NCBI GenBank assembly: GCA_009869945.1 | Contig: WIXG01000405.1 | Coordinates: forward strand, 1 to 62,849 | Source of the DNA: Mesaphorura yosii | Lineage: Eukaryota > Arthropoda > Collembola > Poduromorpha > Tullbergiidae | Reading direction: 5' to 3' | DNA: 62,849 nt | Part shown: one piece after another, positions 1-62,849 of the stretch | How the letters are laid out: each line of letters opens with the position of its first letter | Position numbering within the stretch: position 1 is the stretch's first letter | Position numbers and translations under genes: made by a program | Notes under the pieces: generated by a model | The model's database searches: none | What the model was told of the DNA's origin: nothing | Seen by the model: the letters and a program-made list of their open reading frames with translations, nothing else

Positions 1-100
1 GAGGGCTGAGTCGAGTCGAAATTTTCGATTCGACTTGCTGAAACTTCGACTCGACTCGACTCGTCACTAAAGTCGAGTCGAATCGAGTCAATCGGAACCC
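1..100. repeat. Degenerate TCGAC/GAGTC pentamer repeat
   Basis: The first 100 bases consist largely of GAGTCGA and its reverse complement TCGACTC, repeated in both orientations and partly palindromic (GAGTCGAGTCGAAA facing TTTTCGATTCGAC). Similar short runs recur near 20374, 25556 and 42925. It looks like local simple-sequence DNA, cut by the window edge; no element ends are visible. Confidence 0.5.
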
Positions 101-3100
101 TATGGCCTGGTCTGGCAGCCTGGATTACCTGCTAAACCGATGCTGGATGCTGATACCGTGATACCAAAGTGGCAGCGTTGCTCGTAGCAAAGAAGAATGC
201 AAATTAGTGTTTACTTTTGCTCCGGCTTGGAAGAAGTCCTCCTAATCCTGTGAATCCAAAGAATCCTGCCTCGTAGTCTTTCCTGGCCTGGCTCGGAGAG
301 TACGTAATTTATTCCATTGTGTCCGCGCCCGCTCTCACACGGTACAATGCAGAGCGATGTTTATTGGATCATCAATCAAGACGAGGAGCCAGGAATCACT
401 TATTAAGAAGCTGAGCCCAAACATCCATCGCCTTGCTTGCTGGCCCGCTTGTAATTGATCCCACTGACACGCCAGTCCCGTGCCGTACTCTGCCGCTAAA
501 TGATACAGAATGAAGAAAGATGATGCAGAGCAGAAGCAGAATGATATGCCTTTGAGAAAGTCAACTTTCTCCTCGACCGGCCAACCGCTCTGCCCGCGCC
601 CTTGCCTTCCTAGAGAAATTGACTTGAATAATAATAAGTGATCCGATGGGAATTCTCTGTGGACGTGCTCGCCGTCGCCGTTCGTTCGCGTTAGCGGTCG
701 GCGGACGTGTCTTCATTCATTTTCTCGGGTCTCACGCTCCGTGCCTGCCTTGGCTTGGCTTGGCGAGTGTTAGAAGAAGAGAACAAGCAGAGGGCAAGTG
801 TTGGTTAATGGCAATCAGTTGATATCAAATTACAGACACACAGCCACAGCACGCTTGCGCTTACATGTAGCGACTTGTGTATAGTGGTTGTTAATGTGTC
901 TTGGCATCCGTCCGCACCCGCAATTCGCTTACTGATTCTGATTCACATTCGCGACTCACCAAAGACCAGCACGAATCCCGAGACATAAGCAGCAGCAGCA
1001 AAGAGGAGCAAAGTTGTGATGTGATGATGATGAGCATCGAAGGAAAAGTAAAAATAAAAGCAAAAAGTTGATGATTGCTCTTCCAATGAGCACGTTTCCG
1101 CAGCCGGCTTTCTCTTTCTTGATGAGTTGTGGCTGGCTGGTCTCTTAATAGACTTTCTCTCATTTCTCATCTTCATCACCTTGGCCAATGAGTTCCGTAC
1201 AACTAACTAAGAACTGCAGGGCCTGGCCTGAGCATGAGCACGGGAATGAGGAACGCCAAGATGATGAGCCTGAATGATAAGTGGGATGAGTAAAACACGA
1301 GTGGCAGAGGCATTCGAATGGAATCGTATGAATACAGCAACAGAGTGCCGAGCTTACAGCAGCCGGGAGAAAGTAGCGAATGAAAATGGCTTGCCACTTG
1401 AGAGAGAAGAGAAGAGAGCAGATGAGATGAGATCTTGAGATATTTGGTATGATATTTGTATTTGATTTGAGTATTCAGGCAGCGCGGCGAATTTTGATGC
1501 TTATTCAATTCAATTCCGGGCCGCAGCAGCAAAAATGCAAATGAAAGCTTAAGGCTTAAGGCGTCAAGCGGGCGGAAGAAATTAAGCGGATTCATTCATG
1601 ATTCTGTCTCTGTCTCTGCCTCGCCTTAGCTTGAATTTATCTTTTGCACCATTTGCATTTCAAGGACGAGTTCCTATCCTGGCTTGGCGTTGGCGTAAAA
1701 ATGTGTGAAATAATGACACATTTCGCCCGCACTAAATTAGAGCCTGTGGGCGCACTGATTACAGTGTCGGTATGCAAAATGGGCAAAATCGCTTACGAGA
1801 CGAGGCTGCAGCTGTGAAAAAAGCAGTGCAAAGCCAACTGGGCGGAAAAAATGAAGATAAAGATGAAAGATATCATTTCGGAAGATTACAAAGCCAGGAC
1901 GGTATTTACCATTTAATTTATAGCCGCAAGCCAAAACCAGAAACCTCTTGGAAAGGAAAAGACAGCAGGCAGTAGGCAGCTTTCACCTGGCTCTTTCACT
2001 TGGCAGGGGCGTTTGTTTGCTCTGCCTTTCCCTTGCCTTCAAGGCACACCGCATTTATAAATGCACGCCACGCCACGCCAATTTTGGTAATTATTTTGTC
2101 AGCAGCTGATCCCCATTATTGTGGCCGCTTGTCATCTTTCCCCGTCAATTAGGATCACGTCTTTTGTCTGTCGCGTCGAGGCCCGTCTTTCATAAAAGCC
2201 GCAGTTAGACAAGGCAAGGCAGGCAGTCAAGCAAGATGCTTCCCGCAACGACGGGAAGGAAGAAGGACGAGAAGCATAAAGCATAAAGCGAAAGCATGAA
2301 GGAAAGGAGAAGAAAGGAGTAGATTGAGGTGCAAGTAAAGTAATACAATAAAGTCAGCTTAGTCATGTAAATGTAAACCATAATGCTATCTCCAGTCACT
2401 ATCGCGCCTTGTATCATCCCATAAAGAAAAGCAGCCAGGGAGCATGCCTGAAAGAACCAAAGACGAGGAAGCCAAGTCGAAGCCAAGTAGTAGTCAAATA
2501 TTATTCTTGTAACGTGCTCACGACTTGGAGACGAAGATGAGCACGGCGGAGATCAATACAATATTGCTTGACACCTAGCAGCTTCTTCAATACAGCCGTC
2601 ATCTTCATGTTCATGTTCGACTTCCTTCCGGCCTCGCGCTTAGTACGCGTACGCGTACACTCTAATCATTTATGTACATAATATTAAAGCCGTCACATCG
2701 CCTGGCGTTGACAGCGGTGGCGATGGCCTGACGTGCGTGTCGACGTGTGGTTTTGTTCTTGAGCTACGTTTCTCACTAAAGAAGCAATGAATTGAGTCAA
2801 TTTGCAACATCTTCCTTTCCCAAGTGTATAATATCGAATTTCCTCAAGCAAATTGAGCCGTGCGACAGTGGCGAGCATCCATTGCCTTTGCCATTGCCAG
2901 TCGATATGTAAAATATGGTAAGACGAGACGGCGAAAATTTCGTGGAGAGAGTTTGTGTCTTGTAATGATGAGAAAGTCAATAAAGCGAGGTTTGAGTGCA
3001 GCGCGGTGCAGGAAATGAAACGAATCGAGATTAATTGGTATAATTAGCGATCCTCTGCCTTTCTGCTGCTGCCGCGATGGATCTTCATTGGATTCATTAA

Positions 3101-6100
3101 GCCGAGTCATGCATGCCGATGCCTTGTCCGTGTCTTGTCATTCATTAGCGCTTGGCGGACTCGATTCTTGTTTATTGCTTTCTCTTTATGAAGATTTGTA
3201 GATTTGTTCCCCATAATTGCATACTGCCGTAGAAAAGCAATACTGAAGTGCTAAATGCTAATTTAAAGTTAGGATCTCCTACAGCTTCAATTTCATTTCA
3301 CGCCTTTTGTGCTATCCAATAGTATTTCACCCGTAAATTGGCAAATTTATTGTCTACCCGTGGAACCGAATGATGAATACTTTGCGGTGAAAGGGCTTGA
3401 AACTCAAACTCGAAGCTGGAAACTTACTCCACGGAAAGCAAATCGAAGAAAGGCAAAGACAAAAGTTAAACTCAAAAGTGGCACGAACGCGTGGCAAACT
3501 GTGCCGTGCCGAGTCAACGCAAAACAATTAAGTCGCTTTGGAATGGAAGAGGAAGAGGCAAAAAGAGTCTGAGTTTGCGAAGTGGAGCTCAGAGCTTCTT
3601 TGTGTTGTTTGAAGAGTGAAAGCGGGGAAAGCAGATAGGGAGAAAGAGAAAGTTCTCGTGCACCACGCCACGCTCCTACTCGTTCCTTCGCTGTTGAATT
3701 GGCCTTGATATTCAGCACTCGCACAGCTCGCTCGCGATGTGGATCTTCTTGCAAAAAATTTGGAAACGTGTGGATGTTTTCGTAATACAATGGACCAGAA
3801 GCCCCAAAAACGAAAACGAGGCAAGGAACGTGCCGTGCCGTGCACGGCGTGGCAGGGGAAGCGAAAAGGGAGGAAATCTCTCACCAGTGCAGTGCCAGGC
3901 AAAGGCAGGAGAGAGAGCAAGGAAAGCAGAGTAGAGCCTTTGCTGTGAGGATCGGTCATTGATCCATGAACAAGAACAGAGGCCTGAGGAGCAGCAGCCA
4001 AGCCAGTGGAGAAAGGAACCAGCAAAACTGTGCCGTGCCGTGCTGAGAGCTCAAGGAAGCTGGAACTCCAGCATAGCACAAACACGGAGACAGGCACAGG
4101 CAAGACGAGATTCTGCAAGGGTAAAGAAGGAAAAGGAAATATATTCATTTCGTGTCTCGCGTGGCGTGGCGTGGAATTCTTTCCGTCTGGGCCATTGCCG
4201 AATACTCACACGTACTGACGCCGTGCTTGCTGGGCGACTGGACCGCCACGGCCGGACGGACAGACGTGTGCATTATTACAGTAATAAATGGACTTTCACC
4301 ATTCAACTGCGAACGGCCGTATAGCACGGCATGCCAAGCCTGGCTGGGCTGGGCTACGTCTAAATTAGCCATTGTATTGCCGCGGATGAATGGTCACGGC
4401 ACGGCGTGACCACGGCGCGGCGCGATCGTTGTTCGTTCAATTTCAATTCTTCTGCGAATGAAATTTTGATCCGCTCTCGAAAAACTGCGTCTAATCTCCG
4501 TCGTTGTTAGCCGTTAACTTTGCCGTAAACTGTAAATTTTCGTGCTCCAGTTTATTGGAAACGTGTCGCGATGTAATTCGCAATTCGCGAATAACGATGC
4601 GAATATTGGCGGAGCGTTGGCCGCCTCACACAATGAAGCCAAGCGCCAAGCCAAGTGACGAGTGACGACGATCGAAATAAAGTGTTCTATTGTTCGCCCC
4701 AGCGAACCAAATTCAGTGCAGGAAATGGATTTAGAGTCTCGATTCACAATTCGCGACTCGTGTTTCGCCATTCATCTGGCAAGTCGCAATAAACTGGCAC
4801 GGAGAATCAAAAGAGCAGCAGCAGCAGCAGCAATAAGAACGGGATTTAGAGCAAAGAAGACGCCTGAAGCAAGGCGAAGCAGCGGAAGAGTAAAAGTTGT
4901 CGTTATTCTATTCGCATTCGCAGGTAATTTGGATTAGGAGCGGATGAATAAAATGTATCACCTCAACCATGAATTGAATGACAAAGGGGAATTGCGAGTT
5001 GAGAATTGCGAGAAGCAAATAGCGTATACGAACACAATGCTTCAGTGAGACAGGAGAGAAAATATTCCAAGCCAAGCAGCCAAGACTCTCTGGAGCGCAG
5101 AAGTAGAATAATAATAATCATAATAGTAATCCTTTCAATGTAGAAGGCGGTGGAGGTTTGAGCTAAAGCGAAGGCAACAGCTTTTGACATTATTTACTGT
5201 TTATTGAAGGAGAAAGCCTTTCTCCGAGATCACTTGACTGACTGCGCATCGCATTATCACGTTAGGATTACTTCGCCATTCGCTATTCGTGTTCGCATTC
5301 GCTATTATTAACTCCAGTCTTGAAAATCCAAGCTGGCATGAATCAAAACAGGCTGCGTGCTTCACGCCACGCCGCGCCACGTCATCGTGAGCCATAATTA
5401 TGTCACCTTTCTCATTTGTGCACCAAATCAACCAGAAATTTAAGTACCAGCTGGGAAATGGCGCATTTAGCATTTCACATTTGGTATTTATCCTTTTGTT
5501 GATCGGAGTTGGAGCTCCGTTGTATGATTCCCAAGCACATTTCTATTGTTAGACATCCAAGTTCAGCTGAATCGTGGCACTATTGGCCTCGCAATTCGAT
5601 TCAGATTTCAAATTCCCCGCGCGCTTCATTTCCGTCACCATTCTGTTTTTGAGCGAAAGGGTTTACGGCTGCTATAGCTTACGGGTGAGCCAGCAAATTG
5701 CCACTTTGTCATGTTTCATCTTGAGCGAATGGCGAATGTGAAGTGAATTGCAAGATTACGATTATTAACGTCAAATTCAAGTAGTAGCAAGCAGTTGATG
5801 GCAAGAACGAAAGACGTCAGCCGCTGCCACGTTGCGGCCTCGCATTCCATTGCAGATCATAAACTTTAATAAGCTGGGCGCGGGTGCTTCAGCCGGAAAA
5901 TCCAATCAACATCGAAATGGCGGCAGCAGCAGCGTCTACTGCGCCATCCACCATACCGCTGCCGTCACGGAATTTATGATTATGAAATCCCTCGGCGGCA
6001 GACTGAGGGAATGAGGCTCCAACTATTTGGGACAGAAAATTCATCGCATTCCGAAAGGAAGTTCCAGCGAAACTGTTGGCCTGACTGTGGTACTGACCCA

Positions 6101-9100
6101 AGCCTGAGTCAAGACAAAGCATGGCGAAGGGGTAGCAAATTAAAAATCATTCACCGAATCCAGGCCGAGTCATGCCACGCTCGAAGTAGCGGCGTGGCAG
6201 AGAACATTAGCGGTTAAATGCAAAACGATATGCAGATGAAGATAAGGATGAAGATGCCGGAATTAGTTTCTCATTTCTCTGCTAATGTCCTAATGGGAAG
6301 CAAATAATGCTCATCGGCAACAGAATGGGAAACGAGTAATGAGAAGGAAAGTTAAATACTTTCACTCGTACTCGTACAAACTTTCTCCGGTTCGCGAATT
6401 CATGCCGACCGTTCTTTGTGTTGTAAGCTTGTGGTACGTAAGGGGCTGAGGTTTCCATGGCAACTTAAGCAGCCCAGCATCTCTTTCCCATGCTACTGCG
6501 CTGCCGTCCGAGTCAGTGCCATGCCCGCCGTACATAAGTGTTATAATATCTACATTACATTTCATTATGGCTTGGTCTTGGCCGTCTTGGTCCATGTTCT
6601 TGGCCCACAGTCTCCAAAAAATAGTTTTTTACACAGAACATGCACGCCACGCACGGAAACAGAGTCCTTGCAAAAGAAAGAGAAAGCATTGCCTGAGAAA
6701 GCTTCACCACGCCGTACCACGCTGGAGAAAGTAAGGAAAATATTATTGGTAATAGAAAGTTCTTATTTCCTCACAAAGTACTTTCTTTTATTCTACTGAC
6801 TCGTTTCTCTCTCGTCTTATTTTCTTTTCTCGGTCTTAATTCTCATGCCTCATGCATCACAATGGAATGACTGCTAGCAGCTCTACTGTGCTGTGGCGCT
6901 ATGCGATGTGATGTGAGTTGGAAGATTATAACTTGTCTTGCCTTGGCTTGGCTCGGGTTCTTTTGTCTTGCTAGAGATTCATGCAAGAGTCGCTCCGCTC
7001 CACGAATGCGAGGCAATCATAAAGATAAGAAGAAACTTTATTATTACTGAATGAAATTGATATTTTTGTATCTACTGGCGAACAATAATTGCCAGGGCAA
7101 GGCAAGGCAACGAAAAAGAAAGGAACCGCCGAAGAAATCCCGTACTCGTACCGATGATAGGAAATATGTCGTAGATTTGTTCCTGGACCAAAAAGCAGTG
7201 TAGACGAGACTAGACGAGTCTAGATGAAAGACGAGGCTTGTGAAGTACAAACAAGTCGCAGGACTTTCTTTCTCCTGCAAGACCGACCGACTAACTTTCT
7301 CCACCTTCGCAGGCAAAGATCTGGCCTGTGAAGAAATGTGCCACAAAGACAGGAAAGTGAAAGTAAAAAATTGTGAAGAAAAATCAATGGGAAATGAATT
7401 GCGGATGCGAGAGGCCGCAGCGCAGCGAGTTGATCCTCCGTGGCTTTATTCAATGCAAGCTACGCCGTGGCGTCCAAACGTGTGGGCTTGGGAAGGGGCT
7501 TTCATTCCCATTTTTCTTCCGTATCCGTTAATTCCTTCACCTAGCCCAAGATTCCTTCATCCAGCATCCGCATGGGTCTGGATCCATTTGTCGCTCGCGT
7601 TCGGCTCGCCATTGGCCATTACATTTCTCAAGAGATCGATCTCTAATTCAATCTTCCTCAGTCTCAAATTCTTAAATCTCAAATCTCAATCTGCTGTCTT
7701 CGGCCTCGTAATTTCTCGGCTCGACGCTTCGTCTCTTCGCTCGCTGACGTGGGGTTGGTTGGTTGTTTGCTTTGCATTAGACCAGAAATTTCAGAGTTTG
7801 ACTGCCTTCGTGTATGAAGACTTTTCCAAGACCCGAGACCCGGGACCAGTCGATTTTCCACTTGCTCATTTGCATTTTTGCATGGTTTATAGACTAAACT
7901 CGACTGAATTCCGGTGTCTCAATTGAATTTATAATCCGAGTCCTGAGAGCATTGCAATCGGCAAATCCATTACAGATCTTTGCAGCAATAGAAACGGCAT
8001 GGCACAGCATGCGTAGTACGCGTGTGTGCTCATCTATGTCAAATATGGAAATGAGTTGATGCGATATAAACCACTAATCTAAAATTCAATATTTTGAAAG
8101 AGCTCTCGAGCCCAAACCTGATGAACTACTGCCTCAGCCTTCAGCCTTGGCTTAGAGACGAGTTTTGTAGTCACAGTCTGCCGTGCTGCTGCTGCTTCTG
8201 CTGCTTGCCACTTGAATACATGATGCTCGTGTTCGAATATGGACGCGGACGGTTTGTAGAGTTCAATTAGAAGAGTAAATGAAAAACTTTGGACTCCACT
8301 TTCCTTTTCATGATTCAGTCACAGTCAATACACGAGCCATGAGGCAGGCACGGCCACGGCGACACGAGCCATGGCACGAGAGTTGACGGTGATGACACTT
8401 TCACTGCGCGCACTTTCTCCGCCACATTGTGCCACAATTCATCATCATCACCGTACGCTACGCTTCTTTTGTCTCTGCCTCGCCAGTAATGCGAAATGTG
8501 AAATGCGTAATGCTATTTAACAAGAATTCCCGCACCGCATCGTGCAAGAATTAGTTTGCTAATTACCGCCACGAGCAAAATTTTAACACGAGACACGATT
8601 TCGGCGCGAGCGTTGAGCTCTCGCAAATCCGCGTTCGCACATTTCGAGTGTCATTCGTGCTTTACGCTCTCGCATGGAATTATTTGTTAAGCCTGAACAT
8701 ATTGCTTTCCATTTTCGCCTAATGTCTCCTGTTGTTTTCTGCTTGCCTCTGGTGAGGTACGCGACCCAGTTTTGCACTCGCATTCTTAATTCCTTGATAA
8801 TTCGCTTTAAATTGGGGGCGCGTAGACTAAAATTTGATGTTATTGTTTTGCGAGCCTCGACGCGATCGCCTGCGACTACTTTGAGTGGGACAAAATAAAA
8901 ACATCGCACCATTCGCGCCGTGGCGGTCGGCGCCCCGGCGGCGTACGTGGAAAATTCATTTACTGGGTAGACGGATGAGCCGTACTCGGAATGGGAAAAG
9001 TATTCCTTGCTTTCGGTTCAACGTAAACTTTGTTCTCCTACACTTGTCTTAGCTTAAGCATCACCTCGCTGATACAGCTAGGATTCGGAGAACAGATAAG

Positions 9101-11676
9101 AGAACAGAAGCAGTTGTACTTTCTCATAGCCGTGCCGTACTCGTACTTGAGTTTATCGTAAACTTTGTCCTCTTCTCTCCATTTCCATTCCCGTTTCCAT
9201 TTCCATGCAATGCCTGCCAAGTTGGTCGGTCGGTCTATAGTTTTACTCCAGTAGCATCCAGAAACTAGCGTACTACTACAAAGTGTACTTGCGTCTTGAG
9301 TCTTGAGTAGCTGGAGTGCTGGAGTGCTGAAGTGCTCCCTTCACCGATGAGACTATAGGCTATAGAGGCTTGCCTTGTCTTGCCATGCCATGCCCGGCTG
9401 ACTGGAGAATGGAGAATAAAGATGAGAAAAAGAGAAAGAGAAAAGAGAACTAAGCAGCGAAGAGGAGCTGAACGCAGGAGCAGAGGCAGCCAGGATGATA
9501 AAACAGGCCCAGGCGCCCAGACTCCGTCTCAGTACTCGCTTGGATCCCCTCTTTGCCTGGTGAAAGTTTCCAAAACTCGTGCACGAACCCAAAAACTTAC
9601 AGACTCCGTTCTGCGCCCGCTAAGCTGCTGCATCGTGTTTTTGTGTTTCTGGTTCCTTGTTATTGTGATTCCATTCAGCTTCCTCGTTGCACGTTGCGCC
9701 AACTTTTCACTGTACAGGTCTTCCTTCTTCGATTTTTAATTTGCACCACGACGAAATACGCGTATAAACACAAACGAACGGTGAGTCAGGGCGAATGAAA
9801 GTGCGGTGTAGGGCTAGAAACACGTGAGACGAGACGTGAGAAGTGAAAAGTGAGCTCCGGAGGTGTTTAATGATAGACCAAGATTTAGCTCAAGGCCCCT
9901 GATTGGTAGGTTAGCCAATGATCACTGATAAGGACGTTGATCCAGCATGATAAGGTAAGAATTCAAGGTCCAGACGCCTCTCAGTCGCAAATAAACACGC
10001 TATTTTTATGGTCGCGGGTCGCACCATCAAAAATTTATGATGATTCCAGTCCAAAGATTCGCAATTCGCAACTCACTACTTGCATTTGGAATTCGACAGG
10101 CAGCAATCAAGAGTTTTGTCTTCGCCATATTTCATGATCCCGAGCTCAAGATCACAAGGACAGAAGTTTAAAGTCCGTAGTCTGAGTCTGAGTCTCGACT
10201 GTCGATGTCGAAGTCGATTTTATTGTCCCTGAATTTATGATCTTTATTAATTTGGCGAAAGCCCGGCCGGGCTGAGGCTGAAAGGAGACGAATTTTTACA
10301 GCCACGTGCAGTCGTTTCGCTTGCTTTTCTCATGCATGATTATTGCTGGCTGAGTCTGCATCTTCACTTCAATTCTAGCCAAGCCGAGTAATAAATGATT
10401 ATCATGATGGTATGGTGAAAACTTGCTTTCACTTTGCCAATATTTGCTCTTCCCATCGACAGCGCATCGCATCACGAATCGCGATTTCGCGATCGTCTGC
10501 ATAATGATCTCCTCAACTTTCGATGCTGGTCTGGCTATCGTATTTTACTTCCCTTTCGTGTTCTCGTGCTTCTTGCCAGCAGCATGCTGTATGCAGGAAG
10601 GAAGGAAAACGTGCAGAAGCTTTAACCTTTCCTTGAACTCAATTTTTCCGATTCTCCTTCCATAAATTCAATTTTTTTCGGAGCTCGGACTCGGTCCCTA
10701 ACTCTTTTTATCTCTCCATGCATTATTCACACGGGTAAAGGCAAAGGCACAAGTTTACAGAAACCAAAAGCTTTTGCACAAACAAATAAAAATCCGACTA
10801 GAAGCGCCAGGCCAGGCCAAGTCGGTCGCGCCGGCCAAGAATTCGCCATTCACATTTGCAAACTTTTCCTGACTCGACTTGACAGCAAAGCAGCAGCAGC
10901 CCACGACTTAGCTTGGCTAGCAGTGAGAGATTCCGATTTCAAGGCCAAAGATCAAGATACCGATCGACCGACCAACTTTTACTTTTTACTTTTACTGCCT
11001 TGAAATAGAGATTAGATTAGATTCGTTTATCAGAGGCCCGAGCACGAGTTCAGAGCGTGGCCGCCATTAATCGCGATTCGCGAGTCTTGAGCCAAAGAGA
11101 ATAATTGACAAGGTTTGCAAATTCTAAGGAAAAGTACGAACAGGGCCGAATACCGAATTCTTTTGATGTCATTCACGATTCGCGATAAGATGATAACTTT
11201 TTCGCGAAGCGTAGCGTGGAGCAAAATACAAACAGCAAACAAGTATAGAGGCGTAGGTGAAATTGAAACTTCTTTCTTCTTTTCTTCTTCGTCTTCGTCT
11301 TCGTCGTCAGTTTCTCGTTAAATTACTCGTTTCTGGTTCTGCTCTAATTCACAGCTCACCGAAAGAAAGTTTCCGCACACTTCTTTGTACGAAATTTCCG
11401 TGCTCTGTCTGCGATTATGCCGTTTTAATTATATTTACTTTACTGTACCGTATTTTTGTATTTGGCAGGCGCTGAGAAGAAAAGAAGAGCAAGATAATTG
11501 AATTCTTCACCGACACCGCCGCTGCCACGGCTGCGATGCTGCCATCACTCATTGCATCAATCTCAATTTTTAACGATATTATTATTATGACGAGACGAGC
11601 GAAAGAAGAAGAGCGAAAGAGAAGCCCACCCATGTCCACACCGTGTCCATGTCCCCCCGCTGAGCCCGTGACAATC
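101..11676. other. Gene-poor noncoding region
   Basis: I see no convincing coding exon here. Open frames of 60-228 codons occur on both strands, but their translations match no family and show no paired, phase-compatible splice sites. The sequence is rich in degenerate pentamer motifs (GCCAC, GTGCC, GCTTG), for example around 755-770, 3826-3850, 4150-4165 and 5350-5370, with a TACGCG run near 2642-2658 and a TTC/GTC-rich tract at about 11270-11312. It may hold upstream regulatory DNA or unrecognised 5' untranslated exons of the receptor gene that follows. Confidence 0.5.
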
Positions 11677-11712
11677 ATGAAGCAGTCTCTGTCGTCGTGC
11701 AACTGCCGGTGA
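11677..11712 (+). promoter_or_regulatory. Upstream ORF of the muscarinic receptor
   Basis: An ATG at 11677 opens an 11-codon frame that ends in TGA at 11710-11712, two bases before the receptor start ATG at 11715. Such close spacing would let terminating ribosomes influence initiation at the main start. It acts only if the transcript begins upstream of 11677, which the sequence does not prove. Confidence 0.4.
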
Positions 11713-11714
11713 TC

Positions 11715-14700
11715 ATGATCACGGAGATCATGTCATCCGTGTACGTGACAGCGACCGTCACTCTCTTCCTCGTCATTCTCGGCCACGACAGGAGTCTGAC
11801 GTTTGTGAGTGGGGGCAGCAGCAGCGGGAGCGGAAGCAGCCAGTCAGGCAGCGCTGGCGGGCACCATTTTCCGACGGTGCACGGTGGAGGGACGATTACC
11901 TATACGCTCGGACCCACGCACCCTTCGTACACGTCGACCACGCCCGCGAGCGGAGGCTACTCCTCCCCGACGTCATTGACGCCATGGGACGGCAACGCAC
12001 GCCGCCACAAAGGCAGTGGGAACTGGACGTCCAGTTCGATGAGCCCTCCGACGTGGCGCCCGACCCCTTCGCTGCTCCCGCCCTCCGTGGTCCAGTCCAA
12101 CCTGTCCATCTTCCAGATGATTGTCTTTGCGTGGGTCGCGAGCTGCCTCGCCCTCCTCACTGTGCTCGGCAACATCCTCGTGATGGTCTCGTTCAAGATC
12201 GACAAGCAACTGCAGACCATTTCAAACTACTTTCTCTTCTCGCTCGCCATGGCTGACTTTTGTGTTGGGCTCATTTCCATGCCACTCTTCACGATCCACA
12301 TCATCATGGGCTACTGGCCCTTTGGACCCGCTATCTGCGACACGTGGCTCGCGCTCGACTACCTCGTCTCGAACGCGTCGGTCCTCAACCTGCTCATCAT
12401 CTCCTTCGATCGGTACTTCTCCGTGACCCGACCGCTTACATACAGGTAAAGAACTAAAGAACCAAATCAGTCCAAAACTAGGCGCAGAGCGGGTTTAATA
12501 ATGACGATCGCTTAATTACGTTAATAAGGGCAGGCGAAACAAACAGATTGTCCATCCGTCGTTTTTCGTATTCGGCAGGCAGGAAAATTTAATTGAACCT
12601 CGTTTAATTGCGCCCTCGCTGTTGGCTCGGCGAGCATCTTCCTCTTTGCTTATAATTGCTTGACTGGCCTTGCCTTGTCTCTAATGGTTTGATCAAATTA
12701 CTACCAACTCCAATCGCAATCTCAGGCAACAACGAGTCGGTGTCTATTCTGTAATTAAATGTAATAACGCTGTCTATTTTAGTAATAAAGAGTCCTGTGC
12801 CATCGAGTTTACTCAAGACTCAAGAGTAAGCTTGCTCTAGAGCTCTGAGGAGTTTGACCTGAAGCAATGACAATGACAATGCAATTAGCAAAAGGGAAGA
12901 TGAACTCGCACTCAAACTCAATCGGTGCGCAGCGGATTGTTCGAAGCCCGTCAAGGCCGATATTGTAATCGCATTGTCAGTAATGCTGTCTGCGTACTAT
13001 AAATAGACCAATTTAGTTTGTAGTCACATATTTACTGCGAAATTCGACGCAATTAATTACAAAACAAGAAATTAACCTTCTCGTTCTGCATTTGCCTTTG
13101 TTTTCGCAGAGCTCGACGCACGACTCGCCGTGCCGCTGTGATGATTTCGAGCGCGTGGGGAATCTCGCTTGTCCTCTGGCCGCCGTGGATCTACGCGTGG
13201 CCGTACATTGAAGGGAAGCGGACAGTGCCCGAGGGGAAGTGCTACATTCAGTTCATCGAGACGAACCACTACATCACGTTCGGCACTGCCATCGCAGCGT
13301 TCTACGTCCCAGTCTCCATAATGCTCTGGCTGTACTTCAAAATCTGGCGTGAGACAGAAAAACGCCAGCGTGACCTCTCGCAGCTTCAGGCGGGCAAGAA
13401 GGAGTCGAGTCGGAGGTCAAATTCAAGGTGAGCGAAAATATTTACTGCAGAATCATTGAATCCTTTTTTTATATTGGGGGGTGACACATGTCAAACCGCA
13501 GCGGGTGGACTTTGACATTTTCCTGCGTATTTAGCGGTCAACATTTTGCGTTTGGTTTCGTAGTAAATCAAACAAGCATGAAGAAAAGCCTTTGAAAGAG
13601 CCTTGAATTGTCATTCTGTCAGTTCACAAATTGAAATGCGAGGATGCGAAATGCGAAACGCGAATTATTCATTGCATTGTCCGCTGGACCGCAGAGCTGC
13701 CGTCGCGTGCCGTCGCTTTGTGTTTGTGCTTCGTTTACTCTGCGTGTGTGACCGATGGCCGATGGAAATATCACGTTTCAAAGTAATTTAATCACGCTAT
13801 CACGGACTGGACGCGGATGCGTGAAGTGGAGTGGACCGTGCGCTGTCCACGTTAATCAATTTAGTTGACCGACAGTGAGCGAAACGACAAGACTGCGACT
13901 GGACGCTAGACAGTCGTATGGAGTGCGTATTGAATTACGGACGTCTCGGAACAGGATTACGATCGTATTTCATCTGCGTCGTTTCAAATTCTGCATGAAT
14001 CATTGCGGGGTGAAATGGAACTCCGGCTGTCAGGCGTAAATATTTAATTTCGGGTCGGGCCAAGCATTTTCGCGTATTCTTCGATCGAGCTCGAGGCATG
14101 AGGCTCGTCTTTGAGCCCTTAAAACCCAGACTGAAAATCCGTGCTGTTTATGGCAATTATAATTTTGTGCTCGAAACACTAAAATGCATAAATTAATAAT
14201 GAACAGCTATTCTGCCAACGGAGAGCGTTCTGGACATTCCGGAGAGGTTGAATTCGGGCTCTCGACGACGAACTCGGGCACCGGCAAACGGACAATTACA
14301 AAATTAGTTACCGTCAACTGCTCAAGTGCCAAAGCTCCCGTTTAAGCCTGCCTCGAAATGAAACTTGAGCCCAAACAAGTGCAAAATCGCAAAATTTGTT
14401 CAAGCTGCAACATTCGCGATTCGCGACGCGAAAGACTTAAAACCAAACCTGCAGAATTCCCACTCGCGAGTCGCAACCTGGTGTAATGAAAATCAGCTTA
14501 GCGAAAAGTTTAATTTCCGTTTCTTCATCGTGTCGTGCTCTCAGCTGCTTCTGCCCTGTGAAAGTGTGCTAGTTGTGTGACGCAAGAATGTGTACAAATG
14601 CAAGAGCAGCAAAGCAGCAAAACACCCTTCACGATTCACGAGTTGAGAAGTGCTCTACAATTTGTACTCCAGAGTCCAGAATGAGAAGAGGAACGCGGAT

Positions 14701-17700
14701 ATTACGAGAGAGAAATGCTGCCTAATTCCAAACACGAGCAAATGAATATTACAAATTACCAGCATTTCGCATTCTGCATTTTGCTTTTGCATTATGCACT
14801 GCTCGTGAGCACTTTGCATGGCAAAGCGGACTGGGGCTCAGCCTGACACGGTAGAAAGCTGAGCCGCAGTCATTTAAAAGTGGAATTTACAATTCAGACT
14901 GGCAGGACAAGCCAGGCAGCGCAGCGGAAAGCGTTGAATAATAAAAGGCGCACCGAGCGGCCAGACCAGCTAGGCTAGGCCGAAATGCGAACTCAGAAAG
15001 GACTCTGAATAGCTGAATCTTGTTCCTGAGTATTCTGAGCCTGCCTGCATGCATCATGTATGCGAGGCGAACAATAGAATACACCTGCTACTTGCTCCCC
15101 TGGGCCACTGTCACCGTGCGAGAAGAACCCGAGCACGTATACGAGAATGGCTGACTGGTCGGTGTGCAATTTCACGTCAGGAACAAGTTAAGCTGCTTTC
15201 CTGTCATTACTTCCGCGTCCGCGTCTGTGTCCTTGGCTAGCTAGGCTCAGACTCGTTCTACTTTTTGATAATTTGCTATTTGCTAATTGACTGCAACGCG
15301 ACTACGGCTGTGACTGCGACTCGGTAGGGTTCCGAGTCCAGTCTAAGGCAGGCTCACCTTGGCCTGACCTGGCCGGGCCAAATTAGCAAAGTTTCGCGAA
15401 AATATGATGTTGATAAGAAAACTGCTGAGTCGCCATTCTCGATTCGCCATCCCCAGTCGAGTGCCAATAAAATTTAACTACCACAATAACCATAATCATA
15501 AATTGCAATCGAGCTCGTGCCCGTTCTGTACCCGAATTCTAATTCTGCAAATTTTCTAGTGCGAGTGTGCTAATGCATCAATGAATTGAAGCCTAATGGG
15601 TATGGTAAGGCAAAGGAAACGATGAATGGATGAATAAACACAAGCTGGGGCAATTTCGAGCTGTGGCGTGGCAGATTCGCGAAAATTCGTGAGGCGCGCG
15701 CACGCCTGCAAATGATCGCCACTCTAATGGTCAGGTAAACTAAACTTTCAAGATCCAATTACAATTTCATCCGCTGGAATGTGTTTGATTCAGGAGCACA
15801 GAACAATAACGAGAGCGGCTTGAGTACGCGTACGAGAATGGTAATGGCAATCACAAAACTTTATCACTGTCCCGAATGGCTGACAAAAGCAGAAATTAAT
15901 TAAATCAAACTTTTGCAAGCTCGAGCAGCACAGCGACGATGAAGCGAACAATGAGCAATGAACAATGAAATGTAAAAGTTTCAAGTTCCAAGTTCTCGTC
16001 TCGTTCTCCTCGGGTTCGTGACTCCAGGCGCGGCGCGGCTTTACGTGGATGACGGCTGTCAATGTCAATTAACGAAATATGATGAATGTGAATGCTAGCC
16101 GTCCGTCGGTGGCTACTTTCTTAACAAGATTCTACAATTGCATATTTTGCACTTCGCGAATTGGCAAACTGGAGCTCAATTCCATACTGCGAATTTCTTC
16201 TCTTCGTTTCGCCACAGCTGCTGCTGTGAATTGGACGTTTATAGATTTTAATGACTGGGCTCAGTTTCGGCTCGGCTTGAATTTCGTAAGAGCTAAACTC
16301 GAAAGTCGAAACTTTGGCAATTATCAGCATTTCTTGGCCAACTTTCTTCCTTCGCACCGCTGAGCTGCAAAGGCTGCAAGGCAGCAATGTGCAAAGTTGG
16401 AGTCAAAGTCCACGTCCTTCGATGTCTGGCTGGCGTGTTCTTGTCAAGCCAAAGGTAAAGAACGAGAAGATGCTTGACTTGCTATTTGCTAAATACGACC
16501 ACGACCACGGCTACGGCACGAGTAAAATGAGTGATTAGATTAAACGACAGTAAATTTAGTGATTGATTACCAAATTGCTCGTTGGTTTGTTTGAATCTCG
16601 TGCATTCGTGCCTTGAGATTGGTCCGATAAAGATAAAGATATTAAATTCGTTCGCTATCGTTTCGTTTGTACAAGCTCGTAATGGTGATTGTAATTGATT
16701 TCTTCTTGGAAGACGAAAACGAACGAGACTGGACTCACTCGACCACGACCACGACGGTCATTAGAATTGGTAATATCTTAATGTCTTTAGTCTAATATCT
16801 TAAGTGGTTGTGAGCAAAGACCGAATTCGTATTCCGGAGTTCGAAGTACGTACGTGAATTTGTGTATCTTTCATGGGCGTGTCCCCCGAAACGAGCAACC
16901 GCGCCGCTCCAAACCGCGTGCACGAGGGCGTGTTCACATTTACATTAAATTAAGTACTCTTTGGCTTGGGTATCAGTAAACTTTTGATTAATGACTTGTT
17001 CAATCGTTAACTATAAAATGTCGAAGGAAGACGACACGACGACATGAAGGACACGATGCGAAAGGCGAAGTGAAAGTAAACTGATGTCGGCTAGAAAGAA
17101 TCGAGCTTCGAGCACAAAGTTTTTTCATTTACCGCAGCGATACGACACACACGATAGAAATTTAGAAATTTGGAATTCTGAAGAAGAGGATGATTTACAA
17201 ATTTTGATTGAATTTCTAAACTCAGGCCAGGCTGGAGCCTGAAAGAAATTTGAAATTCGATCGGTAAATATTTATTCAGGCGGGCACGGCAGCTGGCGAT
17301 TAGAATTCATTAAATTCTTACTTTCTTCGATCGTCTGCAGTGTTGTTCTTTTTTTAAGTTTTGTTGTTCTTCGCCGGCGGATCAAATTGTGAAACGGTAA
17401 AGTGGCTTAAGGATACAACACGAACGGTCAAAGTACGTCGATTCCAAATCAGGACCGAGGCAGAGACTGCTCGCCCTCAAACTCGTAAAGAAGTTACGCT
17501 AAGACGCTTAAAATGGACGACGACGGTATAAAGGAGCAAAAGGAAAAAGCAAAAGAGAGCACAAGCAGAGACAGAAAGCGACGAGCAACGACGAATTAAC
17601 AGGAGAAAGGAATTACTGTCGAGATTTTCTGAGAATTAGGAAATTTGTTTCTGGAGACCAGCTCAAAAAACTCGAATACTCAAAATACTAAAAAAAAAAC

Positions 17701-20700
17701 CTGTCTTGAAGGGCAATGGCAAAAAAACGAGAACGAAGACATACTCATTGTCCTCGAAACAAAACGACGATCATTATTTGCTCTGCTCACGGCTACGAGC
17801 ACGAAAAGCCGAACAGCCGAGAGGGAGCAGGCGAATGAAAAGCAGGGCAAAGCAGAACAGAGCAGCAGTGAGTAGAATTCTTTTTTATTACAAGTATCCC
17901 ATTAGGAATTGGTACTTGAAGCCAAGACTTACGCGCACGTAGCCTTTATTGTGTCATCATCCGTGCCGTGCGAGTGCCGTAAGCCTTGGTAGAAACAAAA
18001 CAAACTCTGGTCGCTCGCCTTGCCTTGCTCGAGCGACGCGTACGCGGATGGGAACTCGACAAGTGTAACGATCTCATTGCTCTCTACTCGTTGCTTTCAC
18101 TGTTCACCGTCGTCGTCCTCGTCGGTGAACGCTATTCGCAAACAAACAAATAAATAAAGCGTTCGCACAGGCCGAGCCCGGACGGATTGTCTTGCCTCTT
18201 GAAAACGCAATCGCCAAGCTGCTCATCTGCTCTTCATCTTGCTGCTATTGTACAAGTCAACAAGACAATCGCCATTCGCATTTCGCCAATCTGCTCACTT
18301 GCCTGGAGTGATTCACCCGAATTCTTCGCTCGTACTCGTGTTCGCGTGTGTAGGAATTAAAGTCCTCGTGCCCGCTACGTTGTTCGCTTTTAAGTTTGTA
18401 CTTTGTTCACTCGCAAACAGCGAATGGCAAATATTTGCTTTAATGCTCTGCTATTTTCATTCATTGGAAGGAGGGTTGACGAGCCTGATGACGTAAAACA
18501 ATCGTGCGTACAGCGAGCGAACGGTCGTACAAGAATATAATTGAAGGGATTAAGTTGATTACCCTGGCGCAATAACACGGATTAAGACCGGGACTAAGAA
18601 TGCTTGAATTGCCTGAATTGCCTGAATTGAGCCCGAGCCTGAAGTGGGACATGCCACGCCGTTGCCATTGCCGTATTCATGCTAAGTGCTAATCTGGTCC
18701 TTTGGACTTTGCTCTTTGTTCATTGCAGTGATGAGGTCGTGGACGTCGAGGAGTGGAAGAGGATGCGATCCGAGTCCTGTATCTGTCCCGACCATTTGGA
18801 CCAACTCTCAACATGTCCGGCTCACCAGGGCCAGGGATCGGTGAGCACTTTCACTCTACTCTGCTCTGCTTAACACATTTAGTGTACAGAACACAAAGAT
18901 CATCTGGCCGGGCGTGGGCGAGATGACGAGCGGAAATTGGATTTGGGACTTTGTGCTTGATGTTTTGTAACTCTGGCCAGAATACAATACAGATACAAAC
19001 TAAAGCTTAGTTTACGTCATGACCACAACTCATGAATCATGAGCCGAATGTGAATCAGGGCCAGCCACGCATTTGTCGCCGTCTCCGTCTTCAAGACCAA
19101 AACAATGCCAATGCCAACCAAAGAAAGAGAAAGTTGTCCTGAGATTGAGTCTCATCCAGTCCAGCATCCATGAATACTCGTCGCGTAGCATATGCACAGA
19201 GTCACCATCGCCGCCACCGCGGCCGTCACTGTCACGAAACACCCACGACAAGATTCATATCATAATGCCATGTGAGCTGAGAGCCAAGCCGAGAACTTCG
19301 ACGTAAATGGCCGGTCTTCTTGGATCAAGCCGCCAGCCGCGCTCGGCTTTTCGTTGTTATTCATAAACTTTTATGACAAACTTCATCTTGCCTTGGCCGC
19401 CTTGTCTTGCTTTGGCGTGGGCTTGGACTTGGGTTTTTCATACAACTTTGTGAGCATATACGAATTGGTTGGCAAACTTGTTCATTTCATCATCTTATTA
19501 GCCATATTAAATAATAAAATATTCGTCCAACATCTGCGGCCTAAATTCTATTTTTAGCTTAGGAATGCGTGCGTCGTACCGTGCCGGGCCTTGTTTTGTT
19601 TACAAACAGGCACGAGCTCGGCCTGGTCTGTCCTGAGATTTAATAGAATTAAATTGCCGTACTGCGTTTGCGTTTGAAGTGAAAATAGAATCTCGGAGTC
19701 CAGAAATAGATTCATTCGAGATTACGTCAAGCCAGACCTAGCCAAGCCACGCACACGAACGGTGAAAAAACAGCTTTCATTCAAAAATCCAATAACGTGC
19801 ACATGCGTATTCGAACAAGATGCAGGACAGCACGGCACGGAGAAAGTTCAAAGCAAAGCACGGCGCAAAGGAAAGGAATGAAAAGATCCACGACCGCCAC
19901 TTTTGCTTTTGTCGCCGCGAGCACGAGCACGAGCACGAGCGTGAGCGTGAAAGGCGAGCCCCACGCAAATATTTAATATATTATCCGATCGAGCGTCGAC
20001 GCGAGTGTATCAAAACATTTTGATCATTTCCTCCTTTCAATCACGATCGCCATCACAAGCCCAGGCGTTCAGATCGTAAATTGAATTTATCATCCAGAAT
20101 TGGTTTAACTCCAGCGTCAGCCTTGACAAGTGCCATCGACTCCTAAGAGGAATACGAATAAATATGCAATACGTGAAAAACACCAAAGCGAAGCGTCCTT
20201 TCCTCAAGAGAATTGCCAGAGATGCAATATTTCGTGCTCGTGCTCGTACTCGTATTTCGTTTGAAGTCGTGGCTTGCCTTGTTGCTTTACTTCATTGCTT
20301 TGCAGTGCAACGAAAGTGAAAGCAAGTCAAGTCAATAGCCTTTGAATTCTTCGCATTCAGTCAGTCAATGATGAGTGTCGAGTCGAGACTCGTAGGTAAC
20401 TACGTTCAAGTTTCTTTGAAATCTTGAAAGGCAACTCGCTCGCGATGGCGAGACAAGACGGCATGTCTGCGACGATACTTGAAAGAGATTACGAATACGA
20501 ATACCGAGGAAGCATATGTAATAAGATCCGTTTTGTAGTCGTACAGCACGTCATGGCATACTAGCACGTTCTATTGTAATGTGATGCGTATGTGAAAGTG
20601 ATTGATGAATCATGATAATGACGTATCATCATCACAAAGCTTCGCATGGGAATCTCATCATTTAGGAATAGGAATCTGATACGCTACGCGATGCTGATGC

Positions 20701-23700
20701 TGATTTCATTGTACTTTGGACTCCAGTCACTTATTATCATTTCCAGGCGGTGGGGACGGCCTGCAGACAATCTGCCACAAAACCGCAGCAAAAGCGCGCC
20801 ATTTTGGAGTTGGAACTCCATTTCCATCAACTATCAACTTTCGCTGCGAAAGAGATATTTCAAAGAAGTGTGTAGAAAGTTCTATTTTCCAACTCGCAAA
20901 GTGGCTGTGGCTGCGCCGTAGCGTGCCATGGCCTTAAGCTAATTCAAATATTCTACGGTGGCACAGTGGCAGTGGCAGAAGGAAAAGGAAAAGATGGTTC
21001 GGTTTGAAGAGTTGATTTAATTTCAGGCAGACAGGCACTACGCTTTGGTGCGAGTGCTAAGTGCCTCCTGCCTGCGTCTGCTGGAAAGATAAAAGAGAAA
21101 TTATGGCAATCGCAGCAGGCAAGGCAGGGCAAGGCAATAAAGAGAAAAGTAAACAAAAGTAAAAAGTAAATGCTGAAGCACTTCGCCGGCGTCGCCGTCG
21201 CGTGAGTGAAGAAATCTCGTTCGCGTCCACGTCCACTTCCACGGCGATGATTTAATGCATGCCTTGTAAATACAAATCCATTTACGAGAAATGAGCAGAA
21301 TTGTCGGGTACTAAATTAGGCTCGGCTCGGCGGGCTCGGCGTAAGGCGTTAATGGGCTGGGCTCAAGACACTCAAGGACGAAGGATTTATTAACAATCCG
21401 CTAATAACCGACCTGATTCGGCTCGCAATTCTGAACGGCTGAGCTAAGACCAGAAATCCATCGCCAGCATCGCGTGCGCGTGGGAGGATTTTCCGATGTA
21501 ATTTGCATTCCATGACCATGCGGTTTGATAGCAGCTGATAACAAGCAGCCTGTGTCTTTGCATATTTTGGCCGAAACCCGCAGGCAACTTTCTTGACCAA
21601 ATATTTGCGTATTTGCCTTTCCTGGTACGGGTGACGATGAGCCATTCACTTTTCACTTATCTGCAAAACCATGCATTCGCGAAATTCAAGTTGAATCAAG
21701 TAACAAACCGCACGAACGTGGCGCGGGTTTTAATCATGACGTGATTAAACACTAAACAGTGACGTAATGGAGCGATGAATGAATGAAATTCTTCGGCGTT
21801 TGGCTCAAGTTGTTTAATTCGTCTATCGTAATTTCTTGCTAAACGGCCCCGCCAAGCGCAAAGGCAAAAGCAAAGGCGAGGCCAAGCACCACTTGTGTAT
21901 ATAGTAATTCGATCACCAAAGCAGAAAGCAAAAGTAAAAGAGCACAAACCCAAATTCCATTCCATTTGCTAGAGATCAAAGGAACAGTGGAACTTTTCCC
22001 GTTCCCATTCGCCTTTGATGCTGAGACTCTCACGACTCCAGTTTTTAATTGTTGCCTTTTAATTCCTTTGCAGAAGCTTCCGCGGTGGTGCGCCAACCGC
22101 CTCCGCTGCTTTGCCACCCTCTGGATTTTCTGTTCGAGCTATTGCCGTGTGGATCGTGATCCCGACGACCCCGAAGAACTGGAGGACGAGCACGTCTCGC
22201 CCGGGTGCGGCACACCAGCGAGTGTCGAGACTCCGCTGCAGTCGTCCGTCTCACGCTGCACGTCGCTGAATGTGATTCGGGACCCGCTGGCCGTCGGTGG
22301 CGGTGGCGCAAGTGGCCAAGTCCCGGGCCAGACACCGACGAGGAGGACGGACGTGCTCGTGAGCTCAGGTGTGCATCTCTCGCATCCGGCGACTGGAGTC
22401 AACACGCATTCGCATACACACTCTGAAGGTAAGCTAATTAAAATTCATGTGGATGAAGACAGCAGGTGTAAATTGTCGTTTTCTAGCCGCAGCGCAGTGT
22501 GGGCGCCTCGCAATTTCCTGCCCACCGAAGCGACACGACGCGAATAATTCAGAATTGCGCAGGTGGTAGAAAGCTTTTAGAGTAAATTGGGAAGAAGAGA
22601 CTTCCTTTCATTTTCTCGACTTTCTTGCAGTGCAGTGCAGTCTAGAATTCCGAGCACAGTGTAAAAAGATGGCTGGTCCGGCCCTGTGATGTAAAGCGCC
22701 AGTCGTTTTGGCTTTCACCATTCAGCACATTTTATTTTGCACAGTAGTGCGGTGCGGCACTTTAGCATGGAGCACATGAGCACTTGAAATGTATGAAAGA
22801 GTCCTGTCCTGGAAAGGCAAAGGAAAAGGAAGGAAGTGACATGATGGCTGATAGGAAATGGGAAAGTCAAGTGACGGCAAGCGAGCAGGAAAAGGAAACT
22901 CGATCCGATACAAAATACCACCCGCAGCGGCAAAGGCAATGGCACTGAGAGTGCGGGCAAGCGAGCGAAAAGCACCACCAAATGTCAATATGACCCATGC
23001 AGGGAATGGCCATGAGAAAAGATGAAAGTGAAATGGCACACTTTTGCATTTGCTGCCTTCGTCGCACGGCGCGGCACGGCTCGTTGACTTTTCTTCTTTT
23101 TTGTCCCATGCAAAAATGTGATACTTCACAAACTCGAATGCGACCCGAAATCGAAATTCAGTAAAACTTTTGATGATTCAGTATGAATGGACCGAGACGG
23201 ACGGACTGCTTTTGCTGCCTTCCGCGGCTGGGCTGGGCTCGGAGATAAAACGTCCTTCAGTCGCCCGGAGATATCTTCATGTCTCGTCTATTGGATTTCG
23301 CAAAGGCACCGGTCCGCGTCGGCGGCGTACGCAAAATTGGTCGGGCAGAATGGCGCGGTGCGGCACAATGAAAATAGGAAAAGTTTCTCAGATTTGCGGG
23401 TAGCGCGAGGTCGAGTTTGACTTGGGCTTTTGGTTTGATGTGATAAGAAAGTTGTGAATTGTGTCGTGTCGAAAGTTGATAGTTGAAGAAGTGCTTCTTC
23501 TGCTTCTCCTTTTGTCGAGCGTATAAATCAAATTACAGTTCGGCAGAAACTGAAACTTGGCCCAAGTCCTGTCCTGTCCGGGTTCTTTCTGGCATTGACA
23601 AGGGTTAAGGGCGCGGGCGACGATGTGGCGCCTATCAAAGTTGATCAAAGTCTGGGCCGAGCATCTGCTGACTGCTGACTGTTCTCCTTGTCTTGTTTCA

Positions 23701-24447
23701 GGTACTACAAATGGCAAGCTTCCGGGCAGCGATTCCGTGTACACGATCCTGATTCGGATTCCCGGTGAGATGGAAGGCAAGAACGCGTCGATTCGCATGA
23801 TTCAGGAACCCGGTCCTTTGCCACCGCTTCCGGCGCACGCCAAAGCCAAGCTTGTCTCCAGTAACCCGTCGGAGTACAGCTACACAAACAGGCAGATTGG
23901 AGCAGCAGCAGCAGCAGCAGGAATCGGGCCAGGCGGTGCCGCGGCCCACACCAACTCGGACAGTGCTGGAGGAGTTCCCCGTCGTCCCTCCTCCGCGCTG
24001 CCGCCGCTGAACGCGAAAGTCATCCCGAAGCCCCTTACTTCAAAATCCTCGGCCGGTACAATCTCCTCCACGTCCACGAACCCTTCCACGGTCGTTCAGC
24101 AGCAGATGACGTCCCAGGTAGCCCCCAAGAGCAAGAAGAAGCGGAAGAACCAGGAGAAGAAGCAGGAAAAGAAGGCCGCCAAGACCCTCTCCGCCATTCT
24201 CCTCACGTTCATCGTCACATGGACGCCGTACAACATCCTCGTCCTCCTCCGCACGGTGCTGGAGGAAGAGGCGATCCCGGAAGTCGCCTGGAACATTGTC
24301 TACTATCTGTGCTACATCAATTCCACAATCAACCCGATGTGCTACGCGCTCTGCAACGCGTCGTTCCGCCGCACGTACGTCCGCATCCTCACCTGCAAGT
24401 GGGACAACTCCAAGCGGCAGGCGGTGAATCGGGGCTTTTACAATTAA
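11715..24447 (+). CDS. mAChR-A: Muscarinic acetylcholine receptor, A-type GPCR
   Basis: This is a seven-transmembrane acetylcholine receptor, 753 residues, acting at the plasma membrane; A-type invertebrate receptors couple to Gq. Exons: 11715-12445, 13110-13427, 18729-18840, 22074-22428, 23702-24447; all phases agree. The N-terminus (about 130 residues) is Gly/Ser-rich with NLS and NWT glycosylation sites. TM1 is near 134-158. The TM3 segment [20 protein letters not shown] carries the amine-binding Asp and DRY at about 232-234. The long third intracellular loop spans exons 2-5 and includes the family motif [10 protein letters not shown] and a KKKRK basic stretch. TM6 has TWTPYN and TM7 has NPMCY near 716-720. 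The start at 11715 is the first in-frame ATG; a second lies at 11730. Introns of 5.3 and 3.2 kb contrast with the short introns elsewhere. Untranslated 5' exons are not resolved. Family assignment is secure; the subtype rests on motif recall. Confidence 0.93.
12446..13109 (+). other. Intron 1 of the muscarinic receptor
   Basis: The intron has donor GTAAAG at 12446 and acceptor TTTTCGCAG ending at 13109, splitting an Arg codon (AG|A) in the second intracellular loop. I see no other gene in it. Confidence 0.8.
13428..18728 (+). other. Intron 2 of the muscarinic receptor (5.3 kb)
   Basis: The intron runs from donor GTGAGC to acceptor TTGTTCATTGCAG. It is AT-rich with scattered short open frames. 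None is a convincing exon, and no transposon ends were recognised. Being the largest intron of the receptor, it is a plausible place for enhancers, but nothing specific is identifiable. Confidence 0.6.
18841..22073 (+). other. Intron 3 of the muscarinic receptor (3.2 kb)
   Basis: The intron starts GTGAGC at 18841 and ends TTTGCAG at 22073. A CGAGCACGAGCACGAGC-type simple repeat lies near 19917-19950. Nothing coding is recognised. Confidence 0.6.
22429..23701 (+). other. Intron 4 of the muscarinic receptor (1.3 kb)
   Basis: The intron starts GTAAGC at 22429 and ends CTTGTTTCAG at 23701 and splits a Gly codon (G|GT). Antisense open frames inside it look like frame shadows, and nothing else is recognised. 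Confidence 0.6.
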
Positions 24448-25416
24448 CCGTCGTGAAGTGTCGTCAGTCGTCAGTGTCTGTCGTGCTGCTACTGCTGTTT
24501 AGGTGTCAAATGTCAAAGTCAAACTTAATTAGTTGTACTGATTCCGAGCTGCTGGTCTGAGCTTGTAATTGTAATTACTCGTCACCTCAAATTAAGTACG
24601 TACGTGGTTACGGCTATGAGTACGAGTACGACTACGATTTCCATTAAAATGTTCATCTCTGTGTAATTAAATTAAGCTACGGGTGCTGTCAGGCTGTAGG
24701 TAGATCAAATTCAAATTTGGAGCGACAAATGCACAAATCCTTGAGACTGCATTAATTCTAATGTCTAATCCAAAACCAAAACCAGAAAACTGAAACTAAA
24801 CTGCTTCCGGCTCGCGCGTGGCGACTTCCAGCCCGCAATTTAGATGGAGATTAGAACCTCTTGGACGAACGTGAACGAAATCAAGTATGCAGCAGCTTCT
24901 TATAAATTGAATCTTCAGTTAGCAGCGGCCATCAGCCAAAGCCATATTTTAGACTCCAGACCACTTGTTAATTGCTAATTGCATTTCAGTGTAGTATCAT
25001 CGTCAGTTGTCTAGTGTAGTCAGTCAAGTAAATTAAGTAAGTAAACGATCTCTGTTCGTATAAATGTAATTGGAGTACAGCATCTTGAATTGAATTGCAA
25101 ATTGCGTCTGTGTCTGTATATTTTATAATTGTGTTGTGGATTGTGGCGTGGTTTTGCTCAATTGTGGTCCTCATTCCTAAACAAAACGAAACAACATCAC
25201 GACGAACACGAGACGAATTCTGTAATTATACGAAATCGTATCGTATTTCGTATCGCAGAGCAGCTGGCACTGCACTGCAACTGCTTTCACTGTTCAATTA
25301 AATACTATAACCTCCACTATAATACTAAATTACCAATTAGGTGCACACGCGCGCAATCGACAGATTAAATTATGTGACGTCAACACGTGGATGTTTTGTA
25401 TTTACGGAGAAAACCA

Positions 25417-25422
25417 AATAAA
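25417..25422 (+). terminator. Poly(A) signal of the muscarinic receptor
   Basis: An AATAAA hexamer about 970 bases after the receptor stop is the best candidate signal. The sequence from 24448 to here would be the 3' UTR and holds no convincing gene. Confidence 0.5.
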
Positions 25423-25470
25423 AACGAATCAAATTAAAATCAAGGGCATGGCAGAGTTTTGGTATTGCGT

Positions 25471-25476
25471 TTTATT
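25471..25476 (-). terminator. Poly(A) signal of CDC27
   Basis: TTTATT on the + strand is AATAAA on the - strand, 460 bases after the CDC27 stop. It lies about 50 bases from the receptor signal on the other strand, so the two genes end almost back to back. Confidence 0.5.
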
Positions 25477-25935
25477 ACATTTGCCATTTGCATTTTGTTG
25501 GTGAGCCGAATTTGATGACAATTAATTTTAGTACGCTACAGACATCAAATTTGGCTTGACTCGACTCGACTTGGCCTAGCAAGGAATTTTCTGGCACACG
25601 TACACGTTGACACTTATACAAATTCGTATTTCATAGTCTATTCATTTACGACCTTCCTAATTGTACAAATTGCAGTTTCAGTTTACAGAATTCCACTTTC
25701 ACTCTCACGGCACTAATTAAGTTACAATTTCATTTGTACGTATACGTATAAAGTAGAAGTAATTATAATAATACAAATACAAGATATATAATTTAGAAAA
25801 CGAAAACATGATATATAAATTATGTGACAATGACAATGACGACAGGATAGCAGCGACACGACACGAGATAGGGAAAGTGACAGGCGAAGAAGAAACCAGG
25901 GTCAAGGTCAAGGGCTTCGGGCTTGTTGGTGCGGA

Positions 25936-28900
25936 CTACAGCGAGACTTCGTTCACTCCGTCTGAGATCTCGTCCAGAATTTCCTGTTCGTGTTGTGCCC
26001 CAAAATAGTACGATGACGAGGTACGTCGCATGGACGGCGGGCCCATGGAACTGCCCGCTGACGCCGGGAGGGACGGTCCTGCGCTGGTCGCATTGATGGA
26101 ACGAGAGAGAATTGGCTCGATGGACTCTTTGATCTGATTATTGGCACCCTTCGGGTCGAGATCCGTCGCCCACGAGAAGTGCAGCAAAGCCTTGTGCGTC
26201 TCGCCCTTCCGCGAGTAAATCTTGGCCATAAGAAAGTAGACCAGCGACTCCTTTGGCACGATGAGCTTGAGTTCTTCGAGTTCGTCGAGCGCATCTTCGA
26301 GGCGGTTTACGGCAAAGAGCACTGAAGCTCGGTGGAATTTGCAGAGTGGGTTCTTTGGGTTTGCCTTCAGCGCCTTCGCGAAGGTGGCCAGTGACTTTTC
26401 GGTGCGAGATTCAGCGTGCTGGACGACGCCCAGGTGGCAAAGTAACACAGAATTGTTTGGATGAATGGCGAGGGCTTTGCGGTAATAAACTTCGGCTCGC
26501 GTGAACCGCTCCTGCTTGTAGAAAATCATGCCCATGCCGTACCACGCATTGTAGTGTCGAGGATCCAGTCGTGACGCGTTGCGGAAGGCCATCATTGCTT
26601 TCTCCAGTTCTTCAGTCGCGACGTACTCGTGTCCCAGCAGAGTGTAACTGTACGCGTAGCGAGGATCCGCCTGAATGGCGCGCTTAAAATACGTGATTGC
26701 AGTCTCGTGCTCTTTCTGGAGGCTAAAGCAGTTCCCAGCAGCTATCCACGTAGAAACTTGACTCTTGTCGGCCAGGAGCAGGTCATGGGCGAGGGCTGAC
26801 AACTCGATTTCTTTTTGAAGGTGCCATAAAGCAGTGCTGAGCCACTCCAACCCTTCGAAGCGGTAAGGCTCCTTTCTTCGCATCAGCTGGTAATATCTGC
26901 GTAAACCAAATTTCAAATTAGAATAAGCCCAAGCGACAGACCTGGTTGTCTATTAATTTCATGGGAATATTCAGAAAGTCTTACTTGATTGCCTCTTCGT
27001 AAGCACCCATTTCAAAGAAAGCTTTCGCTATCAGGGAGAGGAATGAACCAGACTCTTTTTGCTGTGACTCCGAAGCGAGCAGAGTTTGTGCAGCTTCATT
27101 ACACTCGAAACGGCTAAGTTGGAGGTACGCTTTTCCCATTTCTCGTAACAGCGCCATTAAACCCTCTGAAATAAAGAAAATTGAAAAAATGTAAGCAATA
27201 TTCTCAATGATGAGCACTGCAGACTGCAGATCGCAGTAACATCTTTGATTTTACCTGCTGCCGATTTCTGTAGTTGTACTCCTTTGACCTCCAGATCCTT
27301 CGGCGTTCCTTGCAGACTCAAGTACACCGACTTATCAGTCATTGGATGCGAATTCATAAAAATGAAGTCCGATCGCGCGGTCAGATCCGCATCAGCCTCG
27401 ATTATGCAAGACGGAATGTCAGCTTCACCACCCAGCACAGCGGCATTTTTCTTATTCTCTTGTGACGTGGTTTTGGGGGTTCGTAGACGATTTTTGCGGT
27501 TTGGGGATTTGCTGCCTGCATTCAAGCGAGAAATTGCTGGCGGGGTTTTGTTATTTTCCTGCAAAGAAGTAAGCAACTCAATCAGTATTGGACTTTACGA
27601 TTAAAGGGGAAAGGACATCGAAATATACGAAATCGTATAAACTCACCTTTACGGAAACATTTGAATTTGAGAACAGTCTGGAACTTCTGCGTACTACGTT
27701 GGTCGCGTTGAGCGGCGACTGTGCAGCAGGGGTCGATGGTGACAAGACAGCTTGCTGCTGCTGCTGCCACGAGGGTGGCACACGTAAACATTGCTGTTAT
27801 TTACATAATTCAATTGTGAACTCAACAAACAAGAGAGCGACAGTAAAGAAAATGTGTTCGGGTCAGGGCTACCCTTACTGGACGGAAAATTGTGCAAAGT
27901 GCAAGGAGGCTTTGGAAAGAGTGAGGAATTTTAGGATTTGTGTAGGGAAGGCAAAACGCAGAGGATGTGGAAGGTCATGGATTCAGTGATTGGAGGAATT
28001 GGTCAACGTTTCACATCTTATAATGAATGTTTATATTTCGTATCTCACCTTTTTCGTTCTCGGCTCTGACAGCTCATGTAAATTTGATGTGATGCCCATA
28101 AATGGAGAATGTAATGTGCTGTGAATGTTTAACGAATCGGGGGAACTGTCGATTGGGAGAAAACCGAACCTAAACTCGATAAATTCAAATCACATGTTAA
28201 AATCTATGGCCGCAATGGCAATGATAAATGTAGTTATTAATTGAACTTACGTCGACGCGGCTTGACTGTACCCCGTGTTTGTCGGCGTGCTCGTAAATAG
28301 GTTTCTGTACTTGGGTGGTCGATTCTTGTTTGACGGATGAAGAATGCCCATTTCTTCTCCAATCGGTGTGGAATTTATGATTGGGCTCATGTGACGAGCC
28401 GGAGAATTTGAGAACTTATCGATTGGAGCTTTGTGTGGCTCACCAGCGCCACCCGTTTGACCCGTCATTACAATATTTTGTGCTCCGTGACACATTGAAA
28501 AATTTGATAGATGTGAAAGCTGGAAAACTTCTTCCGGGTCAACATTTTCACCCAGTGAGCACAGTTTGCAGTATGACTCCCAAAGGAACGGATTAGCTTT
28601 CAGACTGGCCAGGTAGGCTTCCTTTGCGATCTCCTGCCGATCGGTTGCCGTACAAATTCGGCCCAGGATCTGATGCGCGAATGGAGTTGAGTCGCCATAC
28701 CTGGAAGCCATGGTTTGCGGGTTCAAAGATGCCGTTGCTGGTATGGCGAGGAGTCCTTCAGCCTCGTGGAATTTTTCCATTTCAGCGCAACATAGGGTCA
28801 TGAGGTATCTACACCGATTATTTGAAAACTCGTTATTCTTGAGCAGGTCGTAGCACTGGAGTTTGCGTCCACCACGGAAGTACGCGGTGGCCAACAAAAA

Positions 28901-29020
28901 TAAGCTGTCTTCAGTATGAACTTCGGAAAAAAGTCGCTCCGCGAGAAAAATGGCATCGTTGTAGGCGTAGTGGTTCAGACAATGCCAGATGGCGGCTTGG
29001 ATAGGTTCTTGGACAAACAT
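25936..29020 (-). CDS. CDC27: CDC27/APC3, anaphase-promoting complex TPR subunit
   Basis: This is a scaffold subunit of the APC/C ubiquitin ligase in the nucleus. Its TPR superhelix binds Cdh1/Cdc20 and Doc1 Ile-Arg tails and homodimerises through the N-terminal repeats. Exons in transcript order: 29020-28251, 28145-28049, 27793-27647, 27558-27255, 27165-26985, 26896-25936. Phases agree and give 819 residues, against about 824 in human. The N-terminus reads MFVQEPIQAAIWHCLNHYAY, then AIFLAERLFSEV and FGDS-like YGDSTPF segments. A disordered middle contains RRSSRLF near residues 324-330, the same words as in vertebrate CDC27. The C-terminal TPR block runs from about 430 to 790, with GLMALLREMGKAYL, AWYGMGMIFYKQE and LDPKGANNQIKE. 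The start ATG fits the family N-terminus. An upstream acceptor (CCAG, exon resuming at 29029) suggests a spliced 5' UTR. The 97-nt exon at 28049 is short but in phase. Confidence 0.96.
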
Positions 29021-29105
29021 TTTGTGGTGCTGGAAAAATAGTCAAGCCTTTATGAACATAAACCAACTACCCAACCGCCTCAAGATTGTAACTTTCGCAA
29101 CTAAC

Positions 29106-29281
29106 CTGCGTTATCTATCCGGAAACGGAACCAACAAGATCAGTTCAGCCTTGTTTGGTCTTCTCCAATGAGGATGAAGTTGAACACTACTTCACTTCAC
29201 AACCCAATGCTGCCTTCGCATGGAAACCCAATCGCTGATCGTGTGGGCGGATGGTCGGGAATGCCCAACCGAATCAAAAGC
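29106..29281 (-). other. Possible 5' UTR exon of CDC27
   Basis: On the - strand a strong acceptor (TTTTTTGTTTCCAG) ends just before 29281 and a donor (CAG|GTTAGT) follows 29106. An acceptor at 29030 then leads into the CDC27 start with 9 untranslated bases. The segment has no long frame, so a noncoding leader exon is the simplest reading. Confidence 0.35.
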
Positions 29282-30217
29282 CTGGAAACAAAAAAGAAAT
29301 CAAATCACAAATCGAACTCAATACCCAGTTTTTATACTTATCTATTGATAAAACCTAATGGCTAAATATGCTTAACCAATTAACTGAATTCATGATTAAC
29401 GATTAACTTACCAACAGCAGCACGACGGCGGATCAATGAGATCAATGAAAATTTCGACGCTGATTAGCCAATACCAATTACACCAGCAGTTATAAATATA
29501 CGCGCATGATTTCCTTTAAAAAATATGAAGTTCCAAATAATTTGGTAAAATTTTACTAATCTACGAATCAGCATTTAGCCAGCAGCTACATTCTATTCTG
29601 CTTCTGCTGGTCACTTCAATTAAGAAGATGGCCTAATTCTTCAAAAGTTATGACTGGACTGGGAATTTTAACTTTTACCCAAAACGGCAAAACGCACATT
29701 TAAGGTGGAATTTAATTTAAATTGCGAAAGTTAACAGTCGACGTCGATCGACTCGGACGAGTGCGTGAACTGAAATGTTGCACCACAGCACAGCCAGCCA
29801 AGAGCCAAGTCAGCAGCAGCAACGAGCAACGAGCAGAGCAATAAAAAAAAAGAGGAAGGACACAAGCACTCAAGCACCAAAGACGAAAGACACAAAGCGA
29901 GTGCATTACACAGAGAATTCTCGTGTCGCACTGCTCAATGCTCGCTTCACTTTCCAAACTCAACTGCGGACATCTGTGAGCCAAGCTCCACAAATCAACG
30001 GTCAATCTCAACCTGCGCTGCACTGCGAATCGCCTTGAGCTCGATTTTTATCTTTCACCGTTTCTTCGCCACTAAAATGTGCCCCAAAGCCCGAAAACAG
30101 TAAATTTCGACGAATTGTAAACCGAGCGCCGAATTTTAGCCGCAGAAGCATCTTTACTCAACGTGTACAATGATAAATAAAAAATGAGTCTTTTAGCTGT
30201 AATAAATTATGTTAAAA
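29282..30217. other. Intergenic region between CDC27 and the BTB-BACK gene
   Basis: No coding exon is recognised. It should contain the CDC27 promoter, since CDC27 is transcribed leftward. Open frames on both strands at 29712-30038 are overlapping shadows in low-complexity DNA. Confidence 0.5.
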
Positions 30218-30223
30218 TTTATT
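30218..30223 (-). terminator. Poly(A) signal of the BTB-BACK gene
   Basis: TTTATT on the + strand is AATAAA for the leftward BTB-BACK transcript and lies about 230 bases past its stop. Confidence 0.45.
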
Positions 30224-30448
30224 TTAGACAAAATGGTAAGAAATCTGAAAGATGAGGCTATGAAAAGAAAGAGAAGGGAAACAAAGTGTATATATTATTG
30301 ACTCTAATAAGCATTAGCCTGTAATTCCTTATCAGCTACCAATTTGTTAGCCGTACAGCAGCCGCAGTCGTTTTTGTTCTGTTGTACTTTCCTCTGGGCT
30401 GCATAGGCATTGGCTCCAGTCATTTCATCTTCTCCAGATATTTTATCC

Positions 30449-32176
30449 CTAATGAGAGGTCCGCTTTCCCGCAGGCCCTGCACGAGGGCTTGACTTGACG
30501 ACTGGGTAGTAATCTTCGTCGTCAATATCATCACGCTCACGCTTGAGATTTCGATCGCACGGGCGGACGCGGACACGAAGACGAGTTGCTTTAACCTTAT
30601 CGATAATGTTGGAGGTTGGGTGGGTGGAGCTGAGTTTCAACTTCTTTCGCGTCTCGGATTTGCAGAAAACGGCAGGAAGTGAAGATCTGAGTAGAATAAG
30701 ATTGATTAGCACTGATTGAGATTGTCTAATTAAAGGCAAATATTTACCGTTCATCAAATTCGACAGACAAGTGCTGGAATATAGTAATGACTTCTGTTGG
30801 GGTTAGAATATATTTTGGAACAACCTGCAGGGCAAATTCTCTTGGCGTCATGAGTGGGAAACGAATCAGGGCCAACGCGTCTTGCAGAACCAGACGCAAA
30901 TTCTCAGCAGTGTCCTTCAGCTCTTGACGACCGCATTCAGCTTCCGCCCATCTGATTTAGAACACAATTAGTCAATTTGGCCTTAACTTAACTGTGGAGT
31001 TGGATTGTGCCAATGGGTGCGCATTTTAACTGTTAAAATTTTTGTAGGTTGTGTTTCATATTTACAGGTTAGATTGTGTGTGTAATGTGCAAAAAACTCA
31101 GAAATTTCTCTCTGCGCACCCTTTACTACAATTAAACCTAACTGTGGAGGTTGCCCACGTTGAAATATCCTGTAGAGTTCAAGGTAACAAAAGCTGTGCA
31201 GTTATTTACCTAAGCAGTGCGTTGAAAAAGTCCAGCTCAGAAATGTTGATTCTATCTTCGTCCAAAAATTTGCAAATATTTGCGTATGTCATATTTAGGA
31301 AATCATTAGCTTTTGCAACCGCCCAGAAGTTACTGAAGAGAAGATCCAAATTAGAACGAAATATTTGAAGTTCAAATAATAAATTAATTCCAAGATATCA
31401 CAGCCTTCTCAGCTGTAAACTTACTTAAGCAAGAACTCCATAGCTGACTTCTCGAGTCCTTCAACTTCAAACTCTTGCGCTGCTTGATAGAAAGTAACCG
31501 CATTAGATTCGGTCAGATTTGCTTTCAAATATTCGCCTGTCTTCTCCAAAAGATCTGGCAAATCAAATGTCTTCGATGCACGAAGAACTCCAATGGCATT
31601 CAACAGATTGACTTCATCATACATTTGAGTGTACATGTACTGTAAAAAGAAAAGATTTGCACGAAATTAATATACACCGTATTTGATTTGTTAAGCTTAA
31701 TAATCTTATCTCTTTTTTACCTTTAACATAGCCTTAAAAGCGCTCGGCTCTTGCTCCAGCAGCTCGACTTCGTCAGGACTTGCTTGAACTTCTTCACCAT
31801 AGAACATCTCTTCAAATACACTTGAACAAATGGACAAAATGGTCTTGTGCCCGGTGACCTCTTCTTTCTCGTCTCCATCGCCCACAATGAACGTTACGTC
31901 ATGAAACAGCTTCCGGTGCTCCAAAGCGAACCCAAGCTTGCCGACTGTAGTCTTGAAATCATGACGCCATTTTGTGTTCCACTTTGGATGCGCCGTGTCC
32001 ATTGCAGCCTCTCCATTCCCATTTGCGAGTTGGCCGTCCCCATCGACTCCGTTAGTTCTAGCCACAGCAGCACCACCGTCTGTTTCGGTTTCATCATCCG
32101 AAGACAAGTTAACCATGTCTGCTCCAGCGTCTCCTTGGTCCATAACCTGCGTTGGCTCGTCTGCTATTGAAGCCAT
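30449..32176 (-). CDS. BTB-BACK domain protein (BTBD1/2/3/6-like)
   Basis: This is a likely substrate adaptor for cullin-3 ubiquitin ligases, known for the BTBD1/2/3/6 families and inferred here. Exons in transcript order: 32176-31721, 31639-31425, 31332-31210, 30951-30748, 30686-30449; phases agree, 411 residues. After an acidic, low-complexity N-terminus (about 1-75), the BTB domain runs from roughly 88 to 195, with LFHDVTFIVGDG, GHKTILSICSSVFEEMFYGE and AFKAMLKYMYTQM. A BACK-like region follows to about 330, with NNFWAVAKANDFLN, RWAEAECGRQ and MTPREFALQVVP. The C-terminus is Arg/Lys-rich and ends KRTSH. The PHR domain found at this place in BTBD1/2/3/6 is absent. The chosen ATG follows an acceptor (GTAATTAG, exon resuming at 32201), implying a spliced leader; an ATG at 32227 would lie in that intron. 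Orthology to one BTBD member is uncertain. Confidence 0.82.
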
Positions 32177-32201
32177 TGCTTGCGTCGTTAGGTCGGAATG
32201 T

Positions 32202-33017
32202 CTAATTACAAAGCAAAAACATATCATTCATTAACAATCAGTTGGTTCGTTCTTGATTAAAGCATAGTACCCTGTGCCGAAACCGGCAGGCAAGGCGCCA
32301 GCCAGAGCTTCAATTCTCCTTTCTCCCCAAAATACCTTCCAAGAACTTACCAAGTTACTGCGTGTATGATGTCAAATCATGTACCTAGAAATCACTGTAA
32401 AACGTATTCTGTTCTTGTTTTTCTGTCCTGCACAATAAAATTGCGGTGAACCTCGTCTTCGTCGCTCGTTCGCTCAAAGTCGCAGTCGGCTTCGGTTTCT
32501 TTTTCCTTTGGTGATTGTTGATTCAATTTCAATTTCAAGCTGAAGCTTTTTTTCGTGCCTACACTGCGTGTCTTTGCCCTTCAGCCAGCACGGCTATCTG
32601 CGGACGAAAACAAAAAAGAGAAAGGCGACAAGTACGGCGAGTAGGCAAAACAAGCTAAAGTCAACAAAGTTCCAAGCTGCAAGCAGCCCAAGAACCACAA
32701 GGCAATGCAATGGCAAAGGCAAGCTTGACGAGGCAACGCAAGGATGTGGACGTTCCAGTTCTTTGTCATTTCGTCTTCCGTTTGAAGTTTTGTGCGCCTT
32801 TCCAGTAACAAGAAGAAAGATTTCAAGCCTTGAGACCTTCGATTTTAGGTTATCAGTTGGTGCATCGCAGTAACAGCAGCGCAGAAAATCAGTAAAATGT
32901 GCTGTACTGATAAGAATTTTTCGAGTATCGAGTATTCGGTGTAATTTGATTGATTGTAGCAGAGAAAGATAAGAAGAACCTGAAGATGTTGCTGAAATTC
33001 TAAGAATCGAAGGAAGA
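32202..33017. promoter_or_regulatory. Head-to-head promoter region
   Basis: This 0.8-kb stretch separates the leftward BTB-BACK gene from the rightward repeat-array gene, so it must contain both promoters and their 5' leaders. No TATA box or other core element stands out. A CACAGG|GTACTA site near 32270 could be the donor of the BTB leader exon. Confidence 0.4.
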
Positions 33018-36000
33018 ATGCCCGGCACCAGGTCGCCTCCACGGGCGCACCATTCGCGAAGCACCACCACCGTCAGGCATCTGAGCAGCGGCGCGGCAAG
33101 TGAAGGCGCCGGTCCAGTTCATTCGACTCCTCTTCGTCGGCAGAGTACCAGGTTGGCCCACCAAGCAGACGGATCCCCATCAAAGTTAAATGTTTCTTCT
33201 ATTTTGGGTGAGTTAAGTAATGCTATTTATGCAAATGAGATTGATTTGATGAGTGTCCGTCCATACCTGTTATAAGACATTTTGGGTTTGTCGATTCCTA
33301 ATTTCAGGATCAACTTTCGACTCGACTAAACAACATGGTGCGGAATTGTTTAATAGAGTAGTCGCCAAGCAGGGAGCCAAAGTTAAGGCAAAACCGGCGG
33401 CAAGGAAAGATACGACTACTGAAGCCTTAGCTCTTAGCGACGATGGTAATTGCCCAATTAGTTTAATTGCCCCTGCCTGCCGTCCCACCGCCGAATTAAT
33501 TCAAATGACTTACTTTCGAATGCATTGATTAATTGGTTTTAGACTTGATGGATAATTCATATGTACTGACTCAGTCTCAACACAAACGCGTCATGGGAGA
33601 ACATGCCAATAAGTTGCCTCCGACCGGGGTGGGGCGACGAGCGCGTGAATCTACTGGAACATTGGATGGTAAAGTCAAGATAAAAACCACGAGCGCATCG
33701 AGTCGTCAACTACGTAATACCTGGCGAAATTACTAAATAATTTCGAAAATGCATTTTACAGACTCGTCTGAACCATTAACAAAGTCTCATTACAAGCGCG
33801 TTATGGCTACACACGCCAAAAAGCTGCCTTTGGGTCGACCAGCGCGTGAATCGACTGGAACATTGGATGGTAAGGTCAAGATAAAGCTACTAGCGTATCG
33901 TGTTCCGTGTTGTCAAATATCTGATATAATTACTAAATAAGTTTGAATGCATTTTACAGACTCGTCTGAACCATTAACAAAGTCTCATTACAAACGCGTC
34001 ATGGGACAACACGCCAAGAAGCTGCCTCCGACCGGGGTGGGTGCACGAGCCCGAGAATCGACTGGAACATTTGATGGTAAGGTCCAGATTTAAGCACTAC
34101 CGTATCGTGTCGTCAAAATCTACGTAATACCTGATAGAATTACGAAATACGCTAAAGTGCAAATACAATTCGCAGACTCGTCCGAACCATTAACAGAGTC
34201 TCAACACAAACGCGTTATGGCTACACACGCCAAAAAGCTGCCTTTGGGTCGACCAGCGCGTGAATCGACTGGAACATTGGATGGTAAGGTCAAGATAAAG
34301 CTACTAGCGCATCGTGTCTGATATAATTACCAAGTATAACAGCTTAAGTTCGAATACATTTTACAGTCTCGTCTGAAACATTGACAAAGTCTCAACATGA
34401 ACAAGTTATGGCAAACCATGCAGAAAAGGTGTCTCCTACAAGGCTTAGGCCAAGACGACAACCGACTGGAGGCTTGGAGGGTGAGATCGAAAAGGAGACG
34501 CGTCTTACTCCAGACAGTCCTGTACAGTCTTCATCCCAGAAGAGTGTCGGCAAGGTAGGTTACATTTCTGATCAATCAATTTTAGTATTTGCTTTGTTAC
34601 CTTCATTCAATAAATTGTTGTCATTGTAATGTTCTTCCAGACGATTAACCTCTTGCATGATGGATTTGACAAAGATGACCTGAATGCTGCTGAAAAAATT
34701 AGCCTCAGATCTAGATTCACATCAAGGGGCCAGGCACTTCGCACTTCTCGACCATCACATCAGGTGAACACGACTGGCTCAAGTTCAGAGTCGGAAGAAA
34801 CATCCTCGTTTGTCAAGCCAGCAAAGAAGAAAGACGGTAGAGTTGGCGGTTCGGCGACTGCTTCCGAAGCGTACTCCCGAGTCTTGTCTCAAGCAAGCAG
34901 GACAAATGCGACAGTGACGTCTGGAGCTTCTCAATCACAATCACAGCGGGATGTTGCGCAACCAAGCACTTCTGCCTCAGTTCGAGCTGTGGCGGACCTG
35001 AGTCAGCCTCAGGCGGTCGAACCACACACCGTGAAGGAATCCCAACCTCAGTCGCAGGGTTACAAGGTAATATATATCCGTCAGATAGAAATGATATAAT
35101 AGATATATTGGATATTTTCATGAAACATTAAGCGCAATGGGACTTCAAGTTTTTGTTACTAATTACGAAAATATCCAAAATATCATATATTTATTATTTT
35201 TTAAAAATTTATTTATGAAAATATCCAGATATTTCGCAACCCTGCTCAGCCGCGTGCCAGCCACGAGACGCCAGTGCCACCAGTGTCGGAGATGGAGCCC
35301 TCCGAAAGTGCATCCAACTCATCTAAGCCAAAGCCGAAGCGAAATGTTTCTCAGCGAAGGATCGAGTCGGACGATTCAGAAGTTCCTCCTCCACCACCTC
35401 CGCGTCATGAAGAAGCTTCAAAACGCATGGATACGGACATGGCAATGAATGCTGATGTCGATGCCGGGGTGGATATGGAAAATATGGAATTTGAAAATGA
35501 AGAAGCAGCTGTTTTCGATGACGATGACAGCGACGCGAAATCGACAGAGAGTGGGTCAACGGGTTCTGAGCCAGGGCGAGAAGTAATTAAGGAGACGTCA
35601 GAAGTAAGATTATCAGAGGGCGGGCGTACATCTCACCAAAGGGAAACTTCAGTGGCAAGACGAGGTCAAGCCCGCAGGGACACTGAACACTCACGATTGC
35701 GATCCGAGCGGTCCTTACGAGCTTCGACTGTCGCTGTCGCAGATCCCGACGAGCCGGAGAGTGGCCCAGGTTTTGATTCAGAGCCAGAAGAAATAAAGCA
35801 GACTTCAGAAAGATCATCAGTGGTCGCAAAACCTGGAAAACGTGCATCTCACCAAAGGGAAACTTCAGTGGCAAGACGAGGTCAACCCCGCAGGGACACT
35901 GAACATTCACATTCACGATTACGGTCCCTACGAGTTTCGGCTGCTACAGATCCGCGTGCCAGCCACGAGACGCCAGTGCCACCAGTGTCGGAGATGGAGC

Positions 36001-37590
36001 CCTCCGAAAGTGCATCCAACTCATCTAAGCCAAAGCCGAAGCGAAATATTTCTCAACGAAGGGTCGAGTCGGACGATTCAGAAGAAGTTCCTCCTCCACG
36101 CCATGAAGAAGCTTCGAAACGTGTGGATGCGGACATGGAAATAATGAATGCCGATGTTGATGCCGGGTTGGATGTGGAAAATATGGAAGATGAAGTTGCA
36201 GTGGAAGCAGCTGCTTCCGACGACGACATCTTCGGAGCGCTCGCAACGAGACCGACAGAGGATGGTTCTTCGGGTTCTGATTCAATCTCAGAAGAAACTA
36301 AGCAGACGTCAGGAAGAACATCATCGGTCGGCGGAAGACCAGGAAAACGTGTGTCTTACCAAGGGAAAACTTCAGTGGCAGGACGAGGTCAAGGCCGCAG
36401 GGAAACTGAGGACTCACGATTGCGGTCCGGGCTGTCGGTGCGAGCTTCGGCTGGCGCAGATCCCGACGAGCCCTCACGTGGTTCAAATTTTGATTATGAT
36501 ATGATTAAGAAAACTACAAGAGGAAGGGAATCAAACCGTAGCCAACTCGATAAACGCGCGTCTCACCAAAGGAAAGCTTCAGTGGCCGGGCGAGGTCAAC
36601 GTCGCAGGGAATCAGAGCCGTCAAGTTTGCGGTCACCACCTTCGGCGAAGGCTCATGCAGTGAATCAGGAGTTGGCTCATTCTCTGCCAAGAATTGTAAG
36701 CAGCCCTTACTTTATTAAATGCCAAAGAACGAGGGTTGCATAATATCTAGATATTTTCATGAAAATATCAAATATATTTTGAATATTTTCTTAATTCGTA
36801 ACAAGAACAACTTGAAGTCGCATTGCGCTTAATTTCGCAATGTTTCATGAAAATATCCAATATATCTATTTTATCCTTTGTATCTGACGGATATATATCA
36901 CCTTGCAACCTTGCAAAGAATCAATCAAAAAGTCACTGTTTATGCTACTGTTAACTTTAACTTTCTACTTTTGGTTCTCAGAAGAGGAGCCAAAGCGGAA
37001 GAGCAGCCCGGATGAGCGCAGCGGAATCCTTTGATTTACTGCGAGGAAGAGTAGAAACTGCCGGACCGTCATGGAGAGTAGCTCACCCAGAAGCTGTGAC
37101 CCTCGCTAAAAAAAAGGATATCCCGAAAAAGATGAAGGCTGAACACCCCGAATGGGCCATAGTTCAAAAGCGAGGGGCGCCTGTTGCTACTGCTGACAAT
37201 GCGAAATCGAAGAAGCAGCGTAAGCAAGTCGACTTCTTCAGCAACGCCAACATGATCTCCAAGGAGAAGATGGCAGGCTTCTTCATGGCCGCCGGCGAAG
37301 ACATGTCCAAAGTGGAGCTGGACAAGACGCACGCTGTCACCAACGTGATGATCCAGAAGTTTCTCGACAAACTCTGCGCGAGCACGCCGAACCCCAACGG
37401 CATATTCGCGTTTCGTGAGCTTGAGGAGGCGCTCCAAGCGCAGGAGTGGATGTCGTGCAAGAGCAACATTTTGTCTCTGGAATTTGCAGCCGCGTTCACT
37501 CCCGAGCAGCTGCACAAGATGAGCGGGATCCTGATTCCGAGACCAGGCCAAGACGACACCAACTTCGATGAATTCATCTACACTGATTAA
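33018..37590 (+). CDS. Orphan nuclear protein with tandem-exon repeats; possible CENP-T-like histone fold
   Basis: I do not recognise the whole protein. Exons: 33018-33207, 33308-33445, 33543-33668, 33762-33869, 33960-34076, 34176-34283, 34367-34554, 34641-35066, 35229-36695, 36982-37590; phases agree, 1158 residues. The N-terminus is basic and Ser/Pro-rich. Exons 3-7 (about 110-305) are tandem copies of SSEPLTKSQHKRVMATHAKK-type units. Exon 9 (468-956) is disordered, with alternating acidic and RG/SR-rich blocks, and contains a 234-residue duplication and four copies of a TSVARRGQ..RRDTEHS motif. The C-terminus (from about 1030) is the only folded-looking part: a short helix, a long helix around AVTNVMIQKFLDKL, then GIFAFRELEEALQ, and a helix ending ILIP. 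That order resembles a histone fold followed by a CENP-T-like tail; this is inference. A nuclear or chromatin role is likely from composition. Intron 8 appears transposon-derived. Confidence 0.8.
33543..34554 (+). repeat. Tandem array of five homologous phase-1 exons
   Basis: The exons at 33543, 33762, 33960, 34176 and 34367 encode related 36-42-residue units, the last one more diverged and longer. Starts are spaced 219, 198, 216 and 191 bases. The first and third copies have a PPTGVG..ARE form; the second and fourth have a shorter LGRPARE form, so the array reads A-B-A-B-C, with a dimer spacing of 417 and 414 bases. Introns between them are also similar (GTAAGGTCAAGATAAAGCTA, and a TGCATTTTACAG end), showing duplication of exon plus intron. 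Confidence 0.9.
35055..35244 (+). mobile_element. hAT-like MITE forming intron 8 (introner), copy A
   Basis: The element begins CAGGGTTAC and ends GCAACCCTG, a 9-bp terminal inverted repeat with one difference. It is flanked by CTCAGTCG (35047-35054) and CTCAGCCG (35245-35252), an 8-bp target duplication matching at 7 of 8 positions. The whole 162-nt intron 8 (35067-35228) lies inside: the donor is 12 bases from the left end and the acceptor (TATCCAG) 16 bases from the right end. The interior is AT-rich with GATATTTTCATGAAA-type palindromes. An 8-bp duplication and CAGGG ends fit hAT elements; at 190 bp it has no transposase. Confidence 0.8.
35251..36660 (+). repeat. Internal 702-bp direct duplication in exon 9
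   Basis: The segment starting CGCGTGCCAGCCACGAGACG at 35251 recurs at 35953, a period of 702 bases (234 codons). The copies share the SEMEPSESASNSSKPKPKRN stretch, the acidic ADVDAG segment and the TSVARRGQ..RRDTE motif. That last motif also repeats within each half, near 35632, 35850, 36355 and 36565. The duplication keeps the reading frame. Confidence 0.85.
36731..36913 (-). mobile_element. hAT-like MITE, copy B, inverted, inside intron 9
   Basis: This is the reverse-oriented relative of copy A: it opens GAGGGTTGC and closes GCAACCTTG, and its reverse complement contains ATATATATCCGTCAGATA and ATAGATATATTGGATATT, shared with copy A. It is flanked by CAAAGAAC (36723-36730) and CAAAGAAT (36914-36921), again 7 of 8 identical. 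It lies entirely within intron 9 (36696-36981) and does not supply that intron's splice sites. An 8-bp internal indel separates the copies. Confidence 0.8.
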
Positions 37591-37706
37591 TTTACGTTTG
37601 CATTACTTTACTAACTACATTAACTACTTAAGCCTTTAATACGAAACTTTCTTCGAAAATCCGTCTTTATGAAACTCGCTGTAGATTATTTCGTGCAAGT
37701 TCATTC

Positions 37707-37712
37707 AATAAA
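37707..37712 (+). terminator. Poly(A) signal of the repeat-array gene
   Basis: AATAAA occurs 117 bases after the stop codon, a normal distance for a short 3' UTR. Confidence 0.6.
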
Positions 37713-37990
37713 GCCTATTATCTTCATTGTACTCAGCCAAGTAATCATGAATTCGCACGAAATCGTGCCAACGTGCTCGCCATGCCGTGGGAATGGAATT
37801 TTTCGCAAAAGCACAAAAACTTGACAAAATCATCATCACGACCGGTTTCTTATTACCCTTATTCATTAGATAATAATGATAATAAGAATAGATGATAATT
37901 ATGTATTAGATTACATGATAACATGATCATTTCTCATCTTTAAAATTCGTCCGTGGATTAAAGTTTAGTGCTTTCTCAGCTTCCATTCAG

Positions 37991-38025
37991 TTTATAAGTT
38001 GGTTGATCTGTCAATTTTAGTCAGT
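37991..38025 (+). promoter_or_regulatory. TATA box and TCAGT initiator
   Basis: TTTATAAG at 37991 is followed about 30 bases later by TCAGTC at 38021, the arthropod initiator consensus, at the canonical spacing. Transcription from the initiator would leave a 5' UTR of only about 7 bases before the ATG at 38030. Confidence 0.6.
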
Positions 38026-38029
38026 CATC

Positions 38030-38440
38030 ATGGAGCAGCGTGTCCAGACGAAAGTTTTCGGCCTCTGCTTAGTTTTTGGAGTGTTTTGGCTTCTCTCCAG
38101 CGTCCACGCCCAGACGTATCTCGTGACTCCCAACCCGCTTCTGGAGGGCCCGTGCCCCTCTCCGGACAAGTTCAAGTCTTTCGGCTACACGCTCGGGCGG
38201 TACGGAACACGAATCACTGCTCACCAGCGTCTGTCGGCAGAGAAGGTCGCGTTCCCGGACGGAGACAAGAAACCGTGGGAGTACGACTGCCGCAACATCT
38301 TCCTTCAGTTCTATAGAATGGGGCTTCAGGAATCCGGTTCCCCCCAGGCGGAGGTGACGGAGTACCTCCGCCGTGTCTCAACGTGGATCTACCCGGACGT
38401 GCTGCTTCAGTCTAGAGCGCAATTCGCCAATGCGCGATAA
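38030..38440 (+). CDS. Small secreted orphan protein
   Basis: This is an intronless 136-residue protein I do not recognise. The first 28 residues form a signal peptide: a basic start (MEQRVQTK), a hydrophobic core (VFGLCLVFGVFWLL) and a VHA cleavage site before QTYLV, so the product should be secreted or sit in the secretory lumen. The mature chain is about 108 residues with two cysteines (EGPCPSP and YDCRN), enough for one disulfide, and no membrane segment or propeptide cleavage pairs typical of neuropeptides. The GC-rich codon choice resembles neighbouring real genes, and a TATA/initiator pair lies just upstream. It is convergent with the 3' end of the SRF gene, 224 bases between stop codons. 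It could be a digestive, cuticular or hemolymph protein; the sequence does not say. Confidence 0.72.
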   Translation: MEQRVQTKVFGLCLVFGVFWLLSSVHAQTYLVTPNPLLEGPCPSPDKFKSFGYTLGRYGTRITAHQRLSAEKVAFPDGDKKPWEYDCRNIFLQFYRMGLQESGSPQAEVTEYLRRVSTWIYPDVLLQSRAQFANAR

Positions 38441-38634
38441 GCAATACGGCGTAAATGTAAATCCTTCGATTTTATTACGTAATACTTGCATTTGTGGTTA
38501 GAAATGAAGTACAACAATGCAAAATGCAATTATTGTAAATTGTATTGAATATTGAACGTAATTGATAAGTAAACTAGTAAACTCAATATAATCGTACTCG
38601 TGCTTGTACTTTACAGACAGACCAGACGACTGTT

Positions 38635-38640
38635 TTTATT
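38635..38640 (-). terminator. Poly(A) signal for the distal SRF 3' end
   Basis: TTTATT on the + strand is AATAAA for leftward transcription and lies 25 bases beyond the distal SRF stop at 38665. Its presence supports these exons as a genuine 3' end. Confidence 0.55.
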
Positions 38641-38664
38641 GTTAAATTGCTATTGCTATCATCG

Positions 38665-41600
38665 CTATTGTATCTCACGTTTAATTTTGGATTTGCCCGG
38701 TTGTTGGCTTGACTTGTGTGTGTTGGACGCTGCGGCCCGTTTCTGCGGCTGCAGCTGCTGTGGCGGTGGTCGAGGCGCTGCTTTCTGCGGAGAACGTCTT
38801 CCAGCACCACTGCTGCCTCCGCCTGTGGGCTCGATCCGAATCTGAGGTCGGTGCGGCTGCACCACGTGACTGTGAGCGGGGATTGACTGAACGACATGCA
38901 CGTGGCTGTGGCTGGAAGAAGAGGAGACAGAGACTGGTGCAGGAACTAGACCGATTGACAGACCACCAGCTTTGAGGTTGGCGGGATTCAACCCTGAAAC
39001 GAAAAGATATAAGTATATTGTAATCAGCTTGGAATGGAAAGTTTGCATATGTTCAATGAGTAATTCACCTGACGCACTTGCGGCGAGTAAGGCAGCGAAG
39101 TTTGCTGGAAGAAGTCCGTTGGTGAGTGGAATCATCGTGGCGGAGGAGGAGCTCGTTTCCCGGCCACTCGATCCATCCCCGTCCGAACTCATCGAGTCAC
39201 TTTCATCGCCGCCGTCCTGCAATGACAAAAATTGGCAAAACATTACATAAACTCATCCAGTAAAAAGACGGGCCAGGCGCGCCGGGACCACTGGCGACTG
39301 GGTCAAAGTTTCGCCGGAAGTGTGTCAAAATGTGTCTCAGCGTCTTATCTCAACTCGAATTGCATTTTTCATTGCATCAACTGTCAAACATCCGTCATAA
39401 CTCAAAAATCATTTCATTTCATGCATGCGCCTTTCCCTTTCCTTCTGTTGTTTCGATGCTTAAAGTCAACAAATTGATTCCCGACAATTGTGACGCATTG
39501 CGAGCGAGCTTGGCGAGTTTACGCAATAATTGTCAGTGTAGTCAACAAGGTTAATTAAACATCCGCAGCGCTCATTTCCTGTGCTGAGCTCTTGGCACTA
39601 CAAATTCCTCAATTTTAGCATGCGAATCGGTGTCTAGAATTGTTGAATGTATTGTAAACTGTTTCATGTCTTGAGTTTCTGACAATTCTGATCTCCTCCG
39701 GTCGAAAAAGTCATAATAATGCAAATACACTACCGAAGGAGTCAACGCGGCCGCCGCATACCGCAGTCATTGACTATCAGAAGGTAAACACATAATCATC
39801 TGTGTCAGACAACCAGACACAAGACAAGAGTATTCATCATACGTGTTAACAATACGCAATAATCACAATAATCCTCTTCTCGGTCGGCGCAGCGACTTCA
39901 CTGAACTGAACGGTGATTACCGCAACCGCAATACAATAATGCCAATGATTCGTTATGTCTCATGCCGATTATGCCCTCAAAAAATGAACACATGTGCAAT
40001 AAATCCGTGCCTGCCCGGGCCCAGATGCCTGAAATCTGCACAGGACCACTTCACGCAGTTGGGACACGTGTCGAGCGTTCTCCTGACACCCGACTCAAGG
40101 GTCTGGCTCCGTCCTGGAGCCGTCCAGCCCCGAAACGGCGCACATGTGTGCCCTTACACAACACAGCGTGTTGTTGTCTGTGGCGTGGCGTGGACGACGC
40201 GACGAGAGAGATTTCTCATTACATTGCATTTATTTTACAGATGAATGGATCTTTAAATGCCCAGGCCTACGCTACGTACTTTCATGTATGTATTAAGAAT
40301 GATCTTCCTACGTAAGTGCTACAAACTACAAAGTGGTTGTGGATTGTATTGTGAGTACACCTAAAGCGTATGGCCTGCGTGCATTCAAGCCAGAGAAGCA
40401 ACGTAACAATGCTGAATCTTACGATGAGGTGAGACAACGAGAGTCACTCATCATTTGACCACAAAGTCTCTCACGCAAAGCACTGCACACCGTCCTTCAG
40501 CCGAGTGAAACACCTGTGACGAAAAGTGACTGGAATCTGACCTGGGTCAAGTACCTGACCGTGGAAATCAAGCTGTGCTCATGCGTGGAGGAGAAAATAT
40601 TCAGGTACGTCTAAATAGCGCGAGTTTTCGAGAATATTTGCACGAAATTTCACAAAATTACGAATTACGAGTGCGTGCAAGGCAGAAACCAAACTTCGAG
40701 AATCATGCCTTAAAGCCTGGGAGTTAAATACTTTCTAAATTGGACAGTTAGAGTATTCTACGGATTAGCTACGAATTTCAACTAAATTAACGTCTAAAAC
40801 AGAGACATTTTAAAATTAACTCTACCGAATTACGCAAACAAATTATACATGTGGTCTAATTTCAACAGGACCCTGTCAAGCTGCGAATGGCTAAGAAAAT
40901 GACCAGTGGCCAATTTGCCGGACGCCGACACGACGCCAATTTGCAGTTTCCTCTGATGAAGCGAAGCAAACTGAAGAAAAATCCCGATGGGTAAGCCTGA
41001 CGCGGTGGACGGTGGGGCACGCTGAGATGAGAAGTCTTCCGAATTTCTGGTGAGCTTCGAAGCGAGGCTGAAGATTTCGATTTCGCCGATTGATTTACGG
41101 GCTATTCAACTTGTCTCATGTAAACCACACAAGAATTAAGTAAAATTATGAGCAAAAGTGTTAAATACTAATTACAATAACTCTTCCTTTCGATTTAGGA
41201 GGGGACACGGAGTGAAATCGGCGACGATGTTGATTGATCTTCCCCGATATGCCAGGCCGGCTTCTTTATTGGAAGAACTTGGAAGAATCTGAAGAGGCTC
41301 GGATTAACTTAATTACTAGTGACACACAAATTGCTACAATCTTGTTATCTTTACTTAGTTAATTACTTTTACTATTTATCGCATTTGCGTCCGGCGCCCA
41401 CAAAGAAAAAACCCGGGCAGCCTCGTCGTTCAATTTATTTGCATGCAGAATGACCAAAACTGAAAATCAGCATCGTAACTCATAAGCTCATAATTCTCAT
41501 TACTTTAAAATGGCGACGGATTCGCTTACAATCAGCTAATCAGCATCTTACATACATATGTATTAAATCCACGACCCACGCTCGGACCGTCTAAAGTGGC

Positions 41601-44600
41601 CCGTGTAGGTGTAGTACAAAATGCAGGATTGCATTGTTATTTTCCACGAAATAAAAACACCCACTCGTAAATACTAAACGTCTCAAGTCTCATCTCAAGA
41701 CTCCACCTCGTTTTCAACTCGTTTCACACCTCCTCGCATCCTTCATGTACACGCACATAATTAAGGTTTTGTATTTCAATTCTCATTGGCCAACGTAACA
41801 AAGATTTCGTCATTTCGACTCGACTTTCACTTACAAGACTCGAATTCGAGTTCACAAACATTGTTAACATTGCAAGATTTCGATCTAAAGCGATTAGCGG
41901 TTCTTGTGAATTTCGAACATTTATTCATACGCTACAGTTTTTTCGGGTTACGAGTCAAAATTCACGACTAAAATTAAACTAAAGAGTAGCAAAATTAAAT
42001 TAATACAAGTTTTATTAATGCAAGTACAAAAATCTTAAAGTTTTAGAATGTTTAATTGCTAGCTTACAAAATAAACGAATTTACCCCAAATTGCATTGCA
42101 CCAGAAAGAGTTTTTAACTCAACGAGCACTGAAATTGAAACCTGACACCAAATTCTTAACTCTAATACTTAACTAAGTGACTTAACTAATTAATAGACAT
42201 GTAATTAATGCCGAGCACATAAATTAAGACGTGAGACATGAGAAATTAAAAATTAACCTTTGTACAATGAAGTTTATTTAAAAATTAAGCTTCGACATTG
42301 CAAGAACGGAGAGATCCGCTTAGCAGCTGGATCAATTGCCATTAACTTTAACGCTAATCCTAATTCCACTTATCATTTTAAGCCTAAAACTACGGACATG
42401 GATTACTGGAGATTAATGAGGGCTTGGCACTTGGCTACAGATTAATGCCTTGGAATGGTATTAATGCTTAAGAAGACGCTAAATTCCTAGATCACAGTCT
42501 CTGCGAGGTTTTCGGTTAAAAAAACTCAAACCTGTCCTGCTCTTCTTTTAATTACTCTAATTCTAGTTAATTCGTTAATTGGTCGTAAATGTACGCACAC
42601 ATAAGGCACACATTTGCTTTCTTTGCGAGGTATGTGTTAAGTGTTACTGTTATTATTTGGCATCTGGCACGGTATTTCCTGTTGCAATTGGATTGCAATT
42701 GGCACTTTGATTAGTCTCTTCGTACATTTTGCTATTTGCTCCCTAACTCGTTCCGAATTGAGGTTTCTGATCTCGCACCCAAAAATGTCATCATTCGCTC
42801 ATCATCCAAGCAAAACACGAAATCCGTGTAAAGTAAATTGTAAACATCCTTCAAGGTGGGCAGTGGACAGGCACGTACACGCAAATGGCATTTAAATCGA
42901 GAAAGGTCAGCCCAGGTCAGAAAACTCGAGAGTCGAGTCGAGACTCAACTCACCGCGCACGGTAATAATTAACTTTTGACAACAATGCTGGCTTAATCTT
43001 AATAATACGCTGACGCGCAGGCAGGCCGGCCGTCCGCATAAATCAACGACTTCCTACGCGACTCAAAACTCGAAAATGACCATATCTAATCTAATCCCAT
43101 GCTAATCACACACGAAATGAATGCCCAGCGCAGCGTTGATTGTGATGGTGTCAATTACACTACTACGCGGCTGGTGCCTGGGCAGGGTCGGACGGACCGC
43201 GCCTAGACTGCGCTAATTTGCATACGCTTCGCAATTCAATTCGCTATTCGCATTCTTCTCCTTTGTGCTGTTGCTCTTCGAGTTTGAATTTGTTTTTCGT
43301 TTTCGCAATTGTAATAATAATTCAATGAAGAATGAGGATTGAAGAATTTTCAATTTTACAAGCGTAGCGTACGTGGGTTTGGCGTTCGCTGGCCGAACGG
43401 CAACGCCAGCAAAAGTCAAGAATTTCGAAATTCGCAATGCAAATGCCAATGCTCTTAATTACGAGGCGAGAGCCTCATTTTACGTAACACGTTTGTAAGG
43501 TGACATTTTTGAAACAAAGCCAGGCTCAAGTCGCTCAAGACTGTGAAATTGAAATAGTCAACAATGTCCTCAGCTCTGTTGTTCTGTGCTTCGGCCCACA
43601 CACGTACATCGTGCAAGTACTCCGAAAACGACGACATCGCACTCGCACAATTCCACTTGTCACTTTTCTCATCCGGTCCATAGCGCAGACAGGTGATAAA
43701 TTGATCTTATTAATTATGTCGTCACCGTCGCTGTCAACTGACATTTGCGATTCGCCATTCTGATAAGCTGCACTGGTGAGAAATGAGACATCTGTTCGAA
43801 ATAATTGATTTGGACATAATGATCTCTCTGTCTGCCTGCTTGATGCGAAGAGAATGAGCGAATCCGTAAAACGAGAAACAAGATCATGATTATTGGGCGG
43901 CTAGCCTGCTCTGCTCGTTAATGTTAATCTGCATCAATAAATTACTCGATCTCGATCCTCGATTAACAAACAAATACTCTGCCTGGCGTGAGCCTGTGCA
44001 AAGAAAGCTGGTTGGTCTGCCTTGACTTGACGTTTTTATGAAGACGGCCTGGCCTGAAGTGTATTAACTTGTCTCGAAAGCGCGTTCGCGTCTGCGTCGA
44101 GCGTGGGAGGACGAGATCTTCCACTTTTCGAAAACAAAATACGAAAATCCTGCTGCCTGCCTGCTGCTTAGGAATGCGATCTGCATGCAAATCACGAGCA
44201 ACGATGTTAAGATTTAAAGCATTTAAAGCTGCGAGCATTGTGTTTTGTGTTTTATCTGTCTTGGCCTACAGTAACTATTTTACATGTAAACTAAATTCCA
44301 TCTTCCTACCAACTAAATTAAAGCTTTCATTTTCAATCCCAATTACCCGTCTATCAATCACTTTCGCTCGGAGTCCGCAGCTGCGGAGCAGATTAAAATT
44401 AAAAATTCGAAGCAACTCAATCCGCCCTCGTCTATCATCTTTGGTTAATGCATTGGAAATGGATAAATACGAAAAATACTGAATTATTGTACTGCGCGCT
44501 TTAAACTGTCAAGTCACAGTCGCGGTGGTCAGTCATTTCTGTCAACTGTCAATACTGATACTGATACGTGATATGATAGAATGCAAATGTAACGTAATTT

Positions 44601-47600
44601 GTTAATGTTCTTAGTGCTAGATGGCCTAAATCCTTAAGTACCCTTAAATACGATACGGTGTACTAAATGTGATTAGAAGCTAGCAACAAGTATTGTGTAA
44701 TAATCTCAACACGCATTCAAGTTTGACACTTTTGCATGGCCACAATCTCAATCTCAATTAATACGTGAGTTCGTGAATTCGTGAATAAAGCCCTCGGTTG
44801 CCTTTTCGGGATGCAGCATGGCGCTTGCATGGCGATGGCATGGCGCTTATCGTGCCAGGTGGGTCAAGTGCGTGTGGGGCGAGGACGGTGAATGGAGTCC
44901 ACTTTGGGGGTAGCACTGCGGTGGTTGCGGGTCGGACGGGTAATGATAGAGGATCTGAGAGTTGGGGGAAGGACTGTGCGGAAACATCATGCTTCCGGGC
45001 CCTCCGCCAGAAATCACGGAGCCCGGATGGTAGTTATTGTTTAACGGAGATCCGTACAGCGATGGTGAATGCGGGTGGTGGAGTGGCGGGCCCAGCTGGC
45101 CCCCACCTCCTCCGGCGCCACCACCTCCGAGCCCGCCCATGGAGCCGGGTGGTGGCCCCGAGAGGTTAGAGTATGGCGAGCCGCTAAGTCTTACTTTGAC
45201 GTCGTGGTCCGAGCCGTTCGGGTCCGCCGCGTACGTGAGCTCCGTCTCCTCGTAGCCGGTCGCGGACATACGCTGCGTATCGGAGCCCGAGTTAGGTGGG
45301 TCGGGTGAGTTGAGGCACGTCTGAATGAGGGCCTTGCCCGCCTCGGAGGTGATCATCGGCTGGAGCTTGCGCGTCGCGAAGGTGTACACATGGCCGGTCT
45401 CGGAGGCGACGAGCAGCATCACTTGCGTTCCGGTGAGCGTCGACAGCTCGTAAGCCTGCAATCAAAGAAAAGCAAAACTACGTCAAGGTCAATGTTCATT
45501 GACGCGGTGGCGGCGCGGTTGTTCGGGTGGGGTCCGGAAATATTCCGTTGCTCGGCTCGACTCGTGCACGCACGCAAAATGACAAATTCATTCAGAAAGG
45601 TTATGAACGAGCGTCATCACGACACGATGTCTTTATAATGCCTTGGCCTAGCCGCAACCGCCTGGCTTGGTCTAAACGCGGTCCGCCCTTTGCCTTCGCC
45701 TAAACTCGAGTACAGCGCGGGTCTATATTAGGACCGAAATCCTAATATAGATCGTGGAGTTTCCATTTATGTCCGACCATTGCTCTTATTTGTAAAGTTT
45801 ACAGTTTACAGTTGGAGTTTACAATTGTGGTGCATGCGTGCGTGTGTGAATGTGTGATTGTAAAAGAGACAGATGCAGTGTGGCGCAGGTTGAGCCTGGC
45901 CTGGCAGGCCTGGGCCTAGCCCGAAACACCTGATTCGGCATAAGCACTGATCAGGTGTCATGAGTCGAGTCATAAAGCTAGGTCATGGCACAAAGACATG
46001 CGCCACACGCCGCACGGCCGACTCTGATTCATTGATTCAAATTCGATTTACTTCCTTTGGCCCGATTAAATCAATAATAAAATCGCTGAGATTGTGCCGA
46101 ATCGCATCCATTCATTTTCTGGTGTGGTCACAGCTGGATTTTGTCCTCTTTGCATTAATTATTTACAAAAATGCGAGCATTTTGTCAAAAATAGCCAAAA
46201 AAATGACCAACAATACAAATCTGGTCTGGTTCAGAAAGAACCAAGAAAGAAAAGTCAAAACCGTGAATAAAAAGTAGCCAAGTAGCCGGTAAGCCAGCCA
46301 GCCAGGAAAAATCCATGAGTAAAGAAGCCGAGAAGTCGCCAGTCTCGTCTCCGTCTTCGTGGCGTGGTGTCAGGTAGATTTATCAAATCGACCCACGCAA
46401 ATCACGTCTCGCATGCAAGACGCAAGATACAAGAACACGAAAGATTTCAAGTTCCGATAACGCGACGTTTGCATTCTCAGGCGACTGTGTGCAGTCAAAA
46501 TAAATCAATTCAGGACATCCTGCGTCAAGTCAAGCGTCATTCGTGGCAGAGATTCAGGGAAATGACCAAAAATATAAAAAATTAGTGCTTTTTGTCGTGA
46601 AACTCTAAAATCTTCGGATGTCAATTTAGAACTTGACGATCTCCATGCAATTTTTGTATGCACACATCTGTAGCACAGCTGTGAATGAGATTCAGTCAAT
46701 ACAATCTGCAATTATCGCCAATTCTCACGAGCCATGCCAGATGAGACTTTAAACTTTCTAATTCATATCGCGGCGACTCGCGACTCGCGAGTTAGCACTT
46801 TGCTTGTGGCTCATGGGGAAGGGAACGATAATGATAGCCCATATCATGTCTAATGGCCGACTTGGCTGATACATAAAAACTGTGCAGATGGCAACTCGTC
46901 CAGGTGCCAGGTTCCGAAGTCCCGGGGCAAAGATTATGCACGGTACGGAACGATTTTATGGCCCAAGCGCAGACCTCGCAGGTCGCAGCGCAGAAATTCG
47001 TGAATTCTGGCCGCATTTGCCTGCCCCATGCAAAATTGCCCCTGAATTGCTACCAAGTGTAGATTTTGGTCAGGAACCACAACCTTCCTTATTTCAGCCA
47101 CGCCGAATCCGTGCGTGAACTCGAATTCCTCGTCCGGGTCACGCTTTGACCTCCAGAGCGCTGGGAAATTGCACCTGGCTCGCCACGGTGCGGTGCGGCG
47201 AGTCAAGAATGCAATCCCATTCACATTATGTTTACGTTCATTTTACGCAAGCATGTAAGATGCAAGGCACAGCATGGCGAGACCAGACTAGACTAGACTT
47301 CTTATGTATGCAGATGCAGATGTAGTTTTCTGATGGGATGCTGGGCTGAGATGCGATGCGAGCAGCACGGCATAGGCAAAGATAAATTGGGAGAAGACAG
47401 AAAGAAAGATGCATTGGAAAGATGAGGTTTTGCCTGCAGAGAACTTGCTTATGCCATGCCGAGTCAAGTGCCAACCCAAACAATGCTTGCACACGGTAAT
47501 CTCTTTCTGTCTTGTGTTTATGAAAAGAATCTTTATCTTGGTTCTTGGATGGAGCGGAGCCTGGAATTTTTGAAGCCCGGAAGACGGAGATGGGCGAAGA

Positions 47601-48478
47601 ATTCTACTAAACAACGTTAATGCATGAGGCATACTCTCGCACCCGGAATTGAACTAGATCTTATTTCGATTCGATGAAGCTGGTGTATATAAGCTCATTA
47701 ATTCTGATCTCGATCATTTATAATAGATTTAAGGCGCGTGGGTGACGGAAGAGTAAAGTAAAGAGTGCAGGGCGAGTCAATTTATGTGTCACTTGCTGTA
47801 ATGCTCGAGTAAAATGCTCAAGGTCGACGATCGGCCAAGATTTAAGCCAAAGCCAAAGCCAAGTCCATGATTCAAGTACTCACGAGGCACGAACTCGAGC
47901 ACGAGCCGCCACGAGCTAACATCATGTCAATTAGTTACCAAGAGTGGGCTTACCTTCTTCATGATGCCAGTCTTTCGCTTGGAGAAGGTCGTGTACCTTC
48001 GAAGCTTGTTATCGATAAACTCCATCTTAATCTTGACGCGCCCCTTGGTCTTCTTCCCGTTGGGCGGTGGGGGTTTCTTTGGTTTGGTGGCTCCGGAGCC
48101 GCTTCCGCTCCCAGCGCCATGCGATCCACTGCTGCTGTTTACCACCGACTCGCCACCGCCGCCGTGCGTGTGATGGTTGCTGTTCCCATGAGGAGCCGCG
48201 TGGTGGTGGTGATGATGGCTGTTGTTATTATTCCCGTGATGTCCCCCGCCGCCGCCACCGCCGAGATGTCCGTACTCGTTGCCTCCTCCTCCGTTGACCG
48301 ACGTGAGTGTCGTGAACTCATGCCCGTGCTGACTAGGAAAGGGGTCATTTCCACTGCCACTGGACTGGAGCATGGCTACTGTGAATGAAGTGTTGGATTG
48401 GCTGCTGTCACCGTTCCCGTTCGATCTGCCACTGGACAATGATGTAGACGTGGATACAAAGTGGTGGTGATTTTGCAT
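38665..48478 (-). CDS. SRF: Serum response factor (MADS-box), distal-exon isoform
   Basis: This transcription factor binds CArG boxes, CC(A/T)6GG, as a dimer and recruits MRTF or Ets cofactors in the nucleus. Exons in transcript order: 48478-47954, 45455-45195, 39216-39069, 38993-38665; phases agree, 420 residues (fly about 449, human 508). The start ATG has an in-frame TAG six bases upstream. The N-terminus is Gly/Asn/His-rich with a six-His run. The MADS domain starts near residue 146 with GRVKIKMEFIDNKLRRYTTF and is interrupted by intron 1 after MKK, then resumes AYELSTLTGTQVMLLVASET and KLQPMITSEAGKALIQTCLN. The family GYEETELTY segment follows. The last two exons encode an acidic Ser-rich stretch, then LPANFAALLAASASG and a Ser/His/Pro-rich tail ending KREIQ. 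Joining exon 2 to these uses donor AAA|GTAAGA; reading through instead gives another C-terminus. SRF identity is certain; the distal exons are inferred from phase. Confidence 0.85.
40241..41292 (+). CDS. Candidate small gene nested in the SRF intron
   Basis: Opposite to SRF, five short segments have matching splice sites and phases. Candidate exons: 40241-40311 (phase 2 out), 40356-40428 (phase 0 out), 40501-40604 (phase 2 out), 40869-40990 and 41199-41292. Omitting the third gives a 119-residue basic protein that includes TSGQFAGRRHDANLQFPLMK and ends LLEELGRI. Including it shifts the frame, giving a 93-residue protein containing TWVKYLTVEIKLCSCVEE that stops at 40902. Acceptor TTATTTTACAG directly before the first ATG hints at upstream exons. 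AATAAA at 41650 could end the transcript. I recognise no family; all three frame-compatible joins could be chance, and a noncoding RNA is possible. Confidence 0.4.
41656..44846. other. Large SRF intron, remaining part
   Basis: This is AT-rich DNA within the intron that joins SRF exon 2 to the distal exons. Open frames on both strands (for example 44069-44482) match nothing known and lack paired splice sites. A TCGAGTCGAG-type repeat lies near 42925. Confidence 0.5.
44847..45194 (-). CDS. SRF: Alternative SRF C-terminus (read-through of exon 2)
   Basis: If the GTAAGA donor at 45194-45189 is not used, the SRF frame continues for 115 residues to a stop at 44847, giving a 377-residue protein with exons 48478-47954 and 45455-44847. 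The extra part is Gly/Pro/Ser-rich (SPYSNLSGPPPGSM, PGSMMFPHSPSPN, YHYPSDPQPPQ). It vaguely recalls the MMYPSPH region of vertebrate SRF, so it may be the ancestral tail or an isoform. I see no AATAAA on this strand in the following 800 bases, which weakens it as a transcript end. Confidence 0.55.
   Translation of the reverse strand, partial: VRLSGSPYSNLSGPPPGSMGGLGGGGAGGGGGQLGPPLHHPHSPSLYGSPLNNNYHPGSVISGGGPGSMMFPHSPSPNSQILYHYPSDPQPPQCYPQSGLHSPSSPHTHLTHLAR
45456..47953 (-). other. SRF intron 1 (2.5 kb)
   Basis: The intron interrupts the MADS domain between MKK and AYEL, with a GTAAGC donor and a TTGATTGCAG acceptor. Apart from the inverted CArG-like pair at 45723-45750, I see no gene or element in it. 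Confidence 0.8.
45723..45750. promoter_or_regulatory. Inverted pair of CArG-like boxes in SRF intron 1
   Basis: CTATATTAGGA and TCCTAATATAG form a perfect 11-bp inverted repeat around a 6-base loop. Each arm contains CTATATTAGG, one base away from the CC(A/T)6GG consensus that SRF binds. Autoregulation of SRF through CArG boxes is known in vertebrates, so this is a candidate autoregulatory site, though it lies in an intron. Confidence 0.35.
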
Positions 48479-51130
48479 TTCCTACGAGCCACAGCCTCTC
48501 ATTTCGTCACTGGTTAGGCACTGATGCACGTGTATTAATTAATTTCACAGGCACTGGACAAGATGGTCTGACTTTAATTACGAAATCGTTAATCGTGGTC
48601 AAAGTAGGAAAACTTCAAATGAGCCTGCTGCCTAAAGAGCACCTTCGTCCGTTCGCCGTAACAGCTGAGTTCGTACTGTAGAGATTCGTACGTACTCGCC
48701 GTATTTGGAGATTACCACCCCACAGCAGCAAGAAAAAATTCCGCACCTCGCACCTCAGCTCGTGGAGCTCTCTCACTTGTGTACCTCGCACGCGTTATCA
48801 ACAAAGCCAATAAGCCAACTGGCACTCGCAGTGATTCATGCAACCTGCAACCTGCACCCAAACCCCAAGAATTCGTCCCCGCGTGAGTGTTTAGAATTTC
48901 GCCAATACAATTTCGAGTTCAACCCCGAATTCTGTCCAGAAATCAGTTTCTGACTGCTGCTTGCACGAACTTCGGGCACCGGACGTAAAATTTATGCCAC
49001 ACGAGTCGAGGAAGATGAGACCGAGTCGCTTGGCTCGGTCGAGTATCGAATTTATGGAAGTTTGCCTAATTTCTTCGCACGCTGCTGCTTATTTTGGGTA
49101 TTCATGCCAAAACGAGCAAATACGAGCCCGCTTTCCAAATTTAGAACAATCTGCCGCATGCATGCCATGCCGTTGTGGATGCTTAACGAGATGGTGTGAT
49201 ATTTTCATACCGCGCGTGGATGCGGATTCGCTTCCTTATTACTACCCTGACTCTGGCCTGCTCCAGAATCAGAATCGAGAAGCAGCCCAGCTTGCAAAAA
49301 TGCCGGCGTGTAATGAGCAGCCCGAATAAAATTAGAACCCGGTCTCCCGTATTCAAAACACATCCGAAATTCGAATCTCTGCTCCCCAATCTGCAAATTC
49401 ACTGCCAAAACGAACAGGCGATGACGCAAGTCGAATATTTTGAAAACATTGTTTAAAAATTCACTCGCACAACCAAAGTAAAGTCAAAACGCAAAGCAGG
49501 CAAAGCTTTTACGCTGCGTTCAAATTTTGATCAAGCACCTCCTCCTTCGATTCATCTTTCTGTAGTTGTGTGTGTACGTGTACTTCACGGCAGGCAAGAA
49601 GATCTTGTTCGCTGTTGCTGCTGCTTCTCATCGCACCATCGATCTCGCGCATCGCCCAAAATAGGAAATCATCTCCTTTTATGGCGCGTCAGGAAATTCG
49701 AGCCCATGTGCTCTGAATTCTTCGGCCCTGCCACTTCCGGACTCGATTCTGGCGGCGATGCGGGCTGGAATGCCCAGTTTGTGGTGTGAATGACAGCTGG
49801 GAGGGACGGTGGAGCCCGATCGGGCGCGTGGAGGCGCTCTTGTTGGGAACTTGTGTCCCAGGTCCATTTCCTTTTATGTAAATCGCCATACTCGTGCTTT
49901 TTGCAGTCCAATTTGCATACGCAAAGAGATTTAAAGGGATTTTCGTCCAGTAGAGCGCACCGCACCACGTGAAATGCCTTCAAGGGGCAATCGAGCCTCG
50001 TGCCGTCTCCCTTCTCAGGTGGCCCTTTACTAGCCTATGCAGCTCGATGCTCGTTCTGATCTTGCGTCAGTCTGTGAATTGGTGCCTGATTGCGTTATTT
50101 CGTATTGGGATTTGTGTTTGCTTCTTTGCTTGACTGACCATTCATCATCTCAGGTTTCGAAACTCGGAGCAGTGCTGTGCTGGCTTAATGGATTTTTGAG
50201 TTTAGTCAACCCGCCGCGGTGCGCCATGCCACCGAACTGTTTGTTATTTTTAGACGACGGATATGACAATGAATACGAAATTAATCATTTGTCGGATCAT
50301 GCGTGCAGAATTCAAAACTCAATTTAGACATTCTTGGGAAAATGGTCATAATGAATGCGTAATTTATGGTTGTGAGTTAGTGAATTCCGAGTCCTCGGTT
50401 CACATTTTCCGTGCCGTACTCGCTTAGCTGCGCTGCGTCTCATTTCTCATTGCCGAGTGCTCATTCAATTATCAATGAACTTTTCTGTTTTCCGTATTTG
50501 GCATGTTTTTGTAACGTGCAGAGGCAAAGACAGGCAAAGCCACAATAATGCCAAACCTTTGCCCGTCGTTCGGTCCATTCGGATTCGACTCGGACATGCC
50601 AAAGCGGAAATCCCTTCGGCTTCACCGCCTTTTATGATGTACGAATGCACGCTCTCAAGCAGATGCAGCAGATGCTCTTTGTTGGTTTTCGCTATTATTC
50701 GCTTTCGGGTTTTGTCGGCCTAATTCTCGTAAGCACTCGTAAACTGGTCATGTCATCGAAATGGAAATGACGAATGAGATGCTCATTGCTTACTGTTTGA
50801 ACTGAGGGAAAGTCCTCGTCAATTACCTCAGGCCAGGTAGAATCACAATTAGTCAATTGGTATTTGTGGCCAATTCACTGATATACTGATAAAAACCTAC
50901 TAGCAATAAGTCCTCAAATTTTGTGTCTGCGTCTTGTCTCATTTTCCCGTGTCCCATGTTGTGCTGTGTCGTCTTCATCCGTCGCCTTCTGACTACTGAA
51001 AGAGAATTTTTTCGCTCGAAGTTGTTCCTGGACGTCAATTGTAAGTAATTTACTAACTAATTAAATAACAATTAATTACTAAAGACTAACACTGAGTTCT
51101 ATCTCGTTTCGGAGTATCCTGAGAGTAAGG
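48479..51130. other. Divergent intergenic region, SRF and Cys-protein gene
   Basis: The 2.65 kb between the leftward SRF start and the rightward start at 51131 should hold both promoters and any untranslated SRF leader exons. No full-consensus CArG box, TATA box or coding exon was noticed. Confidence 0.45.
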
Positions 51131-52597
51131 ATGAGGAAATTCTCCCGGCGCACTCGCCCGGTGGTTGTTGAGGCTTCATCGTCTCGTTTGGCCCATTCTG
51201 ATCCTCCATTACTTATAAGAACTTCCACCCGCACCCAATCGTCGCCGCCACCTCTCATTCGATCCAGGACGGCTGTCGTCGTCGGCACAAGCACTCTTCC
51301 GCGACTGATTCGGACTCAGACAAATATTAAAGCCAAAAAAGTCAGCAGTGCTGGAACTGGAATGACTGGAATATGGGCCTCCCAAGAACCCTCCCGGACT
51401 CAGCCTGTCGAGCTTGTGACAGTAATTCTCGAAAATTATTCTTCATCAACGCATTTGCTTTTGATTTGAAGCCATATTTGTCTTTCTTTCCAGGCAAGCT
51501 CAAATCCGCCTTCAGCTTCGGTGACCGCCCCGGCTCAAACCTCAAGAACCTGCTTTATCGGTGCAGTCTACCGAGTCGCCTGCCACCGAAAGTATTTGGG
51601 TGCTCAGCCCGGCTTCAAAGATTGGTCCGAGTTGGACGCTGAGACGCGTAAAGCAATCCACTCAAAGATACAAAATCAATTCAAACCCGGTGCGAGTGAC
51701 AAGATTTGTACCCACCACCTGAAAGAATTCTCGTACGTCGAAGAGCCCGACCCCACTTCAGCCGATAAGGACAGAGGAGCCTGTAGTGGTTACGGAATCG
51801 TGCATAAGCTACCTGTTTATACTACTCGTCTTGGAGTACTGACATACTTCAACAGTATTGCTGGGAAGAATCGCGATGTGCTGCCGGGCAAGTTTGTATG
51901 CTCGACGTGCATCAATATACTCCGGGGCAACGTGGATGCTTTCAAGCCGTCGAAATCGAATTCGGCTCCAGTACCAGTATCAGCATCAGCAGAACCAATC
52001 AAGAGAAAGAGTGGACCAGCATCAGCATCCGAATCTGGTCGAAGTCGACGAGCCCGGTTTATCAGTCCACGTTCACGCCTAAATAAATCTCGATCAGATT
52101 CTTCAGGTCCTCGCCCGGACGAAGAACAAGACACAATACCTATCAACGGAGACGATTGGGCAGAGGAAGAAGCTGAATGCAAATTCAGTGCACTGCGGTC
52201 ATCTGAGATAATTATTACTGAATTTGGGGCTATGACGAATGGGCTGCTGAATGGGGACGAGCCGGAGCAGGATCCGCTTGAACCAAGCCGAAGTCCCGAC
52301 CCGGATATGCCTCTAGCTGAAGCTCCACTTCAAAATGAAATGGAAGGAATACAAATTAAGACGGAGCCGCAGCCGTTGGGGGACGAGACCCCACGATTTC
52401 AGAGACTGAACACAATTCTGGCGGCGGCTGGAGTTGCTCCCTTGCAAGGCTCCGACTCTCAAGACGAACAAATAATTCGATCCAGAGCAGCAAGGAAGAT
52501 TAGGCAACTTGCACAAACCTGTGTGCGACTGTGCAAGAAAGACGGAGTCGAAATCCAGATCGATAAAAAATCATTCTACAATTTCTTAACCCCGTGA
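51131..52597 (+). CDS. Orphan two-exon protein with paired cysteines
   Basis: I do not recognise this protein. Exons 51131-51421 and 51494-52597 join in phase 0 across a 72-nt intron (GTAATT to CTTTCTTTCCAG), giving 464 residues. Residues 1-110 are basic and Ser/Thr/Arg-rich. A compact region follows at about 115-245 with cysteines near 117, 127, 169, 194, 233 and 236, including CTHH and FVCSTCINIL. The C..C and CxxC arrangement could bind zinc, loosely like the ZAD domains of arthropod zinc-finger proteins, but no finger follows. The middle is disordered with KRKSG and SRRAR basic patches, then an acidic stretch. IQIKTEPQ near 380 matches the I/V-K-x-E sumoylation motif, and a C-terminal helix-rich segment ends SFYNFLTP. 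Nuclear localisation is inferred from the basic patches and the sumoylation motif. The start ATG is the first in frame; the frame stays open just upstream. Confidence 0.72.
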
Positions 52598-52653
52598 TCG
52601 AATGTGTGAATTTCTAAATCTTATAGTTTCCTAACACTCATATGCAGATTTTG

Positions 52654-52659
52654 AATAAA
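52654..52659 (+). terminator. Poly(A) signal of the Cys-containing orphan gene
   Basis: AATAAA occurs 57 bases after the stop codon. The converging cyclotransferase gene has an ATTAAA on the other strand at 52717-52722, so the two transcripts end close together. Confidence 0.55.
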
Positions 52660-53039
52660 TACTGTTTATCTACAACTACAAGTTCTCGATTAAATTTACT
52701 AAAATGAGCAAATCAATTTAATCAGTGGTAATTCCGGGTCACAATCGCAATATTTGTCATTTGTCTTTCTCGTTCCGTAAATATTCCAACTATAAAAATA
52801 GAATCTAATTTCTACAAAATCTGCACCGGGCGCCCAGTCAAGTAGATAATATAAAGTACAATCAGGAGGTTGAGGTCGATTGGTTGCTGACTGCCCAGAC
52901 GTGGGGCAGAAGCAGAGTTGTAGTGATGGTGGTGACTGCCTGGTTGCTGTTGGTTGGCATCCGACGGGGAAAGAACGGTTAGTCATAATTCTGTGTGATC
53001 CGAATTTGTATTGCCGTATTCGCCATTAGGGCGTTCTAG

Positions 53040-54485
53040 TCAGGAAGAATCCTCCGCGTCCGTGCCCGAGTTGGAGTCAGGTTTCGGAGGCGGGAGGTGA
53101 AGGTAACTCGTGACCCACACACGAAGAATGCGGTTCAGGTTGTCGATCGTGTTAAAGTCGAGTGCGTCCTTGTTGTCAGTCTCCTTGTGCCATACGCTGG
53201 GGAATGGAGTCGGAATCACGTGGAGGATACTGACTCCTCGGCGCAAAAATGGAATGTGATCGTCGGCGATGCCGCTGTAGGAGGCCTGAGGCTGGAATAT
53301 TGTGCTGCGCGTCATTCGCCCACTCCAAAGTTTCTCTGATCGAAGGGCCTTTTCTATGTTGACGAGGTTTGTGTGCAGGTGTGACGTGGCGTCGAAGAAA
53401 TTGTAGATTGTGGGGTTCGGAGTGCCGAGCAGGTCGAGAAGCATGATCAGGTCCTGAAAAGGGACAAATAAGGCAAATATTAGCTTAACTGCGCTTTTAT
53501 TGGCTTGATTGGCAAGTTTCGATTAAATTAACGTACGATTCGGTCCAAATAGTTGGTCGTCGTCTGCCCAGGCGGATACGGAGTCTTCTGCCACTTTGCA
53601 GCAAGATGTCTAGCACCATAAATTGAATCGGTGTCCGTCCAATCACGGAACGCCTCTTCGCCATCGAAGAAAATAAACTGAAGCGTCACATTCTGGTTCG
53701 GGTAGCCAGGGTGTTTTTGGTTTTCGTACGAATTGAACTCATCGAGCTGTGGTTTCAGCCTTGTGGCTAGATCCAGCATCATGGCGCATGGAACAGCTGA
53801 GTCGGTTGCGCCAATAAACGTATTCTCTCGAAAGTATTTGGAATCATAATGGCAAGCAAGGACTAATCTGCATTCAGCAATATGAAAAGTATTAATCATT
53901 AGTTTGCATACGCTTTGGCAGCTTTGGGCCTTTGTGGTTGGCAACTGTTAGTTGAATGACGCAAATTCAATTCACAAACTCACCTTCTTGGTACATTAGG
54001 ATTCAGCGTAGCAATAATGTTCTCGAATGGCTTCTTTCCGTATGGAGTCGTGTCCTCAAATACGTCTCCTTCGACAGTCCAGTCAAGATTCCTCATGTAT
54101 TCTTGAATGTACGCTTTGACTTTGGCGTGATTTGCAGTTCCGGGTACACGTGGAATAAGAATTGGGTCGAGCAGGTTTTCGAACGTAACGGTGGACTGAC
54201 GACCAACCTCAGGAAGGTTCGCAATGTCCTTCAGTTCAACAGATCCAACGGTTCGGGGCGTGTGGGCGTACTAAAGAATAAGGAAATCAAATAATGAACG
54301 TCAGGTCATCAACGACCTACACTGAGTTAATGGCATATGTCATGTCATACCTTTGCTTGATTCCACGCATAACTGGACGCATGTTGAGCATAGGTCGACT
54401 GTGTCTTAAGTTGCTGCATCAGGAGCACGCACAGCAGCTCCATGAAGCCACCACGGGGCCGGATGAAGGGTAGGAAGCGGGCCAT
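53040..54485 (-). CDS. QPCT: Glutaminyl-peptide cyclotransferase (glutaminyl cyclase)
   Basis: This is a zinc-dependent M28-type enzyme of the secretory pathway that converts N-terminal Gln (or Glu) of peptides to pyroglutamate, a maturation step for many neuropeptides. Exons in transcript order: 54485-54351, 54270-53984, 53867-53537, 53453-53040; phases agree, 388 residues (human 361). A hydrophobic stretch ([12 protein letters not shown]) near residues 15-26 is a likely signal peptide or anchor. The core begins near 140 with [13 protein letters not shown]. Zinc ligands by family alignment are the Asp in GATDSAVPC (about 163), the second Glu in FFDGEEAF (about 212) and the His in SVWHKETDN (about 340); the first Glu of that EE pair is the general base. 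The conserved cysteine pair is present, as are LLGTPNP and [11 protein letters not shown]. The ATG has a good context (CAACCATGG) and follows an acceptor (TTTCAG), so a leader exon lies upstream. Confidence 0.95.
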
Positions 54486-54536
54486 GGTTGCCTGTGGCTG
54501 TGGGCCAGGATCGTACACTGAAAGATCAATTAGCAA

Positions 54537-56872
54537 GAAACAATTACTTTACTGTTTATTCAACATTCAACACTAGCACTTCAATTAACGTGTCCAACCG
54601 CCTACCGAATTATTGCAATGCACTTTTAGGCCTTATTGACGAAGATCAAAGTTCGACTTGCTAGGTTCAGCTCTAGCTGCAGGCCAGGCTCCAACTGGAA
54701 TGAATGCTCTCTTAATACCCACTACTTTTATTTAAGCTAATACTTCCGTATGTTCTAAATGTTGTTGAGTCAGAAACACCAACACGAACTCCAGCACCAA
54801 CTCCCAGTTGGATTCTGATACCTACACACTTGACGTGTTGACTGCTGACTATTTTGGTAGTAATTTCTGATTTGCTTTTGCTCTGCGTGCCAGCACTGTA
54901 AATTAATATTGGCACTGGATGCTGATGCTAGCAGTCTGGAACCCGAGCGCTACGCTGCTGAGGTCGTCATATCGTGGGTGGACGGAGTGCACAGTACAAC
55001 TGGCAATAAATTAGAATCAAAATAGGGCTATCAGGAAGGCAGCTGGCTGTGCTTTACTGCCTACTGCTGCTGATGTGAATGTACATCGTACGTAGCGTGA
55101 CCAACTTTTTGTATTTACACGTGAAAAAGTTTGCAGATGTTTGTGTAAGGATTCACTTTCATTGTTCGTTCGTTCTATTCTTATCACAATCGCAAGCGTA
55201 GCCACAGCCACAGCCACGGCCGAGTATAAAAGAGCACTTAGGAATTGTACTGACGATATTAAAAAAGTTTTGATACTAGCATGCCGTGCCTCTGCGATTC
55301 ACCAATGCCGATGTGGTCGTGGTTTCTGTATGCTGTGGCCTGTGGCTCTAATTTGCCATATTTCAGAAAGTGACGTGCTAAATTGAGTGTGGGATGCTGC
55401 ATTGAATGAATGCCTGAATGCGGGTCGCGAAGTGCGCTGCGGGTACGTCATGAGAATTGGAATTAAGATTGACGTAAGATAAGGCAAGGCAGGGCAAAGA
55501 AACCGTACGTGGAAAAACACGACGACACTCATCCCGTTAATTTACGGTTGTGTGCATAGTTCTTCAAGTTGTTCTTGTTGACTTCGATCTCATTCACATG
55601 TCATACGAGGCTCCGAGTTCCGGTCGGCCTCAATCTGGGTCTTCTGGTTCAAGGTTTCTCATGATATGACGAGACGATGACGATGCATGCGAAGAAGAAT
55701 CGACTGCCAGTATTGAGGCAATTCTGACAAATGACAATGAAATAATTAAATTACTAATTTAATTAAGTTGACGACGCGAATTACCGAACCCGAGCCAAGC
55801 CAGCAATCAATTCGCATTCATGCTGCCGATCTTCTTGAGTTGTTAGTTGTCATTGCACATGTCGTGAGTAATTTTTTCACGAAGTTCATCTAATTAGCAT
55901 TACAGTAAGTAACGCATACAGCACTTTAGCTTTTGGCATCATTCCTGTATCGTAAACATCACAAGTTATTGTTTTGCTCGCCCATAATTTACTAATGCAT
56001 TTACTGCATGACGTATTCGCACATTTGGCACACGAATTCTATGAAAACATGCATTTTAATGAATTATTTATTGGCCCGACGCTCACACAGTCTACTCAGA
56101 GTTCGGTAATTGTCTCTTTGGCTGCGGCTTCGGGTAATTCGGGTGGTAAAAATATTTTCGGTGCAAGTCTCTTGAGACTGCCCCTGCGGTTCCATGTAGT
56201 TGCTAGTTTCATTGCAGTTGTTTGCCTTTATTAATTTCTCTTAATTAAAGTAACCACAATACAAAGCTAGCATTTAAACGGCTGGAGCCTTGACGTTGGC
56301 GTTTAAGATGCACAGGCGTGGACAAATTTTCAGTTCTGTGTTCCTCTTCGGCCGCTGTGTCCCTCCCCAAACAAGTTGATGAGTGATGATCCACTGAGAT
56401 TAATTTGGTTCGTGATAGACTGACAATGGCCGCGACGTGACAGTGACAGAAGAACTGGATTTTGGAGGCTGTGTAAGCTTGATTGATGAAGGAAGTAGTC
56501 TTTAAATTAAGAAGTTCAGCATTAACTCCAGTGAATTGACTGATACAGCTAAGAGCATTCAAATATTCGGAAGCTGGGCTCAGACTTTTCGTAAGACGAC
56601 AGAATAAACTCGTTTGGAACGGCACTGAACAAAGTTGACAATGAGAATAATGCTACACGCAAAAGATTTTAAGTGCAAGCACTAAATGACTTTAATTATC
56701 GAATCTTCGAATCATATAACTAGTGACTGTGGCCAGTGCAAAAAGTGGAACTGGAATTCGACACCCTTTTAAGGATTATAGGTTTTTAACACTACTGCTT
56801 TCGGTTTTGTTTCACCGCGGCCACGCTGCTTAGTGCAATTTTGTGCACATCTCGAATCTCATCAATCAATTC
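54537..56872. other. Divergent intergenic region, QPCT and Cys-loop channel
   Basis: The 2.3 kb between the leftward cyclotransferase and the rightward channel gene should contain both promoters. Open frames here (for example 55974-56234 and 56245-56625) overlap on opposite strands, are rich in hydrophobic or low-complexity residues and match nothing. No element recognised. Confidence 0.45.
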
Positions 56873-58950
56873 ATGGATCTCAGAACCATAATTTCGGCGT
56901 GGATCTTTTCCTTGGTCTTAAATTTGAATTTGAGGAGGTAATTCTTTAGTGTGACCAGTAAGTTGTACATAAATTGTGTTAAGCCGCGAAAGACTCCTGA
57001 TTCCTTCGTCATTTCCAGTTGCACTGCCAGCCGAAGGCCTCGGAATCAGCCTGGCACTGTAATTTCACTCCTTCCCAATGAGGAAGTAACTCGGTTTCAA
57101 GAAACCATGCCTGCCCTTATGCGAAAGATTCGGGACACAGATTCCGACGAATACGAGGAAGAAGAGGACTATGACGAAGAGAAAGAGCGTCTGGAGGCGA
57201 TTGAGCAGGAGCGCCAGCGCAGGCAAGCCCAAACTGGTACTGGTGCTCCTGTCGCCTCGAAGGTTGTTCGGAATGACATCCTGCTCCCAGAAGACTACAG
57301 CGTGTACGAAATCCCGAAAGATCCGGACGCCAATCCGATCCCGTTGTTCATCTATGTGAATGTAATCAACATCCTTGACTGGGACGAGTTAAACGAAATG
57401 CTGCACATCGACCTGGAGCTGAAGGTTATGTGGACCGACTACCGGATTATGTACTTTAATAACAAGTCAGGGCTTCACACGGCGGGCAAAGGTACAGGGC
57501 TACCGACGATTGAGAACATGACGAAAGAGGAAGTGCGGGCAAAGAGGATCACGCTAAATAATCCGTACATACTGGATAAAGTCTGGAAACCTAATCTTTT
57601 TATGGGTGAGACATGCTGAATTAATTGCTATTGCGCCATGCAAGAAGGAACTCGCGTAATGTTGCGATCGATTTTAGAGAATTTGCTTTCGATCAAGCAA
57701 CCAACGCTCATGGCGCGGCCATTGACAATCAAATTCATACCGGAAGTTGGATGGTTTGAGTACCTCACACGAATCACAGTCAAGATGGACTGCGAAATGG
57801 ACTTCCATAAATATCCAGCAGACACTCAGCAGTGCAACTTTGCAATTCGTGGCTGTAAGCGAATAAATCTTGACTGATCTTTGCCTAAGTCAGCATCTTT
57901 CGCTATTGCTTTCAGTCTCCTACCCGAAGAAGGATCTGAATCTTAACTGGTACAAGAATGGCGTCTTTCTCAACGACCTGACACTCCCGAGCTTCGACGT
58001 CATGGTGAAGTCGACGGGGAAGCGCGACCTTTACCTGCATAAGAGCACAGATGAGGACCCGGATGACATGTTTGAGGTGCTGACATTCGTCTTGGCAGCT
58101 AGACGCAAGCTTAGCTACCACATCGTTCAGACATACTTGGCCAGCACTTTTTACATTGTAATCACAACGCTCTGTTTCCTTCTGCCGGCTCGTATGATTG
58201 AAGCACGGATCGGTATCTCGATGACCACACTGCTGACGCTGACAGCAATGTTCGCCGCGGTCCGGTAAGTCGGCAGTTGATCTGCGATATAAATCTTATC
58301 TTAATCGGTCATCTAATTTGGGATCTGACACCTGACTAATTACAGAGAGAGCACACCGGTTGTGAGTTACGTGAAAGCTATCGACATTTGGATGGTTGGC
58401 TGCATATTTTTCGTTTTTCTGGTCCTGGCCCAGTTTACAATTCACACATGGATTACCGGTGGCAAGGTGGATGAAGAGTACAAACCACTGAGCCGGAAAG
58501 TGGTAAATGTCCTCTGAACTTGGATTTTTATTCTTCTCCTGATTCAGTTCTCAGCTAAAATTGTGTGCATATTACAGAGTCTAAGGGCCAAGGACATCAA
58601 GGATGGGATTGGCGATGGCGCCGCATCGGCGGAGGAGCCGATGGAGCTTGCCTACGCGCCTGAGTTAAAACCGTCAAAGGCCAGGCCGCCATCGAGGCGA
58701 GCATTGATTTGGGCGGATAAATCAGAGAAGTACAGCTTTCCGGCGTCCTTCACAATTTTTTCCGTGTACACAATCATGTAAGTGTGAATAATCGACTAAT
58801 CAGCAAAGCCTAAAACCTAATTGGCGCGGGTTCTCACAATTGCTTGTTTACGCCCAAAGATACTGGTCGTCGCTCCTGACGTCTGCCGACTACTTCAACT
58901 GGCAAATCAACGCCACATTGAATGATGTAATAGACTTTAGTGATGACTGA
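56873..58950 (+). CDS. Cys-loop pentameric ligand-gated ion channel subunit
   Basis: This is a neurotransmitter-gated channel subunit related to the GABA/glycine/glutamate-gated anion branch; the ligand is unknown. Exons: 56873-56937, 57019-57605, 57678-57854, 57916-58264, 58346-58502, 58578-58777, 58860-58950; phases agree, 541 residues. Exon 1 encodes the signal peptide (MDLRTIISAWIFSLVL). A very acidic stretch (DSDEYEEEEDYDEEKE) follows, then the ligand-binding domain from about 105. The Cys-loop is C256 and C270 with exactly 13 residues between, including KYPADTQQ. M1 starts near 345, M2 is RIGISMTTLLTLTAM, followed by VVSYVKAIDIWM into M3, a short M3-M4 loop, and M4 near 500-520. The anion-selectivity motif before M2 reads E372-A373-R374 instead of Pro-Ala-Arg, and the conserved M1 proline is Ala352. 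Orthology is not assigned. Confidence 0.9.
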
Positions 58951-59000
58951 GTAACTGCGACAGTCGGGGAATGAATTGCAAATTGCAAGAAGATTCCTTT

Positions 59001-59006
59001 AATAAA
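59001..59006 (+). terminator. Poly(A) signal of the Cys-loop channel gene
   Basis: AATAAA lies 51 bases after the channel stop. The 0.5 kb from here to the P450 start at 59495 is intergenic and should contain the P450 promoter. Confidence 0.55.
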
Positions 59007-59494
59007 TTCGAATCAGCTTTTCTGATGCTCGTCACCATTCACCATTAACATGCAGTACAAAGTTTCGCTCGCCGTGATGAATGAAGTGGGGTCTCTGCCT
59101 CAATGCAAAATTGTATTTCAACCTGGTTACAAAACCATTAGTCCAATAGTCCATTAATTAGTCCAATCGTCGCTTGCTTAAACGGCGTGGGCGCATCATC
59201 TTTGAGCTTGAGAGCATTGCATAGATTTGTAAATTGTAAGGAAAACCCTCATACAAGGCTTATCAGCAGTGAGCTGTGAGCAGTTATCATACGGGAAACA
59301 CTCCGGTGAGCTGTTTTCATGCTGCTGTTTGATGACCTTCGTCCGGTGTCCTGTCGCGAATACCACAGAACATGGGGAATATCACTGATAAGGAACTGGA
59401 GTAGCAATTGGCCAAATTAACAAGACAATCCACTTCATTCGACGATCTGTCCTTGTCGTGTGAGCTGCTGTGCTGATTTAGTTGCTGGTTCACA

Positions 59495-61393
59495 ATGAAG
59501 TTACTTGGATTCGAGGTGCCCGTCACCATTTTGCTGCTTACTTCCATCACGGGCTTCGTTACGTACTTCATATGGTAAGTTTTCTTCCCGTTTCTCGGAA
59601 GCACCGAACTGAATTTATTAACTCCAGGAGCAGAAAACGAGCCCTATCTCTTTGGTCCCGCCTGGGGATTGACGGACCCACGCCCGATTTTTGGATGGGA
59701 AACGCCAAGCAGCTGACTTACGGCCGTGTGAACACGATGGGTATCCTCGAGGGCTGGCGAGCAAAGTACGGACGCGTATTCGGTTACTACATCGGGCTCC
59801 GACCATCGCTCAACATCGTCGATGCAGACATCGTGAAGGAAATCTTCGTCCGTCAATTCGCGAATTTTGTGAATCGACCTGACACGCTCCAGTTTGAGCA
59901 GAATCTGGCTCGGCTTCGCGACAATGATTGGAAGGAGATTCGGCGCATCATGAATCCAGTTTTCACCACCAAGAAGCTGAAAACCCTAGCTCAGGTCATG
60001 AACGACGCTGAGAACGTTCTACTGGAGGTACTCGATGACAGAATTCGGAAAAAGGAGTCCGTCCCGGCTTACAAAACGGCGCAGGGGCTTTCGTTTCAGA
60101 TTATTACCAAGACCGCGTTCGCGATGGATGTCAACTGCCAGAGGAATGAGCATGTAAGTAGATTGTCTGGGATATTTCGCTAGTTTATCAGTAATCTTTC
60201 ATGTCTCTCACGCGTCACGCCTTTAAGGACTCGTTTTACCTCAACATCAAAGCCTGGCTAAATTATCCATTCAGTGCCCTTGTGTTCCTGATCCTCATGT
60301 TCCCTGGTCTCGGATCTTTCATCAGATTCTTCAACCGATTCGATAAACGGTACCGTTTCTGGGATGAGATCGACGCACATATTCGTGGGATCATCGGATT
60401 CCGAAGATCGAAGCCTCAGGCTGTGCAGGATCTGCTGGGACTTATGCTGGAGGCTGCAGAGGATGGGAATGAAGATGTGTCCCGAGAGCTGACGACAAAC
60501 ATTCTAAAGGAGCCTGAGGAGGACGAAATGAGCAATTCGACCTCTAAACCTGAACAAGCCCGAAAGCTTGGGCAAGTGGGAGGAAAGGTGCCACGTTACC
60601 TCATGACAGATACGCAAATGGTTGATAATTTGATCTTGTTCCTGATGGCTGGCTTCGATTCGACTTCCAACACGATGGCGTTTGCTCTTCATTTTCTGGC
60701 GAAACACCCTGAAATCCAGGAAAGGGCCTACGACGAGATTATGAGCGAGATTGGAGATTTGGTACGGTGACAAATTAATTAACTCATACCCTCACCGAGC
60801 TCCAGCTCATAATGTTCTAATGTCTTGGCCTAAAATTAGGATGTGATAACAGCCGAAGACTGCAAGAAACTCAAATACGTGGAGCAGATCATTTACGAAA
60901 CTCTGCGAATGTATCCGCCAGTGCCAATGTAAGCAATTCAAGAAATTAACGAAAAATGGACTTAGCGGATGAATATGATTTATAACGAATTAAAATCCTC
61001 TACAGATTTCTGCACCGAGAATGCAGAGAGACAGTTGTAATCAAGGGCGTCACCATCCCGAAAGGCTGCGTCGTCGAGTGCCCGCCATGGCTGCTGCATC
61101 GCGACCCCGAATACTGGCCTGATCCCGAAAAATTTGACCCGGACCGCTTCGCACCAGAGAACCGTACCGAAGTACAAAACTACGCTTTCGTCCCATTCGG
61201 TGTGGGTCCGCGAATGTGCATCGGCGCCCGTTTCGCGCTTATTGAGGCCACGACGGCTCTGGCGAAGATCATTCGAGCCTTCCATATCGTCAAGGGCCCA
61301 GATTTCAAGGAAGAACTCAAGCTTCAGGTGAAGAACATTCTGCTGAACCCGGCCGAAGAGATTTATGTGCGCGTCGTGCGCCGGGAAGCTTAA
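59495..61393 (+). CDS. Cytochrome P450, CYP3-clan type
   Basis: This is a heme-thiolate monooxygenase anchored in the ER membrane; arthropod CYP3-clan members commonly oxidise xenobiotics, and the substrate here is unknown. Exons: 59495-59574, 59628-60153, 60228-60761, 60840-60928, 61006-61393; phases agree, 538 residues, slightly longer than the usual 500. The N-terminal anchor is PVTILLLTSITGFVTYFIW. GIDGPTPDFWMGN is the Pro-rich hinge and DNDWKEIRRIMNPVFTTKKL the C-helix region. The I-helix oxygen-binding motif AGFDST is at about 343-348. The K-helix ExxR is E400-T-L-R403, with FDPDRFAPEN in the PERF position. The heme loop is FVPFGVGPRMCIGARFAL with ligand C481. An insertion before the I-helix (about residues 290-330) is acidic then basic. 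All catalytic signatures are intact, so the gene is expected to be functional. Upstream is the ion-channel gene on the same strand. Confidence 0.95.
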
Positions 61394-62849
61394 TTAAAGA
61401 GTGTAAGAGCGAAAGAGCTCTTGATGGATCAATTAATCAAAGTATCAAATTTTTCAGTGCGAAAATGGTTTAGAATAATCAAAAAGAATTTTGGATTGTA
61501 ATTATCCTAGGAAACCTTTCTATAAAGCAATTGCCACAAAAATGAGGTGCAATAATCATTTCAATGTTTCAAAAGCTTTGATGCAGTGCGGGTTGACTTG
61601 CATCACAGTAGCCGAAACTCACGCTCGCTTTACTCGTGGGGAGTTCACAAAAAGGTGTTCAAAAGGAAGCGAGCGACCAATCCAGGCCCGCCCAAGCTGA
61701 ACTGAACTGAGCAGAAAGCGGAACAGAAAAGAGGCCCATTTTTTTCTTGCGTCAAGTCAAATTCTGTTTCCTGCACTGTAATGCACAATTCATAATTGTA
61801 ATCTGAATTACACACAACGCGGCGAGGGAAAGTTCCCAATTCAATCGTACACCAGGCAAACAGTAACACCAACAGCTAGCCAAGCCACGCAGTAATTCAA
61901 TTTGCTTGAATCCACATCATCTTGCCATCAAGTCCATGATCCAGTTTCTCCAAGTCCAATGAGATCATCTCACTTTGCCTCTGCTGTGCCTTAGCCTTCC
62001 ACTGCCGAGTGCGTTGCGTCTGCGTGTGATGTACGAGACAACTGACTCCTTTGATGTTTGTGAGTTTGTGTTTAAGAATTCCGGTCCATCCACTGAAATG
62101 CGCTGCACTTCACTGCAAATAAAGCACGAATACGAAAAGGAATGCGTACGGATATTGAAATAGAGCAAAGAAAGCGCGCGTTGGCTAGCATTGCACGCCG
62201 CTGCTGGCAAGTCGTGTGATTTGATTCCAGTGAGAAATGAGCGACGATCTCAAGAACTGTGCTGAATTTAATACGAGGACGAACGGTGAAGGCTCTGGCT
62301 TGACTTGGCTTGGGTTGGTTCGATTCAGAGCAGGAATCAAGAATCAAGTTAGACGTGATTGGGACTCGAGTGGAGTGGAGTGGAGTGGAGCGGAGATGAT
62401 GAATGTAGTTTGCGTTTATTTAGTTTTTCGGATGCGGATCTTTCTTCATCTCTACAAAGCACTACCACACCGTAATGCTGTTCCTGGTGTTAATGCCGGG
62501 CTAGATCAGAGCGATTATAATGTAATTCTATGATCGTTAGTGCTTGGTGCCTGCCGTTGCGGCGTTGCCTTCCTAGTTAGGAGCTCTGCTCTACGAATTT
62601 ACGCACTGCACTGCAGCTTTGAAGCTCCAGCTAGAAGTTCGTTCACTTTGTGCTGCTGCTGCTGCTGGCTTGCTGATTCCCGAGAGGAATCCAATTTGCT
62701 CACTCTCCTTCACTAATCAACTTGCCAACTCAATTACCAAAGACAACCTGAACGCCGCCATGCCACGCCATGCCAACTCGTGCGCTGGCGGCGCCGAGCC
62801 TCCACTACGCCTTAGTTTTCCAAGGATTTTATTAGTGCATTATTAACGC
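61394..62849. other. Downstream intergenic region, no gene recognised
   Basis: This holds the P450 3' UTR (an ATTAAA overlaps the stop at 61393) and then 1.4 kb without a convincing exon. A GGAGT pentamer run occurs near 62366-62390 and a TGCTGC run near 62650-62665. Short open frames on both strands lack family resemblance. Confidence 0.45.

Follow-up and report, generated by a model that had tools for sequence, protein, structure and literature searches.

A putative intron made by a hAT-like MITE, with the reading frame kept, in an orphan gene of Mesaphorura yosii

The origin of new introns is an old question, and one locus of the collembolan Mesaphorura yosii raises it in concrete form: can a small cut-and-paste element that lands in a coding sequence be spliced out again as an intron, leaving the reading frame intact? 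The stretch of DNA that was analysed (the window; 62,849 nucleotides) holds an orphan gene in which such an element, here called copy 1, coincides with intron 8. The best explanation, and in our view a probable one, is that insertion of a hAT MITE produced a single new intron in this animal orphan gene. If the splice is real, the locus captures a cut-and-paste element at the point of turning into an intron, and its sister copies have donors of unequal strength.

The gene lies on the forward strand (CDS 33018..37590) and was modelled, from its intron borders and joined stop-free frame, as 10 exons with GT-AG introns and 1158 codons (1158 aa); copy 1 makes up its predicted intron 8, in phase 0. 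No Pfam family was found in three ORF pieces of the gene at E 0.01 and no solved structure similar to its last exon at E 1, and comparison of the whole protein with the 7987 candidates scored in protein collections gave neither a homologue nor an empty site. Against its own genome the protein gave 12 matches, 10 of them to its own exons and the other two weak (E 0.0066 and 0.075); this search gave no paralogue, no second haplotype contig and no empty site. Exons 3-6 and their introns are near-copies in tandem (33543-34366; two direct-repeat pairs, 94% and 86%), which indicates that the gene grew by exon duplication too.

The first-pass annotation had described a 190-bp hAT-like MITE with defined ends and an 8-bp target duplication, and the sequence bears this description out. 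Copy 1, delimited by its inverted ends, its duplication and its sister copies, occupies 35055..35244 on the forward strand, in sense to the gene, with CAGGGTTAC at its left end and GCAACCCTG at its right. Comparison of the flanks shows the left duplication, CTCAGTCG (35047..35054, + strand), to match the right one, CTCAGCCG (35245..35252, + strand), at 7 of 8 bases; the chance of at most one mismatch in one given 8-bp flank pair is 3.8e-4. CAGGG ends are typical of hAT elements, and terminal inverted repeats of this kind (CAGGG...CCCTG) are present in copy 1, the RNA of which folds somewhat better than shuffled versions, as expected from inverted ends (z -2.84; 1 of 200 shuffles equally good). 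Over its last 32 bases, copy 1 has one difference from an element end at C1028:11654, and a hAT dimerisation domain lies some 550 bp from that end. This domain has 39 matches in the genome, and the transposase piece on C1028 has 17, itself included. None of the four left ends of the subfamily found genome-wide showed a transposase, nor did the genome yield one element with both ends and a transposase. The hAT membership of copy 1 therefore rests on the length of the duplications, seen at both copies in the window, on the inverted ends, and on the right end shared near a hAT transposase piece, and by these marks copy 1 likely belongs to the hAT-type MITEs. In keeping with a MITE, there are several copies (four left ends in 93 Mb), and those of 190 and 183 bp are too short for a transposase.

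The four left ends come from a scan of 93 Mb in 1127 contigs with a pattern allowing at most 3 mismatches, for which the reversed control gave none. They are copy 1, a second copy in the window, and two copies at contig edges: contig C933 ends in one and contig C818 starts in the other. Copy 2 (36731..36913, - strand, 183 bp) lies 1.5 kb from copy 1, reversed, in the next intron (intron 9; 36696..36981, + strand, 286 bp, from the intron borders). Its flanks, CAAAGAAC (36723..36730, + strand) and CAAAGAAT (36914..36921, + strand), agree at 7 of 8 bases, and its ends have one altered base each (CAAGG.../...CCCTC in its own sense). It is therefore a further copy with an 8-bp duplication, on the existence of which the first-pass reading had been staked. 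By subtraction, intron 9 without copy 2 and its duplication would measure 95 bp, a length near that of introns 1-7 (83-100 bp). The C933 and C818 copies are cut by the contig ends, and the 8-bp duplication was assessed at the two window copies; the two cut copies are identical across 100 shared bases, and copies 1 and 2 group together against them. An internal pattern of the element was found in three of the four copies (the C818 copy ends within it) and, with 3 mismatches, on C349; we discount the latter as a further copy because the reversed control of this pattern gave three matches. A DNA search of the genome added a partial right end on each of C1028 and C371. Contigs C933 (at its end), C818 (at its start) and C371 (at its end) break off within a copy or an end belonging to this group of elements, which suggests that further copies are absent from the assembly.

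What would happen to the message if copy 1 were left in place or removed? Unspliced, the element brings five in-frame stops into the frame of the orphan gene. With splicing at 35066|35229 they disappear, and exons 8-9 read through as a single open frame of 631 codons. The intron so defined, that of the first-pass annotation, spans 35067..35228 (+ strand, 162 bp; AAG|GTAATA ... ATCCAG|ATA), and our recount agrees with the arithmetic given for it: 12 retained bases on the left, 16 on the right and 8 duplicated make 36, adding 12 codons with no frameshift. These 36 bases are stop-free in all three phases. If instead the acceptor were the CTCAG that ends at 35249, within the right duplication, the intron would be 183 bp long (35067..35249, + strand), and 15 bases, or 5 codons, would be added with the frame likewise kept.

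Splice sites were scored with one set of general matrices and one set built from the eight other introns of the gene, several of which are mutual near-copies. By the general matrices there are 164 in-frame, stop-free donor/acceptor pairs, among which 35067/35249 ranks third (9.3), ahead of 35067/35354 (8.9), and 35067/35228 ninth (5.8). The donor at 35067 scores 6.24 by the general matrix, against 7.54 for one at 34764, outside the element; by the gene's own matrix it scores 5.74, the top value of 34980-35330. There is thus a clear candidate donor inside copy 1, though a donor 300 bp upstream scores higher by one of the two matrices. The acceptor is ambiguous, and could be either the element's CAG at 35228 or the duplication's CTCAG at 35249. 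The former is weak by the general matrix (-0.44) and scores 1.36 by the gene's own, by which five AGs in the region outscore it, all of them upstream of the last in-frame stop; the latter falls outside the ten best by the gene's own matrix. The proposal that the element supplies both splice sites consequently holds for the donor, and its acceptor may come from the target duplication. The frame is retained with both acceptors, and 35228 and 35249 are both candidates, their pairs with 35067 ranking ninth and third by the general matrices. The pairing exceeds what chance would give: among 3000 elements with shuffled interiors, 129 had any in-frame pair at a donor score of at least 4, and 26 reached the observed best pair, which is 35067/35249 and not 35067/35228 (general matrices).

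It is possible that copy 1 lies within a larger intron, one or both of whose splice sites are in the flanks, and that it merely enlarges or shifts this intron. The two top pairs by the general matrices, 34764/35249 (10.6) and 34764/35354 (10.2), are of this type. However, the flanks joined without the element run on without a stop across 297 codons, and the left flank, taken on its open frame alone, would be coding; codon usage was uninformative on the coding status of the flanks, including 34764-35054. Use of the acceptor at 35354 would moreover remove repeated coding sequence, since the sequence that starts at 35250 recurs within exon 9, in frame and nearly identical. We regard this larger intron as quite unlikely.

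Exon 9 consists of two tandem units that were defined by their alignment, the first (35250..35951, + strand) starting inside the right duplication of copy 1 and the second (35952..36695, + strand) following directly. Of the 16 gaps between them, 13 are multiples of 3, two (4/4) compensate each other, and the remaining one, a gap of 7, is terminal. Across 219 codon pairs dS is 0.379 against a dN of 0.233 (Fisher p 0.012, from rounded counts). This modest excess of synonymous over non-synonymous change, together with the frame-keeping gaps, supports the translation of exon 9, downstream of the element.

The five stops would also be expected if the MITE disrupted the gene, being hardly spliced or not at all, so that translation ends within it. 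In that case the only reason for the intact downstream frame would be that the insertion is young or polymorphic. How long that frame, which is open over 683 codons, could survive without selection was simulated (1000 runs; indels at an assumed rate of 10% of substitutions). At 1% divergence a neutral frame stayed open in 0.449 of runs with substitutions only and in 0.118 with indels, values that a recent disruption could accommodate; at 3% it did so in just 0.099 and 0.001. Copy 1 is probably not brand new, since 4 substitutions among 92 left-half bases and one 8-bp deletion are private to it (by-eye count from the alignment), and this argues against a disruption too young to have left traces, although these changes may be older than the insertion itself. 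As they may predate it, the open 683-codon frame speaks, though not overwhelmingly, for the element being taken out of the message. We consider disruption unlikely.

Taking frame, splice-site scores and open downstream frame together, an intron made by the MITE with the frame kept appears to be the best-supported reading. In this scenario, a non-autonomous hAT MITE inserted in sense into the coding sequence of the orphan gene and duplicated 8 bp, as its sequence and flanks show; hAT elements at other places in the genome would have provided the transposase that moved it. The donor 12 bases from its left end would be used together with an acceptor that is either its own CAG, 16 bases from the right end, or the CTCAG in the right-hand duplication. 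The spliceosome would then remove most of copy 1 as a phase-0 intron and leave 36 (or 15) in-frame bases in the message.

The right border of the element coincides with a further feature of exon 9. The first 96 bases of the two units (35250-35345 and 35952-36047) are identical, and later identity is 69-91% per 100 bases. Homology between the units begins at 35250, that is, within the right duplication of copy 1. The base at which the two duplications of copy 1 differ is T at 35052 and C at 35250, and the second unit also has C (35952). A gene-conversion tract ending at the element would account for both the 96-base identity and the mismatch in the duplication.

Elements acting as introns have precedents. 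Three titles cited in PMC3260210 (Dennis 1988, Wessler 1991, Giroux 1994) concern maize Ds/Ds1 elements in this role. Copy 1 resembles them in belonging to the hAT superfamily, in its insertion into a gene and in its presumed removal from the message, and it presents the Ds-like configuration of a transposon with its duplication within coding sequence and a frame restored by predicted splicing. In maize the splicing was, by title, shown on RNA, whereas here it is deduced from genomic sequence; the present host is an animal and the element a 190-bp MITE. The introners of Aureococcus, as described in PMC9860276, bring both splice sites with them and lengthen the message by 4 + 8 (duplication) bases. 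Copy 1 would similarly add in-frame bases, 28 + 8 (or 12 + 3), and would have both splice sites, though its acceptor may be that of the duplication. In Aureococcus the introns of this origin are many, and one isolate lacks the insertion; here there is one putative intron, and the searches gave no empty site. A review, in the portion that lists introns from transposon insertions, gives 35 events in Oryza, Drosophila, Oikopleura and Zea (PMC3443670); animal cases therefore exist, Drosophila and Oikopleura being among those listed. Like these events, copy 1 is a transposon with splice sites near its boundaries, and unlike them, as far as the review's listing alone allows comparison, it involves another host lineage and another element family. 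Intron gain by a small cut-and-paste element is thus a known, seldom documented route, of which copy 1 is probably a further case.

A family of introners is a more demanding proposition, defined in passages of PMC9860276 by at least four similar introns with similarity reaching both splice borders; the same passages give such families in animals for only two taxonomic groups. The first-pass annotation had spoken of introner activity, and in this sense of an intron-making family the term does not apply to our findings, as one of the four copies found makes a putative intron and the assembly breaks inside two. It is conceivable that a true family exists, with a MITE lineage making introns in many genes and most copies lost from the assembly. 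Two of the four left ends (C933 and C818) do run off their contigs, GT is present in all four, no phase of the retained bases contains a stop, and the C818 copy, in sense, continues a 118-codon stop-free frame. Yet four copies have given one putative intron, copy 2 being antisense inside an intron; the C933 copy lies 150 bp past the last listed frame; and the C818 copy is flanked by a degenerate-looking repeat with one relative. The donor form is AAG|GT in copies 1 and 2 and AAA|GT in the C818 and C933 copies, where AAA|GTGATA is the weaker site (2.78 against 6.24), and among the four right ends compared that on C371 has no AG. We therefore hold such a family to be highly improbable.

The C818 copy was rejected as a second intron-making insertion and proves nothing, because its flank is a degenerate-looking repeat and the contig ends inside the element. 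The 87-aa frame at C818 had no match in Pfam. The single relative of the flank repeat is at C835, where the frame, read by eye, is one that we take to be cytochrome-P450-like.

An introner in the making, which we think very doubtful, would combine several of these observations. It would be a lineage of hAT MITEs in an animal, with a latent splice site close to each end and with retained ends that are codon-neutral (28 + 8 duplicated = 36, without a stop in any of the three phases). Two sister copies share a gene; one would give the intron, and its right border would afterwards have become the limit of a gene-conversion tract between exon repeats.

Beyond the subfamily, a 17-base end pattern (2 mismatches) matched the genome 50 times, against 7 for the reversed control. 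Among the matches listed (30 of the 50 loci), one is copy 1, and 7 of the other 29, some of which are cut by contig ends, have a matching 8-bp pair, exact in 5; about 0.14 such loci among 29 would be expected by chance. Six related elements (L016, L020, L023, L027, L030 and L034), 204-548 bp long, have ends CAGGGTT...CCAACCCTG and 8-bp duplications, which are exact in four. Two candidates were set aside. C7:433279 and C7:436474, considered as opposite termini of a single hAT element, were rejected because their flanks differ, and a 163-codon stop-free frame across the empty site of L034 (contig C146) was dropped by eye, a more gene-like frame stopping just before the element.

The telomere repeat reported for Hypsibius (PMC5531438) had no exact match, and a lipocalin-family frame matched, among the matches listed (60 of 237), ordinary fatty-acid-binding proteins of animals. 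Searches of the window for Rfam matches at gathering score and for tRNAs found none. The neighbours of the orphan gene there include, on the reverse strand, a gene for a TPR protein with matches to anaphase-promoting-complex subunit 3 (25939-29041) and one for an SRF-type transcription factor (47930-48481).
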